Shown here piece by piece: positions 1-64,000 of a stretch of DNA of 64,000 nt. The notes under the pieces are model-generated. The model was not told the DNA's origin and did no database searches. It was given only the letters and a program-made list of their open reading frames with translations. The translations under genes and the position numbers were made by a program. The DNA comes from Planktothricoides raciborskii GIHE-MW2 (GTDB lineage Bacteria; Cyanobacteriota; Cyanobacteriia; Cyanobacteriales; Laspinemataceae), in assembly GCF_040564635.1 (NCBI RefSeq), contig NZ_CP159837.1:4823001-4887000 (forward strand), given 5' to 3'. Position 1 is the stretch's first letter; each line of letters opens with the position of its first letter.

Positions 1-783
1 CGCCTGATTAATTAATATAGGCAATTGGGCAAAAGGCACATATTCTAAAAATTTCACTTGCTGAGTTAAACCCAACTCTTTTACCTGTGCTTTTAGCTGG
101 GGAGTATAGCGATGATCTGGTGTTCCTGCTAACCATAATTCATAATCATAACGATATGGCAAATTAGCAAAAGCTTGGATTAAACGATGCAGATTTTTAT
201 ACGGATCGCAACGACCAATATAAAGGAAATAATTTTTAGTTTGTAAATCCAGAAACCGAAAATGTTCCGCATCATACCCCAAAGAAATCGGGGTAATTTT
301 TTCTGGAGAAATCTGGCAATATTTAATAATATCTTTGGCGGTGGCTTGGGAATTACAAACAATATGCACTGCTTGCTGGAGTACCAACGGAATATAATAA
401 CGGTGGTAATAGGTGAGGGGCGATCGCCAATTGGGAAACCTCAAGGGAATAAAATCATGCACCATCACCACCCACCGACAATGGGAAAATAACGGCGCTT
501 CTGTGACCGGGGAAAATAATAAACTGGCGTTTAAATTTTGGTAAATTTTTGGTAAATTTAATTGAGTCCAGAGAATCCGGGATAAATGTCCTTTTTTGCC
601 ATAATCAGGGGTTAAATTATGCGGCACTTGATAGCAGTCATAGCCCCGAATTGTTTGGGATACTAACAAAGTAGGATTTAACTCCCTTAAATAGGGAATA
701 ATATTTTTGGCATAAGTGGTAATTCCCGTGGCTTTGGGAATCATAAAAGATAAATTTATCAATAACTTCTGATTTTTAATCAT
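1..783 (-). CDS. GT4-family glycosyltransferase, 3' end cut by window
   Basis: An open frame starts with ATG at 783 and runs for 261 codons off the left edge without a stop. The N-terminus (MIKNQKLLINLSFMIPKATG) is followed by the Rossmann-like acceptor half and then the start of the nucleotide-sugar half, with FLYIGRCDPYKNLHRLI near residue 185 and KFLEYVP near residue 247. The GR-x3-YKN segment is typical of GT-B family 4 enzymes that move a sugar from a nucleotide donor, commonly in capsule, O-antigen or exopolysaccharide synthesis. The E-x7-E donor motif would lie beyond the edge. Family assignment is firm; donor and acceptor cannot be told. It lies 47 bases downstream of the lipoprotein gene on the same strand and may be co-transcribed. 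Confidence 0.88.
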   Translation of the reverse strand, partial: MIKNQKLLINLSFMIPKATGITTYAKNIIPYLRELNPTLLVSQTIRGYDCYQVPHNLTPDYGKKGHLSRILWTQLNLPKIYQNLNASLLFSPVTEAPLFSHCRWVVMVHDFIPLRFPNWRSPLTYYHRYYIPLVLQQAVHIVCNSQATAKDIIKYCQISPEKITPISLGYDAEHFRFLDLQTKNYFLYIGRCDPYKNLHRLIQAFANLPYRYDYELWLAGTPDHRYTPQLKAQVKELGLTQQVKFLEYVPFAQLPILINQA

Positions 784-830
784 CACTCATTTTGAACGCA
801 TAAGAACATTGATTTTCCCAATTAAAACCA

Positions 831-2162
831 TTACCTTGACTGAGTGATATTGCTCCGCAACCCTGTCGCGATCGCACATTTTACTAATGGGAAAAAATAA
901 CTCTCAATATCATAATCAATCGCCTCATTTTCCGTACTAGCGGCGATATTTTCAAATAATTCTAGAGATTGACGATATTCTTTTCTCTCGGCTAATGCTT
1001 GGGCGATCGCCATCAAAGCACTACTTTTAGTATCTGCGGAAGCAATCCCATTGGCCAAATCCAAAGCTTTGGCAAAATCCCCCATCGCGGCATAGCCACT
1101 CACCATAGAAATCAAAGCCCGATTTTGCCAATATTCATTTTCGATAGAATTGGTTAAAGTAGTAATGGGATTAATTTGGCCGGTTTTGGCGTATTCCGCA
1201 ATAATTCCTGGCAACAACCAATCATTGCCCAACAAAGTCTTAGTTAACTCTGCCGCTTGGTCAAATTGCCCTGCCCGAATATACAGCATCACAACTTCTG
1301 CTAAGGCGGCGATTTTATTAGTTTCATCGGTAATCCGATTAATATTCTCGACAATGGGCGGAAGTTGATCTACTGTAACTTTTTTGGCAATATCAGTCAA
1401 TGCCTGAGCTTTATAATAGTCATCTTGAATACTTTGAGCAACTTGTAAAGCTTTGCTCAATTGCTGGGCTTTTGCCCATGCCGTCGCCATTCCCGCTAAA
1501 GCCATTGCTTTGCTATTTTCATCCTGAATTTCGGCCACAAGCTGCATCGCTTCCTGTTCTTTTCCTGCTGCCGCATATTCAATAGCAATTTCGGCCAAAG
1601 CCATTGGTTGAATCGATTCTGCATCCAGAGTTTTGGCAAAGGCGATCGCCTCAGAAAACATAAGATTTGCCGCTGAATTATTCCCGGAGATCGCATAATA
1701 CTGGCCAATTCTGGCTAACCCTTTCGCCCGATAAGTTTCATATTCTTTAATAGTTGCCACAAGCTGTTTAGCTTGTTCATAGTTTCCCCCAGCAGCAAGC
1801 TGACCCGCGAGTTCTACCAACGTCTGATTTTTCTGTAAATAATCGCCCATTTTTTCCGTCAGAGTGATCGCCTGGGCAAAATCCCCGACCTTGGCATATT
1901 CCAGAGCAATTTCTGCCCATTGTGCCGATTGGAAATTCTCCAATTCTACGGTACTACTGGTAATCGATGGATGAATCCCTTTTGGCCCCACCTGGACATA
2001 ACAAGACAGGGGAATTCCTCTAATTTGGGTGCTGATTTCCGTAGCGGGTGGCCTAGTTTCGGTTTTGGTTTCTTGGCGATCGCTGCACCCACCGACTTGC
2101 CCCGTTGCCAAAAGAATTGACATAGAACCCATCATTAGTTTTGAAGAGAAAAATGCTTTCAT
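831..2162 (-). CDS. TPR-like repeat lipoprotein
   Basis: 443 codons from ATG. The N-terminus has basic residues, a short hydrophobic core (MSILLATGQV) and Gly-Gly-Cys, a plausible but not perfect lipobox, so the protein is probably a lipid-anchored envelope protein. From about residue 75 to 425 there are around ten helical-hairpin repeats of ~33-38 residues, with recurring A-x-A-G-x-x-x-x-A and 'AKALDLA' cores as in tetratricopeptide/SEL-type repeats. Such proteins usually act as scaffolds, and no catalytic motif is visible. It is followed on the same strand by the glycosyltransferase gene. The partner and pathway are unknown. Confidence 0.75.
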   Translation of the reverse strand: MKAFFSSKLMMGSMSILLATGQVGGCSDRQETKTETRPPATEISTQIRGIPLSCYVQVGPKGIHPSITSSTVELENFQSAQWAEIALEYAKVGDFAQAITLTEKMGDYLQKNQTLVELAGQLAAGGNYEQAKQLVATIKEYETYRAKGLARIGQYYAISGNNSAANLMFSEAIAFAKTLDAESIQPMALAEIAIEYAAAGKEQEAMQLVAEIQDENSKAMALAGMATAWAKAQQLSKALQVAQSIQDDYYKAQALTDIAKKVTVDQLPPIVENINRITDETNKIAALAEVVMLYIRAGQFDQAAELTKTLLGNDWLLPGIIAEYAKTGQINPITTLTNSIENEYWQNRALISMVSGYAAMGDFAKALDLANGIASADTKSSALMAIAQALAERKEYRQSLELFENIAASTENEAIDYDIESYFFPLVKCAIATGLRSNITQSR

Positions 2163-2417
2163 TTTTATAGGCTCTCAATTGATTATTTTTTGCCGCTTGG
2201 TTAGCTCTGACTCGCTGATTATAACACGGGGGAAAAAATTTATAAATATTTTCTAAATAATTTAGAAATAATATTATTGCCCGATAAATCACGAATCAAT
2301 TAAGCACCCAGGTCAGGTAGGGAGTTAGGTAAATTCAGAAATAGGCTATTGCCAGCGCGATCGGCACATCCCTTCTATCCCATCCTGAGAAGTTTGGGGT
2401 ATTGGTCTAATCTTTCT

Positions 2418-2711
2418 TCACAAAACCATCACCAGATCGCCGGGATGATTTCTGTTAGATTCATAATCAGTTAATTCAGCTTTTTTGCCAAAAGCCGACT
2501 CTAAAGGTAAAACTTTTAATCCCTCTAATTTGATGCCATTATAGGTGACACCTTGTAACGGATGCCAGCGATAAAAGGGAGCAGTTCCCTCCTCATATTC
2601 AATTTTCGTTATTACTAGATAACTAACCGTTAAAATTTCTGGAACTAACAGCACGGGGATTTCTTCTCCCGCTGGAGCGATGAGTTTGTGGGTGGGCTGA
2701 AAACTTTTCAT
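2418..2711 (-). CDS. conserved small hypothetical protein
   Basis: 97 codons from ATG at 2711; a TTG two codons further upstream is less likely. The product starts MKSFQPTHKLIAPAGEEIPV. It is a compact, mostly beta-type polypeptide with no signal peptide, membrane segment or cysteine. I do not recognise a named family with certainty. The mix of charged and hydrophobic residues and the open frame in a coding-rich strand suggest a real gene. It is monocistronic: 255 bases separate it from the next gene downstream and about 400 bases lie upstream. Confidence 0.6.
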   Translation of the reverse strand: MKSFQPTHKLIAPAGEEIPVLLVPEILTVSYLVITKIEYEEGTAPFYRWHPLQGVTYNGIKLEGLKVLPLESAFGKKAELTDYESNRNHPGDLVMVL

Positions 2712-2717
2712 GGTCAA

Positions 2718-3123
2718 AACCGAGGTAAAAGTGAACCATTCAGAAAAAAGCCTTTTACGCTTATCTTAATCAGTATGAAGTCTTGCTTGCCTTTCTTGTG
2801 CGATCGCCCGCACAGAATTCCTGTGATTTAACAATGCTTATTTGGTGATTTCTATCACCGAATATCCGATGATTAAACCAGTTTGTAAATTATTGTAAAT
2901 TATTAAAATAATCTTAAATTATTTTAGACAAATTAACGGCTTTTGCGTTCAGGATTCTACCGAAAAAAAGATCCGCCCGTAGCCCAGAGAAACGGGGTTT
3001 CTTGACTAAAATCATGCAGCAACGCCGCAAATTTTAGCCAGAAACCCGGTTTCTGTATTCCTAAACTAGCCCCCCTACACAACTGCATAAAACATGATTT
3101 TTGCCAATAATTTGCCACTAATC
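2718..3123. other. intergenic region with palindromic repeats
   Basis: About 400 bases with no convincing gene. The part 2840-2950 is AT-rich and may hold the promoter of the small gene at 2418-2711. Two copies of an AGAAAC(C/G)-GGTTTCT palindrome lie 37 bases apart at 2988-3002 and 3040-3054. Nothing else stands out. Confidence 0.6.
2988..3054. repeat. paired AGAAACC/GGTTTCT palindromes
   Basis: Positions 2988-3002 read AGAAACGGGGTTTCT (6-bp arms). Positions 3040-3054 read AGAAACCCGGTTTCT (7-bp arms, perfect). A related aaaaaacccggtttttt stretch occurs near 48300. This looks like a dispersed intergenic palindrome family; its function is unknown. Confidence 0.6.
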
Positions 3124-3741
3124 TTAATAATTATTTACATCCAGCAAACCGGGGGGTGGGGTAATCTCAATTCGCCCCAATTCGAGGTCTACCACGGGGA
3201 CAATTTCCATCACAAAAGGAATCAATAACTGAGGTTTTTTGGGCTTTTTTGCCTTTTGCTTTTTGCCCGACCCCAAATCATCCTCGCTCAAATTAGCGGA
3301 TAGGGATTTTGACTCAGCCGCCACCACCAAAACATCGTGACCGGCAGAAATCATATCCACCACCGTCCCCACGAGTTCGCCTGTTTCCTGAAGGAAAACG
3401 GGTAAATTAATCAAATCACGGACATGATATTCACCTTCTTCTAAAAGGGGGCGATCGCTTTCCGGCACCAGCAGCAGACTACCGCGCAATGCCTCCGCCT
3501 CTTCCACCGTCTCCACCCCAGCCAACTGCACTATATATAAGCTTTTATTAGACAGATAGCGACCGTCCAACAACTCAACGGGCTGAGGTTCCCTGTCACC
3601 AGGAGACAATAGCCACCGTTGCCCCGGTTCCAGAAAGCGATCGGGAAAATCCGTACTCGGATAAACGCGCATTTCCCCCCGCAGTCCTTGGGGGGCGACA
3701 ATTTTACCAATTTCAATCCATTCAGACATCGATTCAGACAT
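3124..3741 (-). CDS. rimM: ribosome maturation factor RimM
   Basis: RimM binds ribosomal protein S19 and helps the 30S head domain mature before it joins the 50S subunit. The N-terminal RimM barrel starts at [20 protein letters not shown], the classic family signature, and the PRC-barrel half contains [11 protein letters not shown] and GHDVLVV. A basic Lys-rich insert ([11 protein letters not shown]) precedes the conserved [19 protein letters not shown] end, as is common in cyanobacterial RimM. I place the start at the ATG at 3741 (205 codons); ATG 3729 is an alternative. A longer frame to 3876 would run into the upstream gene. No strong Shine-Dalgarno sequence is seen. The gene lies 38 bases behind the TOPRIM-like gene. 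Confidence 0.93.
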
Positions 3742-3779
3742 ACACAAAAAACCAGGGATTATTGTGGATTTAATATTTT

Positions 3780-4532
3780 TTAACTGTTTTCTAATTGCGA
3801 TCGGGTGATTTCGCTCAATTTTCCATTGAGAAACTGATATTCCTTGGTCGATGGTTGACCCAAGCACTTTAAACACCAGGCAAATAGCGTCCTCAAAGAT
3901 GCACAGGTGTCAGGATTGGACAAAACTTTTTCTAAATCAAGCTTCTGTAAAATTTTACCCCCATCTTTTTTTTCGTCAAAACCCGGATATCGTTGTTTTA
4001 AATCACCTTTGGGATTGCGGATCGTTTCGACATCTCCCTGATAATCTGTTAAAGACGTTCCCAACACCGCATTAATAGCCTGAGCATCAGCAAAATAGTA
4101 AGCTTCCAGCATATTCACCAAAAAATGAACCGAAGCACGATATTTTTGGTCTGGTGGTAATATATCCAGGGCATTTCGGTATAGATCAAAAACCGCTTGT
4201 CCTTGAGACTTGCGACTATGTTCTAGGTCGTCCACCACGATCGCATAGGTGTTTGATTGATTCAGATATTGCTTCGCAGGCCATGTAATTTCCTTTTCAT
4301 CTTTGCTGGGGATTTTTTTGTCTTGAACTCCCGTAACTGTTAGCTTTTGCTTCCGATCCGTTCTCGGATCTAGCTGTGGTATTCGCCGGATAACTTCAAA
4401 AGAACAACTACCTAGATCCATCAACGTTTTGAATAACTTTGGCAAGTAGATTTCTTCCGTTTCTCCAGTAAAGATTAATCCGAACTTAACATAGCGATAA
4501 GGTTGAGCGGGGGTGGTTGATTGACTGGTCAT
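3780..4532 (-). CDS. DUF4276/RloB-like TOPRIM-type protein, partner of AAA ATPase
   Basis: 250 codons; the ATG overlaps the stop of the upstream ATPase gene in an ATGA quartet (4529-4532), so the two are translationally coupled. Near the N-terminus the chain has a hydrophobic strand followed by [14 protein letters not shown], and near residue 97 a second strand with [11 protein letters not shown]. An early Glu after a Gly turn plus a later acidic cluster at a strand end is the layout of TOPRIM-like nucleases of the DUF4276/RloB/DUF4435 type. Such proteins paired with AAA ATPases occur in phage-defence modules (AbiL, PARIS, OLD/Gabija-like). The family name is inferred from motifs only, and nuclease activity is not proven. 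The downstream neighbour is rimM. Confidence 0.68.
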
Positions 4533-5722
4533 TTCCGGGACTCCTGAAACCGAGGCTTACTTTGAGCCGCAACCATTTCAGCCATATACAGTGAACCCGT
4601 ATCATAATCTGCGAGCAAATCTTGAATATCTTCTATTTCATTGACCCGTTTTATGATTGTCCGACCCAATTCGTCAACCTCCGCAGTTAAGATATTCTCT
4701 GCTTCAAATTGACTAATGAGGACGGGGGAATGTGTGGCAATAAAAACCTGCTTATGCCACTGTTCAGTAGCCAACTTTACCGCTTTAGCAAAAACCGCTA
4801 ATGCCCAGGGATGCAGAGATATTTCTGGCTCATCAAATAAAATTATAGTGCGGTTGTCACCTTCGGAAAATAAAGCAGTAAGATTCAGTAGCATCTGAAT
4901 ATGACCATCAGAAACTCCTGATGCAAATATTGGCTGCCGACGTTTTTTTTCTACAAAGTTTCCATAAACAGATCGCGGCCCAGTTTGCTTAATAAACATT
5001 CCATTAAATGATGGAAAACTTTCTTTCATAAACTGGACAATTGTATTGTAGCGCTCGTCAATTTCCCGGAGATCGTGTAAGTTTCTCAACACCGACCACA
5101 AGTTATCTCCCCGCTCTTGTAATCTTTCTCCATAATCTGATTCAGAACCGAATCTTTTAATTTTATATAAGGAAGCTGATCGGGAATGATAAAAACGCAC
5201 GTTGCGAAGCAAGTTATCTACATCAGCGGCAGCCGGATCGCTTTCTTCAAACGCTACATAACTTGTTAAAGCGAGTTTTTCCGGTTTTTTTAAAATTTTT
5301 GAAACTAATTTACCACTACTAAATTGATAAAATTCAGCCTGGTTACTGCCGATTTCTCTATTAATTAAACAGAGATTTTTTTCTTTAGAATATAGTTTTT
5401 CCCCCACAAAAGGTTCGATTCTACCGGCAGAATACCCAAATAACACTTGATACTTACTGGATTCTGTCTCGATCGCGATTGCAATATTCTCGTAATTTTC
5501 GGACCCATCCCAGAGCAAACCAATCCCATGATCTCTATCGGCAGAAGCTAAATCCACCCCTCGGATGGCACAGTCGCGGATAAACCAGATTGTATCCAAT
5601 AAACTAGATTTTCCTGAGCCATTTGGTCCAAAAAAAAGATTCAGACAATTGGTTTTAATCCGCAGGTTGACCAGGGAGCGAAAATTATTAATTTCAATAC
5701 AATCTAATTGATTAGACATCAT
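4529..5722 (-). CDS. AAA15/21-type ABC-like ATPase of a two-gene module
   Basis: 397 codons from tandem ATGs at 5722/5719; the longer frame to 5836 would invade the avtA 3' end. The product begins CIEINNFRSLVNLRI, the usual opening of RecF/OLD-like ATPases. Walker A GPNGSGKSS is at residues ~32-40. A degenerate ABC signature (SGVSDGHIQMLLNL) comes late, followed by Walker B IILFDEPEISLHP and an H-loop THSPVLI. The central insert of ~200 residues is family-specific. The set of motifs indicates an ATP-driven dimer. Its tight coupling to the TOPRIM-like gene suggests that it senses a trigger and controls that effector. Alternatives are a DNA-repair or plasmid-control ATPase. Confidence 0.85.
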   Translation of the reverse strand: MMSNQLDCIEINNFRSLVNLRIKTNCLNLFFGPNGSGKSSLLDTIWFIRDCAIRGVDLASADRDHGIGLLWDGSENYENIAIAIETESSKYQVLFGYSAGRIEPFVGEKLYSKEKNLCLINREIGSNQAEFYQFSSGKLVSKILKKPEKLALTSYVAFEESDPAAADVDNLLRNVRFYHSRSASLYKIKRFGSESDYGERLQERGDNLWSVLRNLHDLREIDERYNTIVQFMKESFPSFNGMFIKQTGPRSVYGNFVEKKRRQPIFASGVSDGHIQMLLNLTALFSEGDNRTIILFDEPEISLHPWALAVFAKAVKLATEQWHKQVFIATHSPVLISQFEAENILTAEVDELGRTIIKRVNEIEDIQDLLADYDTGSLYMAEMVAAQSKPRFQESRK

Positions 5723-5798
5723 CAATATTTTTTTACTGCCAACAAATGAGAGGTAATTTTGTAGTGATTTATCGGGTGGGCAATGCCCACCCTCCCTT

Positions 5799-7127
5799 TT
5801 AACTAACCAATACCTTTTGATGAACTTCTGCCGCAACTTTGGCTAATCGCTGCATCCCGGTGGTGAGTTCTTCATCGGTGGCGGTTAAACTAATCCGAAT
5901 ACATTGTTGAGTATGGGGCCAATCTTCGCGCAAACCAGGGAAGAATGAACTACCAGGCACCACAATCACGCCGACTTTTTTCAGTTCTTGATAGAATTCC
6001 CAATCGGTCATGGGTAACTCTGGCAACCATAACCAGGAAAAGATCGCCCCTTCTCCACGGTGGAGACACCAAGGCAAATCTTTAGGCATGGCTTGATCTA
6101 GGGTATTTTCGACGACGGTGAATTTTTGCTGGTAATGAGGGCGAATTACGGTTTCGGCAATATCCGCTAGTGTACCAGAGGCGATCGCCCGAGCCGCGAT
6201 CGCCTGACCGTAGCGGGGGGAGTGAATACACATATTCGTCTGGAAACATTCCAGCACTTGAATCATCTCCGGATCGCCGATCGCAATCCCAATCCGTTCT
6301 CCCGGTAATCCCGCCTTAGATAAACTAATACAGTGGATGATATTCTCACCCATAATTGGGGTCATATCGGTAAAATTCAAAGCTGGGTATGGGGGAGCAT
6401 AAGCAGAATCCACCAACACCGGCACATTATATGGCGCTGCCAGGGCTGCAATTTTTTCCACTTCCTCCTGAGTCAGCACATTTCCCGTGGGATTACAAGG
6501 ACGGGAAAAAATCACGCAGCCGGTATTTTCATCAATCGCAAGCTGACTAAAATCGGGACGGTACTTAAACCGATTGGCTTTTTCATCAATATCCAAAGTG
6601 GGTTTATAGGCGATCAAAGCCTCTGGCACCAACGTCACCCCGCCATATCCCGTATAGTCAGGACTCAAGGGCAGGACAATTTTTTTCAGTTGACTGCCAT
6701 CAGCGGTATAGCCCCCAAACGCATTCGCCGCATAAAAATAAATCGACTGACTGCCCGGAGTAATTAAAATATTGTTGTTGGACAGGTTCAACCCATAGCG
6801 GCGGTTAAAATCATCCCGGACGGCTTCGATAAACGGCTGATATCCTTGGCTGGCGCCGTAGCGACAAACCACCTCCCCATATTCCGAAGCCACTGCGGTC
6901 TTGGGGTCTCCCCAAGTAGAGCAAGTGGCGTGACTAGCCAACAAATCGGCAGTACAATCGCGCCATAGTTGCTCAACTTCCGGCAAAATCACCGGGTTGC
7001 CAGCGCTGAGATTAATAAATTCCTGCCCCTTCCCAGCACGGAGCGTTTCTACGATATCTTTCATGATTGCCCGCACTCCAGTTAAGTGGGACATTTGGGC
7101 GCCAATTTTACTCAGGGCAGGATTCAT
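5799..7127 (-). CDS. avtA: valine--pyruvate aminotransferase (AvtA-like)
   Basis: 442 codons from ATG at 7127; a TTG at 7151 is less likely. It is a fold-type I PLP enzyme that interconverts valine plus pyruvate with 2-oxoisovalerate plus alanine. Visible motifs are NLSAGNPVILPEVEQLW at the N-terminus, SRPCNPTGN (substrate/PLP contact), a DSAY strand, SLSKAGLPGERIG with the Schiff-base Lys, and near the C-terminus GVIVVPGSSFFPG plus an Arg in QCIRIS that binds the carboxylate. Along its length the protein follows the E. coli AvtA pattern. It is cytoplasmic and lies 76 bases upstream of the AAA ATPase gene, with a repeat-like GTGGGCAATGCCCAC palindrome in the gap, so functional linkage is doubtful. 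Confidence 0.87.
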   Translation of the reverse strand: MNPALSKIGAQMSHLTGVRAIMKDIVETLRAGKGQEFINLSAGNPVILPEVEQLWRDCTADLLASHATCSTWGDPKTAVASEYGEVVCRYGASQGYQPFIEAVRDDFNRRYGLNLSNNNILITPGSQSIYFYAANAFGGYTADGSQLKKIVLPLSPDYTGYGGVTLVPEALIAYKPTLDIDEKANRFKYRPDFSQLAIDENTGCVIFSRPCNPTGNVLTQEEVEKIAALAAPYNVPVLVDSAYAPPYPALNFTDMTPIMGENIIHCISLSKAGLPGERIGIAIGDPEMIQVLECFQTNMCIHSPRYGQAIAARAIASGTLADIAETVIRPHYQQKFTVVENTLDQAMPKDLPWCLHRGEGAIFSWLWLPELPMTDWEFYQELKKVGVIVVPGSSFFPGLREDWPHTQQCIRISLTATDEELTTGMQRLAKVAAEVHQKVLVS

Positions 7128-7177
7128 AGGACTTAAAGATATAAAGGACAAAAGAAGTTTATTTTTGTATTGTAACT

Positions 7178-7300
7178 ACGGGACTCAGAACGGTTCAAGC
7201 CTCGACCCGATCGGGGGTTTCAGGGAGCAGCCCATAAAAGTCAACCAGAAAAACATGGTTCTCTTTTCCACCTCCGGGTCTTTATCGAGTGCCTGACTCG
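7178..7300. ncRNA. possible structured RNA element, strand unsure
   Basis: In a GC-rich block three stems can be drawn: GACCCG (7204-7209) with CGGGTC (7275-7280), AACCA/TGGTT (7243-7260) inside it, and CGAGT/ACTCG (7286-7300) following. A CCCGATCGGG palindrome overlaps the first arm. Read on plus it would be a free RNA between two genes; on minus it would be part of an avtA leader. I do not recognise a known riboswitch. A 6S-like RNA cannot be excluded. Confidence 0.25.
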
Positions 7301-7717
7301 GTTAATTTTCTATTATATTTTAAGGAATACAGTAGATTAAGAATTTTTAACTTTTTTATTTAAACTGTATGTTGTGGGGCTGAAGTTTCCGGTTAGCGCC
7401 GAGAAAAGCTGCCATTAAAAGGTGCGATTAATGGGATTCGCCCCTAAGCGCGATCGCTTCACCCGCCCCTTGACTGCACCATCAGTTTGACCACAATCCT
7501 TGTGTTAAGATATTAGGCCGAACTTAAAGGGTCTTCAGTCTATTTCCACCAATCATATAGATGCCAAAATCTCTATGTCAGGATTTTTAAATATTTAAAC
7601 CGGGTAATTAACCATTAAATTCACATAATTTCAACAAAAAATCTTTTCTTGATTAAAATGCCCTAAAAATTAGATATAACGATTCACTTTCACCGCCTCA
7701 CCTAGCACAAAAGACGA

Positions 7718-7723
7718 TATAAT
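7718..7723 (+). promoter_or_regulatory. candidate -10 box for glgP
   Basis: TATAAT in an AT-rich stretch upstream of the phosphorylase gene. No good -35 box is visible at the right distance (nearest is TTTCAC at 7688-7693). The leader would be about 80 bases long. Confidence 0.35.
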
Positions 7724-7809
7724 CTGGTCTACAACAGGGCAAAAATCTGCCAAAAAACGCAACAATAAATTTCCTGAAACTCAGGATTGCTAATCAAGGT
7801 GATGAATCC

Positions 7810-10008
7810 ATGAAAGCTGTCGAAAAACTCAAAGCAAAGTTACCAATTACCCTCAAACCTTTAGCGGAAATTGCCTATAACTATTGGTGGAGTTGGACTC
7901 CAGAGCGCATTTCCCTATTTCGGAACATCGATCCAGAAACATGGCAAAAGTGTAATCATAATCCGGTTGCCTTGTTACGATTTGCTGACCAAGTGCGCTT
8001 GAGTCAGCTTGCCAACGATCCGATTTATATCAAACGAGTCACGTCCGTCTTCAAGCAATTTCAGCGTTACATGAGTGAGGCGGATACCTGGGCATCTCGC
8101 GTGGCTCCGCAAATTTCACCCACCAGTCCCGTGGCTTACTTTTGCGCGGAATTTGGCATCCATGAATCCCTGCCCATTTACTCTGGAGGCTTGGGCATAT
8201 TAGCCGGAGACCATCTAAAATCCGCCTCGGATTTAGGGGTGCCCCTGGTAGCGGTGGGTTTGATGTATCGCCAGGGCTATTTCCGGCAACGCATCAACCG
8301 TCATGGCTGGCAAGAAGATTATTATGTGGATAACAATTTTGAACTTATGCCTCTGGAGTTGATGGTCAACTCACAAGGACACCCCATAACCGTTGAAGTG
8401 GAAATTCGTCAACGTCTGGTGAAAATTCAAATTTGGCGAGCCCAGGTGGGACGAGTCAATCTCTATTTATTAGATACTGACCGCGAAGATAATGATTTGG
8501 TTGACCGTTGGCTGACCGGCCATTTGTATGGTGGGAATGCAGAAACCCGCATTGCTCAAGAATTTATCCTGGGAATTGGGGGTTTCCAAGCTTTAAAAGC
8601 TGTGGGAATTGAGCCTGCTATTTGTCATTTGAATGAAGGCCATGCGGCGTTTTGCACTTTGGAAGCAGCGCGGCAAGAAATGCTGAAAACGGGTAAGTCT
8701 TTCTATGAAGTGGAAGCGACGGTGCGCGATCGCTGTGTGTTTACCACCCATACCCCAGTTCCTGCTGGCCATGATGTGTTTTCTCGTGACCTAATTGAGT
8801 CCTATTTTTCCCGTTATTGGACAAAATTAGGTTTATCGGAAGATCAGTTTATGGCCTTGGGCGCCCGTCGCCTGGACGATCCCTGGGAACCTTTCGGCAT
8901 GACGGTGCTGGCATTGCGGATGTGTCGTACTGCCAATGGCGTCTCAGCCCTGCATGGGGAGGTTTCTCGGAAAATGTGGCATATTCTCTATCCCCAGGGT
9001 TCCGTGGATCAGGTGCCTATTGGCCATATTACCAATGGGGTTCATGCTCGCACTTGGACGGCGCCTCTGCTAGATGACCTTTATACAGAATACCTGGGTC
9101 AAGACTGGTCAAGTAAAATTGCCGATCCGCAAATGTGGGCGAATGTGGAGCAAATTCCCGATCAAGAACTCTGGTGGCGGCACCTGATGCTGAAAGATTA
9201 CTTGATTGCCCATACGCGGGCTAAACTCAAGCAAGCCCGCAAAGAACGGGGTGAAGATCAGTTTTGGATTGATGCCATAGACCGAATGCTCGATCCAAAT
9301 GTGTTGACCATTGGTTTTGCCCGTCGATTTAGTACCTATAAGCGCGGTTATCTGTTGCTACGAGATATCGAGCGATCGCTGGCAATTTTGGGCAACCCCG
9401 ATCGCCCAGTGCAGCTAATCTTTGCCGGGAAAGCCCATCCCGCTGATGAAGAAGGCAAGCGGATTTTGCAACGGTTGTTTGATTGGTCTCGCAACCACGA
9501 ACAATTGCGCGATCGCGTGGTGATTATCCCCGATTACGATATGTACACCGCCCGGAAATTGGTGCAAGGGGTGGATGTGTGGCTGAATACCCCCCGTCGT
9601 CCCCTGGAAGCATCGGGCACCAGCGGCCAAAAAGTCTGCTTCAACGGGGGGATTAACTGTAGCGTCCTCGATGGTTGGTGGTGTGAAGGCTACCAAGCAG
9701 GCCCCGATGGCAAGGGAATTAATGGGTGGGCGATCGGGGAAGATGCCCATACCACCGACCAAGAACTCCAGGATAAAATCGACTCCGAAGCCCTCTACAA
9801 GTTATTAGAAGAGGAAATTGTCCCGTTGTACTATGACCGAGATGCCAACGGCATTCCTCATGGCTGGATTCAGATGATGAAAGCCTCCATCAAAACCAAC
9901 GGCCCATTATTTAACACCGATCGCATGATTGCCGATTATGTGGCTAAAGTCTATGCACCGGGTATCGCAACTAATGTAGAGTCAATTCGAGCCAGCGTTT
10001 TGGCATAA
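7810..10008 (+). CDS. glgP: alpha-glucan (glycogen) phosphorylase, GT35
   Basis: 732 codons from ATG, preceded by AAGGTG at good distance. The enzyme releases glucose-1-phosphate from glycogen and uses PLP. The N-terminal part (LAEIAYNYWWSW) and SPVAYFCAEFGIHESLPIYSG are typical of the shorter 'alpha-glucan family' branch of phosphorylases. Also visible are HLNEGHAAF, TTHTPVPAGHD and NGVHARTW. The block SGTSGQKVCFNGGIN carries the PLP Lys (residue 608), followed by LDGWWCEGY in place of the LDGANVE of classical GlgP. No membrane part. It is probably monocistronic; a purine-rich repeat follows its stop. In cyanobacteria the enzyme works in night-time glycogen breakdown. Confidence 0.93.
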   Translation: MKAVEKLKAKLPITLKPLAEIAYNYWWSWTPERISLFRNIDPETWQKCNHNPVALLRFADQVRLSQLANDPIYIKRVTSVFKQFQRYMSEADTWASRVAPQISPTSPVAYFCAEFGIHESLPIYSGGLGILAGDHLKSASDLGVPLVAVGLMYRQGYFRQRINRHGWQEDYYVDNNFELMPLELMVNSQGHPITVEVEIRQRLVKIQIWRAQVGRVNLYLLDTDREDNDLVDRWLTGHLYGGNAETRIAQEFILGIGGFQALKAVGIEPAICHLNEGHAAFCTLEAARQEMLKTGKSFYEVEATVRDRCVFTTHTPVPAGHDVFSRDLIESYFSRYWTKLGLSEDQFMALGARRLDDPWEPFGMTVLALRMCRTANGVSALHGEVSRKMWHILYPQGSVDQVPIGHITNGVHARTWTAPLLDDLYTEYLGQDWSSKIADPQMWANVEQIPDQELWWRHLMLKDYLIAHTRAKLKQARKERGEDQFWIDAIDRMLDPNVLTIGFARRFSTYKRGYLLLRDIERSLAILGNPDRPVQLIFAGKAHPADEEGKRILQRLFDWSRNHEQLRDRVVIIPDYDMYTARKLVQGVDVWLNTPRRPLEASGTSGQKVCFNGGINCSVLDGWWCEGYQAGPDGKGINGWAIGEDAHTTDQELQDKIDSEALYKLLEEEIVPLYYDRDANGIPHGWIQMMKASIKTNGPLFNTDRMIADYVAKVYAPGIATNVESIRASVLA

Positions 10009-10032
10009 ACTGGTCTATCTGTAAGGGCGGCG

Positions 10033-10108
10033 ATCAAGAAGAGAGAATAGAGGAGAGAGAATAGAGAATAGAGAATAGAGAATTCTCTTTCCTCTCTCCT
10101 CTTTCCTG
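10033..10108. repeat. purine/pyrimidine mirror-like hairpin repeat
   Basis: Tandem gagaatag units (10040-10080) are followed by a pyrimidine tract with ctctttcctctctcctctt (10084-10106), giving an imperfect long hairpin just after glgP. A related element sits inside the broken tnpB gene (21613-21731). It may act as a transcription terminator, but no U-run follows. Confidence 0.5.
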
Positions 10109-10145
10109 GTTTTATGTAAGAGTGTTGAGGTGGGATATAGTTGAT

Positions 10146-11657
10146 ATGATTATGAGTGGTGATCGCATATATGCTCCTAGTTTATATTTTTATGGGTTTG
10201 AGTTAAAAAATGAGGGCAAGCCCGTAGAAACACAGCAGATTTATCAACATGGTGAAAAATTGTTAAACCAAAGCCACTGCGGTGCGCCGTCGGGTTCCGT
10301 AGGCGCCAGAGCAAGTGGCGTATTAAAATCACCGCCAGAAACGCCCCAGAATACGTCAGAAACAACACAGGAAAACCCAAATATGCTGAGGTTTTTCTAT
10401 GAGATGACTCCCCAAAAGAGTCAGTCTCGCTTTGCTCACAAGATTAAAATCCGGGAAAAAGACTATCCGGTCTGGGGATATGCTAACTATCAAGAAATCG
10501 ATCAAAGTTATGGGTTGTGGTTTAATCTGCATATTCCTGAACGGGAAGCAGGTTCGGGAAAGTTACTAGAAGTGCCCATAGAAATTTTCCGGGAATTCAG
10601 CCAAAACTATCCGTTAATTATTGACCGGAAACATGAGAATAATACTGAGGATAATACTGAGGGTAATTTAGAGAATTTTATCGGCCAAACTTTGTTGGTT
10701 ACGAGTTTATTGACTCCCGAACAAAAGTTGCAAGCCAAAACTGACCAGAAATATTTAAAATCCTTGAGCGATCTCGTTTTAAGTGAGCTTTTGACTGCCA
10801 TTGAAATCAAACCGTCATTTAAAGGGGAAGGTAGACTGCTAGGTTCTCCAGTTTTTGAATATGGTCTCACTGCTAATGTCACCACGATTCCCCATATCTT
10901 AATTTGGTTTTTAGTCGAGAGGCAAATCGAACAAGTTTATCAAAAATGTCAAAGAGAATTTTTTCAGTTATTTTTTTATAGCCATCAGATCGTAGCAGTG
11001 GCTGTCGAAAGCGAAAAAAAGCATGATTTAATTGCTGAAGCTTATCATAATATTCATAATCATATTTCACAAATGGAAAGGATTGGCTTTGACAAAAATG
11101 GATGCTCAAATCAGGTTTTAGAGTGTTTGTGGAATCAATTCGGCAACTTTCCCCAATTGGCTTTAGGCTATGCCGAATTATTAAGAGATTTAGAAACTTT
11201 ACAGGAAGCGATCGCCTTCAGCCGCGATCGATATCAACAAACGTTGCAGCGGATCGATTCATTAGGAATTAAAGATGAATCATCGGTGAAATTTTTGTCC
11301 CGATTTATCCAAAAAGATGCTGAAATTTGTCAAAAAAAGCTCCAAAGTCATGTCAACAAGTTTAAACCCGGACAATTCTTGTTAGATCAAACTATTTCCT
11401 CTATGCGGGGCTTAATAGAATTAGCTCAATTGCAACGACGAAGGCGTTTAGAAACTCAACTGCAAGCCTTAGCCGCTGGGTTAGGAATGGCAGGAATCAT
11501 CGCTGCCAGTCTTCTCTATATCATCGTCCCGGATCGAGCTTTAATTATACCATTAATCAATCTATCCGTCCATCCATTTTTCGCCAGCGTTATCTTGAGT
11601 CTGGCAATGGGTTTTGGGACTTTTTCGAGCGTTTATAAATATTTAAGTAAACCTTAA
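10146..11657 (+). CDS. hypothetical protein with two C-terminal membrane segments
   Basis: 503 codons from ATG 10146, chosen because GAGGTGGG lies upstream of it; GTG 10122 and ATG 10152 are in frame. I do not recognise the family. Residues ~35-80 are low-complexity and include an insert from a GC-rich inverted repeat. A soluble alpha/beta part follows, then an alpha-helical region (~300-420). A basic stretch (QLQRRRRLETQL) leads into two hydrophobic segments (~440-462 and ~475-497), separated by a short loop with PDRALIIPLINL. The likely topology is a large cytoplasmic domain held at the membrane by a C-terminal hairpin. The neighbours (glycogen phosphorylase, secreted GH10-like protein) give no firm clue. 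Confidence 0.7.
   Translation: MIMSGDRIYAPSLYFYGFELKNEGKPVETQQIYQHGEKLLNQSHCGAPSGSVGARASGVLKSPPETPQNTSETTQENPNMLRFFYEMTPQKSQSRFAHKIKIREKDYPVWGYANYQEIDQSYGLWFNLHIPEREAGSGKLLEVPIEIFREFSQNYPLIIDRKHENNTEDNTEGNLENFIGQTLLVTSLLTPEQKLQAKTDQKYLKSLSDLVLSELLTAIEIKPSFKGEGRLLGSPVFEYGLTANVTTIPHILIWFLVERQIEQVYQKCQREFFQLFFYSHQIVAVAVESEKKHDLIAEAYHNIHNHISQMERIGFDKNGCSNQVLECLWNQFGNFPQLALGYAELLRDLETLQEAIAFSRDRYQQTLQRIDSLGIKDESSVKFLSRFIQKDAEICQKKLQSHVNKFKPGQFLLDQTISSMRGLIELAQLQRRRRLETQLQALAAGLGMAGIIAASLLYIIVPDRALIIPLINLSVHPFFASVILSLAMGFGTFSSVYKYLSKP
10273..10319. repeat. in-frame GC-rich inverted repeat inside a CDS
   Basis: GCCACT at 10273 and AGTGGC at 10314-10319 flank inner GCGCC/GGCGCC arms, giving a partial hairpin in the low-complexity part of the 503-codon gene. 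Its GC content is far above that of the surrounding gene, which suggests a small repeat inserted in frame. Confidence 0.4.
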
Positions 11658-12119
11658 AAACCCTTAGAAACAGAATAGTTTCACTAACTCGCGCAAACCT
11701 CTGGGGATATGGAGATTTACTAAGTAAATCTGATGCAGTAAATTAGAGTAAGTTCTAGAAACTTATAGAAACTTATAGTAAGTTATAGAAACGGTTATAG
11801 AAGATATCGATATCTGCGGATTTTTTGGTGCTGAAAAAATTTAGCAACCAAGGAAACGCCCCAAAACTGACCTAAAATAAATTCAGAACTAAAAAATAAA
11901 AAAAACTTATTGCTGTTCTGATAATTTAAAAAGCTGTTCATATGATTTAAAAATTTGAATCCCGGATCGTAAACATATCGCTTGAATCGCGGTATGCTAA
12001 AAATGCCCTTTAAGGTGTTTTGCTTTTGGTGAACCTAAAGCAGAAAAAATAGTCAAGTTAAACGCTTATTTTTTTCCTGCTAAGTTTTCCAGAGCAGGGA
12101 AGAAGTAAATTATCTCTCT
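11658..12119. other. intergenic region with tandem 'tatagaaact' repeats
   Basis: About 460 bases. At 11745-11800 a 12-13-bp motif around 'agaaacttatag' occurs four to five times with small changes. The rest is AT-rich and should hold the promoter of the GH10-like gene. No gene seen. Confidence 0.5.
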
Positions 12120-13730
12120 ATGTCCTCCTCTAACACCACTCACTATATGTCTGATTGTTTCATGTTGTTCCCACGATCGCTAACGGGAAAATCAACCAAA
12201 AAACCCCCCGCGAGTTCACGGCCTTTTCCCGGGCTGAAAATAGCTTCCTCCCTGGGCCTGGCGTTCTTAACTGCCATCATCACCACCGCCCTACCCTCGC
12301 AGCAAGCCCAAGGGGTAATGCGTCCCACCTGCCAACTGTCCGCAGACGAAGTGGCAAAGAAAAATGACCTGCGGCAGGCAGCAGTTGCCGGGGACAGCCA
12401 AGCCCAGCAGGAATATGATGCCCTCTTACAAACACAAGCAGAACGGCTGAACACTTGTCGTAATCAGAACTGGCCGAAAAATCAAGCAATTTGGTTGCGG
12501 TTATATCCCTGTGATGCCAGACCCGGAAACCTCGACGCTCTTTTGGATCGAATCGTCAATAAAGGATATAACCAGGTATATGTAGAAACCTTCTATGATG
12601 GTCAAGTCTTGCTGCCCGTATCTGACAATCCTACTCCTTGGCCTTCGGCGATTAGAACTCCTGGATTAGAAAACCTAGACCTCCTGGCAGAAGTGATTAA
12701 AAAAGGCCGCCAGCGGGGACTGAAAGTTTACGCTTGGCACTTCACTATGAATTTTGGCCACACTTATGCCCAAGACCCTATGCGACAGTCTGCCCTAGCT
12801 ATGAATGGTCAGGGTCAACACACCATGAATATCAGCCAGGAATTAGGACTTCATAGTCAGGCAGAGTCTCAGGAGAGTCATGTCTTTATCGATCCTTATA
12901 GCCCCCAAGCTAGGCAGGATTACGCCTTAATGATTTCAGAAGTTCTCGATCGCCAGCCCGATGGAATGTTGTTTGACTATGTGCGTTACTTGCGAGGTGT
13001 CGGATCCGCGTCCGTGGTCAGCAATGTACAGCAACTTTGGATTTATTCTCAAGCTTCCCGAGAAACTCTTTATCAAAGGGCATTGAATCAGAAAGGCAGG
13101 GAGTTGATTCGCCGGTTTGTTGCTAATGGTACGGTGACAACCCAGGATATTGCTGATGTTAACCAGTTGTATTCCGGTGAAGGCGAACCCTTGTGGCAAG
13201 GGCGTTCGGTCGTTGCCACCAAAACCGTGGCTACCCCAGAACAGCTTCAATCCCAGTTGCAATGGGAATTGTGGTATCTGAGTGTAGCCCATGCGGTGCA
13301 GGGAATTTTGGATTTTGTAGCTTTAGCGATCGAGCCGATAGAGGCGCAAGGTTTACCTGCCGGGGCGGTGTTTTTCCCAGGAGGAAATCGCCCTGTGGGA
13401 GAGCGGGGTTATGATTCTCGGTTGCAGCCGTGGGATAGATTTCCTGCCAGTATGGAGTTCCATCCGATGGCTTATGCTAATTGTGGGAAAACTCAATGTA
13501 TTGTGGATGAAATCCAGCGCGTGGTGTCGATGGCGTCCCCGCAAACGAGAATTATTCCCGCTTTAGCGGGAGACTGGGGTAAGTCGATTAAGGATCGTCC
13601 CAGTTTAGAGGCGCAAATGGATGATATCTATCGTCGATTGGGTAATCGAATTGATTCGGTCAGCCATTTTGCTTATGCGTGGCAGGAGCCTGAGTCCGAG
13701 CGCGATCGCAAGTTTTGTAATTCTAATTAA
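12120..13730 (+). CDS. secreted family 10-like glycosyl hydrolase (GHL10)
   Basis: 536 codons from ATG. An N-terminal basic stretch and hydrophobic segment (KIASSLGLAFLTAIITTALP) followed by Ala-Gln-Gly look like a signal peptide with a long leader. The mature part has AIWLRLYPCDARPGNLDALL, VYVETFYDGQVLLP, LKVYAWHFTMNFGH, PDGMLFDYVRYLR and FHPMAYANC, the strand ends of a TIM barrel of the DUF187/GHL10 type, with candidate acidic residues in VYVETFYDG and LFDYVRY. Such proteins act on glycans in the periplasm or cell surface, but the substrate is unknown for the cyanobacterial group. It converges with the kinase gene; a strong palindrome separates them. Confidence 0.84.
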   Translation: MSSSNTTHYMSDCFMLFPRSLTGKSTKKPPASSRPFPGLKIASSLGLAFLTAIITTALPSQQAQGVMRPTCQLSADEVAKKNDLRQAAVAGDSQAQQEYDALLQTQAERLNTCRNQNWPKNQAIWLRLYPCDARPGNLDALLDRIVNKGYNQVYVETFYDGQVLLPVSDNPTPWPSAIRTPGLENLDLLAEVIKKGRQRGLKVYAWHFTMNFGHTYAQDPMRQSALAMNGQGQHTMNISQELGLHSQAESQESHVFIDPYSPQARQDYALMISEVLDRQPDGMLFDYVRYLRGVGSASVVSNVQQLWIYSQASRETLYQRALNQKGRELIRRFVANGTVTTQDIADVNQLYSGEGEPLWQGRSVVATKTVATPEQLQSQLQWELWYLSVAHAVQGILDFVALAIEPIEAQGLPAGAVFFPGGNRPVGERGYDSRLQPWDRFPASMEFHPMAYANCGKTQCIVDEIQRVVSMASPQTRIIPALAGDWGKSIKDRPSLEAQMDDIYRRLGNRIDSVSHFAYAWQEPESERDRKFCNSN

Positions 13731-13746
13731 CTGGTTACAGCTTAAT

Positions 13747-13820
13747 GTAGGGGCGAAGCATTCCCGCCGATAATTTATGGTTAGAAGCGTAAATTTTTTA
13801 CGGGAATGCTTCGCCCCTAC
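13747..13820. repeat. GGGGCGAAGCATTCC palindromic element, copy 1
   Basis: Twenty-base arms: GTAGGGGCGAAGCATTCCCG at 13747-13766 and its exact complement at 13801-13820, with a 34-base AT-rich loop. It sits between two convergent genes, and its right arm contains the stop codon (13817-13819) of the kinase gene. The same arms recur at 37.7-38.0 kb and 43.0 kb. It could serve as a two-way terminator. Confidence 0.85.
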
Positions 13821-16800
13821 GGATATACTGATTCTAAAGCCTGTTTAAATGCCGCCGCCTTTTTAAAATAAATATGCCCTCGATCGCCTAAAGCCAAATC
13901 CACCAACTCTGCCAAAGCCTTGGGGATACCTGGGTGGCGATCGCCAATTGGCACTGGTTCTGTTTGTAGCACCGTCAACCAAGGATTTTCGCCAACAAAA
14001 TTGCGAACAAAACGACCAGTCAGCATAAAATATAAGCAAGCTGCTGCTGTCCACACATCCAACTCAGCCTGTACGCATCTAAAATCAATAGCTTGTTGAC
14101 GGCAAATAAAAATCGGTTGACGAGGTTTAATTCCCGTCATAGTTAAACCCCCCAAACCTGCCAAATCAAACGCCTTATCTAAAGCATAATCACTCAGCTT
14201 AACTCGGATTTTTACTTCTTGGGGCGTATTAGGCTTTACACCAGATAATACACCAGATAATACACCAGATAATACACCAGATAAAAAGATGTTTGCTGGT
14301 TTCAAAGTTCCATGAAACAAACCCTTACCATCACTCAAAACGTTCGCTTGTTTTCCAAATGGCACATCCAGATGATGAGCATAATCCAGACCGTCCAGCA
14401 CTTGAAAAATAATTTCTAGGGATTTTTCTACTGATAAACATTTTCCTTGTTGCTGCATCAGTTTAATTACATTTTCCCCAGGGCAATGTTCAAGGATTAG
14501 GAAAAACTGTCCGCCCCAATAGCCGTAGTCAATGAGTTGGATTATGTTGGGGTGACGCAACTTTTTCAGGTTTTCTAAGTCCCGCAGGAAGGAGGCGATT
14601 TTTTCCCATTGATTCCCGGACTGCTTCCCGGACTGAGGTTGCAGCACTTTCAAAGCCATAATTTGCCCGGTTTCATTGTGACGAATTGAGTGTACTTGAC
14701 TGGTGCGTCCCCGACCCAAAACATCCAAAATAGTATAGCCTTCAATTGTCGGTAATATTGGTAATCCCGATGAATTATTGGCCGAATCGTTGGGCAAATT
14801 AAAGAATAAATTGCCTTTTATTGATGAATTTAAATTCAAAAAATTTTGATCAATATTCTCTTTTGACGGTTTACTATTAATCAAAACTGCGAAAGATGTG
14901 TAACCAAGTTTAAAGCGATCGCCATCATTCAGTTTCATTTCATACTTGATATTTCCTGCGACAGTATCTTTGATATCTTTACCCAGAATTTGGCCATTCA
15001 CAAAAGTGCCATTTTTGCTATTTAAATCGCGAATTCTAATAGAAAAAGGTGGGTTAACATCTAACAAACAGTGATAGCGAGAGACTGTTTGATGACTGGA
15101 GTCGTTGGGAAGAAGCGGAATACAGCCTTGACCCCGACCAATTACGCAAGTAGTGCGACTATTAAAATGAAACTTTTGTCCTTTCAATGGACCTGATTCG
15201 ATTACTAAAGTAATCGCGTCAGGGTAGGTGGGGTGCGGGGAAGCGGGGGTGCCGGGGATCCGGGGATCCGGGGATCCGGGGAGCAAAAGCCCCTCATCCG
15301 ACGGCGGGCCGATCATCCGACCGCGGGTCCCTCTGCCGACGGCGGGTTCCTCTGCTCCTCTGCCGATGGCGGGCTCCTCTTTTGACACACTTTCTGGGGC
15401 GTAATAAGTTAGCTGAGTTCCTTCATATTCTAACTCCGAGTAGGAAATTTCAGCGATAAAGGGAGATAACCACTGCCAATTAGCGGCCATTGCTTCTAAT
15501 TGAGTTTTCAACCCTTCTGGTTCTAACCAACCGTAACCACTCCACGAGAGAATGCGGAGTAGTTGTTGAAAATCTGCCTCTGTCCAGGTGGGTATTTCCT
15601 CTGAGGAATTTTCCTCACTATTTTCCCCTACCTCGGTTCCTGGGATATGGGTTCCTGGGATATGGGTTCCTGGGGTGTGTAAAGTTAGAAACACTTCTAG
15701 GTAGGGGCGGGCGGCTTCATCCCAAGGTGCTGGGTCGCGGTTTTCTAGTTCCCAGTCCAGCGACCAAAGTTTTAGGGTCATAGCGCTGCTACAGAGAGCA
15801 TAACGGCCGTCTGCACTTAAAGAAACACTTAGGGGGGAAACACTTAGGGAAACGTCGCCCCCAGAACTGGGTATTCTCATAAAGGTATGCAGACATTGAC
15901 GATTAGCTACTTGCCAAACTTTTACGGTTTGGTCTTGACTGGCAGAGAGGGCGTAGCGACCTTCTTGGGTTAGGCAAACAGAAGTTACTTCAGCGGTGTG
16001 TCCTATGAGGGTTTGCAGGCACTTTGACTGATGGAGGTGCCACAGTCTGAGGGTTTTATCGGTGCTGCCGGTGAGAGCGATCGCACCGTCGGCGCTGATT
16101 TGCAGGGAAGTAATGCTGCCTTGATGACCTTTAAAAGTCCGCAGACATTTTTGCTGACGTAAATCCCAAACCTTGAGGGTTGTATCGGCGCTGCCAGAGA
16201 GGAGGTAGCGACCGTCAGGACTGGGATATATGCAGTTAACTGCTCCGTAGTGACCTTTGAGGGTATAGAGACATTTGCCCGTGGCGATATCCCAAAGTTT
16301 GATAGTGCGATCGCTACTTCCAGAGATAACATAGAGTCCATCGGCACTAAAGCTTACGGAATTAACTGCATCCTGGTGGCCGGTTAGGGTACAAAGACAT
16401 TTGCCCGTGGCCACTTCCCAGAGTTTCACGGTTTTATCCGCACTACCAGAGAGGGCGGTGGAGTTATCTGAACTTAAGCTTAAGCTTCGCACTTGGTCTT
16501 TGTGACCGACGAATTCCCGATCGCCTCCGACCGCCCTACTCGGTGCTTCGTCGGTAGATTCGCCGCTACAGCAACGCTCATCAACGCTGAACATTCCCAC
16601 AAAAGACTTATCTAAACTTCCAGCAAAAAGGGCGATGCGACCGTCAGCACTCAGAACAGCGGGGCCAATAGTACTACTGTGTTCTGCCAGGGTAATTTCT
16701 TCAGCAGCGGCAACAAATGATTTTTTCGGCAAGTGGAAAATCCTGTATTTTTTAGACTGTCTAGGGATGCTCTTGTGCTCTTGTGTTCTTGTGTTCTTGT

Positions 16801-19414
16801 GCTCTTGTGCTCTTGTGCTCTTGTGTGGGGGAGCGGGGGAGCCGCCATCGAGCGGAGGAGCCGCCAATCGAGCCGGGGAGCCGCCATCGAGCAAAAGCCC
16901 CTCATCCCCTCTGCCTCTTATCCCCTCATCCCCTCTACCCCGGTGTGGGGTGCAGAGGAGCTTTGTCGCGATCGCGGGAGTTTGGGGGGGGCGAATATAC
17001 CAGAGTTTCAGGGTATGATCCATGCTGCCTGAGAGGGCTATTTGCCCGTCAGGACTCAAGCACAGGGAAGTAATAGCGCCATTGTCACCTTCAAAGGTGC
17101 GTAAACAACGTCCGTTTTCCAGATGCCAGAGTTTCAAGGTATGGTCGGAACTGGCGGACAAAGCGTAGTTGCCATCAGGGGTTAGGCAGACCGAAGTAAC
17201 TTCATCCCCGTGACCGAACATGGTTTGTAGGCAATCCCCGGTAGAAAGTTGCCAGAGTTTTAGGGTGCGATCGCGGCTGCCGGACAGAGCATAGTCACCA
17301 TTATTGCTGAAGCATACGGAGGTGACTTCTCGCTGATGACCGTGGAGAGTTTGCCGACAAATTCCCGTATCAACCTCCCAGAGTTTAATGGTTTTATCCA
17401 GACTGCCAGAGAGGGCATAAGAGGGGGCATGGGAGGGGGCATTGCTATTTAAGGCTAAAGCAAGGACATCTCCTTTGTGACCAACAAAACTACGCAGACA
17501 TTCGCCGGTTGACATATGCCATAAACTAAAGCGATCGCCACTACTGGAGAGGGCGAAAACCCCGTTGGCACTGAGAGCTATGGTAAAGATTTCCTGTTGG
17601 CCTTCCTGTTGGCCTTCCTGTTGGCCTTCCTGTTGGCCTTCCTGTTGGCCTTCCTGTTGGCCTTCCTGTTCGCCAAAGTGCGGGTTGTGAGGAAAAATCC
17701 TCAGTGAGTTGCCGGAAATAACATCCCAAAGTCTCATGGTGCGATCCCAACTGGCAGAGAGAGCATACTTGCCATCAGCGCTAACGCAGACGCATTTAAC
17801 TTCCTGGGTGTGACCGACGAAAGTGTGCAGACATTCGCCGGTGGCTACGGACCAAAGCTTAAAAGTGTGGCGATCGCTAGTGGACAGAAAGAAGCGACCA
17901 TCGCCGGTAAAACAGACGGACGAAATCAAATTGGTGTGGTTAGGAATCTGGCGAATTAGTCCCATCAGCCCTTCGCCCCCGTAGCCCCGCGAGGAAGATG
18001 GGGGGGATGGGGAGGGTGGGGAGGATGGGGGGGATGGGGAGGATGGGGAGGAAAAAGGCTGCGGTAGAGGTTCACCTGAAGTAGTCGCTCCTACGCCTGC
18101 CCCTACGCCGCGTTCTAAATTAACCAGATTCAACAAATCATCTACCTGTTGACTATCATAGAAATCCCGGAGAGCTTCCAGCTTACTTATCAAAGTCACG
18201 TCATCAATTCGAGCGGTGCGCCAGAGAAACAAGCCCTGATTGTAGACCGACTCTAAATGAGCGGGGTTAATTTCCAGAGCCTTATCCCACAGTTGGAGAG
18301 CGCGAGGGAAAAAGCCCAAGTCTAGGGAACACAATGCTTTATTGTTGAGAGATGCCAGATAGTAGGTGGGATTTCGTTCCTTAGCCCAACTGACAAAATT
18401 ATATGTACAGGTATGTTTACAGGGATAGGCAACCCCAGTAGAGAGCAGATAGATTTTTTCTAACTCTGAGGAAATTTCCTCAGAGGTGGGGCGATCGGTG
18501 GGGTTCTTGCGGAAACAGCGGCGCAACAACCAGCATAGTTCACTGGGCATTTGCGGACTGGGCATCTCACCGGGCGTTTGCGAACTGGGCATTTGGTCGG
18601 TGTTCCTACCAGACGAACCTGGGGAAAATGGGGAAAATTCCCCAGACTCCTGATAAGACTTCAAAGCTTGGGCAGCGGCGGATCCCGCAGACCAGGTGCG
18701 TTTTCCTTGGAACATTTCCAGAACCAACAGCCCCCAACTCCAACAATCCACAGTTGGGGTTAAAGACAAAGACTTGACTTGTTCTGGGGAAAAATAGGGA
18801 TCGAAACAGAAATTATTGGATGGATCGCTTTGGGCAGAGGCACCGAGTCCCCAGAAAGTAACAAAGTCATTTAGTTTAACCAAACCATCAGGGCACAGGA
18901 GGAGATTTGCTGGACGAACCCCTTGATGAATTACGCCACTCCGGTGGATATAAGCCAGCGCCCAAGCGGATTTTATTGCTATGTCTAAAATTCTGGCCAA
19001 AACCGCGTTACTGGTTCCTTGGTACAACCTACCAGACCGAATTTCATCATCTAGGGTATTGCCAGTGACAAACTCGGTGAAGATGGCGAAACGGCTTTCA
19101 CCGGCGAGTTCAAGATTTTTTGGGGGCAAGGAGCGCCCATAGAAGCAATTGACTAATAGCGGATGCCATGCCAAATCTGCCCAAGCTTTAACCCGGTCGG
19201 CGATGGAGCGATCGCCAAGGAAGACTTTCGGTTTAGGAACGCTCATTATCAGTTGGACATCCCAGCCCAGGTGCCTCACGTGATAACGCGTTCCCATACC
19301 AGGAGACTCAGGAGACTCAGGAGACTCAGAAGATTGGGTCTGCACTGCCAGAACTTCATATAGTCCCAGGAGAACATCGCCTACTTGCCAAGAATTAGAA
19401 AACTGTATTTCCAT
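13817..19414 (-). CDS. giant pseudokinase-TPR-WD40-FHA-pseudokinase protein
   Basis: 1865 codons from ATG. Order: a kinase-like domain (~10-330), two or three TPR-like helices (~350-440), 14 WD40 repeats (~490-1215, enough for two seven-bladed propellers), a linker, an FHA domain (~1395-1510, with IGRG, SRYHC and NSKNGTFVNG), and a second kinase-like domain (~1555-1860). In the first kinase domain HRDxKxxN reads HQGVRPAN and there is no clear beta-3 Lys. In the second it reads HGTLKPAN with DYA for DFG, although the Gly-loop and ALK Lys remain. Both lack the catalytic Asp, so it is probably a phospho-Thr-reading scaffold rather than an active kinase. Several tandem DNA repeats lie in its linkers. 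The next upstream gene encodes a smaller relative. Confidence 0.9.
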   Translation of the reverse strand: MEIQFSNSWQVGDVLLGLYEVLAVQTQSSESPESPESPGMGTRYHVRHLGWDVQLIMSVPKPKVFLGDRSIADRVKAWADLAWHPLLVNCFYGRSLPPKNLELAGESRFAIFTEFVTGNTLDDEIRSGRLYQGTSNAVLARILDIAIKSAWALAYIHRSGVIHQGVRPANLLLCPDGLVKLNDFVTFWGLGASAQSDPSNNFCFDPYFSPEQVKSLSLTPTVDCWSWGLLVLEMFQGKRTWSAGSAAAQALKSYQESGEFSPFSPGSSGRNTDQMPSSQTPGEMPSPQMPSELCWLLRRCFRKNPTDRPTSEEISSELEKIYLLSTGVAYPCKHTCTYNFVSWAKERNPTYYLASLNNKALCSLDLGFFPRALQLWDKALEINPAHLESVYNQGLFLWRTARIDDVTLISKLEALRDFYDSQQVDDLLNLVNLERGVGAGVGATTSGEPLPQPFSSPSSPSPPSSPPSPSPPSSSRGYGGEGLMGLIRQIPNHTNLISSVCFTGDGRFFLSTSDRHTFKLWSVATGECLHTFVGHTQEVKCVCVSADGKYALSASWDRTMRLWDVISGNSLRIFPHNPHFGEQEGQQEGQQEGQQEGQQEGQQEGQQEIFTIALSANGVFALSSSGDRFSLWHMSTGECLRSFVGHKGDVLALALNSNAPSHAPSYALSGSLDKTIKLWEVDTGICRQTLHGHQREVTSVCFSNNGDYALSGSRDRTLKLWQLSTGDCLQTMFGHGDEVTSVCLTPDGNYALSASSDHTLKLWHLENGRCLRTFEGDNGAITSLCLSPDGQIALSGSMDHTLKLWYIRPPQTPAIATKLLCTPHRGRGDEGIRGRGDEGLLLDGGSPARLAAPPLDGGSPAPPHKSTRAQEHKNTRTQEHKSIPRQSKKYRIFHLPKKSFVAAAEEITLAEHSSTIGPAVLSADGRIALFAGSLDKSFVGMFSVDERCCSGESTDEAPSRAVGGDREFVGHKDQVRSLSLSSDNSTALSGSADKTVKLWEVATGKCLCTLTGHQDAVNSVSFSADGLYVISGSSDRTIKLWDIATGKCLYTLKGHYGAVNCIYPSPDGRYLLSGSADTTLKVWDLRQQKCLRTFKGHQGSITSLQISADGAIALTGSTDKTLRLWHLHQSKCLQTLIGHTAEVTSVCLTQEGRYALSASQDQTVKVWQVANRQCLHTFMRIPSSGGDVSLSVSPLSVSLSADGRYALCSSAMTLKLWSLDWELENRDPAPWDEAARPYLEVFLTLHTPGTHIPGTHIPGTEVGENSEENSSEEIPTWTEADFQQLLRILSWSGYGWLEPEGLKTQLEAMAANWQWLSPFIAEISYSELEYEGTQLTYYAPESVSKEEPAIGRGAEEPAVGRGTRGRMIGPPSDEGLLLPGSPDPRIPGTPASPHPTYPDAITLVIESGPLKGQKFHFNSRTTCVIGRGQGCIPLLPNDSSHQTVSRYHCLLDVNPPFSIRIRDLNSKNGTFVNGQILGKDIKDTVAGNIKYEMKLNDGDRFKLGYTSFAVLINSKPSKENIDQNFLNLNSSIKGNLFFNLPNDSANNSSGLPILPTIEGYTILDVLGRGRTSQVHSIRHNETGQIMALKVLQPQSGKQSGNQWEKIASFLRDLENLKKLRHPNIIQLIDYGYWGGQFFLILEHCPGENVIKLMQQQGKCLSVEKSLEIIFQVLDGLDYAHHLDVPFGKQANVLSDGKGLFHGTLKPANIFLSGVLSGVLSGVLSGVKPNTPQEVKIRVKLSDYALDKAFDLAGLGGLTMTGIKPRQPIFICRQQAIDFRCVQAELDVWTAAACLYFMLTGRFVRNFVGENPWLTVLQTEPVPIGDRHPGIPKALAELVDLALGDRGHIYFKKAAAFKQALESVYP
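14238..14284. repeat. 12-bp tandem repeat in kinase gene
   Basis: Unit acaccagataat, about four copies, coding for SGVL repeats inside the C-terminal kinase-like domain just after the HGTLKPAN motif. Unit length is a multiple of three. Confidence 0.8.
15253..15284. repeat. 8-bp tandem repeat (CGGGGATC) in kinase gene
   Basis: Three perfect copies of cggggatc at 15253-15276 and a fourth near-copy (cggggagc). It codes for a Pro/Ser/Gly-rich linker before the FHA domain. The unit is not a multiple of three, so a change of one copy would shift the frame. Confidence 0.85.
15640..15676. repeat. 15-bp tandem repeat in kinase gene
   Basis: Unit gggttcctgggatat, about two and a half copies, coding for PGTHI repeats in the linker after the WD40 part. 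Confidence 0.75.
16769..16824. repeat. 8-bp tandem repeat (GCTCTTGT) x7 in kinase gene
   Basis: Seven head-to-tail copies of gctcttgt (two with one change) inside the linker between WD40 repeats 7 and 8; read on minus as alternating TRAQEHKN-like peptides. 56 bases in total. Unit length 8 means that gain or loss of one copy breaks the frame, the hallmark of slipped-strand phase variation. Confidence 0.9.
17591..17674. repeat. 12-bp tandem repeat in kinase gene
   Basis: Unit ttcctgttggcc, six full copies and one degenerate. It codes for an (EGQQ)n stretch inside WD40 repeat 3. Confidence 0.85.
19301..19327. repeat. 9-bp tandem repeat near kinase gene 5' end
   Basis: Three copies of aggagactc, coding for repeated SPE near residue 30 of the giant protein. 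Confidence 0.8.
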
Positions 19415-19522
19415 AGACCTATCAGACCTATCACTATAGCGGACGTAAGCATTACCAACCCACTACAACTTTTTACAAACAATCAACCTACCAATCAACC
19501 AGCCAATCAACCAGCCACCAGA

Positions 19523-20887
19523 CTAACGATGAGCTTTTAGCAAAGCGTTTTTCAAATCAACCGCAGACTTAAGCTGAATTTCTGGGTTATCTACCAATGC
19601 CCAGTCAATAACTTTTGCCAGAGGTCTGGGGATATCGGGGCAACGTTTGGCGATCGCCACTGCCTCCGTAGTTAATACGGTCAAAAATGGATCTCTATTA
19701 TGAGTAAAATCCCTAGGATAAGTGCCTGTAATCATGTAATAAAGACAAGCGGCGGCGGCCCAAACATCCACTGATCGTTCAGCATACTTAAAATTGAGAA
19801 CTTGCTGCCGAGGCATAAAAAATGGCATTGACCCTTTAGTTCCCGTAAGACTTTGGCCGCTAAACCCAGCCAAGTCAAAAGACCGATCTAATCCAAAAAC
19901 TCCCAGTTTGGCAAAACATATACCTCCTATATCAGTCAAGAAAAACTCACTTGGTTTTAAATTCCCGTGGACTAAACCAGCACTATGCCCATAGCTCAAT
20001 CCCTCCAAAACCTGTAAAACAATGGCCACCGCTTCGTTCGGGGGTAATTTACCGCCTCGTTGAGCCATCAGTTCCTCAACATTGCCGCCGTTACAGAACT
20101 CTTCAACTAGGAAAAATAGCCCGTTGGCAAAACAGAAGTTTTTCAGTCGGACGAGGTTGGGATGCCTCAATAATTTGCTTTTTTCCATTTCTGCCAAAAA
20201 CCAGTTTTGGGCTGATTCCTTGACTGCCACTTGTGGCACCATGATTTTCAGCGCTGATTTTTCTCCGGTGTTGGTGCGACGAATTAAGTGTACTTCCCCA
20301 TATTTGTTACTGCTTGCTTTGCCCAAAGTTGTTTGAATTGCGTAACCTTGGCAGCACGAAGGGCGATCGCTCCCGGTTTGGCTGAGTAGTTGCTCCACAG
20401 TATCTCTGAGATTTATTGCTCGAAGAGGGGCACAGGAGCGGTTGTGTTCTGGTGCGGGGAAATTTCCCCCAGACAAGAGAGGAGATAGGCCGCCATCGGG
20501 AAGAGGAGCAGATGGGCCGCCATCGGCTTCTACGCTGACTCGGAAAACTGTGTTGCCTATTTTGATTTTATCCCCGTCGGTTAAGTCGTATTCGGGGAAG
20601 TTGAGCTTTGCTCCTTGTTGAGCAGTTTGATGGGGTTGCCGTTGGCCAATTTTTGCCCCGTTGACGAAGGTGCCGTTTTTGCTGCCAAAATCTCTGATTC
20701 GGATCGCGGGTGGGTTGATGTCCAGCAGGCAGTGATACCGAGAAATTGCCCGGTTGCTTCTGCGATCGGGGATTCTTGGGTGGCACTCCTGGGCTCGGCC
20801 AATAATACAAGTGGCGCGAGAATCAAACTCAAATATCTCTCCTTGGAGTTGACCTTGACTAATGGTCAGAATGACTTTTGCGTGCAT
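19523..20887 (-). CDS. FHA domain-pseudokinase protein
   Basis: 454 codons from ATG. An N-terminal FHA domain (~5-110) has TCIIGRAQEC, ISRYHC and GSKNGTFVNG, the phospho-Thr-binding residues. After a short linker the kinase-like domain (~165-450) has an intact ALK Lys and a recognisable C-lobe (VDVWAAAACLYYMITGTYP). The catalytic loop reads LVHGNLKPSEFF: Asp is replaced by Asn and the metal-binding Asn by Glu, and VFG stands where DFG belongs. Activity is therefore unlikely. The C-lobe closely resembles the second kinase-like domain of the giant protein 108 bases downstream, so the two genes are paralogous neighbours and probably form one operon. Confidence 0.9.
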   Translation of the reverse strand: MHAKVILTISQGQLQGEIFEFDSRATCIIGRAQECHPRIPDRRSNRAISRYHCLLDINPPAIRIRDFGSKNGTFVNGAKIGQRQPHQTAQQGAKLNFPEYDLTDGDKIKIGNTVFRVSVEADGGPSAPLPDGGLSPLLSGGNFPAPEHNRSCAPLRAINLRDTVEQLLSQTGSDRPSCCQGYAIQTTLGKASSNKYGEVHLIRRTNTGEKSALKIMVPQVAVKESAQNWFLAEMEKSKLLRHPNLVRLKNFCFANGLFFLVEEFCNGGNVEELMAQRGGKLPPNEAVAIVLQVLEGLSYGHSAGLVHGNLKPSEFFLTDIGGICFAKLGVFGLDRSFDLAGFSGQSLTGTKGSMPFFMPRQQVLNFKYAERSVDVWAAAACLYYMITGTYPRDFTHNRDPFLTVLTTEAVAIAKRCPDIPRPLAKVIDWALVDNPEIQLKSAVDLKNALLKAHR

Positions 20888-21155
20888 GGGATTGTCGATT
20901 ATGAGTAATAGAAGCCTCAGATGCTTCCCGATTAACGACGCAAGTCTATGCTAATTTTTTCTTAGCCGTGACAAAAAATAGGGGTTAACTACAGAAGCCG
21001 AAAACTTACCCAATCTTACCCAATCTTACCCAAAATTCCTCAAATCGTCATAAATTTCCAGAGGAAAGACCTGCGATTGTTAGATTCAAATTGTCAATCT
21101 GGTCATTAGTGGTGGTAAGATTGGATCTGGTTAGGCGCGTGGGAATTATGACTCC

Positions 21156-21938
21156 ATGTTATTAGGGTTTAAAACACAACTTAAAATCAATCAAACCCAA
21201 CGGCAACAACTTGCTCGCCATGCGGGAGTGGCACGTCATGCCTACAATTGGGGTCACGGTTTATGTTTAGGTATTTTATCACATAATACTCATTGTAGCC
21301 CAGAAGAAAAAATTAAATTTTCTACAGCCATTGACTTACATAAATGGTTAAATAAATTAGTCAAGCCAGAAAGTCCCTGGTACTATGAAGTTTCCAAATG
21401 TGCGCCTCAGTACGCTTATTTGTCATCTCACCCAACGGTGGCAAGATTGCTTTAAAAAAAAGAAAGCACGACCAAAATTTAAGAAAAAAGGTAGACAGGA
21501 CAGCTTTACATTGGATGGGACAATTAAAATCTTATCATCAAATAAACTGAAAGTACCAGTTATCGGCTGTCTAAAAACTTATGAAAGACTCCCGGTCGTT
21601 CCCGACCCCAAAAATGAAGGAGAGAGAAGAGAGGAGAGAGGAGAGAGAATATTTTTCATGGTTCACCTCTTTACTCTTTACTCTTTCATGGTTCACCTCT
21701 TTCATGGTTCACCTCTTTCCTCTTTTCTCTAGATGTTCCCGTTGCCCCCACAGATAAAATAGTAGATGTAGTTGGGATAGATTTGGGGATAAAAGCCCTG
21801 GCTAACCTATCAACCGGAGCCTGTAGAAAGCAATCGAAGAAACTGGCAAAACTCCAAAGAAAAGTTAGTCGAAAAGTATCGGGGTCAGCCAATCGCCATG
21901 TAGGGGTTCACAGAAAAAGCCAAAGAGAAAGCCAATAG
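21156..21938 (+). pseudogene. broken TnpB (IS200/IS605 OrfB) gene
   Basis: The frame opens at ATG 21156 with GFKTQLKINQTQRQQLARHA, the typical TnpB N-terminus, then shifts frame near 21430. The next frame continues with KKKARPKFKKKGRQDSFTLD and VIGCLKTYERLP. At 21613-21731 a purine/pyrimidine repeat interrupts it. The code then resumes with PVAPTDKIVDVVGIDLGIKA (the RuvC-I motif with its Asp) and KLAKLQRKVSRKVSGSANRH before a stop at 21938. The rest of the RuvC domain and the zinc finger are gone. A dead relic; no TnpA, no clear element ends and no obvious reRNA are left. Confidence 0.88.
21613..21731. repeat. repeat inserted into tnpB relic
   Basis: A GGAGAGAGAAGAG-type purine run (21618-21649) is followed by three copies of catggttcacctcttt and a pyrimidine run. 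It separates two parts of the TnpB code that should be contiguous, so it arrived by insertion. Similar in style to the element after glgP. Confidence 0.65.
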
Positions 21939-21945
21939 ACAAGAA

Positions 21946-22023
21946 GGCAAAATTCTCAAAAGCCGAGTGGCGCTTTTAAGGGGAATTGGGGGATCGATCC
22001 CTTATTTTGCACTCTTGTCTAAT
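21946..22023. repeat. GCAAAATTC...GTCTAAT element, copy 1
   Basis: Begins ggcaaaattctcaaaagc and ends with gatcgatccc-ttattttgcactcttgtctaat. Same ends as the copies at 46.77 and 48.36 kb. Confidence 0.7.
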
Positions 22024-22065
22024 GTGATTTGTATTTATTCGGTTTAAACCCGAAAAAATGATCCA

Positions 22066-22125
22066 GGATCAAAATCAAGTCAAAATCAAGTCAAAATCAA
22101 GTCAAAATCAAGTCAAAATCAAATT
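22066..22125. repeat. 11-bp tandem repeat aaaatcaagtc
   Basis: Five copies of (c)aaaatcaagt in the gap (21939-22327) before the SRPBCC gene. Apart from this repeat and the element at 21946-22023 I see nothing in that gap but an AT-rich run at 22270-22320 that may be a promoter. Confidence 0.75.
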
Positions 22126-22327
22126 ATCAAGGTATTGAGCCGATTCCCTAGATGAATTTCCCCCATTCCTTTACCCCATTCTCTTCAGATATCTGGAGAG
22201 CCAACGATTTCGCTATTCAGAAAAGGGAAATCAAGCCGATCGCCTCAAATATTTTCCATTAACCCCAATACCTGAATTAATGATATAATTGCTAAAATTC
22301 AGAAATTTTCTATATTGTTTGATTGTC

Positions 22328-22774
22328 ATGAAAAATTGGCTAGAACACAGCGTTTTTGTGGAAGTAGACATCCCCATAGACTTTGTTTGGAGTCTTTGGT
22401 CTGATTTAGAACAAATGCCTCGGTGGATGAAGTGGATTGAATCCGTGGAGATTCTAGAAGACGACCCTGATTTATCTAAATGGAAACTCGCATCTGGGGG
22501 ATTTGAATTTAGTTGGCTTTCTCGGATTTTAAAATTAGTCCCAAATCAGATTATTCAATGGGAATCCATTGATGGACTGCCTAACCAAGGGGCTGTTCGT
22601 TTTTATGACCGCCACAATAAAAGCATTGTGAAACTGACCATCTCCTATAAAATTCCCGGATTTTTGGGCGAAATTATGGATAACCTGTTTTTAGGCCGAG
22701 TGGTGGAATCAACCATTCAAGCGGATCTCGACCGATTTCGTGATTATGCACTCAAAGCTTACGCCGAAAATTAA
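22328..22774 (+). CDS. SRPBCC (cyclase/dehydrase-type) protein
   Basis: 148 codons; ATG 22328 is preferred over the frame start at 22289 because MKNWLEHSVFVEVDIPIDFV is the normal start of the family. The START/Bet-v-1-like fold is shown by FVEVDIPIDFVWSLWSDLEQMPRWMKWIESVE, then IQWESIDGLPNQGAVRFY and a long C-terminal helix. Members bind a hydrophobic ligand in a cavity; the cyanobacterial ones are mostly uncharacterised, some coenzyme-Q- or carotenoid-related. Monocistronic, followed at once by a strong terminator-like hairpin. Confidence 0.88.
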   Translation: MKNWLEHSVFVEVDIPIDFVWSLWSDLEQMPRWMKWIESVEILEDDPDLSKWKLASGGFEFSWLSRILKLVPNQIIQWESIDGLPNQGAVRFYDRHNKSIVKLTISYKIPGFLGEIMDNLFLGRVVESTIQADLDRFRDYALKAYAEN

Positions 22775-22857
22775 GCCCTGTGATAATGGAATCAAGATTA
22801 GATGACTGATTGGGCAAAAAAGCCTTCCAAACATTCCCGGATTTAGATATCCCCCAT

Positions 22858-22901
22858 AGAGACGGAATCTTTCAACCACCAACGTTGCAGATTCCGTCTC
22901 T
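22858..22901 (+). terminator. terminator hairpin after SRPBCC gene
   Basis: Perfect 13-bp arms AGAGACGGAATCT (22858-22870) and AGATTCCGTCTCT (22889-22901) with an 18-base loop, followed by TTATTCTTG. It stands 83 bases behind the stop codon. Confidence 0.75.
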
Positions 22902-23448
22902 TTATTCTTGTTTCTATCACCAAGCGTTCCAGAGAGTCCCTTGCCCAGGGCGAAAATATTGCTGATTAAGAGTTAGATATTAAATAATTAGATATTAAGG
23001 CAGTAAGCTGTCGGGGATTGCTTCTGTCGATCGCCATTAATCGCGATCGCGCGTTGCTCAGACGAGGGAATCGAGCCTGGGATCCAGGATGTATTGATTG
23101 GGGTAAATTTTTCTCAGAGATCGTCAAAGGCGATCGCCATCAGAAGCGATCGCATATCCGTAGAATCACTGACATACATAAAAATTGGCTAAGGATTTCT
23201 CAATTCTGAAGTGAAGATTTAACAGGTCAGCCTAGGTCTGATAATCCAATACTGCTAAGACATCAGAGCCTAGTTTACAAAACTACACAATTGAAATGCT
23301 CTGAAAAAAAACTCCACCAGAATATTTTAGGGAACCTATCAATGACCTTTCCCGTCTTGGAGGGAGTAGGTTCACTAGAGTGGTGCCGATCAAATTAGTG
23401 AGCCTCCCATCAGAATAGATCGAGGCAAAGCAGATAAAAGGTAGAAAA

Positions 23449-23592
23449 ATGAAGATGGATACTGGTAGCTTTGAAAAAATTAATCACCCTGGCATCCTTC
23501 ACTCATTAATTCTGGATCAAATCTCCGGTTTAATTGAGATTTTCAGGGGAGTTAATCTGGTGGGTAAAAATTCATTGATTATTTCTATTTAA
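23449..23592 (+). CDS. possible small peptide gene (47 codons)
   Basis: ATG at 23449 is preceded by AAAAGGTAG, a fair ribosome-binding site, and the frame (MKMDTGSFEKINHPGILHSL and on) ends in TAA. The C-terminal half is moderately hydrophobic. No family is recognised. It could equally be chance in an AT-rich area. Confidence 0.2.
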   Translation: MKMDTGSFEKINHPGILHSLILDQISGLIEIFRGVNLVGKNSLIISI

Positions 23593-23848
23593 TTAATAAA
23601 ATACATAATGATTAATGATTCACGAGCCATGTCTTTGGTGCAAAATCTGTGGCTTTAGGTTTTTTTGTTGATTTTTTATGCAAAAAATATAAAATTACTA
23701 AAATTAATTTATAAAATATATGATTAAGAATTAAATTTCTAGCTTAATTATATCAATTTTTTTAGTGCTTTTTTTATAAAAAATATTGAATTTTCTGCTG
23801 AATGTTTCTTAATTACAAAAAAATACATCTATGTTCACGGCTCTGAAT

Positions 23849-23875
23849 AAAAGCTATTAAAATTTAATAGCTTTT
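23849..23875. terminator. perfect AT-rich hairpin 1
   Basis: AAAAGCTATTAAA and TTTAATAGCTTTT arms (13 bp) almost touch. Terminator-like on both strands, since the arms end in A/T runs. Confidence 0.6.
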
Positions 23876-23884
23876 AATTTAATA

Positions 23885-23930
23885 TTTTTGAAGTTTTTAT
23901 AAAGTTTAAGCTTTATAAAAACTTCAAAAA
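23885..23930. terminator. perfect AT-rich hairpin 2 (20-bp stem)
   Basis: The arm at 23885-23904 and its exact complement at 23911-23930 form a 20-bp stem with a 6-base loop (tttaag). It begins ten bases after hairpin 1. It lies 346 bases before the 1792-codon gene. Confidence 0.7.
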
Positions 23931-24275
23931 AACATCTAGACAGTTAGAAAAAAATAAGCTACAGTAGAAAAAATAAGCTACATAAATTATAGGATAGAAA
24001 TAAAATTTATGCGTTGTCTTGGGCAGAAACAATAGGAAAATCACCGAACACCCAAAAAACGACTGCATTAGATAGACCATATATCAAGAATATTCAGGGT
24101 AGCACTTATACAATCCGCAAAAAAACATGAAATTGCGATCGCCTAATCAGTCGATGCCTAAGACAAGGAAGGATGGCAAATGTATATTTTCTGAACAATC
24201 CCCAAGAAAATTTTCCTCAGAAAATTACCACAAACATAAGACCAGAGTTTAATTCAGGAAAACCGGAGAATTATT

Positions 24276-27200
24276 ATGGACGACCAAAATCAAAACAATC
24301 AATTTGTCACCATCGATCTCATTGACGTGACCAATGGAAATGGCACAACCGCTCAAGTGAAACTTGAACAAGTCGAAGCTGGGGTTCAAGTCAGCCTTGA
24401 TAAGATAAATCCCATCGGCGATATCCGGGGAGTTTTCTTTAATGTTGCTGACAATGCTGCATTAGAAGGAATGACCGTCACGGGAGACAATGTAACCAGT
24501 TCTTCTTTTGCCGCTGATAGTGTTAATGATTTGGGTGGTGGTGTGAATGTTAATCCCGATCTATTTGATGGTGGGGTAGAAATTGGTACAGAAGGAATCG
24601 TTACTGATGACATCCAATCCACGACTTTTACTCTATCTAATGCAGCGGGTGATTTAACAGTCGATCAGTTTTTGAGTCAGGACTTCGGATTACGTCTAAC
24701 CAGTGTTGGGGAAAATCGCTCCGCCAGCAGTAAATTAGCAGGAACCGCCCCAGCAACGACGGAAGCGACTGAAGAAGTAACCGAAGAAACAACGGCGGAA
24801 ACCACTGCGGAAACCACTGATGATGTAACCGCAGAAGCGACGGCGGAAGTAACGGAAGACGCGACAGAAGCGGAAATTATTTCTGCCGAAATCGCTGAGG
24901 TAGAAGATTCCGGTATTTTTGATGAGGATGTTTATCTTGAAGAAAATCCAGATGTAGCTCAAGCGGTGGCAGCCGGTGAAACTACTGCGATTGAACATTT
25001 TGTCAAATATGGCAAGTATGAATTCCGTCAATTCAGCCGCATTTTTAGTGTTGAGGCTTACTTAGAACAAAATGCTGATGTGAAGGCAGCGGTAGAAGCG
25101 GGTGAAACTAATGCGATCGCGCACTACCTCCAATATGGTCAATTTGAAAAGCGTGAATTTAGCTATATTTTCAAGAGCAGCTACTACCTAGAACAAAATG
25201 CAGATGTAGCCGAGGCGGTTGAAAGCGGTGTCACCAGCGCCCTGGAACACTTTAAAAAATACGGCATGAAAGAGGGTCGGAAGTTTAATCCCTTGATTAA
25301 TACTGAAGAATATCTGAGCTTGAATGCTGATGTGAAGGCAGCAGTAGAAGCCGGTGAAACCAGCGCGATCGAGCATTTGTTTAAGTATGGTTGCAAGGAA
25401 AAACGCAAGTTTAGTCGTGCTTTTGATGTCCAAGAATATCTCAGCCTGAACCCTGATGTGGCTGAAGCTGTAGAAGCTGGTCTGACCACAGCATTTGAGC
25501 ATATGTTTAATTATGGGTTCACAGAGCTACGCAAGATCAGCAAGTTTTTGGATCTGGGCTTCTTTGCTCAAGCGAATAGCAGTTTACTGCAAAGTGTTTT
25601 CAATGTGACTGAAGTTGCTCAAATTGATGCGACTGCACTGGTTTCTTATGCGATCGACCAGTCCTTTGCCCAAGGGTTACAAACTTCGGAATCTTTCAAC
25701 CTCAGCAGTGCGATCGCCAGTCTTTCTGGTTTCAGCAGCCAACAAATTAGCAGCTTGTTTGATGTCAGCAGTGCCACTGAAGTTAGCTTTGGTTCCCTGG
25801 TTGAATTCTTTAGCAATCTGTTTACCTCTCTGGAAACTAGCTTCACCAGCCAACAGATTAGCAGCTTCTTTGGTGTAGCTACAGTCAGCGAAATCAGCTT
25901 TGAATCTCTGTTAGAATTTGTCAGCACCAGTTTTAGCACTCTAATCAGCAGTTCTTCTAGCACATCCATCTCATTGGAGTCATTGTTAGAGTTCATATCC
26001 TCGAGCGAAGGTCAAGAAGCGATCGGCGGTGCAATGGACGATGATGCCGATAATGCCAATAATGCTGATAATGCTGATAATGCCAATGGTGATGCGGAGC
26101 TAGTGCTAAATATTCCCCTGCCTTCTGACAGTCAGCCGATCACCCCAGTATCTCCGGAAGAACCGGGCGATCAACCGAGCGAAGAACCGGGCGATGATGC
26201 TTCCCCAATCCCAGCACCCACGGCGTTTCTTGATGTTCAATACATTATCAAGAACAACCAAGACAAGTTGGCAGAACAGTTCCCAGAGTTTGATTTCGCG
26301 AACCTGACCCAAGAGCAAGTAGACGCTATCTTGAAATTTGCCCAAGACACACGGTTGAACACTTCCGCTTTTGTGAATGTGTCTTACTTCTCAACGGTGA
26401 TTCAGACCAAAGTCACCAGCAAACTGATTGCCCAAGGCTTGACTGAAACAGAAATTGCCGGACTCAGCCAGGAAGAGTTGATCAAGAAAGGTATTGAACT
26501 CGGTTTCAGTCCGACCCCATTGATTAAATTAGGATGGCTGAAGTCAGCGAACGGCAAGAAGCTGGAAGCATTGGGCATTAAGATCGAGAATAACCTCGAA
26601 CTGTTCGAGTTTATTACCTCTAAGGAAGGTTTAGAACTAGGTCTGAATTTGTCGCCATTCTTTAACCCTGGTTTTGCCAAGAAAATTCACAAGGATAAGA
26701 TTCGGGAAAAATTCGATATTGCCGACGGGGAAGAAGGCGTTGCTCAACTCGAAGAGGCACAAGTTCTCGACAAAATCTTTAGCAATGGTGGCATCGTTAT
26801 CGACATCCGCTTCTATAAGGAAGTTCACATAGAAGCACTGAAAGCATTTGCGGCAGATTTAGGGGTTGCAGTTGATGACCTGACCGATGAGCAAATTACT
26901 GATTTTGCTCTGAATGAAGGGAAGGAACAAGGACTCGCACTGTGTCCGTTTAAGTTCGATGTTCTAAGTGAGACTTACAGCGATAAACTCAAGGAATTCT
27001 TTGGGGTCGAAGATGTCGAAACCCTGACTGAGTATGAACTAAAACAGTTTATCTTTCGGCCTGCTGTAGAAATGGGAATCGATCTTACCCAAGTGGTCGA
27101 TGTCCAATTCTATAAGACTAAATTTACGGCGGCGCTGACTCAATATGTTGGGGCAAGTTTTACCGATCAAGATGTGATCAATTTTGTGTTCGGTAATGGC

Positions 27201-29654
27201 GCTCCTTATGTTGATGAGGAGTATTACAAGGCTCAATATGGCGAAGAAGTCACCGCTGATGGTTTGCTGGTGAAAGACCTGGAAGGTGAAGAATTGAAAG
27301 CCTATATCTTCACGGAAGGTTTGGAGGCTGGTTTGACGAAACTTTCAGCATTTGATATTGCTAAGTACAGCACAGATCATCAGGACAAATTACTCGCTTT
27401 CTTTGGTGTCACCGATGTGGCAGAACTCAGCCAAGGTCAAGTCCGTGAGTTCATGGTCAAGGAAGGCTGGAAGTTTGGCATTAATCTGTCTGATTATGTT
27501 TCTGCGGAAGATATCGAACTCTATCGCACAGAAAATGCAGCCCTGCTGAAAGAGTTGTATGGGGTGGAAGATGTCAGTACCCTCAGCGCTGAGTTGGTTC
27601 TGGATGCCGAGTTTGGCGGGTTGACTGATGGACTAGATGCTGACTTCTGCTTGAGTGGCTTGGTGACTAAGCTGGGTGAAGCGGCTGTACTGTCAGCCTT
27701 TGGGGTAGATTCGATCGCCAAAGTCTCCTATAAGCAATTGGTTGAGTATCTGTACTCCCAACCAACTTTGGAAGGCGTTGAAATCTCACCATTCAAGGTG
27801 AGTGAATATGTCAAGGCTAATGGTCAAGCGATCGCCGATGCTTTAGGTATTGATCTCAAGGAAGTGGCAGAACTCAAGCCTGATGAGATTGTTGAGTTTA
27901 TGCTCGGTGAAGGGGCCGCACTTGGTATCAGTCTTGAAGGGTTCGTGGCAAGTGCTTACTTTGAAACCACCTACGCGGCGGCGATCGCGGCTTCCGGTAA
28001 GGATGTTCAGACCTGGTTAGCGGAAGATTACAAGACCATTGATGCTGGCTTCGTCGGCTATCAGTTTGAAAACTTGACCGCTGAGGAGCAAACCACCATC
28101 TTAGATGCTTTAGGTATCACTTTGGCTGAAGGCGCTACTTTAAGCACTAAGCAACTGATTGATATTGCCTACAGTGCTGAATTCAAGGAAGTCTTAGGGG
28201 TTGAAGAAGTCAAACTGTCTGCGATCGACATTGCTGGCTATGTTGAAGCCAACCAGCAAGCACTGATTGACTACTTTGCGGCACCAGGTATCAAGATTAA
28301 GAGTGGCTCTAAGAAGTTTAAGAGCGGTTCTCTCAAGTTTGGTAAGAGCGGTTCCCTCAAACCCAAGAGTGGCTCGCTGAAGTTTGGCAGTAGCTCGATT
28401 AAGCTCAAGGGCGATCGCTCGATGAAGCTCAAAGCCAAGTCTCTGAAAGTTCAGAAGAGTGGCAACCTTAAACCCGATCAAATCGCTCCGGTTGATACTT
28501 TCGATGTCACCAAGCTGACCGATAAGCAAGTGATCGAGTTCATGTTCGATAAGGGTGTGGAACTCGGAATCAACCCCATAGAATTCGTGGAAGTTGATTA
28601 CCTGAAGGCAGAATTCGCAGTTAAAATCGCCGAACGTTATGGCATTGATGTGACTGCGGTGGCTGAACTCCCTGATGCCATAGTGGTTGATGCGATCTAT
28701 GGCGGTCTGTCTAATGACATTGACTATGAGTTTGTCCGGGCTGAGTACGGCGCTGATTTAACCAGTAAGTTTGGGGTGGCGATCGAGCAAGTCACCGACT
28801 TACAAGTTCTGCAATATGTCTATGAAGTCGGCGTTGCCAGCGAAGTCAATCCTAGCGGCATCAAGATTACTCCGGTTGATGTGGAAGGCTTTGTTAAGGC
28901 TAATGGTGAGGCGATCGCCCAAGAACTCGGCTTGAAACTGGAAGAGTTACCCACCTTCAGTTATGAGGATGTCTTTGGCTTCATCTTCAAGCAAGGTGCT
29001 GACCTCGGTCTGAACCTCAAAGGTTTCGTCAACTTCGATTACTTCAAGGCCGAATTCACTCAAAATATTGTCTTCAACTATCGCGAAGAGAATGTCTTCA
29101 ACATCGGTGCGGACAAAGTTTATGAATTCATAAACTCTCCCGAAGGGCAAGGTTTGTCCGCATCACCCCTGTACGATCCAGCATGGTATCGTGAAACCTA
29201 CCTAGTCGATCTGAATGTCGATCTCAATGGTGATGGTGCCATTGATGAAGAGGAAGAGCAAGCTGAAATAGTCCTGGATCTCAATGGCGATGGTAAAATC
29301 GATGATGTTGAACTCAAAGACTTTGCCACGGGTCAAGGTTTAGACAAAGGTCTGGAAACTTCTAAGCACTATGACTTTGACAAGGACTTCGCGGAGGGTG
29401 CGGTTGCTCAAGATAAGCTCTTGGCTTATGCAGGCGTCCAGTCGATTGAGGATGTCACTTTCAGTCAGAAGTTAGAATATCTCACCGGCCAAGGTCTGAT
29501 TGATGGTTATGTGTTCAGTGGCTTGCAAGCGATCAAGGATAAGCCAGAAAACCAAGATCCGCTGTTGAACAAGACTGGTGCTGCTTCTCTGGATGAAATT
29601 ACTCCGGTAGATTTGTACCAAGCGGCTACTGAGTTGCAACTGTTCTCTGTCTAA
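24276..29654 (+). CDS. giant repeat protein, probably surface or secreted
   Basis: 1792 codons from ATG, with GGAG upstream. A beta-rich N-terminal domain (1-150) has no signal peptide. Then come a Thr/Glu linker (~156-214), five 42-residue repeats (~215-424) of the type Y-L-x2-N-x-D-V...H...Y-G-x2-E-x-R-x-F, and degenerate Ser-rich units (~425-580). An Asp/Asn/Pro linker (~586-650) follows, then about 21 units of ~48 residues (core F-G-V-x-D-V-x-x-L-S-x2-Q-V-x-E-F...G-I-x-L-S). One unit carries a Lys/Ser-rich insert with repeated KSGSLK (~1340-1399), another a pair of EF-hand/dockerin-like loops DLNGDGAIDEEE and DLNGDGKIDDVE (~1649-1684). Acidic and nearly free of Cys. No RTX nonapeptides or enzyme motif seen. 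A sheath, S-layer or filament protein is plausible; the export route is unknown. Confidence 0.85.
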   Translation: MDDQNQNNQFVTIDLIDVTNGNGTTAQVKLEQVEAGVQVSLDKINPIGDIRGVFFNVADNAALEGMTVTGDNVTSSSFAADSVNDLGGGVNVNPDLFDGGVEIGTEGIVTDDIQSTTFTLSNAAGDLTVDQFLSQDFGLRLTSVGENRSASSKLAGTAPATTEATEEVTEETTAETTAETTDDVTAEATAEVTEDATEAEIISAEIAEVEDSGIFDEDVYLEENPDVAQAVAAGETTAIEHFVKYGKYEFRQFSRIFSVEAYLEQNADVKAAVEAGETNAIAHYLQYGQFEKREFSYIFKSSYYLEQNADVAEAVESGVTSALEHFKKYGMKEGRKFNPLINTEEYLSLNADVKAAVEAGETSAIEHLFKYGCKEKRKFSRAFDVQEYLSLNPDVAEAVEAGLTTAFEHMFNYGFTELRKISKFLDLGFFAQANSSLLQSVFNVTEVAQIDATALVSYAIDQSFAQGLQTSESFNLSSAIASLSGFSSQQISSLFDVSSATEVSFGSLVEFFSNLFTSLETSFTSQQISSFFGVATVSEISFESLLEFVSTSFSTLISSSSSTSISLESLLEFISSSEGQEAIGGAMDDDADNANNADNADNANGDAELVLNIPLPSDSQPITPVSPEEPGDQPSEEPGDDASPIPAPTAFLDVQYIIKNNQDKLAEQFPEFDFANLTQEQVDAILKFAQDTRLNTSAFVNVSYFSTVIQTKVTSKLIAQGLTETEIAGLSQEELIKKGIELGFSPTPLIKLGWLKSANGKKLEALGIKIENNLELFEFITSKEGLELGLNLSPFFNPGFAKKIHKDKIREKFDIADGEEGVAQLEEAQVLDKIFSNGGIVIDIRFYKEVHIEALKAFAADLGVAVDDLTDEQITDFALNEGKEQGLALCPFKFDVLSETYSDKLKEFFGVEDVETLTEYELKQFIFRPAVEMGIDLTQVVDVQFYKTKFTAALTQYVGASFTDQDVINFVFGNGAPYVDEEYYKAQYGEEVTADGLLVKDLEGEELKAYIFTEGLEAGLTKLSAFDIAKYSTDHQDKLLAFFGVTDVAELSQGQVREFMVKEGWKFGINLSDYVSAEDIELYRTENAALLKELYGVEDVSTLSAELVLDAEFGGLTDGLDADFCLSGLVTKLGEAAVLSAFGVDSIAKVSYKQLVEYLYSQPTLEGVEISPFKVSEYVKANGQAIADALGIDLKEVAELKPDEIVEFMLGEGAALGISLEGFVASAYFETTYAAAIAASGKDVQTWLAEDYKTIDAGFVGYQFENLTAEEQTTILDALGITLAEGATLSTKQLIDIAYSAEFKEVLGVEEVKLSAIDIAGYVEANQQALIDYFAAPGIKIKSGSKKFKSGSLKFGKSGSLKPKSGSLKFGSSSIKLKGDRSMKLKAKSLKVQKSGNLKPDQIAPVDTFDVTKLTDKQVIEFMFDKGVELGINPIEFVEVDYLKAEFAVKIAERYGIDVTAVAELPDAIVVDAIYGGLSNDIDYEFVRAEYGADLTSKFGVAIEQVTDLQVLQYVYEVGVASEVNPSGIKITPVDVEGFVKANGEAIAQELGLKLEELPTFSYEDVFGFIFKQGADLGLNLKGFVNFDYFKAEFTQNIVFNYREENVFNIGADKVYEFINSPEGQGLSASPLYDPAWYRETYLVDLNVDLNGDGAIDEEEEQAEIVLDLNGDGKIDDVELKDFATGQGLDKGLETSKHYDFDKDFAEGAVAQDKLLAYAGVQSIEDVTFSQKLEYLTGQGLIDGYVFSGLQAIKDKPENQDPLLNKTGAASLDEITPVDLYQAATELQLFSV

Positions 29655-29701
29655 CTCACTGTCTAACTGATTGTCTAACTGTGTAACGATTTGTTTATGA
29701 C

Positions 29702-29748
29702 ACCAAAGGGCTGCAATCTTCAAGTTTTCCTAGGGGCAGCCCTTTGGT
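29702..29748 (+). terminator. hairpin after the 1792-codon gene
   Basis: Perfect 13-bp arms ACCAAAGGGCTGC and GCAGCCCTTTGGT with a 21-base loop, 48 bases after the stop. There is no U-run directly behind it. Confidence 0.7.
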
Positions 29749-29790
29749 AAGCAAAACAGTTAAATTTTGATCTCTCCAATTGTGATTTCT

Positions 29791-29823
29791 CCAACCCCCC
29801 GAAACATCCGGGGAGTTTTTTTA
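29791..29823 (+). terminator. second terminator with U-run
   Basis: CCCCG/CGGGG stem with a 7-base loop, followed by AG and seven T. Classic intrinsic terminator layout, making a tandem termination zone after the giant gene. Confidence 0.7.
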
Positions 29824-30183
29824 TGTCAATGGCCGCAAATTTGTAGCACTTACGCAAGTGGCGATCGATCTCAAGTTCAGCCTTAGTAGAGATAAATTAG
29901 GTTGGGTTTCCCCACAACCGGGTTAATTATAATAACTACGCTGATTTTTGCGGGCGCACCCGGAGTAAGGAAACATGGGTGACTGCACCGATCTTTCTAG
30001 TAACTTGGCTAGAATCGATCCGTATTTCACTTGCCGCTGACTTGGCTATAATTTGACTTGGCGATCGCTTACCATAAGCAATTATTACCAGGATTGATTG
30101 ATCTGACGATGCAAAGTTAGCCAAAATATAGTCAAGCGATCGCCACCAGAGTAATCATACTCCGTAAATCTACGGACATTATT

Positions 30184-30197
30184 GCGTAATATTACGC
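30184..30197. promoter_or_regulatory. palindrome GCGTAATATTACGC, possible operator
   Basis: Perfect 14-base palindrome lying 18 bases upstream of the candidate -35 box of the small peptide gene. The position suits a regulator site, but the factor is unknown. Confidence 0.35.
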
Positions 30198-30214
30198 ATA
30201 TTCGTTAGTTATAC

Positions 30215-30244
30215 TGGACAACTCGGTGGATTTACTGATATACT
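30215..30244 (+). promoter_or_regulatory. sigma-70-type promoter of small peptide gene
   Basis: TGGACA (30215-30220), 18-base spacer, TATACT (30239-30244) with an extended -10 TG at 30236-30237. It stands 64 bases before the ATG. Confidence 0.55.
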
Positions 30245-30308
30245 AGAGGTAGATCGAGTCACCAAGTATAGCTAATTTTCTTGGAAAACGATCAAAGGGG
30301 GTTATAAA

Positions 30309-30569
30309 ATGGGTGCTATTTTAAAGCTTACAGCTACAGCATATTTGCTAATTGGGCTAGGAATTGATGCCTCACTTATTTCGTTACGTTCATCAGAGAC
30401 TCAAGACAGAGCATCTGGCAAATCTTATGATCGGCCAACTTTTGTGCAAATAATTATGCCTCAAATTGTGGCACAGGATCCACCTCCACCAGATAAACCT
30501 CACCCGGATGGGGGAAGTGAAGGAGCAGGTGGACGCTGTGTAGTAGAAATATTTGATTTAGCTGTTTAA
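30309..30569 (+). CDS. small secreted Pro/Gly-rich peptide
   Basis: 86 codons from ATG, with AAAGGGGG at ideal distance. The N-terminus (MGAILKLTATAYLLIGLGID) is hydrophobic and looks like an export signal. The middle has IMPQIVAQDPPPPDKP, and the tail is Gly-rich (PDGGSEGAGGRC) with one Cys. Small proteins with a VAQDPPPP-type segment and a GGSEG tail are common in filamentous cyanobacteria but have no known role. The last ten residues look less conserved in style and may reflect a frameshift. Faces nadB convergently. Confidence 0.65.
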   Translation: MGAILKLTATAYLLIGLGIDASLISLRSSETQDRASGKSYDRPTFVQIIMPQIVAQDPPPPDKPHPDGGSEGAGGRCVVEIFDLAV

Positions 30570-30690
30570 TCAGACTGCCGTCGATCCCGTGAAGCGAAGC
30601 TATCGCACTTAGGGGCGAATCGCCACCATTAACCACCAACATTAGCCGTTAACCCTAGTAACCCCTGAGTCTATGGGACAAATTGTCGTG

Positions 30691-30706
30691 GGCTGATAAA
30701 TCAGCC
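30691..30706. terminator. short hairpin between convergent genes
   Basis: GGCTGAT/ATCAGCC with a 2-base loop just behind the nadB stop. Weak, with no U-run. Confidence 0.3.
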
Positions 30707-30715
30707 ATTGGTGAT

Positions 30716-32470
30716 TTATGCGCTACCGGAGTCTGAGTTAGAAACCAGGGCAGACTTCCACCAAGTGTTTCTTTTTACCATTGTGTGAACTTGCCAATTA
30801 GGATCCGTGTGCGGAAAATCGCTCCGATAATGCCCCCCTCTACTTTCGGTTCTAAAAGCAGCACTGGTAAGTATTAAATAGGCGACATCTAAGAGATTGC
30901 GGGTTTCCGCCCATTGACGTAATTGCCCATCGGCATCCGCGAGAGATAGGCTAATGGGCAGGCTGGGTTCAAGGTCGATCAGATATTGGGTAATGGGTAA
31001 AGCGGCAAATTCAGTTTGCCACGCGGTGACTTGGGCGATCGCCTCAGCTAAACCCGCTTGTCCCCGACATATCCCGGCACTTTGCCACACCACGCGAGGT
31101 AAATCCTGCCGGATCTGTTGGATTTTGGCTTGTTGACTCGGCCAAGTTTCCCAAACCGAGATGTTCGGGGAACTGTTCGGGGCAGTATTGGTTAACGATT
31201 CATTGGGCGGGGAACTGGGTTGAAGATGACCGAGTTGTGCGCCAAATACAATACATTCGAGCAGAGAATTACTGGCTAAACGATTCGCCCCTTGAACTCC
31301 GGTGCTGCTGGTTTCCCCCACGGCATATAAACCGGGGATAGAAGTGGCACACATTAAATCGGTGACAATTCCCCCCATCCAATAATGGGCTGCTGGTGCG
31401 ACGGGGATCGGTTCATTAAATAGGTCAATGCCCCACTTTTGACAAACTCGAATAATGTTGGGAAAACGATAACGAATTTTCTCTACGGGAATTGGGCGTA
31501 GATCCAACCAAACATGGCCGGTGACTGGATCTGACCCCCGATGTTGCAAGTGGCTAAATATGGCTCGACTGACGATATCTCTGGGAGCTAGTTCTCCCGA
31601 TGGGTGGTAGTCAAACACAAATCGACGCCCTTGATCGTCTACCAAGTGCGCCCCTTCTCCCCGGACGGCTTCACTGATCAGGAAGCGGGGGGCACCGGGT
31701 TTGGTTAAAGCGGTAGGGTGAAATTGAAAAAATTCTAAGTCTCTTAAAATTGCCCCGGATCGCCAAGCGATCGCTACTCCATCTCCCGTACTCACCGAGG
31801 GATTGGTGGTTTGAGCGAAAACTTGACCTCCTCCTCCAGTAGCCAAGACTACGGCACCGGATCTCACCCAGTAAATTTTCCCTTGATAAACTAAGCAGAC
31901 TCCCTGACATTGAGGCGTCGTGGCCGAATTCTGCGGACTGTCGGGGGGCGAATTTTCTTTGAGCCAAAGACTAATCGCCAGGGCGGGAGAAAAGATTTTA
32001 ATATTCGGTCGTTTGAGTACCTGCTCGGTTAAGGTACTGACCACGGCTCGCCCAGTGGTGTCGGAGGCATGGAGCACCCGGCGGCGCGAATGGGCTGCTT
32101 CTAAGGTCAACGCCAAGTCGTTTTCTTTCCGGTCAAAGCCAACCCCAAGTTTGATTAAAGATTCGACACATTCTTTGCCATGTTCGGCGAGAAATTTGAC
32201 CGCTGGAAGCTCACAGAGTCCGGCGCCCGCTTTGAGGGTGTCCAGAATATGCAGTTGAGGTGAGTCGTCAGAGGCGATCGCCGCAGCCATTCCCCCCTGA
32301 GCCCAATCACTGGCAGAAATTGTTAGCTGATCTTTGGTAATTAAGCCCACTTGTAACGATTCTGGTAGGCACAATGCCGCATAAAGACCGGCGGCTCCAG
32401 CACCCACCACCAGGACATCAAAATAGTCCAGAGAGTCTTTAGCAGAAGAGAGTAAGTCTGATGGATTCAC
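30716..32470 (-). CDS. nadB: L-aspartate oxidase
   Basis: The flavoenzyme oxidises L-aspartate to iminoaspartate, the first step of NAD synthesis (with NadA). Visible motifs are the FAD dinucleotide fold DVLVVGAGAAGLYAALCLP, SASDWAQGGMAAAI, the HILDTLKAGAGLC region, RRRVLHASDTTGRAV, VVLATGGGGQVF, FFQFHPTALTKPGAPRFLIS, AAHYWMGGI and GANRLASNSLLE: a complete enzyme with helical C-terminus. There is no ATG near the 5' end. GTG 32470 (VNPSDLL) gives 584 codons and is preferred over TTG 32560. It lies downstream of psbU on the same strand, with about 145 bases between. Confidence 0.93.
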   Translation of the reverse strand: MNPSDLLSSAKDSLDYFDVLVVGAGAAGLYAALCLPESLQVGLITKDQLTISASDWAQGGMAAAIASDDSPQLHILDTLKAGAGLCELPAVKFLAEHGKECVESLIKLGVGFDRKENDLALTLEAAHSRRRVLHASDTTGRAVVSTLTEQVLKRPNIKIFSPALAISLWLKENSPPDSPQNSATTPQCQGVCLVYQGKIYWVRSGAVVLATGGGGQVFAQTTNPSVSTGDGVAIAWRSGAILRDLEFFQFHPTALTKPGAPRFLISEAVRGEGAHLVDDQGRRFVFDYHPSGELAPRDIVSRAIFSHLQHRGSDPVTGHVWLDLRPIPVEKIRYRFPNIIRVCQKWGIDLFNEPIPVAPAAHYWMGGIVTDLMCATSIPGLYAVGETSSTGVQGANRLASNSLLECIVFGAQLGHLQPSSPPNESLTNTAPNSSPNISVWETWPSQQAKIQQIRQDLPRVVWQSAGICRGQAGLAEAIAQVTAWQTEFAALPITQYLIDLEPSLPISLSLADADGQLRQWAETRNLLDVAYLILTSAAFRTESRGGHYRSDFPHTDPNWQVHTMVKRNTWWKSALVSNSDSGSA

Positions 32471-32616
32471 CAATGAAAAATCGCCCCTTGTCGGTTGCTT
32501 GGTTTGATCTAGAATTATGGATCTATTTAACCTTACTCGGCAAAGGGCGATTTTATTCAAAGTCTAACTTTTTAGTGATGTGGCGACAGGAAATTCTGGC
32601 CAATCAAAGCGCAATT

Positions 32617-33048
32617 TTACTTATAGTAGCCTTTGTTAATGCGATCGTCGCCTTCGATCAACTCTGGCAGTGGTTCGGTGGCGGTGAATTTGTCTAGATT
32701 CTCTTGTAAACGAGCTTTTTGCGTTTCGGAGAGTCCAGGAATGTTTAACACATCCTCAACCTTTTCATACGGGGCATTTTTGATAATTTTACTGGCCAGA
32801 TTCGGATAGAACCCTTGTAACTCGCGAAATGAACGAATATTGGTGTTATTTAAATCGATTTTGTTGCCGATTTCGTAAAATTTGTCTTCCAGGGGATTGC
32901 GAAGCTTGACTTCGGCGAATAGGAAGGGCGCATTTTGGGCGAACTGGGTTAAATTAGCCGCTAATGCACTCTGGGCAGAACCCATCCATCCCAACAGACT
33001 TAGGCTAAATACACATACAACCGCCAATGAGCGCAGCAATCGTCTCAT
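32617..33048 (-). CDS. psbU: photosystem II 12 kDa extrinsic protein PsbU
   Basis: 143 codons from ATG, with GGGAG seven bases upstream. A signal peptide ([20 protein letters not shown] to AQSALA) exports the protein to the thylakoid lumen. The mature chain has [40 protein letters not shown] and a helix-hairpin-helix-like fold ending in DRINKGYYK, all family marks. PsbU sits on the lumenal face of photosystem II and stabilises the Mn4CaO5 oxygen-evolving centre together with PsbO and PsbV. Length is normal. It supports a cyanobacterial source and shows the locus is ordinary chromosome. Confidence 0.97.
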
Positions 33049-33444
33049 AAATTACTCCCAATCTGACTCATAAACATTATTGGAAATTATTGCAGAATTC
33101 TGGCAATTTAATATCTCTGACTAGCAGATCAATGCCCTTACACCAAGAAAACCCCCTAGGTTTGGTGACGAGAAAGTACCAAACCGGGGGGCAATGATAT
33201 TTAACAATAATCAGGTATCGAACACAATAGCTTGGCGGTGAGTCGCTACTTTGAAGGCGGCAGGAGCGATCGCTCCCTAGGATGAGTGCCTTGCGGAGAA
33301 TCCGTGGTAAGGGCGGTGGATGGTTGGTGTCCGCCCTTTTGGGTGAATTGTAAAGATTGATGAATGATTTTGATTCCCAGGCTGACTGGCTTCGATCGCC
33401 GGTCAATGTCAAAATGAGGATGATCATTTTCGCAGGGTAGAACC
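33049..33444. other. divergent promoter region psbU / ycf23
   Basis: About 395 bases. Two inverted repeats: CCCC..GGTTTGGT (33152-33166) with ACCAAACC..GGGG (33178-33191), and AAGGGCGG/CCGCCCTT (33309-33338). Either could lie in the psbU or ycf23 leader. A minus-strand frame of 132 codons here is not supported. Confidence 0.5.
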
Positions 33445-34194
33445 ATGACGATTCAACCAAAACTACAGAGAGCATTCCAAGAAGGCCGCGCTCTTAAAAT
33501 TATTGCCGGACTGACCAACTTCGATCCGACCAGCGTCGCCAAAGTGGTTCGGGCTGCCGATCGCGGTGGGGCTACTTTTCTGGATATTGCCGCTGACCCA
33601 GAATTGGTCAAATTAGCCAAAAGCTTAACCAACCTGCCTATCTGCGTTTCTGCGGTAGAAGCCGCCAAGTTTGTCCCGGCAGTCGCTGCCGGTGCGGATT
33701 TAATTGAAATCGGTAATTTTGATGCGTTTTATGCCCAAGGCATCCGGTTTGAAGCGGCAGAAGTGCTGCAACTGACCCGCGAAACTCGCGCCCTGTTGCC
33801 GGAAATTACCTTATCTGTCACCGTTCCGCACATTCTGGAACTGGATCGACAAGTAGAATTGGCCGAAGCATTGGTCAAAGCTGGGGCGGATATTATCCAA
33901 ACCGAAGGCGGCACCAGCAGCCAGCCCGCTCACCCCGGCACTCTGGGCTTGATTGAAAAAGCTGCCCCCACTTTGGCAGCAGCGGCGGAAATTTCTCGCG
34001 CCGTATCCGTGCCCGTGTTATGTGCCTCCGGCATTTCTAACGTCACAGCCCCAATGGCGATCGCTGCGGGCGCCGCTGGTGTCGGTGTTGGTTCTGCTGT
34101 CAACCGTCTGGAAAGCGAAATCGAAATGATCGCTGTGGTGCGTAGTTTGGTTGAAGCCTTGGCTACGGTCAGCCGTTCTCAAGTTGCGGTGTAG
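33445..34194 (+). CDS. ycf23: DUF561/Ycf23 family protein
   Basis: 249 codons from ATG. A TIM-barrel-like protein: LKIIAGLTNFDPTSVAKVVRAA at the start, GATFLDIAADPELV, ADLIEIGNFDAFYAQG, KAGADIIQTEGGTSS, and near the C-terminus VPVLCASGISNVTAPMAIAA with GVGVGSAVN, a phosphate-binding-like loop. This matches Ycf23, conserved in cyanobacteria and red-algal plastids; its function is not established, though a link to chlorophyll or carbon metabolism has been proposed for the group. Single gene. Confidence 0.92.
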   Translation: MTIQPKLQRAFQEGRALKIIAGLTNFDPTSVAKVVRAADRGGATFLDIAADPELVKLAKSLTNLPICVSAVEAAKFVPAVAAGADLIEIGNFDAFYAQGIRFEAAEVLQLTRETRALLPEITLSVTVPHILELDRQVELAEALVKAGADIIQTEGGTSSQPAHPGTLGLIEKAAPTLAAAAEISRAVSVPVLCASGISNVTAPMAIAAGAAGVGVGSAVNRLESEIEMIAVVRSLVEALATVSRSQVAV

Positions 34195-34206
34195 GATCAA
34201 ATTCGC

Positions 34207-34333
34207 TGAAAAATGTGGATTCCCGCATTCGCGGGAATGACTTAAAAATGTAGGGTGGGCAAGATTTGCCCACCCTACGAAACCGTAAATTAATGTACTG
34301 AAAAATGTGGATTCCCGCATTCGCGGGAATGAC
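34207..34333. repeat. REP-like ATTCCCGC-GCGGGAAT pair
   Basis: Two copies of a ~36-base motif (ctgaaaaatgtggattcccg and gcattcgcgggaatgac) at 34207-34243 and 34296-34333, each with an ATTCCCGC/GCGGGAAT hairpin. Between them lies a gtagggtgggcaa/ttgcccaccctac palindrome (34250-34279). A related gcgcgggaatgac occurs at 40757. Confidence 0.75.
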
Positions 34334-34382
34334 ATATGGCGAGTAAAATGGGCAAAAATTTGCTCACCCGAGGAAACAATTT

Positions 34383-34874
34383 CTAAACAATTTCAAACTC
34401 TAAACCGTCGGATTTACGGAAATTATATGTGAAGTGATCCACCACATTAGTATCACTCAATTCTAGATTATAAAAATCCACAAATTCATGCTCAAAATAG
34501 GGGCCAGCGTGCCAAGTTCCTACTTCTAATTTAATAAAACAATTACCGGGAATCCGAAACGCTTTCATCTGTTCCCGGTTGGGGACTGCACTCTGACTGG
34601 GTGGGGCAACAACCATAAACCAGTCTTTTCCTTCCAGAGAACCTAAACATTGAGTGCATTGCCCGTGACGGGTAATCTGATGAAATTTTCGCCCTATTTG
34701 ATTCAGGCGCATAATATAAAATCGGGGAATGCCATTTTTCAGGTTTAATTGAGCATCTTCCGCATCAAACATTTTGCCATGACCCTGGGGGAAAATTACT
34801 TGACCGTAAGGGTTAAAATTTTCCTTTGTAATCAATTGCGCGGGGATTTTTTGTAACAATATTGATGGATTCAT
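34383..34874 (-). CDS. ureidoglycolate lyase-like (AllA family) protein
   Basis: 163 codons from ATG 34874 (MNPSILLQKIPAQLITKENF). The family fold is shown by FNPYGQVIFPQ, RFYIMRL, KFHQITRHGQCTQCLGSLEG, WFMVVAPP and IKLEVGTWHAGPYF with the conserved His; the DFYNLEL strand closes the barrel. AllA releases urea from ureidoglycolate in purine breakdown. The cyanobacterial proteins keep the fold, and a nitrogen-salvage role is likely but not shown. It lies 54 bases downstream of hisC on the same strand. Confidence 0.85.
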   Translation of the reverse strand: MNPSILLQKIPAQLITKENFNPYGQVIFPQGHGKMFDAEDAQLNLKNGIPRFYIMRLNQIGRKFHQITRHGQCTQCLGSLEGKDWFMVVAPPSQSAVPNREQMKAFRIPGNCFIKLEVGTWHAGPYFEHEFVDFYNLELSDTNVVDHFTYNFRKSDGLEFEIV

Positions 34875-34928
34875 AGCCAATAAAATTAAGGTTCGGGTGG
34901 GATAAAAGCCCACCCAAAAAAGCGATGT

Positions 34929-36089
34929 TTACAGGTTTAAGCCTTGCAACCGTTCTAAGGTGCGCTGATTTTCCTCTGGGGTGCCGATGGTAATTCTTAA
35001 ACCACCTCCGGTATGGCGAATCAAAGTCCCCTGGGCTTTGAGTTGTTGGGCAATTTGACTCAAAGCTGGATCCATTTGAGCGGGGCTGGTGTTTTTTAGG
35101 CGCACATAAATAAAGTTCGCGCCACTGGGCCAAACTTGCAGTTGGGGAATTTTGACTAAGGCATTATATAGGCGATCGCGTTCCTGAATAATTTCGGGAA
35201 TAGCTTGAAGTAAAGTTTGGCGGTGAAGTAGGGCGGTTTGGGCCGCTGCTTGGGTGAACCCAGGCAAGTTATAAGGCAAACGGACTTTTTCCAGGATGGC
35301 AATTAGTTCGGGATGGGCGATCGCATATCCCACCCGATGACTCGCTAAACGAAACGCTTTGGAAAACGTCCGCAAAATCACCCAGTTGGGATGTTGGGGC
35401 AATTTTCCCACCAAAGTGGTTTGGCTAAATTCAAAATAAGCCTCGTCAATCACCACCATAATTTCTGGGGGCAACGTTCCGATCCAGTTTAATTCTGCTT
35501 CGCTGAGGGGGTTCGCGGTTGGGGAGTTGGGATGCACCAGAAACACCGCCCGGATTGGGGGATTTTCCGTGGAGGCGATCGCGGAGCGTTGCGGATGCAA
35601 TATCGCTTCCTGGGCAGCAGTGAGGTCAATTTCAAAAGTTGTTTCAGACCGTCCCACCTCTACCACGGGAATTCCCAGGGTTTTGGCGATAATGGCATAC
35701 ATGGAAAAAGTGGGATTCGCCACCAAAATTGCCCCCGACCCCCCCAAACAAGTGGCAATCAGCAGGGAACGAATCAGTTCATCAGACCCATTGCCCACGG
35801 AAATATTCAACCCTTGGACTGGGGACTCTGGAGAAGCTTCATTCACATAAGCGGCGATCGCCTCTTTTAGGGCAATATGTCCCCCGTCGGGATAGCGATT
35901 ATTCTCAATTTCTTTTTGGTAAACCCAAGCCAACTTTTCTTTTAAATCCCCTGGCAAGTCGTAGGGACATTCATTCGTATCCAGGCGATCGATCGCCATC
36001 ACCGGGCGATCTGTCTCCGGTTCGCATCCCCCAGGATGAGGAGTATAGGCAGTAAACTGGGCCAGGTCTGACCGAATAAAACTTAGCAT
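34929..36089 (-). CDS. hisC: histidinol-phosphate aminotransferase
   Basis: 386 codons from ATG. The PLP enzyme transfers an amino group from glutamate to imidazole-acetol phosphate in histidine synthesis. Motifs: [11 protein letters not shown] near the N-terminus, [62 protein letters not shown] with the Schiff-base Lys, and a C-terminal [18 protein letters not shown] with the phosphate-binding Arg. Complete and of normal length. Followed by the AllA-like gene, possibly in one transcript. Confidence 0.93.
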
Positions 36090-36336
36090 GAATCATTCTC
36101 TCTGCTTCAAAGCAGCACACTAATATATATCAGTATCCGTTTCTTTAACAACTTCTCGCAACCGGGCGAATAATTTCTGATTATTAATTAGAAATCAACC
36201 AAGCCATTGTACGATGCAATCACCCATCACCCTAGGAATATTTACTACGTTTATCTTTATAATGATTGCTGTGGTTATGCTAGGATGAACCCTGACCATT
36301 TCGACCCCAAAATTGCATCTAAAATAGGAAGTTGCT

Positions 36337-37440
36337 GTGGAAAAAATTAAATTAGCAGTGGTAGGCGTTGGTAACTGTGCCAGTTCTCTAATTCAAGGAA
36401 TTGAATATTACAAAGGAAAAAATCCTGAAGAAGCCATTGGATTAATGAACTGGGAAATCGGCGGCTACAAACCATCAGATATTGAAGTCGTAGCAGCCTT
36501 TGATATTGATAAACGCAAAGTTGGCCTAGAAGTTTCTGAAGCCATCTTTGCCCCACCCAATTGTACCATAGTTTTTTGCGATTCACTACCTAAAACTGGT
36601 GTAAAAGTCAGTATGGGTAAAGTCCTGGATGGTTTCTCAGATCACATGAAAAACTATGATGAACCATACACCTTTGTTCTCAGTGATGTTCCCGAACCAT
36701 CTAAAGAAGATGTAGTCAAAATCTTAAAAGAATCTGGCACAACAATTCTGATAAATTATCTTCCCGTGGGTTCGGAAGAAGCCACTTGTTTCTATGCGGA
36801 ATGTGCCGTAGATGCGGGCGTAGCTTTCATTAACTGTATTCCGGTATTTATTGCCAGTAATCCTTTATGGGCGGAAAAATTTAAACAGAAAAATATCCCG
36901 ATTATTGGAGATGATATTAAAGCACAAGTTGGCGCCACCATCACCCATAGAACTCTCACTGATTTATTTAAAAAGAGAGGGGTGAAAATTGAACGAACTT
37001 ATCAAATAAATACTGGCGGCAACACCGATTTTATGAATATGCTAAATCGCAGTCGTCTTTCTTCCAAAAAAGAATCGAAAACCGAAGCGGTGCAATCGGT
37101 TATGGGGGAAAGACTCGAAGATGAAAATATTCATATTGGCCCTAGTGATTATGTGCCTTGGCAGAAAGATAATAAAGTGGCCTTTATTCGGATGGAAGGC
37201 AAACTTTTCGGAGATGTGCCGATGAATTTAGAACTGCGGTTATCCGTAGAAGATTCTCCTAATTCTGCCGGGGTTTCCATTGATGCCATTCGCTGCTGTC
37301 AATTAGCCCTGAATAACCAAAAAGGTGGGATTTTATATTCTCCTTCAGCCTATTTTATGAAGCATCCCCCGCAACAGTTCACTGATGATGAAGCCTATCG
37401 CATGACGAACGAATTCATTGCCGGTCAGCGTCAAGAATAG
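36337..37440 (+). CDS. ino1: inositol-3-phosphate synthase
   Basis: 367 codons from GTG, preceded by AGGAAG. The enzyme turns glucose-6-phosphate into 1L-myo-inositol-1-phosphate with NAD. The Rossmann motif is LAVVGVGNCASSLIQGIEYY. Further marks are EVVAAFDIDKRKVG, INYLPVGSEEA, FINCIPVFIAS, IIGDDIKAQVGATITHR (active-site Asp/Lys) and YQINTGGNTDFMNM. This is the short actinobacterial/archaeal type. Product uses in cyanobacteria include compatible solutes and inositol lipids, inferred only. Confidence 0.93.
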   Translation: MEKIKLAVVGVGNCASSLIQGIEYYKGKNPEEAIGLMNWEIGGYKPSDIEVVAAFDIDKRKVGLEVSEAIFAPPNCTIVFCDSLPKTGVKVSMGKVLDGFSDHMKNYDEPYTFVLSDVPEPSKEDVVKILKESGTTILINYLPVGSEEATCFYAECAVDAGVAFINCIPVFIASNPLWAEKFKQKNIPIIGDDIKAQVGATITHRTLTDLFKKRGVKIERTYQINTGGNTDFMNMLNRSRLSSKKESKTEAVQSVMGERLEDENIHIGPSDYVPWQKDNKVAFIRMEGKLFGDVPMNLELRLSVEDSPNSAGVSIDAIRCCQLALNNQKGGILYSPSAYFMKHPPQQFTDDEAYRMTNEFIAGQRQE

Positions 37441-38021
37441 AGACTTTTGTTTGACTTTTTTGTTATTTGTTGTTTGTTATTTGTTATTTGATGGATTATT
37501 TCGGGGCTGCCCCTAAACCACGAATAACGAATAACAAATTTTTTTATACTTCCTGGGAGTAAATATACGCCGTAGGGTGCGTTAATGCAATTTTCTCCGC
37601 GAGTAAACCACATATAGCAGTCCTATAGAAATCGTAATATTTTTGTAGGGGCAATCCGATGGCGGTGGTTGCCCCGGCGCGTTTAGGGGTAAGCTCACGC
37701 TTGCCAAACCTGTTACCCCGACAATTCCACAACTGATATAGGACTGCTATATATCTGTAGGGGCGAAGCATTCCGGCAGATAAATTATTACTTAAAATAT
37801 TAACCTACCTGCCGGAATGCTTCGCCCGCTCGTGGTTTAGTAATCTGAAAACCCCTGTAAAATATTGTAGGGGCGAAGCATTTCGGCAGTGTAGGGGCGA
37901 ATGGCCATTCGCCCCTACAATATTTTAAGTAATAAGCTATCTACCGGAATGCTTCGCCCCTACGGAATGCTTCGCCCCTACGGAATGCTTCGCCCTACTT
38001 AGGAATGTAAAGCACCGAATT
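37441..38021. other. intergenic region packed with palindromic repeats
   Basis: 580 bases without a gene. 37455-37540 has (t)tgttatttg direct repeats facing aataacgaataacaaa, a long inverted repeat around ggggctgcccc. 37640-37760 holds a diverged element, and 37757-37995 a cluster of GGGGCGAAGCATTCC elements. Confidence 0.8.
37757..37995. repeat. cluster of GGGGCGAAGCATTCC elements, one nested
   Basis: At 37757-37828 GTAGGGGCGAAGCATTCCGG faces CCGGAATGCTTCGCCC. At 37869-37970 a second copy has a GTAGGGGCGAATGGCC / GGCCATTCGCCCCTAC palindrome set into it next to the left arm. 37971-37995 adds two more partial right arms. The loop of the second copy (aatattttaagtaat) is the complement of that of the first (attacttaaaatatt). 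Confidence 0.8.
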
Positions 38022-38243
38022 TTAAGCTTGTTTCTTTTTATTTTCGATTTCTTGAATGCGTTGTTTAATTGCTTCCTCAGAAATTTTAATGGTTTCTTCG
38101 GTTAAAGGTGCCGGATACCAAGTAGCTTCTGAGTCGGGACTGCGACGATCGTATAATACTCGCAAAGGTTCCATATCTTCTCGATGGGCTAATGCATAAG
38201 CTCTTAACTCAGCATTAGTCATTGCTTCAAAGTTCGGTCTCAT
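38022..38243 (-). CDS. DUF6887-like small protein
   Basis: 73 codons from ATG. The product starts MRPNFEAMTNAELRAYALAH, a phrase found in small cyanobacterial proteins of the DUF6887 type, often encoded next to a DUF6888 partner. The C-terminal half is a Lys/Glu-rich helix. The gene overlaps the end of a remnant of such a partner. Paired small genes of this kind look like toxin-antitoxin or regulatory pairs, but no function is established. Confidence 0.75.
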   Translation of the reverse strand: MRPNFEAMTNAELRAYALAHREDMEPLRVLYDRRSPDSEATWYPAPLTEETIKISEEAIKQRIQEIENKKKQA

Positions 38244-38334
38244 TTAAAAGCCTCCATTGCCCGTTAGCATATACAACAATTTGCAGTTCTTCACTGGAAA
38301 AAAAGGTTAAGGGCGATCGAGATAATCTTTGTCG
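38227..38334 (-). pseudogene. remnant of a DUF6888-like partner gene
   Basis: On the minus strand a frame ending at TGA 38227 reads LTFFSSEELQIVVYANGQWR then LLNETEL, resembling the C-terminus of DUF6888-type proteins. It overlaps the start of the next gene by 17 bases, as coupled pairs do. Upstream it hits a stop and no start codon is found, so the 5' part is missing or frame-shifted. Confidence 0.45.
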
Positions 38335-38399
38335 ATGATTTTCTCATTCGCCTAAACCAATTAACTCAAGGAAAAATTAGGAATATTTAACGGAAAATC

Positions 38400-39869
38400 C
38401 TATTCAGTCACACTATCACGTTGATACGCCCAAACAGCAAGAGTAATAAAAATACCGCTCGCCCACAATAGCCAACTCAAATGCAATAAAAGATACGTCT
38501 TACCGTCTATGGGAAAATCCGCTGACAAAAATATAAGTTTTTGAGCGTGATACACAGGTGATAAAACCGTAGCTTTTTCCCAAAATAAATTAGGAATTTG
38601 AATTGTTCCTGAGAGTAATAAAATAACGAAAAATGCCAAACCATTAACATTATTAACCGATTTTGGATTAACCAAATAGCCAACTGTTAGACTAAATCCA
38701 AGCAGGGGAATAGCCACTATGATAAAAGCAGCAAATAAAGCTATCCAATGAAGGGGATCAAAGGTAAATCCAAGTGTTAAAGATCCAACAATTAAGGTAA
38801 GTAATACGACTCCGACGGAAATCAGCAAAGAAACAACTATTTTGGCAGCAATATAAATCTCTGAAGAAAGTGGAGTAGATCGGAGCAACTTTAGCCAGCC
38901 TTCTGCTCGTTCTGTTGAAATTTGACCGGGCAGTGCTTGTAATGCGAATGCAATCATATATACGAAGGATAATCCAACAAGAATCTCCTTAGCTTCATTG
39001 CCTTCTTTTTTTAACGCAATGCTAACAATAATAGCCAAAATAGGCACAACAATTCCTAGCAAATAAAGTGGCGTGCGATAAATTTGCAATATCTCAGACC
39101 AAAGCTGTGCAAAAAAAGCATTGTTTGAAGATGTTGGCTGGTCAGCAGCATCTAGATTTAAGTTGGACACAGGACTTACTGGCACGTTGGACTCTTCAAT
39201 TTCAATTTGAGAGCCTTCTAAATCTTCAGAGAATTTTTTCAGTGTTATATAGCGGGTGGCTAGGCTATTTAGTTGCTCCCAGTCTGATTGGTTATTTGTC
39301 ACCATTAAAATAGTGATACTTTGCTCTTTGCACCGATAAATTTGCTGCCAAAATTCCTTATATCCATCTTCATCTAGATTTCGAGTTGGTTCATCTAAAA
39401 TCAGAAGTTGAGGATTGCCAATTAAGGCTAAAGCAAATAATAGCCTTTGCTTCTGCCCCCCAGAAAGAGATATGGCTTTACTGTTCTGTTTATCGGTCAG
39501 AGAAACTCGATCGAGCGCTTCTTTGGTAGAAATTGGATTAGAATAGTAACCGCGAAATAGATCGAGCAGTTCTCGAACGCTGAGATGCTTAGGAAACTGG
39601 GTTTCCTGTAAAACTACACCTACGCGGTTTTTTGATTCAGGATTTTTGGATTCGATACCCATTAATTCAACTTGGCCACTGGTGGGTTTAATTAAACCCA
39701 GAATCAGATTGAGAATTGTGGTTTTACCGGATCCATTATCGCCTCGTAAAACCACAAATTCTCCGGGCTTCACCGTGAAGTTAATATTTTTCAGAATCGT
39801 TTTTCCTGTAGAGAAAAAGGATTTCTCAAAGGTCTTAGATACATTTTTGAGTTCAATTAAATTTTCCAT
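38400..39869 (-). CDS. ABC-2 type exporter, ATPase fused to permease
   Basis: 489 codons from ATG. Residues 1-225 are an ABC ATPase: Walker A GDNGSGKTT, LSGGQKQRLLFALALIGNP, Walker B LLILDEPTRNLDEDG and a switch region with LMVTNNQSD. After a ~45-residue acidic linker come about six membrane segments (~265-480) of the ABC-2 kind (FVYMIAFALQALPGQISTERAEGW). ABC-2 ATPases and permeases are usually separate genes, so this fusion makes a half-transporter acting as a homodimer. Substrate unknown. Two small membrane-protein genes lie just upstream on the same strand. Confidence 0.88.
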   Translation of the reverse strand: MENLIELKNVSKTFEKSFFSTGKTILKNINFTVKPGEFVVLRGDNGSGKTTILNLILGLIKPTSGQVELMGIESKNPESKNRVGVVLQETQFPKHLSVRELLDLFRGYYSNPISTKEALDRVSLTDKQNSKAISLSGGQKQRLLFALALIGNPQLLILDEPTRNLDEDGYKEFWQQIYRCKEQSITILMVTNNQSDWEQLNSLATRYITLKKFSEDLEGSQIEIEESNVPVSPVSNLNLDAADQPTSSNNAFFAQLWSEILQIYRTPLYLLGIVVPILAIIVSIALKKEGNEAKEILVGLSFVYMIAFALQALPGQISTERAEGWLKLLRSTPLSSEIYIAAKIVVSLLISVGVVLLTLIVGSLTLGFTFDPLHWIALFAAFIIVAIPLLGFSLTVGYLVNPKSVNNVNGLAFFVILLLSGTIQIPNLFWEKATVLSPVYHAQKLIFLSADFPIDGKTYLLLHLSWLLWASGIFITLAVWAYQRDSVTE

Positions 39870-39905
39870 GAAGAAGATAGTGCTAATAAAGGGCGAAATC
39901 TATGG

Positions 39906-40229
39906 TCAATGAATGAATTGAAAAATCAAAAAACTGATCGCGCCTAATCCCAGTGCAGGGAGAATAGACATTCCAAATACACCGGCCATCAGGAGAACAG
40001 TTAACCCAGCGGCTGTAACAGGAACTAATTCAGCAAAAGGAGTAGTGGCGTGAGGGTTGCTAGAACAAATACTTAGGAGGCACAAAAAGTTATCTCCCTT
40101 GACAGCTATGGTAATCGCTAATATCCACAGAGCAATAACTCCTCCTATGGCCAAAATAAATTTAGGAGTCAAAAACCCATATTTTTCTTGCGAGGTTTCT
40201 TTTTGAGGTTCAGATTGAGGTTCAGACAT
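39906..40229 (-). CDS. small membrane protein in exporter operon
   Basis: 107 codons from ATG. A short polar N-terminus with a duplicated SEPQ is followed by three hydrophobic segments (~25-45, ~65-85, ~88-106), with FLCLLSICSSNP between the first two. I do not recognise the family. It lies 36 bases upstream of the exporter gene and so is probably part of the same transport or immunity unit. Confidence 0.65.
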   Translation of the reverse strand: MSEPQSEPQKETSQEKYGFLTPKFILAIGGVIALWILAITIAVKGDNFLCLLSICSSNPHATTPFAELVPVTAAGLTVLLMAGVFGMSILPALGLGAISFLIFQFIH

Positions 40230-40398
40230 AATACTTAAGAATTCCGGAGAAACAACAGGGGATAGAATAGATGATTTAGCCAGATAAAAAAATATTTCTG
40301 GCAGCCAATCAAAAAATCAAATGGCAATGGCAATGGATAGTCTAGCTAAGACAACGACTATGATAAATCGTTGCAATTCATGTCACCCCAGTTTATAT

Positions 40399-40674
40399 CT
40401 ATTTTAAACCAGGAAAATGCCTAGCTTGGTCGCCAAGGAAATGCCAAACTTGGTTGAAGCTTTTTTTCCCTTTGGATATCAAGGAATCATCGGTTTTAGG
40501 GTCTTTGTTTGGTTGACTCAATTGAATCATGGGTTCAGGTGAGGGTTGGACTTTCAAGGTTTGGTAAATTAATAGACCAGAACCGAACCAGAATAAAATT
40601 ATCAACAAAATAGACCAAAAGCTGTTTAATTTTTTGTTGACGGTTGGATTTTGAGAGATTTTTTCGGATTCCAT
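40399..40674 (-). CDS. single-span membrane protein in exporter operon
   Basis: 91 codons from ATG. One transmembrane helix (SFWSILLIILFWFGSGLLIY, ~19-38) is followed by a Pro/Asp-rich stretch and a basic amphipathic tail (KGKKSFNQVWHFLGDQARHF). No family recognised. First gene of the minus-strand set of three; 169 bases separate it from the next. Confidence 0.6.
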   Translation of the reverse strand: MESEKISQNPTVNKKLNSFWSILLIILFWFGSGLLIYQTLKVQPSPEPMIQLSQPNKDPKTDDSLISKGKKSFNQVWHFLGDQARHFPGLK

Positions 40675-41147
40675 CGGTAATAAGTCAGTAAAAGTTAGTG
40701 AGGAAGAGAAAATATAGCATTTACCTTGGTAGTGCTATAGAGTATTGTTTATGGATTGCCGCCTGCGCGGGAATGACAGATGTTGTTTTGTCCCTCATGT
40801 GGGTGAGATTGTCTAATAACAATTGCGAATTGATGCGAGGTGATCGGCGCACTGCTGTGATATCGCTGGGATTGGTGCGTTACGGCGGATTTGAAAGCTT
40901 ATCGGATGTACATAAAATCGATCGCCCGCCTAACACACCCTACCGATCGCGATTGCCCCTTTAGACTCAATCGGTAAAAATTGTATATTTCGATGATAAA
41001 TCCCTTGGTTTCGAGACTGATAGCCGAAAAATAACTGATTTTCTGGCAATTTTTGTAAAGAAATATTAAGCAAAAACCAGAAAAAACCAGATTTTATTGC
41101 CGCAAAGTAAGCTATAATGCTTAAAACCCTTACTCTGCCTCAAGTCT
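40675..41147. other. divergent intergenic region before STAND gene
   Basis: About 470 bases. A trace of the gcgcgggaatgac motif lies at 40757-40770. A TATAAT box stands at 41113-41118, 29 bases before the STAND start, without a clear -35. No gene seen. Confidence 0.45.
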
Positions 41148-42521
41148 ATGACTATTACGGAAGTGTTACAATTTGTCGATCGCCTGGTCGAGAAAGAAAC
41201 AGGAACACACCTCGACGATCTGCAAAAAGAGGTTATTCAAGGGATTTGGCAGGGAAAAACTTATAAAGAAATTTCTGAAAATATTGCTAATGGTTATAAT
41301 GAAAACTATATTGGAGATACTAGCCGCAAGTTATTTAAAATATTGTCTAAACAGGTGGGTGAAGATGTTAATAAATCTAATTTTTGTTGGACGATAGAAA
41401 GAGTTATCAATTCTCCTCAGTTTGTTGTACTATTTAATGGAAATATTAACTATTGTCCCTATCGCGATCGCGCAGATCCGCAGGATACGATCGCTTCTCC
41501 AGAAACAACCAATCCAACTAATAAATATCAAAACGTAAAATACCAGGATTTAACCTTAGCCCCAAAAATTAGACAATTCTGCGATCGCACCTCGGAACTA
41601 AGCACCCTATCCCAGGAGTTGTGCGATCGCCCCACGGCGTTAATTTCAGTATTAGGCATTGCGGGAATTGGCAAAACCACCCTAGTTAAACGGTTTGTTG
41701 ACCTTAACTTAGAAAAATTCGATCTAATCGTCTGGAAAAGCCTGAAACTTTGCCCATCTTTCAACACCATCATCGCGGAAATTTTAACCGGGATTAATCC
41801 TGACAGCGATCGCCATGAAAACCAATTAACGCAACTGTTCAATCTTTTGCGTCAGCAAAGATGTTTAATCATCCTGGATGACCTGCAAGAAATCTTTATC
41901 CCTGGACAATTTGCCGGACAATATCAACCGAAACATAACGACTATAAAACCTTTTTCACCATGCTGACCCAAATGGAACATCAAAGCAGCGTGATTTTGC
42001 TTTCTCAAGAACAATGTCCCGAAATGATCTGCTTAGATGAAGAATTCTACCCGGTAAAATGCTTAGAATTACAGGGTTTAGCAACTCCAGATATTTTGCA
42101 AAATTTGGGCTTAAGCGATCGCCAAAGCTGGGGGCAACTCATGGAATTATATGAAGGTCATCCGGTTTACCTCAAAGAAATTGCCCGGACAATCAAAAAA
42201 GTTTTCTTGGGCAAAGTCTCTGATTTCTTAACAGAAGATAACCCGATTATTACCGAAGGAATGAAATCTCAATTTCGAGAATTATTCCACCGATTATCCC
42301 CGGTAGAACAACAAATTTCTTTAGAATTGAGCAAAGCGGAAATATCCATGTCCAGAGAACAGTTAAAAACCGCTTTATCATTGTCCTCAACGGAATTAAT
42401 TAATGGATTATACTCTTTACAGCGGCGCTATCTTGTCTCCCCCAAAGCAACCCCAACCATCTCGTTTAATTTATCGCCAATATTTCGAGCTTATTTGCAA
42501 ATTTATGATAATAATCGATAA
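41148..42521 (+). CDS. short STAND NTPase with vMAP-type N-terminal domain
   Basis: 457 codons from ATG. Residues 1-100 form a winged-helix-like domain (VLQFVDRLVEKETGTHLDDL then IWQGKTYKEISENI) that often precedes NB-ARC ATPases in cyanobacteria. The NTPase has Walker A GIAGIGKTTL (~170), Walker B CLIILDDLQEIF (~245) and a GxP-like GHPVYLKEIA. A C-terminal winged helix follows (VEQQISLELSK). STAND proteins use C-terminal WD40 or TPR sensors; here the chain stops right after the winged helix, so it lacks a sensor. It may be truncated or may act with another subunit. Signalling or defence is possible, not shown. Confidence 0.85.
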   Translation: MTITEVLQFVDRLVEKETGTHLDDLQKEVIQGIWQGKTYKEISENIANGYNENYIGDTSRKLFKILSKQVGEDVNKSNFCWTIERVINSPQFVVLFNGNINYCPYRDRADPQDTIASPETTNPTNKYQNVKYQDLTLAPKIRQFCDRTSELSTLSQELCDRPTALISVLGIAGIGKTTLVKRFVDLNLEKFDLIVWKSLKLCPSFNTIIAEILTGINPDSDRHENQLTQLFNLLRQQRCLIILDDLQEIFIPGQFAGQYQPKHNDYKTFFTMLTQMEHQSSVILLSQEQCPEMICLDEEFYPVKCLELQGLATPDILQNLGLSDRQSWGQLMELYEGHPVYLKEIARTIKKVFLGKVSDFLTEDNPIITEGMKSQFRELFHRLSPVEQQISLELSKAEISMSREQLKTALSLSSTELINGLYSLQRRYLVSPKATPTISFNLSPIFRAYLQIYDNNR

Positions 42522-43154
42522 ATTAATGGGTGGTGGGGAATATCCAAAAAAATATCGTGGCTGGTGTTGGGTTTCGTTCCTCAACCCAACCTACGACTTA
42601 ACAGCTTCTCTTTGTGTCCTCTGTGTCTCTGTGGTTTTTTTCCCTCTTATTCCCCTCTTTTTATAAGGGTGGTTAGGGGGGCAAACTTATGTTGGGTTTC
42701 GTTCCCTATCCCCCACCGCCAATATATATAAGAAATGTTACGTTTTGTATATTTTAATTTAATTTTTGATGAAATAGGGAACAGGACAATCCGACTCAAC
42801 GACAAAATAACGACAAAATATTTTGTCCCAACTTTCCCAAGTCGTCAAAATCCTCCTTTGCTCATTTTCCGTCAGGTCAATTTGGTGGCGATCGCCTCTA
42901 CAAAATCAACCTTGTCTTACAGCGGTTGTCTGATGAATAGATCACAGAGAATTTGTATGATTTATAAAGCGTAAGGGCGAAGCATTCCGGCTGGTAGGGG
43001 CGAAGCATTCCGGCAGTCAAATTAATAGTTTCAGCATTGTAGGGGCGAATGGCCATTCGCCCCTACTGCCGGAATGCTTCGCCCCTACAGTGTACTTCAA
43101 AAGAACCAGATTTTAGTATAAATCCATCTCACCTTTTATCCCAGGGTATATTTT
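42522..43154. other. intergenic region with several repeat families
   Basis: 633 bases. It has gttgggtttcgttcc repeats (42573 and 42690, the first with a facing aacccaacc arm), a tgtgtcctctgtgtctctgtg repeat near 42613, and the palindrome cluster at 42973-43090. An AT-rich stretch at 42720-42780 shows no credible gene. Confidence 0.6.
42973..43090. repeat. nested GGGGCGAAGCATTCC/GGGGCGAATGGCC elements
   Basis: A left arm GTAGGGGCGAAGCATTCC at 42996 and its complement at 43071-43088 enclose a complete GTAGGGGCGAATGGCC / GGCCATTCGCCCCTAC palindrome (43039-43066). A partial extra left arm lies at 42973-42990. It ends 65 bases before the subtilase gene. Confidence 0.85.
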
Positions 43155-46100
43155 ATGTCCATTGACATTAACCAACTATTTGATGCCAGATACTATGCAT
43201 TAATGAACCCAGATTTAGCGGCAGCGGGAATTAACACTGACGATAAATTATATCGGCATTTTAGAAATAATGGGTTAGCAGAAGGTCGCCCTTTTTCTCC
43301 ATTTATCGATATCCAGGTTTATCGGGCGGAAAATCCCGACTTAGAAAAGAATGGTCTATACTCTAATGAACAACTTTATCGCCATTTAGAAACCTATGGG
43401 ATCAAAGAAGGTCGCAAATTTTCTCGACTGATCGATCTGAATTTATATCTGAGCGAAAATCCCGATGTTAACCAAGCTTTTGGGGGCGATCGCGAATTAG
43501 CCTTTGAGCATTTACGCAACCTAGGCATCCGCGAAGGTCGTAAATTTTCGCAATTAATGGATTTAGATTATTACTTAGCCCTAAACCCCGATGTAGCGGC
43601 GGCATATAATAACGATAAACTCGGTGCTTTTAATCATTGGATTTTTGCCGGACGGGGGGAAGGAAGGCAATATTTTCCTAATAATTTGGGCATATTAACC
43701 GGGGCGGATAATATTAACCCGGTTAATTTAGTCAAAACCGATGTAGTTGGCCCCAGCGATCGCGACGATTATTATCAATTTTCTCTCAATGATTTGAGCG
43801 ATATTAGTATCAAAGTAGCCGGTTTGTCCCAAAAAGCCAATTTAACCCTCATTAAAGATGACAATCAGAATAATTTTCCCGATGATAAGCAGCAGTTATT
43901 GCCGATAGTTGCGAAAGATGAAGCAATTGAGGCGATCGACTTATTTGGAGTTTCTCCCGGTAACTATTTTATTCAAGTTTCCGGCAGTGAAGGAGACACT
44001 AATTATGATTTAAACATCTATGCAGAAACATCAGAACTATTGCGGAAACCCAGTGGCGCGGGGAACAGTCCGGGGACGGCATTAAATTTGGGATTATTAA
44101 TAGAATCTCAAGTAGTTCGGGATGTGGTTAATCCAGGGCGATCGCAGAACTTTTATCAATTTCAAACTAATCGCCAGAGTGATGTATATATTACCCTAGA
44201 AGGGGTGAATACAGACATCCGCTTACAATTAGTCAGAGATACCAATGGCAATGGACTGCTTGACCCCGATGAAGTCGTAGAAACTATTGCCAACTATAAA
44301 GAACCTGTAGATATAGATCGCAATGGAGAAATTGATTTATCGGAATTTTTTGCCTGGTTAGATGGCACCAATCAAGAGGTGCCTTATCCTGATGCAATTA
44401 TTGCCCAAAATTTACTCCCAGGCAACTACTTTGTCCAAGTGGGTCAAGTCGGTGAACCCACAGGTTACACCCTCAAAATCGATGGGATTCCTGCCCCCGT
44501 CCCCGCAGAAGGTGCGACTAATGAAAATCCCGTTTCTTGGGGCAATTTAGGTACTCTCAACAAAAAAGCTAAACCCGTAGTAACTGACTTTGTAGGCTAT
44601 GGCAACCCTTATGATTTCTATGCTTTTTTCCTAGAAAAAAGTAGTGAAGTAAGTTTACGTTTACAAGGTATTAATAACAAAGCAGATTTAATTTTAATTC
44701 ACGATATTAATGAAGATGGAGGATTTTCGGGTCGAGAAATCATTAAGTTTCCCTCCGCAGAAGATGGGGCAGACTATACTTTAAATCGCCTCTTGGGACG
44801 GGGGACTTATTATGTCGGAGTTGCCAAGGCAAAAGGCGAAACTGCCTATACTTTGAGTGCGGAAGTTATTTCTGAGAATTTGCCCCCAGATGGGGCGGGA
44901 AATTTTATCGGTCAAGCGGCTGATTTAGGGGTAGTCAATGGGGTACAAACCCGCCGAGATTTTGTTAGTGCTGAAGACCCGGATGATTTCTATCGTTTCC
45001 AAGTCAATGATTTTAGTCAATTGACTCTATTTTTGGATGAACAAACCGCTAATAGCCAAGTTTATTTAATCCAAGATGTGAATGGCAATGGCTTGGTTGA
45101 TGGGGATGAAGTGATTGTCGGTTCTGAATCCCAAGGGGCTTATCGTGAATATATTAATCGTACCCTAACTCCCGGCACTTATTTTATCCGCGTAGCTCAC
45201 GCAATGGGGCCAGGTTCCTATTATTTATGGATGGAAAATAACCCAATTACTCCTCCTGCCCAAACCGCCGGAAATAGTTTAGCTACCGCCAAAGATTTGG
45301 GAGTATTGAATGGCTGGCAACAGGAAGCAGGATTGGTGACTGGCAATAATGAAGGGGGCGATCGCAATCATCTGTACCGATTTAACCTGGAATCAGCCAG
45401 TGATGTGACTATTTTGCTTGATGAAATGTCAGCAAATGCGGATATCCGGTTGGTTCAAGACCGCAACAATAATGGCCAAATTGAACCAGAGGAAATTATC
45501 GCGATCGCTGCTGCAACTGGAGCAAGTCCAGAACAAATTAGCCAAAGTAATTTAGCCCCAGGAACTTATTATGTTTGGGTATCTCAAACCCAGGGAAATA
45601 CGGCCTATCAACTCAACTTAATTCCTAACAATTATAACCGGGATACGGGTCATGGATTAGTCGATGCAGCGGCAGCAGTTGCTCAAGCCATTGGTTCAGA
45701 ATCGTTTCCCGAAGTTGCGCCCTTGGGTGGGACGGACTGGGGCTTAGATGCGATCGGTGCCCCCAAAGTTTGGCAGCAAGGATATACCGGGAAAGGAGTA
45801 GTTGTCGCGGTGATTGATAGTGGTGTTGACTACACTCATCCTGATATCGATGATAATCTTTGGTTTAACGAATCTGAAATTCCCGGAAATGGCATTGATG
45901 ATGATAATAATGGCTTTATTGATGATTGGCGCGGCTGGGATTTTCTGGATAATGATAACGATCCCAAAGATACAGATCCCGTCGGCGGTCATGGCACTCA
46001 TGTAGCGGGAATTATTGCCGGGGAAAATAACTCTTTTGGCGTGACTGGAGTTGCCCCCGATGCCAAAATTATGGCCATCCGATCGCTGGGTATTTTCCGA

Positions 46101-46640
46101 GGCGAAGAAGACCCGATTACTGGTGGGATTCGTTATGCTGTTGATAATGGCGCTGACGTAATTAATCTTAGCTTGGGTTCTCAGGGAGAAAATCCCGAAA
46201 TTTCCGCAGCGGTGCGCTATGCCAATGAAAACGGTGTAGTAGTAGTCATGGCATCAGGAAATGATGGCCTCAGTGCAATTTCTGGCGGTCAACGTTTTAG
46301 CCAAAAAGTTTATCCGGCACAATTAGCATCAGAAATCGGCTTGGCAGTCGGGGCAGTGGAAAAAAACAAGGCGATCGCAGATTTCACTAATCGTGCAGGC
46401 AGCACTCCCCAAAATTATGTAGTTGCACCGGGCAAAGAAGTCTATTCTTCCCTATTAAGCGATCGCTATGATTTTTGGGAAGGCACATCAATGGCTGCCC
46501 CCCATATTGCTGGAGTAGCGGCCTTAATTATCAGCGCCAATCCTAATTTAAATCTGGCACAAGTGGAAAATTTAATCACCAGTACAGCAAACCCATTTGG
46601 GCTGACAGAAAATGGCATTTTTGATCCCTTAGAATTGTAA
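43155..46640 (+). CDS. surface subtilase (S8) with N-terminal 42-residue repeats
   Basis: 1161 codons from ATG. Residues ~8-175 are four 42-residue repeats (Y-x3-NPD-[LV]...H...G-x2-EGR-x-FS) matching those of the 1792-codon protein. Then come about five beta-sandwich domains of the PPC (bacterial pre-peptidase) kind (~180-820), with Ca-binding-like DTNGNGLLDPDE and DVNGNGLVDGDE. The peptidase is C-terminal: Asp888 in VIDSGVDYTHPDI, His946 in GHGTHVAG, Ser1112 in GTSMAAPH, with oxyanion Asn in ASGNDG. A GHGLVDAAAAVAQAIG segment, usually at a subtilase end, precedes the catalytic domain. No signal peptide is seen. Probably exported and Ca-dependent; the substrate is unknown. Confidence 0.92.
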   Translation: MSIDINQLFDARYYALMNPDLAAAGINTDDKLYRHFRNNGLAEGRPFSPFIDIQVYRAENPDLEKNGLYSNEQLYRHLETYGIKEGRKFSRLIDLNLYLSENPDVNQAFGGDRELAFEHLRNLGIREGRKFSQLMDLDYYLALNPDVAAAYNNDKLGAFNHWIFAGRGEGRQYFPNNLGILTGADNINPVNLVKTDVVGPSDRDDYYQFSLNDLSDISIKVAGLSQKANLTLIKDDNQNNFPDDKQQLLPIVAKDEAIEAIDLFGVSPGNYFIQVSGSEGDTNYDLNIYAETSELLRKPSGAGNSPGTALNLGLLIESQVVRDVVNPGRSQNFYQFQTNRQSDVYITLEGVNTDIRLQLVRDTNGNGLLDPDEVVETIANYKEPVDIDRNGEIDLSEFFAWLDGTNQEVPYPDAIIAQNLLPGNYFVQVGQVGEPTGYTLKIDGIPAPVPAEGATNENPVSWGNLGTLNKKAKPVVTDFVGYGNPYDFYAFFLEKSSEVSLRLQGINNKADLILIHDINEDGGFSGREIIKFPSAEDGADYTLNRLLGRGTYYVGVAKAKGETAYTLSAEVISENLPPDGAGNFIGQAADLGVVNGVQTRRDFVSAEDPDDFYRFQVNDFSQLTLFLDEQTANSQVYLIQDVNGNGLVDGDEVIVGSESQGAYREYINRTLTPGTYFIRVAHAMGPGSYYLWMENNPITPPAQTAGNSLATAKDLGVLNGWQQEAGLVTGNNEGGDRNHLYRFNLESASDVTILLDEMSANADIRLVQDRNNNGQIEPEEIIAIAAATGASPEQISQSNLAPGTYYVWVSQTQGNTAYQLNLIPNNYNRDTGHGLVDAAAAVAQAIGSESFPEVAPLGGTDWGLDAIGAPKVWQQGYTGKGVVVAVIDSGVDYTHPDIDDNLWFNESEIPGNGIDDDNNGFIDDWRGWDFLDNDNDPKDTDPVGGHGTHVAGIIAGENNSFGVTGVAPDAKIMAIRSLGIFRGEEDPITGGIRYAVDNGADVINLSLGSQGENPEISAAVRYANENGVVVVMASGNDGLSAISGGQRFSQKVYPAQLASEIGLAVGAVEKNKAIADFTNRAGSTPQNYVVAPGKEVYSSLLSDRYDFWEGTSMAAPHIAGVAALIISANPNLNLAQVENLITSTANPFGLTENGIFDPLEL

Positions 46641-46687
46641 AATTTCTGGTGAATTTTTGGTAAACTTATAGTAATTAGGGACAGATT

Positions 46688-46712
46688 AAAGACACCGCAA
46701 TGCGGTGTCTTT
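46688..46712 (+). terminator. terminator hairpin after subtilase gene
   Basis: Perfect AAAGACACCGCA / TGCGGTGTCTTT arms 48 bases behind the stop. Confidence 0.8.
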
Positions 46713-46771
46713 AATATCTTAATACACTTTAATCCATTTTAATACCAAATCCGGTTTATTATAATAGAGTT

Positions 46772-46865
46772 ATTGCAAAATTCTAAAAAGCCTCCCTTAG
46801 ATCGGGGGGTTGGGGGGTTGGGGGGGTTGGGGGTATCGATCCGGTATTTTGCAATCTTGTCTAAT
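46772..46865. repeat. GCAAAATTC...GTCTAAT element, copy 2
   Basis: Begins attgcaaaattctaaaaagc and ends gtatcgatcc then ggtattttgcaatcttgtct-aat. ATTGCAAAAT and ATTTTGCAAT near the ends are exact complements. A gggggtt minisatellite lies inside. It overlaps the apparent 5' extension of the MarC frame. Confidence 0.8.
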
Positions 46866-46892
46866 CCCAACTATCCCAATCTTTCAGATTTT

Positions 46893-47531
46893 ATGTCATC
46901 AATTATTGTCAACGCTGACCCACAATTTATCTTTACCATTTTCTTTCTCAGTCTAGGGCCTGTCAAAATCATCTTTCCTTTTGTCAAACTCACTCATAAT
47001 GCCACTCCAGAATATCGGCGAAATGTGGCAATTTGGGCGGCCATCTTCGCCACAATCGTTGTTTTATTGGTAGCATTGTTTGGACATCATTTAATAGCCA
47101 AATATCAGCTTTCTCTCGACGCCCAGCGGCTGGCTGGGGGTTTAATACTGCTCATTTCTGCCCTGTTTAACACTTTTCCTCATCTTCAACCACCTTTAGA
47201 CATTCCCAAAACTGAACTAACAGCCATACAACTGGCGATTCGTCCCATCGTATCTCCGATTATTATTCCCCCTATTGGCATCGCCGCGATTCTGATTTTT
47301 ACCACCTTGTTTCAAGGTAATTGGGATATGCAATGGATTATTGTAAAAAGTTTGTTAACCATCATGATTTTTGATTTAATCGCGATGCTATTTGCCGATA
47401 AAATTATCAAAATACCGGGACTGATTCAATTTCTCACTTTAGCTACTTTAGTCTTAAATTTTATTCAGGTATCTTTGGCTATCGAGGTTATATTAATTTC
47501 TTTAAAAAGTTTGGCAATTATTATCAAGTAA
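46893..47531 (+). CDS. MarC/UPF0056 family membrane protein
   Basis: 212 codons from ATG 46893; the frame further upstream runs through a repeat element and is not coding. Six hydrophobic segments, with FTIFFLSLGPVKIIFPFVKL at the start (MarC-like 'GP-x-K' motif), RNVAIWAAIFATIVVLLVAL, RLAGGLILLISALF, and VSPIIIPPIGIAAILIF in place of the usual PLA-PGPG motif. The family is common but unassigned; the name from multiple antibiotic resistance is not supported by data. Single gene. Confidence 0.85.
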   Translation: MSSIIVNADPQFIFTIFFLSLGPVKIIFPFVKLTHNATPEYRRNVAIWAAIFATIVVLLVALFGHHLIAKYQLSLDAQRLAGGLILLISALFNTFPHLQPPLDIPKTELTAIQLAIRPIVSPIIIPPIGIAAILIFTTLFQGNWDMQWIIVKSLLTIMIFDLIAMLFADKIIKIPGLIQFLTLATLVLNFIQVSLAIEVILISLKSLAIIIK

Positions 47532-48522
47532 ATTGGCATAGTCTTCTCACTTTGACCCGTTGGACGATGCCGCCTTGATGGTTCGGTTCGGGCCGTTCGA
47601 TGTATTGCATTTACAGGCATCGTGGGGGCAATTACTCACTCAGCTTTCGCTCACTTTACGCACAATGAATGTTTTAATTTATTCCTACCTTTGCAGGTGG
47701 CTGATAACGTATTCAAGTAAACCATGTTAGGACTAACTTTACCGCCGTATCCCGTCTGCATATACCGGGCATTCCCCCAGTCTTTTGCTTCTAGATACAT
47801 CTGACCTCCACAAAGGTTTGCGCTTACACTTATCACTAATAAAATTGCTTTGAGAGCCAAGAGGGGGATACTTCGTTCCGTGGTTTCGGGTATAATTAGC
47901 TAATAGTCCACCCTATCCCCCTGGGTACTTTTAGGACTTCAATATCAAAGCCTTGTCTACTGCTTACTTTGACTTTTGTGGGTTAATCAAATAATTACCC
48001 ACTTATTCCCCATGTTCATTTTGAACGCAGCAGATCAACCAGTTTCGCTACTTATTATTAGAGAGGATTCAGGACGGGCGTTTGCTTGCGCTAACCCACG
48101 CCTAACCCTAATTGGCTCTTCGGGGATTCCCCATCTGGTTAAGAGTTACCACCAATAAGCCCGCTTCACACTGTAGATAGTAAGTCTCCGGGTGGGGTTG
48201 TTGCCTTCTACCCCTGGTTTGTAAATTTTTATTACCATTCCAGGAAATCCGGGCAAATTTTCTACCTTGTTTTAGGATTGCTATATATCTCAAAAAACCC
48301 GGTTTTTTATATATATTTATTCCCTTGAAAATCACGAGCAAATTTTTTCAATAAACTTCTTGCAAAATTCTAAAAAGCGCCCCTGCCCCCTTTTTTAAGG
48401 GGGGATCAAGGGGCGATCAAGGAGCGATCAAGGAGCGATCGATCCTTTACTTTGTACTCTTGTCTAATAACGACTCTATAAATTACCGACAAACGACTGG
48501 CAGTTAGACGGGCAGTTAATCG
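47532..48522. other. ~1 kb region without a clear gene
   Basis: Contains several short minus-strand frames, one (47651-47860) with an N-terminal hydrophobic stretch and another (48108-48341) ending TYYLQCEAGLLVVTLNQMGN. Neither fits a family I can name. The base composition and broken frames suggest decayed mobile DNA. The element copy at 48361-48468 closes the region. Confidence 0.4.
48361..48468. repeat. GCAAAATTC...GTCTAAT element, copy 3
   Basis: Begins tgcaaaattctaaaaagcgc, has an internal ccccc-tttttta-aggggg stem and three copies of aaggrgcgatc, and ends gatcgatcct then ttactttgtactcttgtct-aat. Confidence 0.8.
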
Positions 48523-50376
48523 CTATTTAGAAAAATTCCGCAACTGCCATTTATTCAGCATATTTTCGCCGATGATGGCCATTGAACGGAAATTAGAGAC
48601 TTCCGCTTGCAACACAGAAATCGAACGAGCTTGTTGTTCAACTTGACGTTGCAACGCTTGATAAATTTCCGAGGACACTGTTTGTGATACCCGGTTTTGG
48701 GACTCTTGAAGTTGTTTTTCTAAAGTGGCGATCGCCTGATGTTGCCATTCCGACTTTTGCCGCACCGCATCATACTCAGCCGCTGCCACCTTAGAGTTAG
48801 CTTCAGCTTGTAAATGGGTTACTTGTTGCTCAAGTTCACCAATCCGTTGGGCTTGCCATTCCGACTGTTGCTGCACCGCATCATACTCAGCCGCTGCCAC
48901 CTTAGAGTTAGCTTCAGCTTGTAAATGGGCCACTTGTTGCTCAAGTTCACCAATCCGTTGGGCTTGCCATTCCGACTTTTGCTGCACCGCATCATACTCA
49001 GCCGCTGCCACCTTAGAGTTAGCTTCAGCTTGTAAATGGGCTACTTGTTGCTCAAGTTCACCAATCCGTTGGGCTTGCCATTCCGACTTTTGCTGCACCG
49101 CATCATACTCAGCCGCTGCCACCTTAGAGTTAGCTTCAGCTTGTAAATGGGCTACTTGTTGCTCAAGTTCACCAATCCGCTGGGCTTGCTGTTGGGACTG
49201 TTGCTGCACCGCATCATACTCAGCCGCTGCCACCTTAGAGTTAGCTTCAGCTTGTAAATGGGCTACTTGTTGCTCAAGTTCACCAATCCGCTGGGCTTGC
49301 TGTTGGGACTGTTGCTGCACCGCATCATACTCAGCCGCTGCCACCTTAGAGTTAGCTTCAGCTTGTAAATGGGCTACTTGTTGCTCAAGTTCACCAATCC
49401 GCTGGGCTTGCTGTTGGGACTGTTGCTGCACCGCATCATACTCAGCCGCTGCCACCTTAGAGTTAGCTTCAGCTTGTAAATGGGCTACTTGTTGCTCAAG
49501 TTCACCAATCCGCTGGGCTTGCTGTTGGGACTGTTGCTGCACCGCATCATACTCAGCCGCTGCCACCTTAGAGTTAGCTTCAGCTTGTAAATGGGCTACT
49601 TGTTGCTCAAGTTCACCAATCCGCTGGGCTTGCTGTTGGGACTGTTGCTGCACCGCATCATACTCAGCCGCTGCCACCTTAGAGTTAGCTTCAGCTTGTA
49701 AATGGGCTACTTGTTGCTCAAGTTCACCAATCCGCTGGGCTTGCTGTTGGGACTGTTGCTGCACCGCATCATACTCAGCCGCTGCCACCTTAGAGTTAGC
49801 TTCAGCTTGTAAATGGGCTACTTGTTGCTCAAAGTTGGTAACTTGTTGCTCCAAGTCCTGAATGCGGTTAGCTTGTGCTGCCGAATCTTGCTGTAAAGCT
49901 TGGTATTGCTCAGGGGAAACAGAAGAAGTGTTTTGAGTCCCTTGTTGTTGTAACTGTTGCTCTAATTCAGCAATTTTGTGTTTTAAATCGACAATAAAAC
50001 TGGCTTGTTCCTGAGAATCTTGTGCCTCAGCCATCTCAGGATGCTGCTGTTCTGAGGATAGTTTTTCTGAAAGGCGATGGTTCGGTGTTGCCGTCACTTG
50101 AACCACTTGTTTTTTCTGTGTGGACTTGTGACTCGCCGAAGTGTCACTTTCACTGCTATCAACTAGGTTAGTTTTTAAGGTGATCGTGATCTCCGATCCA
50201 TCACTAGATATATCGATATTCCCTCTGGATAGTTGCTCAAAAAACTGAGTCCGAGACATCTTCACGGCTTCAGCCATTGTAGTGAAAGACTGACTACCAG
50301 TGCGGCTAATTGATACTTGCATTTTCATTTGTCCATCTGGATTTGCTTTAATCATATCGCGCTTTTTTTTTGCCAT
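48523..50376 (-). CDS. coiled-coil protein with ten 37-residue repeats
   Basis: 617 codons. AGGAGGG six bases before ATG 50376 fixes the start (MAKKKRDMIKANPDGQMKMQ). The basic N-terminal part (~1-75) has SQSFTTMAEAVKMSRTQFFE and then IDISSDGSEITITLKT, a small alpha/beta domain. After a Gln/Ser-rich linker come ten units of 37 residues (core RIGELEQQVAHLQAEANSKV), six of them identical at the central QQQSQQQ and four with SEWQ variants. These form a long Ala/Gln/Glu coiled coil. The C-terminal ~75 residues are non-repetitive. No signal or membrane part. A filament-forming or scaffold role is likely; no named family. Confidence 0.85.
   Translation of the reverse strand: MAKKKRDMIKANPDGQMKMQVSISRTGSQSFTTMAEAVKMSRTQFFEQLSRGNIDISSDGSEITITLKTNLVDSSESDTSASHKSTQKKQVVQVTATPNHRLSEKLSSEQQHPEMAEAQDSQEQASFIVDLKHKIAELEQQLQQQGTQNTSSVSPEQYQALQQDSAAQANRIQDLEQQVTNFEQQVAHLQAEANSKVAAAEYDAVQQQSQQQAQRIGELEQQVAHLQAEANSKVAAAEYDAVQQQSQQQAQRIGELEQQVAHLQAEANSKVAAAEYDAVQQQSQQQAQRIGELEQQVAHLQAEANSKVAAAEYDAVQQQSQQQAQRIGELEQQVAHLQAEANSKVAAAEYDAVQQQSQQQAQRIGELEQQVAHLQAEANSKVAAAEYDAVQQQSQQQAQRIGELEQQVAHLQAEANSKVAAAEYDAVQQKSEWQAQRIGELEQQVAHLQAEANSKVAAAEYDAVQQKSEWQAQRIGELEQQVAHLQAEANSKVAAAEYDAVQQQSEWQAQRIGELEQQVTHLQAEANSKVAAAEYDAVRQKSEWQHQAIATLEKQLQESQNRVSQTVSSEIYQALQRQVEQQARSISVLQAEVSNFRSMAIIGENMLNKWQLRNFSK
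48741..49850. repeat. 111-bp tandem repeat, ten units, inside coiled-coil gene
   Basis: Units of 111 bases, nearly identical in DNA, differing mainly in the QQQSQQQ versus Q(K/Q)SEWQ segment. Near-identity points to recent expansion, and copy number should vary between strains. Confidence 0.9.
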
Positions 50377-51307
50377 TGACACCCTCCTATGGCTGCCTCT
50401 TAATTTCGTCAAATTGAATGATTTCCCCGATGCGTTTTGGTCAGGCGTCCTAATTTGAGGCTCGCCAGAATGAAAACACTATCATTGCTTGAATAATGTT
50501 TAGCGTTTTCTTTTTATTTTATGCCCAGATAATTTGCTATAAAATACAGCATTATTTTTTGACTTTTTGCCCGGTTACAAACGCAAAATCAGGGGGGTTT
50601 TATGGTTGCGGTTAATTTTAAACTGATTCCTACTATCCTGAAAAAAATTAGCATTCATTATAAAAATGTACTGGTCTTTTGAGCGAATTGTTGTTGAGAC
50701 AAGTCTGTTAAGACCGATTAAGCTACAGGAAGTAAAAATCCATAAAAGCACCGCTCAATGTTCACATCGTATCATTGAAGGGGTTAGTTTGAATCATATC
50801 TTTTGTCCCCGGTTCACTTTTTCCCTTTGCTCAGGATCGGATGATGGGATCGCCCCTGGAGAGATCCCCTGGAGATGAATCAACTCATTGGTTTATCACC
50901 GTATGCCATTTGCCGACTGACGGTTACTTAATTGCCAAAATTGTTAAAAAACGTTACAAAAATTAATATTTTTCCTCGTTCGGTCAAATTTGACCAAAAA
51001 ATCAACTTAGATCCCGCTTAAAGTCTAAAAAAGTCTAAAAAAGTCTAAAAATTTCTGCGGACGAAAAAGAGTATGGACAAATATGGATAAATTTGGCACA
51101 AGGACACAAGATCCGGGAAGTAATCCGGGAAGTAATCCGGGAAGTAATCCGGGAAGTAATCCGGGAAGTAATTGACTAAATATCTGAGTTATGCCCATTG
51201 AAGGACTTCGTGCATTTCAGAGCTTTCAATGTCGTTAAGGAATTTTCTTGGCAAACTGACTGCAATTGATCGACTTGGGTCATAACCCAGATACCAAATT
51301 TGTTCCA
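50377..51307. other. 930-base region with small tandem repeats
   Basis: AT-rich up to 50660, probably the promoter of the coiled-coil gene. A 70-codon plus frame at 50666 is not convincing. agtctaaaaa repeats lie at 51018-51052, and 12-bp units at 51109-51168. The rest shows nothing. Confidence 0.5.
51109..51168. repeat. 12-bp tandem repeat taatccgggaag x5
   Basis: Five units (the first with one change) downstream of the bilin lyase gene, in the intergenic region. Confidence 0.85.
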
Positions 51308-51862
51308 TTAGAGAACTTTTTGCTCAACCCCAAATCCGACTAATACCACTTGTTCTAAAGGCTGGTCATTGAAGGGACGCTGATAGTTGAGGATTTTGCG
51401 AATGCGTAAATTTGGGTTAATCAAGGTAATTGAATCAACGGAAATCACCCGAGTGTAGTTGGTGGTCATTAGTAGTTCCCGGGTGTCCCGATCGAACCGA
51501 AAATGGGAGATCATGGGTTTGGCTTCTTCATAAGCCCGATCGCGCAAATAGTCTCCTTCTAAAATAGACCCGTGAGAACTGGTGGGGACAAAAAGCAAAT
51601 TAAGCTGCTGGGAGACTTGTTCGCCCTTTTCGGAAATGGTTTCAAATTCGAGATGAAATCCGGGCAAAGTATCTAAGTCAGAATGGGGGGGTCGCCCATT
51701 GTCTGCTAGAACCTGAGTTTTTTGGGTGGTCGTCAAAGGACTCACCACAAATTCAGTCCGCGATCGCTCCACTTCCTGATAAGTCAAGTAATGATAAGTG
51801 CGTTCAGTTTTCCATTGACCGACACAACAGTCAAAAAAGTAGTGAAATTTAGATGTGTCCAT
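51308..51862 (-). CDS. phycobiliprotein lyase, CpcS/CpeS family
   Basis: 184 codons from ATG 51862 (MDTSKFHYFFDCCVGQWKTE). These proteins attach phycocyanobilin to Cys84-type sites of phycobiliproteins. The fold is a ten-stranded lipocalin-like barrel, here seen as CCVGQWKTERTYHYL, VERSRTEFVV, LEGDYLRDRAYEE, SHFRFDRDTRELLMTTNY and LRIRKILNYQRP. I cannot tell CpcS, CpcU or CpeS apart, so no symbol is given. Stands alone, flanked by tandem-repeat DNA on both sides. Confidence 0.9.
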   Translation of the reverse strand: MDTSKFHYFFDCCVGQWKTERTYHYLTYQEVERSRTEFVVSPLTTTQKTQVLADNGRPPHSDLDTLPGFHLEFETISEKGEQVSQQLNLLFVPTSSHGSILEGDYLRDRAYEEAKPMISHFRFDRDTRELLMTTNYTRVISVDSITLINPNLRIRKILNYQRPFNDQPLEQVVLVGFGVEQKVL

Positions 51863-52240
51863 GTTTGATCGGTTCCTCATAGTCAAGCTATCATCTGACT
51901 ATTTTAGGGCTTGAATTATTAGCGATCGCAATTTTTCGGCAAATAAGGCAAATAACTGGGGATCAAAGGAAATGAAACGGGAGAATCAACCGGGAGAATC
52001 AATCGGGAGAATCAACGGGAGAATCAACGGGAGAATCAACGGGAAATCGGCCTCTCTATCCTAGAGGATATCTTGCTCTTGAGGATATCTGGTTCAAGAT
52101 TCTGGTTCAGGATCGCCATCTGGCATCAAAGGCGCAAAGGCGATCCGAATTTGAGCGTTAAACGGTAAGCTGAAAAAGCAGCTAGAGATTACTAGGTTGT
52201 TTTAGATGGTTTTCAGATAGAACTGACCCATCGACTCTAG
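51863..52240. other. divergent region with 13-bp repeats
   Basis: Between the lyase and the metallo-hydrolase genes. cgggagaatcaac units occupy 51978-52045 (about five). The rest is likely promoter DNA. Confidence 0.5.
51978..52045. repeat. 13-bp tandem repeat cgggagaatcaac
   Basis: About five units with small changes in length (12-14 bases). Confidence 0.8.
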
Positions 52241-54001
52241 ATGCAGCGTCCGTGCGTTACCGCACAGAACAACAACGGACCAATTGCGTTCCATGCATCA
52301 GTCCGATCTAAATCCAATCATCGCCATCAATCACAATCAAAAGTGGAAAACCAAGCCAACGTCACACCGCTGGAATGTTTACCCTATAGCGTGGGTTATG
52401 AAGATGAGGGAGTTTGTTTACTCCTGCGAATCGGTCCGTACCGAGTTCTACTTGACTGTGGTTTAAAAAATATTGCCCCATTGTCAGAGGCCATATCTGA
52501 CAATGGGCTACCGGCAGATTTGGTGTTTTGTTCTCATGCCCATCCGGATCATGCCCAAGGTTTATTAGCGTTGCATCAGGCATTTAATCAATTACCGATT
52601 TATGCCAGTGAAGTGACCACGCAACTATTACCACTGAATTGGCCGGATCTTTGTATGAGCAATCCCCCAGGGGTGACACCGTTTTTTCAAGCCCTGCCGT
52701 GGCGCACCCCGATTGAATTACTGGATGGTTTAACGGCTCAACTATTTCCCTCTGGTCATTTACCTGGGGCTGCCGCTATCTTGTTGAGTTATCTTGACCC
52801 CCAAGAATCAAAAAGGTCATCTCATACTTATACCGTCCTGTACACAGGAGATTTTCTGCTGTCCAATTCGCGATTAGTAGAAGGGTTGCCCCTGGAGGAG
52901 TTACGAGGATTGCGTCCTGATGTTTTAATTCTCGAAGGCACTTATGGCACTTCTCGGATCCGAAAACGACGCACCCTGGAAAATCAACTGGCAGAACGGA
53001 TCAATCGGGCGATCGCCCAAGGACAATCGGTAATTCTGCCCTCACCGGCCTTGGGTTTAGGTCAAGAACTCTTGATGTTGCTGCGATCGCACCACCACTT
53101 CACCGGGAAAGACTTAGATATCTGGGTGGATGGACAAGTTGCCCTGGGTTGTGATGCCTATTTAAACATACTCTCGGACTTGCCGACCACCGTTCAGAAT
53201 TTTGCTCAACATCAACCCCTGTTTTGGGATGACCGAGTAAGACCTCGGACGCGGCGATTACTTCCCGAACAAAGACAACTTTTAGGGGGTTCTCCTTGTA
53301 TCGTCCTCACCGATGAAACTGCGGATTTACAACAGTATTGCCAAACCGCTTCGACCCCTTGGCTAGTCTTAACCCCAGAAAGTCCTGGACAGCCTCGTAT
53401 CCGACCGTCTGTCCCCCCTGAGAACCCGCAATTATTCGTGGAAACTTACTTACTGGCGGAACATTGCGATGTTTCTGGCACCACCCAACTGATTCACAAT
53501 ATTCGCCCTCAGCACGTTCTATTTTTTCACAGTTCCGCCAACTATTTGGCCGATTTGACCAATTTGGAAGAATTACGCAATCGTTACCAACTGCATTTAC
53601 CCCAGGGGATGCAACTGGTAGAATTACCCATCGGTGAAACCTTTATCCAACCGGAAAATACCCCAACCACTTATGAAGGGGAATTAACGGAAGAAGATGA
53701 CTGGGTGACTATTGGGCTACCGGGGGCGATCTCCACGGATCCCCGCTGGCAAACCTTTGCGGACACGGGATTAGTCGAAATCCGTTGGCAAGGGGATGAA
53801 TTGGTATTACGCGGTTTATCCCAAAGAGAACTACTCAACCAAGGGAATGCCGCCAGAGTCCCCCCAGAAATTGACTGTTGCGGTAACTGCTGGCACTACC
53901 GGGGGCAACGTTGCTGGAATCAAAACTCACCGTTGTTCAGTTTTAAGGTGACACCCACGGGATACTGTCCAGCTTTTGAAGCCACTGGAACCCAATCTTA
54001 A
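52241..54001 (+). CDS. MBL-fold beta-CASP metallo-hydrolase with Cys-rich tail
   Basis: 586 codons from ATG. The first ~40 residues are low-complexity and probably disordered. The metallo-beta-lactamase domain shows LLDCGLKNIAPL, VFCSHAHPDHAQG (the HxHxDH zinc site), ASEVTTQLL, FPSGHLPGAAAILL and VLYTGDFLLSNSRL, then VLILEGTYG and a beta-CASP insertion (SVILPSPALGLGQELLMLLR). HVLFFHSS gives the last metal His. The tail has CCGNCWHYRGQRCWN and CPAF, a likely extra zinc or Fe-S knuckle. It belongs to the RNase J/CPSF-like branch found in cyanobacteria, so RNA processing is likely; true substrates are unknown. Confidence 0.87.
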   Translation: MQRPCVTAQNNNGPIAFHASVRSKSNHRHQSQSKVENQANVTPLECLPYSVGYEDEGVCLLLRIGPYRVLLDCGLKNIAPLSEAISDNGLPADLVFCSHAHPDHAQGLLALHQAFNQLPIYASEVTTQLLPLNWPDLCMSNPPGVTPFFQALPWRTPIELLDGLTAQLFPSGHLPGAAAILLSYLDPQESKRSSHTYTVLYTGDFLLSNSRLVEGLPLEELRGLRPDVLILEGTYGTSRIRKRRTLENQLAERINRAIAQGQSVILPSPALGLGQELLMLLRSHHHFTGKDLDIWVDGQVALGCDAYLNILSDLPTTVQNFAQHQPLFWDDRVRPRTRRLLPEQRQLLGGSPCIVLTDETADLQQYCQTASTPWLVLTPESPGQPRIRPSVPPENPQLFVETYLLAEHCDVSGTTQLIHNIRPQHVLFFHSSANYLADLTNLEELRNRYQLHLPQGMQLVELPIGETFIQPENTPTTYEGELTEEDDWVTIGLPGAISTDPRWQTFADTGLVEIRWQGDELVLRGLSQRELLNQGNAARVPPEIDCCGNCWHYRGQRCWNQNSPLFSFKVTPTGYCPAFEATGTQS

Positions 54002-54004
54002 CTT

Positions 54005-54178
54005 AATTCATTGGTTATTTGTTGTTGGTTATTTGTTGTTGGTTATTGTTTATTAGTTATTTATTAAAGTGAGCCACAAATAACAAATAACCAACAAACA
54101 ACAACAAATAACCAATAAATAACCAATAAATAACCAATAAAAAAATTAGTCAGACAGGCGATCGCTGACTGACTAATT
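54005..54178. repeat. long inverted repeat and hairpin after beta-CASP gene
   Basis: gttatttgttgttggttattt repeats (54013-54065) face aacaaataaccaacaaac and cca-ataaataa repeats (54075-54140). Then AATTAGTCAG/CTGACTAATT (54144-54178) around a gcgatcgc. Probably a termination zone between convergent genes; similar in kind to the stretch after ino1. Confidence 0.7.
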
Positions 54179-54239
54179 AATATCTCAAAATATTGCTAGA
54201 CCACATCCTAGAATCAAGGGATTATATCGGTCTAGAACT

Positions 54240-54551
54240 TTAGTCTGAATTAGAGTCTGGAGACGACTTTGGCAATTGTTCAGCTTCGGGACAATCGTCA
54301 GAAATCGGTAGATCAAAATTACCTGTTGGCACCGATGCTAACTTTTGACTAATCGAGCCAATACTTTCTAAGCGAACGATTTCTTCCCAAGAACAAATCT
54401 CATCGTCTTCATCAGTTTCATAGCGCAGGGTGACTAAATCTCCTTCAATATCTAAAATGTGAGCACGTTCAATCCAACGTTGCTGATCCCGCAAGAAAAC
54501 ATAAACTTCACGACCATCACAACAAAGTTGATATATCTTGCGGTGTAGCAT
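54240..54551 (-). CDS. DUF6679-like conserved cyanobacterial protein
   Basis: 103 codons; GAGGAG about ten bases upstream supports ATG 54551 (MLHRKIYQLCCDGREVYVFL). A compact beta barrel-like half (LVTLRYETDEDDEICSWEEI) is followed by a disordered acidic Ser/Pro tail. This N-terminal phrase is strongly conserved in filamentous cyanobacteria. Function unknown. No membrane or export signals. Confidence 0.82.
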   Translation of the reverse strand: MLHRKIYQLCCDGREVYVFLRDQQRWIERAHILDIEGDLVTLRYETDEDDEICSWEEIVRLESIGSISQKLASVPTGNFDLPISDDCPEAEQLPKSSPDSNSD

Positions 54552-54983
54552 GGGTAGTTTCTCCTCGACGGTTAAATTTTTCAAGGTCTATTATTGACTG
54601 ATTTTCTGTCAAATTATCAACAGTTTATGCTTTGGTGAATGTCAAATCGGTGAGGGAATCACTCACCTATTCACTTCGCTCAATTTAGGATTGATTAGGA
54701 TTGATTTGGATTGAGAAATCATGTATTGATTGTTACATTCTAGGGGCGGGATCGACCTCTTAGACTGAGTTAGTTGAATAGTTTAACTCGAAAAGTGAGC
54801 ATTTGGCTGCGTTGATTGCTGAAAAAGCCATCAAAAGCAATCCGCCAATCGAATTTTGCAACAAATGTCCAGAGAAAAATTGTCGCCATTGGTTTGAGAA
54901 CAATTGAATGCATTTGTTTTGATGAACGATTGTCATCTGTGTGAACTATTTTAACGCTTGTTTGGCGTTTCCAGGCAATGGGG
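54552..54983. other. intergenic region, 430 bases
   Basis: A GGTGAG/CTCACC hairpin near 54648-54668 and tandem aggattgatt(t) units at 54687-54715. No gene seen. Probable promoter of the DUF6679-like gene and 3' end of tyrA. Confidence 0.45.
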
Positions 54984-55835
54984 TCAGTTTAAATTTTTGA
55001 CAAATTCCGGACGTTCCTGGGCGGTGCGTGCGAGTTTTTCTTGGATCCCCGGCCAATTTTCGGCCTCGATCTGGGAAATCAAATCATTGAGAGTGTTTCG
55101 ATAAACATATAGAGATCGCAGCAATTCCGAGCGATTGTATTGAGCCATCATCAGTCCCAGTTCAGGATTACCCCCACCGACCCGACTGGTATCCCGAAAC
55201 CCAGAAGAAGCCAATTGTTTCGCCAATTCCAGCACCGTCGGATCCGTTTCACCCTGGGTACAAGCATCCAATAAGCTGGCACTTACCATCACCGGCAGGT
55301 GAGAAATCCAAGCCACGGCGCGATCGTGGGATTGGGGGCTACATTGATAAACCTGGGATCCTAGGGAAGCCGCAAGTTGGGCGATCATTGCCACCGCATT
55401 CAAAGGAGTGGTGGCGATCGGGGTCAGCACATAAGGTCGCCCGACAAACAAATTGCGTAATGCCGCATCTACACCTGTTTCTGCCGTACCAGCCATCGGA
55501 TGTCCGGGGACAAAATTCGGCCACAGGGGAGAAACTGCTTCGACGATTGGCATTTTTACTGACCCGACATCCGTTATGATGGCATCAGCAGCCAGATAAG
55601 GAATAAGCTGTTTTACCGTCGGCGCAATCAAAGCGATCGGCGTGCAAATAAACACCACCTCTGCGGATGCCATCAGCTTGAGATCCACATCAGATTCATC
55701 AACAATGCCGCGTTCTTTGGCAACTCGGCAAGTCGTTTGGCGACGAGAAACCCCTAAAACTTGGTGCCCCTGTGAGCGCAAATCCAACCCTAATGAACCA
55801 CCAATTAGTCCCAGTCCAACAATCCCAATATTCAT
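54984..55835 (-). CDS. tyrA: prephenate/arogenate dehydrogenase
   Basis: 283 codons from ATG. The NAD(P)-binding fold is MNIGIVGLGLIGGSLGLDLR. The family marks are VFICTPIALIAPTVKQL, ITDVGSVKMPIV, FVPGHPMAGTAETGVDAA, SHDRAVAWISHLPVMVSASL (active-site His) and SSGFRDTSRVGGGNPEL. A single-domain enzyme without chorismate mutase or ACT part. In cyanobacteria this enzyme mostly uses arogenate and NADP for tyrosine synthesis. Single gene. Confidence 0.93.
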   Translation of the reverse strand: MNIGIVGLGLIGGSLGLDLRSQGHQVLGVSRRQTTCRVAKERGIVDESDVDLKLMASAEVVFICTPIALIAPTVKQLIPYLAADAIITDVGSVKMPIVEAVSPLWPNFVPGHPMAGTAETGVDAALRNLFVGRPYVLTPIATTPLNAVAMIAQLAASLGSQVYQCSPQSHDRAVAWISHLPVMVSASLLDACTQGETDPTVLELAKQLASSGFRDTSRVGGGNPELGLMMAQYNRSELLRSLYVYRNTLNDLISQIEAENWPGIQEKLARTAQERPEFVKNLN

Positions 55836-56404
55836 TTGCTATCCAAAAAACTGACAATCGGTCATCATAGTGAACTAAGCACATCCTGTGAGTGGTTCAA
55901 AGAACCTAGTTTCAAGCGGAGCCATCATAGACCGTGAGATATATTGCTTCACGAGTTTTTATGACGGACTTTGGATGCACCTATAACCTTACCATTGCCA
56001 TGAGTAGATTTCCGCAGCCAGCGGGAATCTACTCTCACGCAGCCCCCTGAGTCCTCTGGCGAAATCACCCGCCTCGCCCATGCTGTCTGCCCTTATGCTG
56101 TCTGCCCAGGAGTCTTTATTGGCCATGTTGACGCGGCAACCCTCTGTCAAAATAAAATATTGGAGCTTTTGTAGATTAGTGTTTTGTTTGGATTCTGGCT
56201 AAAAATCTCGAATTCAATCAAATAATTTTTTCAGATTTTTTTCTCTAGCCCCATGAAAGTGATTCGCTAGAGAATTAAAACGCTCGAAAATATTAATCAA
56301 CCAGACAATTTAATTTATTAACTTTTCTATATGATATATTTAATTTTGAGCTAAAATTAGCTAAAAGTTAAATATATCACATCGGAATTTTTCAGGGTAG
56401 GGCG
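55836..56404. other. intergenic region, 570 bases
   Basis: An inverted repeat gtagatttcc-gc / gcgggaatctac lies near 56005-56032, and a tgctgtctgccc direct repeat at 56081-56108. From 56200 it is AT-rich, likely the promoter of the first pentapeptide gene. Confidence 0.5.
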
Positions 56405-57937
56405 ATGGAAGCTGAAGAACTGATCAAAAAATATGCTTTGGGCGAAAGAAATTTTGCTGGTAGTAACCTGACTGAAGTCAATCTTTCCCAGTTAGATTTA
56501 CGAGATATCGATTTAAGTGGAGCCAACTTGAGTATTGCGAATCTCAGTGGGACGAATCTCTCTGGGGCGAATCTTTCTCATGCAAAAATGAATGTGGCTA
56601 AACTGAATAGCGCTCATTTGACAGGGGCGAATCTGTCGAGTGCGGATCTCAATGTTGCTAATTTAATTAGAGCGGATCTGAGTGATGCACAACTAATCAA
56701 AGCGGCTTTAATTAGAGCGGAGTTGATGCGAGCAGAATTAAGTGGAGCTAATTTAGCACAAGCGAATTTAAATGGCGCCAATTTACGCGAAGCTAAACTC
56801 AGACAAGCCAACTTAGTCAATGCCAATTTAACGGAGGCAGATTTTCGCGGAACTTCTCTGATTGGGGCTAATCTTGAATTATCAAATTTGCGAGAAACGA
56901 ATTTTAGTGAAGCGGATCTCACCGCCACTAATTTGAGAAATACAGAGTTGAGACAAGCGGATCTCTCTAGTGCCAAATTGATTGGCTCCGACTTGAGTGG
57001 GGCGAATTTGCGCTGGGCAGACTTAAGTGAGGCAAATTTGAGTGGGGCTGACCTGACGGGAGCGAAATTGAGTGGGGCGAATTTACGAGGCGCGAATTTG
57101 CATCAGGCGAATTTAATTGATGCGAGTTTAGTTTATGCGGATTTACGCCAAGCTAATCTCAGCGAGGTGGATTGGATGGGGGCGGATCTTTCTGGGGCGA
57201 CCTTAACCGGCGCCAAACTTTATGCGGTGTCTCGTTTTGGTCTGAAGACTGAAGGGTTAACTTGTGAGTGGGTTGATCTGAGTCAAAATGGCGATCGCAC
57301 ACAAGTTTACCGATTTACCGGCCAAGGAGCGGAAAGCTTTTTTCATAATACGTTGCCAACGGTGCAAATTATTATTGATGCTCCCTTGGATGCCGATGCT
57401 CATTTAGCGGTTGCCCTGACCTATCATCAAATTGCTCAGAGGTATTCCGCCATGACGATTCCGCCAAATATTGAACTCAGTCAACGGAGAACCAAACTCA
57501 CTTTTACAATGGACAGTGACCAGAGTTTATTTGCGATCGCCTTCGCCGCTATCCTGCCTTTTGCTGATGCTAAAGTTACCCAAGAAAATCTGATTCATGT
57601 GGTGCAAATGATTCAATCTCCTGAAATCTTAAATCGACTGAATCAAGCGATAGAAAGTGTTAAAGAAATCCATAATTCACCAACCTTTACTCGCACAGTC
57701 CAAAGAGAAAAATTTTTTCAGGCTCATACCCAAACCCTATTAACCAATTCAGGAAATCGAACCTTGGATGTATATCATAATCCTAACTTTGGCAAACGTT
57801 TGTTAATCTCTTTAATTGCTGAAATCTCAGAATTCGTCATTTCTGTCCCCAATTTAAAATTGCCCCCTGTCAATATTATTGTTAACTTTATCAAAGGTTT
57901 AGATGGTGGTAATTATCGTCCAGGCAATTACCGATAA
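56405..57937 (+). CDS. pentapeptide-repeat protein, copy A
   Basis: 510 codons from ATG, with AGGGTAGGG upstream. It begins MEAEELIKKYALGERNFAGS. Residues ~15-285 hold about 50 A(N/D)LxX pentapeptides, forming a right-handed beta-helix, with a small break at LRWADLSEANL. The C-terminal ~220 residues are a separate domain (LKTEGLTCEWVDLSQNGDRT, then VQIIIDAPLDADAHLAVAL) shared with copy B and not known to me. Pentapeptide helices bind partners or mimic DNA; no enzyme motif is seen. Cytoplasmic by sequence. Confidence 0.92.
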   Translation: MEAEELIKKYALGERNFAGSNLTEVNLSQLDLRDIDLSGANLSIANLSGTNLSGANLSHAKMNVAKLNSAHLTGANLSSADLNVANLIRADLSDAQLIKAALIRAELMRAELSGANLAQANLNGANLREAKLRQANLVNANLTEADFRGTSLIGANLELSNLRETNFSEADLTATNLRNTELRQADLSSAKLIGSDLSGANLRWADLSEANLSGADLTGAKLSGANLRGANLHQANLIDASLVYADLRQANLSEVDWMGADLSGATLTGAKLYAVSRFGLKTEGLTCEWVDLSQNGDRTQVYRFTGQGAESFFHNTLPTVQIIIDAPLDADAHLAVALTYHQIAQRYSAMTIPPNIELSQRRTKLTFTMDSDQSLFAIAFAAILPFADAKVTQENLIHVVQMIQSPEILNRLNQAIESVKEIHNSPTFTRTVQREKFFQAHTQTLLTNSGNRTLDVYHNPNFGKRLLISLIAEISEFVISVPNLKLPPVNIIVNFIKGLDGGNYRPGNYR

Positions 57938-58861
57938 ATCGGCCATAAACTCAATTTATGGTTAGATTATCTTAGATGATAACTCAACCGCATATCTGCG
58001 GGAAATGTAACCAAAGATATCATCAATAACCGGGATTTACGCAAAGTTGCCAAACCAAATTTTTACCTGGTCAATTTGACAAAACCTTCAGGTTTGATTA
58101 ATTGTCATATGGGGATTTTTTGATTGAGGAATGAGCCAATTTTTAATCCCTTAGACAAAGACAAGCCTTAGACAAAACATACCCCTTTAATGCCCCTTTA
58201 CTTTAATGCCCCTTTACTTTAATCTTTTGTAGTTTAATCCTTCTTTAGTCAAAATGGTTTGGGGGGAGCCAGCGTCACATTAATCTGTAGTGATCATTTT
58301 TGAAATTGGTATTACCCAGTCCAGCTTGAACCCAGGAATTGACCATCGGCCCAGGGGAAGTTTTGAACAGGAAACGTCGCTGAAAGCATCCCAGCCAAAA
58401 AATATATCTCCACCTTAAGCGCCCGGATTGCTCCCGGATCTCAGATTTAATCCCTATGATACATATCTTCAGACACGAGTTTTAAAATTTAAATCAATTA
58501 GAAATCACGTCATAATCTGAGTCATCATAGAAAGTGAGCGGCGATCATCTTCTCACCTGGAAACATCCTTTCTGGGTCGTTTGAAGTTGAAGTCGATTTA
58601 GACTGGGATTTAGACTGGTTTGAACCTAAAAGTCATCAGTCTTTTGCCAAGCAACTACCAACCGAAGACCACGCGATCGCCCTTGAACTGCCTACCTTGT
58701 GCCTGCTCAAGCGGATGAAAAGCCTTCGGGCGTGTTTTTTGGATCTTGTTTCCAGCCCAATGCCGGTGGGTCAGCATCTTGAAGCAAAAATTTCATCCCA
58801 GCACGCGATCGCTCCCTGGTAGGTTTGAAGTGAAAACCTCATCAAAAATATTAAAGGTACA
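57938..58861. other. 920-base gap between the pentapeptide genes
   Basis: tgcccctttactttaa direct repeats at 58180-58220. A run of ~85 open codons at 58547-58821 lacks a start codon. A short GCC-TTCG-GGC stem followed by GTTTTTT lies at 58723-58740. Length and composition suggest that an extra gene was lost here. Confidence 0.45.
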
Positions 58862-60424
58862 ATGGAAGCAGAGGAAATTCTCAAAAAATATGGCGATGGA
58901 GAAAGAAACTTTTCTGGGATCAACATCACAGAAGTTAACCTCAGTCGAGCAAATTTAGCTGGGATCAACTTCTCTGATGCCACCCTGAGTATTGCCAATC
59001 TCAGTGGCGCCAATCTTAGCGAAGCAAACCTAACGGGTGCCAAACTCAATGTCGCCAAAATGAGTGGGGCAAATTTTACCCTGGCCAAATTCAATGGCGC
59101 CATTCTCAATGTCGCCAACTTAGTCCGGGCTAACCTTAAAGGCACAGAAATGATCCAAGCGGCTTTGATTCGGGCAGAAATGATTAGGGCGGAAATGTCC
59201 GAAGCCAACTTGCGGGAAGCCAACCTCAGTGGGGCGGATCTGCGAGAAGCCCAACTCAAACAAGCCAATCTCAGTGGTGCCAACTTGAGTGAGGCGGATA
59301 TGCGCGGATGTAGTCTAGTGGGCGCCAACTTAGAACACGCCACCTTGAGTGCCACGGATCTCAGTCGATCGGATCTCAGTGGGGCTGATCTGAGTGATAC
59401 AGAACTCAGGCACGCGAATCTCAGTCGGGTCAATCTCAATGGCGCCAATTTAAGAGGGGCGAATCTGCGCTGGGCTGACCTCAGTGGTGCCAATTTAAGA
59501 TGGGCTGACCTGAGCGATGCTAAGTTAAGTGGGGCGAATTTACTAGGAGCCGATTTGACCAATGCGACTTTAACCAATGCCAGCTTTGTTCACGCTGATT
59601 TAACCCAAGCGAATTTGATTCGCGTTGACTGGGTGGGGGCGGATCTCAGTGGCGCTACATTAACGGGAGCTAAACTTTTTGCCGTAGCCAGATATGATCT
59701 CAAAACTGAAGGGATTACCTGTGAATGGGTTGATTTGAGTGCTCACGGCGATCGCAGTAAAATCTACAGATTTACACCAGAACAAGCGAAAAAGTTTTTC
59801 AATCAAACCCCACCGACGGTGCGGATTATTGTGGATGAGCCGAACGATCCGGAAGCGAATTTGGCTCTAGCAAATACTTATTATCAAATTTATAAACAAT
59901 GTAATTTGTGGCACCATTCTCCTAGTATTGAAGTAGGATTTCGCCGCACCCAAATTATTTTCAAGGTTGATAGTGACGAGCAAATTTTCCCAACGGCTTA
60001 TTTAGCAGTTTTACCCTTTGAAAACGCTAGAGAAACCCAGGCGAATATTGTGCGATTGATGAAAATGTTGCAAGGATATGCGATTAAAAGTCATAGCATG
60101 GAAGCTTTGAAGCAAATTAAGCAATTGAGTAGAGCTTTGAGTCAAACGATGCAAATGACTCAAGAAATGAAGCTGGAACTGCCAAAAAACTCTGAAGGAA
60201 TGAAGCTAAATTTTTTACAGGCTCCTACTCAGGTAAAAATAACGAATTCAAGAGATCGCACCATTGACCTTTATCAAGACCCCAGTTTTGGGCAAAGGTT
60301 AATTCCTTCATCGTCGGCCTTTAATTCCGTGAAAGATCGCCACCTGAGAAGCAAAAAGAACGATTCATTGTCTTTGGAAAAGTTAGTGGAGTTTGTTCAA
60401 GGATTTTATTATTTAGAAGAATAA
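58862..60424 (+). CDS. pentapeptide-repeat protein, copy B
   Basis: 520 codons from ATG (MEAEEILKKYGDGERNFSGI). The layout is the same as copy A: a beta-helix of about 50 pentapeptides, the LKTEGITCEWVDLSAHGDRS joint, and a C-terminal domain with VRIIVDEPNDPEANLALANT. It clearly arose by duplication of a common ancestor; codon choice has diverged and the C-termini differ in the last ~120 residues, so the duplication is old. Function unknown. The DUF1517 gene follows after 55 bases. Confidence 0.92.
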   Translation: MEAEEILKKYGDGERNFSGINITEVNLSRANLAGINFSDATLSIANLSGANLSEANLTGAKLNVAKMSGANFTLAKFNGAILNVANLVRANLKGTEMIQAALIRAEMIRAEMSEANLREANLSGADLREAQLKQANLSGANLSEADMRGCSLVGANLEHATLSATDLSRSDLSGADLSDTELRHANLSRVNLNGANLRGANLRWADLSGANLRWADLSDAKLSGANLLGADLTNATLTNASFVHADLTQANLIRVDWVGADLSGATLTGAKLFAVARYDLKTEGITCEWVDLSAHGDRSKIYRFTPEQAKKFFNQTPPTVRIIVDEPNDPEANLALANTYYQIYKQCNLWHHSPSIEVGFRRTQIIFKVDSDEQIFPTAYLAVLPFENARETQANIVRLMKMLQGYAIKSHSMEALKQIKQLSRALSQTMQMTQEMKLELPKNSEGMKLNFLQAPTQVKITNSRDRTIDLYQDPSFGQRLIPSSSAFNSVKDRHLRSKKNDSLSLEKLVEFVQGFYYLEE

Positions 60425-60479
60425 CCAATGTTAAGGCTTGAATAGAGGATAGTTTTTTTGCATCCATGAGGAAACAAAG

Positions 60480-61085
60480 ATGAAACCCATTACCGATCGC
60501 ATGAATCAAATGTTTGGCCGGACTCGCTTTGTGGTCTGTCGCTTATTTGTTCACTTGAAAGGGTCAGAGGTGACGCCGCTGCTGGGATTGCTCAATGGCA
60601 TTGCCAGAGAGGCGATCGCCTCTGACGGCGATCTGTCCGTCATTGGTGAAGGATTGGTAGAAATTTGTCAAAAGCTACTAGAAAATGATGCTTATTGGCA
60701 ATCTGCTGCCAACGAAGGCGATGTATTTTGGGATGAAGGGCAAGCCGGAGACTATTGGACTGAACTGTTTACCGACTCTGGTCAACGATACTTGAGTGAA
60801 ATTGATCCCAATCAAGCGGAAACTTCCCCAGACGCACTTTTATCCTTGCCCGTGACTCAGAATTTAGTGGTCATGCTCACCGTTGCTTATGAAGGCGAAG
60901 TGCCTGACCTGGAAACGGATTTAAGCGAAGTTGAAGCCCTGGGCGCTGCCCTCAACGCTTTAATCAACTTACACTATCAAGAAAAACTCCGCGCCATTCA
61001 AATTCATTTTTCTCCCGCCCAACTCGGCGATCGACTCACCGATGAACAGTTGTTAGAATATTTTCCTGAATTGATTCCGTTATAG
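60480..61085 (+). CDS. DUF1517 family protein
   Basis: 201 codons from ATG, with GAGG nine bases upstream. The product has FVVCRLFVHLKGSEVTPLLG, REAIASDGDLSVIGEGLVEI, YWQSAANEGDVFWDEGQAGD and YWTELFTDSGQRYLSE, the DUF1517 pattern conserved in cyanobacteria and chloroplasts. Most relatives have an N-terminal membrane part; this one is only the soluble domain. Role unknown. In line with the neighbours on the plus strand. Confidence 0.88.
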   Translation: MKPITDRMNQMFGRTRFVVCRLFVHLKGSEVTPLLGLLNGIAREAIASDGDLSVIGEGLVEICQKLLENDAYWQSAANEGDVFWDEGQAGDYWTELFTDSGQRYLSEIDPNQAETSPDALLSLPVTQNLVVMLTVAYEGEVPDLETDLSEVEALGAALNALINLHYQEKLRAIQIHFSPAQLGDRLTDEQLLEYFPELIPL

Positions 61086-61218
61086 GCTTGATTGTGAGAC
61101 TTTACAGGTCTTACGCCAAAGCCTAAGCATCGCTGGTAGGAGCAAGCGATCGCTTGTTCCTACCCACACAGGTGAGATCCGAATCCAGATGTATTTTTTA
61201 CCCTTTCTTGATTGATTT

Positions 61219-62085
61219 ATGTTTCTCAAACTCATTGCACTTTTCCTGGGAATCTTGCTCTGTTCGACGACGTTAGCGGCTGGGGAATCAACCGCCGCCA
61301 TCATACCAGGGGCTAATTTCATCGCCGCCGCCTCTGCCACCAAACTCCCTACAGGCCGCTATCCCGTTCAACAAGGTAGTTATAACGATGGGGATGGTGC
61401 TTATAGTTTATTTGTACTCAATGCTCCACAGTCGGTCTTTGTCACCACCGATTTACAGATGGCCCGTTTAACCGATGAAGAAATTTCCCACGGCCAAAGC
61501 AGTTATTTGGAAATTGCCTCTGGTCAAGCGGTTTTACACCTGAGTGAAGATTTCAAAATTGAGTATATCCACACGGTGACGGAAACCCAAACCAACCCGC
61601 AGACCAATCAACCCCAAACGGTGATTGTGCAACGCGAGTCGAGTTTTTGGACTCCCTTTGCTGGGGCATTAGCCGGACAAATGGTGGCAAATATGTTGTT
61701 TACTCCCCATTACTATGTGCCCCCGATTTATCAACCCGGAATCGTTCTCACAGGCTATGGTGGATATGGCAATACTTATAGCCAAGCGGTGCAGCAATAT
61801 CAAACTCGCTACCAGTCTCCCCCTCCAGCGGTGAAAAATACTTCTCAGTTTCGGACAACGGGTCGAATCCGATCCAATAATCCAGTCACAGGGAAGAGTT
61901 CTACTCCTGCGGTGAGCAATAATCGGCCTACGGGTTCGGGGTTTGGTGCGAGTAACCTGAAACGTTCGGAACCTTCCGCCACTAGCCGATTCCAGCGCGG
62001 TTCTGGCAGCTTTGGCAGTGGCCGATCGCCCGCCGTGAGAAGTGGCTTTGGTTCGAGGCGCTCTTTTGCTGGACGTAGACGCTAG
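61219..62085 (+). CDS. secreted Gly/Ser/Arg-rich protein
   Basis: 288 codons from ATG. A clear signal peptide (MFLKLIALFLGILLCSTTLA) is followed by a beta-type domain (GRYPVQQGSYNDGDGAYSLF, then VFVTTDLQMARLTDEEIS) up to ~residue 140. Next comes a hydrophobic stretch (SFWTPFAGALAGQMVANMLF) and a Tyr/Gln-rich part. The C-terminal ~90 residues are low-complexity (SGFGSRRSFAGRRR end), strongly basic. No family known to me. An envelope protein whose tail may bind acidic polymer is an inference only. Confidence 0.78.
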   Translation: MFLKLIALFLGILLCSTTLAAGESTAAIIPGANFIAAASATKLPTGRYPVQQGSYNDGDGAYSLFVLNAPQSVFVTTDLQMARLTDEEISHGQSSYLEIASGQAVLHLSEDFKIEYIHTVTETQTNPQTNQPQTVIVQRESSFWTPFAGALAGQMVANMLFTPHYYVPPIYQPGIVLTGYGGYGNTYSQAVQQYQTRYQSPPPAVKNTSQFRTTGRIRSNNPVTGKSSTPAVSNNRPTGSGFGASNLKRSEPSATSRFQRGSGSFGSGRSPAVRSGFGSRRSFAGRRR

Positions 62086-62099
62086 TTGCTCCGGGGTGC

Positions 62100-63755
62100 T
62101 TGAATGAACTGTTATATACCCCGAGTGAAACTTTAAAAGTTGTTTTGAAAGTGATTGAAGTAGAAGTCCACCAACAACTCCGTGCATTCCTGCGATCGCA
62201 GGCGGAACCATACTGGCCCCATCATTTGACGATGGGGCGACTGGTAGCACGGGCGTTGCGTCTGGGTCGGAGTGCCTTGATCCAAACCGGGGTGCCGAGC
62301 GTGGGCTTCTACGGACGTCACCGCCTGAGTTATCTGATGCCGATCTTAATGTGGTCTTCCCCGGCCATCTTGGTGGCACCGGATTCCGTGCAACAGCGTT
62401 TACAGTTTGTGGAAATTCCTCAGTTACAGCAATGGATTGGCACTCATAAAACCATTCGCACCGGCGATCGCTGGCCTGGGGAGGACTTCCCCGGTCTGCT
62501 GATTATTTCTCCAGAATCTTGGTTAGCAGACCGTTTATCTGACAGCGGTCGATTGCCTCGTGGGGTGCCAACCATCCTCGACTGTGCCGATCAATTAGAA
62601 CAATCGGCGCGTCAGCAACTTAGTTTTAGCCTCAATGAAAGTGACTGGAATCAACTACTTCTCGCCCGTCCCGATCGCGCGGAAACCATCCGTCAAGTTC
62701 GGGTAAAACTCACCCATTCGCTGTTTCAGCATCCCGCCAATCCTTATCAGTGCTATTTGCTCGATCAAACGGAGCAAGAAATTCTTCAAGATTTACTCAA
62801 CGCCCTGGAATTTTCCCCTCAGACTGATTCCGGGTCTATTTCCGATCGCGGTAAAGTCCTCTCTTTGCCCGATAATTGGCATCTTTTTTGGCAACAATTT
62901 CACCCCCATAATGCCGCTCAGGAAGGCAACTCGGCTATAGACCGGTCTTCTTTGCTCTGGGCAGAAGTTAACCGCGATCGCGGTCAGTTTACTTTATCCA
63001 GTGGCCCGATTGAAGTGGCTTCCGCTTTGGCCAATGTTTGGCCTCAACAGCCCGTGGTGCTGATTGGTGGCGCTTTGGATCTGGACTCAGACGCCTCGAT
63101 CTATCGGCAAAAAGTTGGCTTGGGAGATTTAACTTGTGTCAAATTTTCCGTCGATCGCCAGAATGAGATCATTCAGCTTTACTTGCCGGAGCGAATTCCT
63201 ATGCCAAATACGCCCCAATTTCAAGGGGTATTATTAGAGCAACTGCGCCAGTTACTTTGTATTAGTGCCTCAGCCAAGGGACTCACGGTGATTGTGGTAG
63301 ACGATGTTCCCCTGAAAGCGCGGCTGGGATCGATTCTCGCGGCAGAATTTGGCTCACGGGTGCAGGTGGAAAAACCCCCAGAAAATGACCAAGGAATTTT
63401 AGTCACTGGCTGGGAATATTGGTGTCAGCACCCACCATCCTTTTTCCCGCCGCCAAAACTGCTGGCGATCGCTACTTTGCCCATTCCTTCCCTGGAAAAT
63501 CCCCTGGTAGCCGGTCGGGTGGCTTATTATAAACAAAACCGGCAGGATTGGTTTCGCCTCTATCTTTTGCCCACGGCTTTGAATACCTTACAACAGGCGA
63601 TCGCACCCCTGCGACAAACTCAAGGGGTGGTCGCCTTGCTGGACAACCGTACACTACACCGCACCTACGGCAAAGAAGTATTGGCCGCCCTCAGTCCCTA
63701 TGCCCGCATCGACTATCTAGATATAACTTGTTTTGGGGATGCCAAAAATAATTAG
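62100..63755 (+). CDS. DinG-like degenerate helicase
   Basis: 551 codons from TTG 62100; GTG 62151 (VIEVEVHQQLRAFLR) is an equally good start. The family is a cyanobacterial group related to DinG/XPD helicases: HLTMGRLVARALRLGRSALI, FYGRHRLSYLMPILMW, APDSVQQRLQF, and at the C-terminus LRQTQGVVALLDNRTLHRTY with YGKEVLAALSPYARI, as in the last helicase motif. Walker A (GxGKT) and DEAH are not seen, so ATP-driven unwinding is doubtful. Possibly a structural or DNA-binding relative. 14 bases behind the secreted protein gene. Confidence 0.75.
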   Translation: MNELLYTPSETLKVVLKVIEVEVHQQLRAFLRSQAEPYWPHHLTMGRLVARALRLGRSALIQTGVPSVGFYGRHRLSYLMPILMWSSPAILVAPDSVQQRLQFVEIPQLQQWIGTHKTIRTGDRWPGEDFPGLLIISPESWLADRLSDSGRLPRGVPTILDCADQLEQSARQQLSFSLNESDWNQLLLARPDRAETIRQVRVKLTHSLFQHPANPYQCYLLDQTEQEILQDLLNALEFSPQTDSGSISDRGKVLSLPDNWHLFWQQFHPHNAAQEGNSAIDRSSLLWAEVNRDRGQFTLSSGPIEVASALANVWPQQPVVLIGGALDLDSDASIYRQKVGLGDLTCVKFSVDRQNEIIQLYLPERIPMPNTPQFQGVLLEQLRQLLCISASAKGLTVIVVDDVPLKARLGSILAAEFGSRVQVEKPPENDQGILVTGWEYWCQHPPSFFPPPKLLAIATLPIPSLENPLVAGRVAYYKQNRQDWFRLYLLPTALNTLQQAIAPLRQTQGVVALLDNRTLHRTYGKEVLAALSPYARIDYLDITCFGDAKNN

Positions 63756-63906
63756 TTACTTTGCGATCGGTTATTTGGATGAAAGTGGATTTTCCGCTGC
63801 TACGTCCGAAAGTCCTTTCTCCCGCACCGAAAGCACCGTTTACCCCCGCTCCCTTAAAATGTTTCTACAGATAACACAATATTCATTATCAGCAGGGGAA
63901 TTAACT

Positions 63907-64000
63907 ATGGGAGAAGCAAAACGCCGCAAAGAGGCATTAGGAGAAAAATACGGTCACGAGGATTACATCCTACCTTGGATGCCAGTGACGAAAAGTCAAG
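63907..64000 (+). CDS. DUF2839 family small protein, 3' end cut by window
   Basis: ATG at 63907 with GGGG ten bases upstream; 31 codons are present (MGEAKRRKEALGEKYGHEDY and on to LPWMPVTKSQ). The start is the unmistakable opening of DUF2839 proteins, which continue with one or two membrane helices. Found throughout cyanobacteria; function unknown. Confidence 0.85.
   Translation, partial: MGEAKRRKEALGEKYGHEDYILPWMPVTKSQ

Follow-up and report, generated by a model that had tools for sequence, protein, structure and literature searches.

A very acidic repeat protein of filamentous cyanobacteria joins a widespread unnamed module to a longer, lineage-restricted array

RTX proteins are apparently abundant in cyanobacteria and their function is described as mostly elusive, and a part in motility is described for three of the large exoproteins, oscillin, SwmA and Sll1951 (PMC3034196, in its passages on these proteins). 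The repeat protein described here is encoded in a stretch of 64,000 nucleotides from Planktothricoides raciborskii GIHE-MW2, which we call the window. It resembles these RTX exoproteins (as portrayed in the same passages) in its size, in its putative calcium sites and in having no N-terminal signal by eye, and two of its relatives (L047 and L061) carry RTX blocks. Unlike them, it has no RTX nonapeptides, and the stretches that were modelled are alpha-helical rather than beta-roll; no RTX array fills much of the protein, in contrast to oscillin, as the passages of PMC3034196 describe it, and to S-layer RTX fibril proteins. The second group for comparison comprises proteins with a repeat of 40-42 residues (PDV...HF...G..EGR), here the type-1 unit. 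The five N-terminal units of the window protein are clear members of this group, and its more numerous type-2 units are distant kin, but in several other proteins type-1 units accompany another domain (subtilase, GT61 or RTX), whereas in the window protein a much longer type-2 array follows them and Pfam detects no catalytic domain. Canonical 12-residue loops at residues 1649-1660 and 1668-1679 recall EF-hand proteins; unlike those, the relatives have one site each (the window protein, L052 and L053 have a pair) amid loops without calcium ligands. Finally, Ser/Thr kinases with GUN4 (the cbSTKII class) are on record (PMC2176072), and the neighbour gene in five lineages is one of these; it is a partner of the repeat protein by gene order only, and the GUN4 passages of PMC2176072 mention no such neighbour. 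We see the protein as a variant of the RTX-associated repeat exoproteins and not as a system of a new kind, part of its architecture being a widespread unnamed module and the larger part a lineage-restricted relative of that module.

The host genome consists of one contig of 7.2 Mb. The protein is very acidic, with 306 Asp/Glu against 130 Lys/Arg, a pI of 4.2 and 3 Cys in 1792 residues. The features of the gene, its surroundings and one further gene of the window are listed below by window position.

24276-29654, + strand: coding sequence of the repeat protein, ATG start, 1792 residues, with orthologs in other genomes
24303-24725, + strand: N-terminal domain (residues 10-150), common to a PEP-CTERM protein and an RTX protein
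24744-24911, + strand: Thr/Glu-rich linker (residues 157-212), from sequence, with short tandem repeats at 24762-24865
24918-25547, + strand: five type-1 units of exactly 42 residues each (residues 215-424), from profile matches and AF2 model
25551-25688, + strand: first type-2 unit (residues 426-471), 26.9 bits against a shuffle maximum of 6.9
25707-26009, + strand: Ser-rich stretch with degenerate type-2 half-units (residues 478-578), from profile scores
26034-26219, + strand: Asp/Asn- and Pro-rich linker (residues 587-648), from sequence, with a 9-base tandem repeat
26229-28286, + strand: type-2 block A, about 14 and a half units (residues 652-1337), from profile, segmented by eye
28287-28487, + strand: Lys/Ser/Gly linker (residues 1338-1404) within the loop of one type-2 unit
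28488-29651, + strand: type-2 block B, about 7 and a half units (residues 1405-1792), from profile and AF2 model of 1402-1792
29220-29255, + strand: EF-hand loop DLNGDGAIDEEE (residues 1649-1660), by pattern; this extra copy is confined to the window, L052 and L053 among 18 sequences
29277-29312, + strand: EF-hand loop DLNGDGKIDDVE (residues 1668-1679), by pattern; Pfam EF-hand_5 at 1.8e-4, below cut-off
29797-29813, + strand: terminator-like hairpin followed by a T run
43155-46640, + strand: separate gene for a subtilase (L023), with PPC domains and an EF-hand by Pfam, and with four N-terminal type-1-like units

A sequence-only reading of this DNA had the units joined by Thr/Glu, Ser and Asp/Pro linkers. 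Such linkers (Thr/Glu, Ser, Asp/Asn/Pro) are present, but they part the blocks, and the units inside a block stand head to tail. The N-terminal domain (about residues 10-150), which is probably beta-rich as judged from its sequence, the Lys/Ser/Gly linker inside a type-2 unit and the two EF-hand loops are features beyond that reading. A Pfam scan of the protein gave no family above cut-off, and searches of NCBIfam, PHROGs and, with the single sequence, the PDB gave no match. Among the papers listed on kinase-GUN4, RTX and type I secretion, gliding, the exoproteome, Planktothricoides and Laspinema, few of them from subscription journals, no title or opening of an abstract described the repeat protein, and the searches turned up no data on its expression or localisation. 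The view that no characterised protein has this layout stands for the whole, as far as searched; the 42-residue unit is in itself a common module. Six terminator-like sites were found in the region against 6.9 expected, by number no better than chance.

Unit profiles came from a search seeded with the window units, the final units being taken from relatives only, with the window and its sister genome left out. The type-1 profile (consensus FDAEEYLELNPDVAAAVEAGETTALEHFFQFGIKENREFS) matched five of five units at residues 215-422 with a 42-residue period and 58-64 bits, against 3.1 bits for the best of 300 shuffles, which bears out the five 42-residue repeats read from the letters. The type-1 unit is a widespread unnamed module of RTX proteins, M10 peptidases, subtilases and glycosyltransferases. 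Its stretch was matched in 54 plasmid records (15 Azospirillum, 11 Bradyrhizobium), the 20 best of which all fall within residues 213-467, and the matches underlie genes annotated as M10 metallopeptidase, calcium-binding protein and glycosyltransferase. A GT61 protein carries type-1 units, and no type-2 unit was found in it. The unit consensus met no Pfam or NCBIfam family above cut-off. Inside type-1 units, DUF5338 (PF17273) scored 24.6 bits in the window protein, below the cut-off of 25.9, and 27.0 bits, just above it, in one homolog (L064). Only part of the profile is covered, so that the match is possibly due to chance; in L064 it may otherwise hint at kin.

The type-2 profile (consensus VDLEYYRETYAEELAAFFGVESVEELSDEQILEFMLGEGLEAGLNPSPF) matched 27 stretches at E<=10 between residues 426 and 1745, and 20 of these exceeded the 6.9 bits of the best of 300 shuffles. 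Segmentation by eye places 22 units at residues 652-1792; 18 of the 22 include a stretch above shuffles, and the other four (starting near 797, 1225, 1256 and 1747) were recognised by eye alone. About 21 units of roughly 48 residues had been read from the letters, and the number holds at about 22, but the length is not constant: it ranges from 31 to 66 residues, mostly 44-52, apart from one unit that includes a long linker. Within the Ser-rich stretch, the half-unit at 525-551 scores 16.2 bits, above the shuffles, and those at 488-513 (2.3 bits) and 560-576 (-1.1 bits) lie inside the shuffle range. The linker in the type-2 loop (1338-1404) is kept in position in most homologs, but not in sequence or charge. 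The window protein, L039 and the Laspinema group have a linker of KSGS type; that of L058 is composed of Lys/Arg/Thr, and that of L060 is a nearly neutral, long KDTG run. The linkers of L059, L061, L062 and L063 are net acidic, and L047 has hardly any. The KDTG repeat of L060 (about residues 1515-1830) is very long and perfect, and the whole linker there measures 332 residues. At the DNA level the window gene contains short repeats only, in 2.1-5.1 copies.

The two unit types had been thought to look related, and a comparison of profiles supports this: a broad type-1 profile, made from 61 units of other proteins with mixed proteins removed, aligned with type 2 over all 41 columns at a Prob of 94.6% (P 7.2e-8), and none of 100 controls (99 with shuffled columns, one reversed) exceeded 2.2%. 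The profile grew from seven seeds that were selected by eye, in part for a likeness of their ends to type 2. In the strict comparison, L047 and L061 were left out on both sides, as were type-2 units below 44 residues, and 61 of 66 type-1 and 157 of 215 type-2 units were kept. The kinship is visible only profile to profile and depends on the broader type-1 profile, since a direct HMMER search of the window type-2 region with the type-1 profile gave nothing above shuffles. Type-1 units of the orthologs alone were rejected as a route to it, as they gave a Prob of 8-10% over the first 15 columns only.

The AF2 model of residues 203-475 is confident (pLDDT 87.9, pTM 0.82) and divides the type-1 unit into helices of about 7, 8 and 9 residues. 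The model of residues 1402-1792, in the type-2 array, is of moderate quality (pLDDT 71, pTM 0.49); its better parts, the only ones used, show the helix order of type 1 with a short helix added in the loop. Both unit types are thus predicted to be helix-kink-helix-loop-helix, the loop being longer in type 2. A Foldseek search with the two modelled stretches gave no PDB match with an E below 3; the best E was 8.1 with the type-1 model and 3.5 with the type-2 model, which is only moderately reliable. Known solenoids such as TPR, HEAT and ankyrin were found neither by Pfam nor by Foldseek against the PDB. In a viral structure library, type 1 resembles glycosyltransferases of giant viruses with a best E of 4.4e-7, the best rows having TM-scores of 0.16 or less.

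A canonical 12-residue EF-hand loop was found by pattern in 16 of 18 homologs, the window included, where one type-2 unit has its loop. Of the two exceptions, L063 has Met at loop position 8 and so escapes the pattern, and the contig of L064 ends before the unit. Two such loops occur in the window, L052 and L053 only among the 18 sequences, and from their sequences the two in the window are likely to bind calcium. EF-hand_5 scores 21.3 bits in the window protein, below the Pfam cut-off of 25.9. When a profile of block B was compared with the PDB, the 13 matches at E<=1 were all EF-hand proteins by name (calcium-binding protein, calmodulin, polcalcin, mitrocomin; best E 0.0029), and these EF-hand chains were matched through the EF loop.

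The 1792-residue frame is matched at 80% in the sister genome and at 30-45% elsewhere (type-2 region); Planktothricoides sp. SR001 reaches 99% over the type-2 region. Within its own family the full-length gene is present in 11 of 13 genomes, the host included; in another (G011) pieces of the gene lie on separate contigs, and in the last (G012) there are only type-1 matches among the matches listed. One of 26 other genomes of the order that were searched (G031) has the full-length gene. In the class-wide search 3 of 291 genomes matched, including the host, and the other two (G281 and G076) were rejected as type-2 relatives because they have type-1 units and no detectable type-2 units. This search missed a single type-2 unit in G016, a genome from another family of the order, so that scattered type-2 units may be commoner than these counts suggest. 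Scanning genome contigs for two peptide patterns turned up 13 loci (Planktothricoides 2, Laspinema 3, Oscillatoria 3, Geitlerinema, Zarconia, and 3 from Oscillatoriales/Oscillatoriaceae bins). All type-2 arrays that were observed belong to genomes of Oscillatoriales type.

To compare units by position, 21 of the 22 were used and the linker-bearing unit was left out. The best match of a window unit was its positional counterpart in 19 of 21 cases for L044, 18 of 21 for L039 and 14 of 21 for L047, from three other genera. Mean positional scores were 98, 54 and 46, against 3, 2 and -6 for other units; a multiple alignment supplied the counterparts, a procedure that tilts the test a little towards position, and the margin is large anyway. 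Units compared with each other inside the window have a mean score of -1. From these sequence comparisons the array looks ancient, with every unit retained individually. The number of type-2 stretches per homolog runs from 11 (in L064, cut by its contig) to 29.

The window genome also holds a C-terminal remnant of a second paralog, 184 residues long (L048:7692-8243; G000:C1, about 2567700-2568260, - strand). About 5.1 kb within this gene is absent, with a 5-base overlap at the join, and SR001 has an intact frame of 1913 residues at the same site (L063).

Gene order was compared at 17 loci by way of flanking ORFs that recur between loci, those without a match elsewhere being left out. In 9 of the 17 (L038, L039, L041, L042, L044, L045, L046, L047 and L058), from five lineages, a Ser/Thr kinase gene lies directly downstream on the same strand at about 90-370 nt; five of the nine belong to one genus. 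All six adjacent kinases that were scanned (L038, L039, L041, L044, L047, L058) have Pkinase and GUN4 above cut-off, and in four genomes (G002, G003, G005 and G006) the adjacent kinase is by a wide margin the genome's best match to the kinase of the Laspinema group (L044). The kinase is about 4.3 kb downstream in L040, contigs end too early for the check in L043 and L064, and no neighbouring kinase was found at the window, L037, L059, L061 or L063 loci. Upstream, gcvP is present in 9 of the 17 (L038, L039, L041-L047). In the window genome the repeat gene is at C1:4847276, the kinase ortholog 2 Mb away at C1:2834088 and gcvP at C1:2532434; since both stand elsewhere, the gene appears to have left, or to have been copied from, its ancestral site.

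The kinase ortholog of G016 also has GUN4 and lies between RTX proteins, two upstream (1030 and 911 residues) and one downstream (949 residues), with RTX scores of 304, 396 and 339 bits, above the Pfam cut-off. The three surround the kinase-GUN4 gene at L071:2444-13889. The downstream protein starts with the single type-2 unit (i-E 2.2e-6, 21 bits) and continues with 17 RTX stretches.

Export of the repeat protein may be suggested by RTX in two relatives, by the kin of its N-terminal domain, by the RTX neighbours of the orthologous kinase and by a genomic HlyD. RTX nonapeptides exceed the Pfam cut-off of 23 in two of nine relatives scanned (L047 and L061; 32.5 and 35.9 bits) and are absent from the other seven. 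In L061 they lie inside the loop linker (best stretch 1387-1417), and in L047 they form a block between the type-1 and type-2 parts (444-472). PF00353 (RTX nonapeptide) had no match in the window protein even when E values as high as 10 were allowed, and inspection by eye showed neither a signal peptide nor an anchor nor an RTX-like C-terminus. Its N-terminal domain is 50% identical over residues 17-166 to a protein of G025 (L017) with a PEP-CTERM motif (23.4 bits, cut-off 20.7) and, by eye, a Sec-type signal; an RTX protein of 1722 residues with type-1 units (L050) is 35% identical over 11-415. The window genome has 157 RTX matches, and a type I HlyD at 211.9 bits, barely above the cut-off of 208.65. 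Type-1 units in the window subtilase and in plasmid genes for M10 metallopeptidases and calcium-binding proteins were also counted for export. Glycosyltransferases with type-1 units are presumably cytosolic, so the module alone is no proof of export, and the kinase next door, presumably cytosolic too, was counted against it. Against a surface location we also counted that the window gene and the sister copy do not stand beside the kinase, and that the type-2 unit of G016 is single and scores 21 bits.

The best available explanation, to which we give a probability of about one in two, coincides with the guess of a structural surface protein made from the letters: an exported, calcium-stabilised, very acidic and elongated protein of the surface, sheath or slime of filamentous Oscillatoriales. 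From the architecture, the kinship and conservation of the units, the conserved EF-hand loop and the gene order that the sequences provide, we envisage two rods behind a small N-terminal domain: a first one of five type-1 units and, beyond a flexible spacer, a long one in which about 22 type-2 units would hold one loop-inserted spacer. Both unit types would share one predicted fold, and lengthening of the loop may have turned type 1 into type 2, a direction of descent that we infer. In one unit the loop would be an EF-hand, and calcium bound there would lock the C-terminal part after export. The role of the protein would be mechanical. Type I secretion is the probable route, since no N-terminal signal was seen by eye. 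From gene order, the kinase-GUN4 gene adjacent in five lineages probably controls when the protein is produced or exported.

The same gene order, with Pkinase and GUN4 in every adjacent kinase scanned and, in four genomes, the wide margin by which the adjacent kinase matches the Laspinema-group one, would also suit a cytoplasmic scaffold or substrate of the kinase, in which the arrays hold partners and phosphorylation of a Ser/Thr-rich linker changes their reach. The lack of RTX in the window protein and the basic KSGS-type or Lys/Arg/Thr linkers of several lineages agree with such a role, but it is made unlikely by the RTX repeats of L047 and L061, by the near absence of a linker in L047, and by a window gene that has been retained with no kinase beside it, the ortholog being 2 Mb off. 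Linker charge, near neutral in L060 and net acidic in L059, L061, L062 and L063, is not conserved, and the idea of a phosphorylated basic linker is weakened for that reason. The occurrence of type-1 units in the GT61 protein and in plasmid genes annotated as glycosyltransferases would be accounted for if the repeat were a glycan-associated module and the protein a helper in polysaccharide binding or assembly. The fold match to giant-virus glycosyltransferases (E 4.4e-7, but TM-scores of at most 0.16 in the best rows) and a family-2 glycosyltransferase upstream in L059 point the same way, yet neither the window protein nor the unit consensus has a glycan-binding Pfam family above cut-off, the GT61 protein lacks type-2 units and, among recurrent flanking ORFs, glycosyltransferases were recognised in L059 alone; we hold this to be quite improbable.

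That the array has no function and drifts and expands freely, as a spacer or selfish repeat, is largely contradicted already and has very little to recommend it. The low-complexity linkers do change fast between species, as in the long KDTG run of L060, and homologs differ in how many type-2 stretches they have, between 11 (cut by the contig) and 29, but individual units are preserved in their places (for L039, 18 of 21, with a mean of 54 versus 2 for other units and alignment-cut counterparts that favour position) and repeats in the DNA are short. Returning to the structural surface protein, a more ambitious form of it would make type 2 a solenoid unit with no family entry or solved relative and an EF-hand in its lengthened loop, the rods calcium-gated, and the GUN4 kinase, perhaps tetrapyrrole-sensing, the element that sets production or export; we regard this combination as a long shot. 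If the kinase did sense tetrapyrroles through GUN4, light or chlorophyll status would be tied to the filament surface.

The function of large surface proteins of filamentous cyanobacteria is mostly unknown, as the passages of PMC3034196 state for RTX proteins. In the present gene a common module of exoproteins and glycosyltransferases comes together with a long array derived from it, with a likely calcium site and with a specific kinase, and the gene may show how an EF-hand-like loop arises within a helical repeat. Five genomes of one genus (three of them titled Laspinema) share the gene order, so that the assembly of the surface and the control of this process would be testable there. Two further gene groups were observed in passing. 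Beside the paralog remnant, L048:4019-7594 contains four related genes in a row, assigned to the Uma2 family by a Pfam match of the SR001 copy. In the window itself, two pentapeptide-repeat proteins with similar starts are encoded close together at 56405-57937 and 58862-60424.
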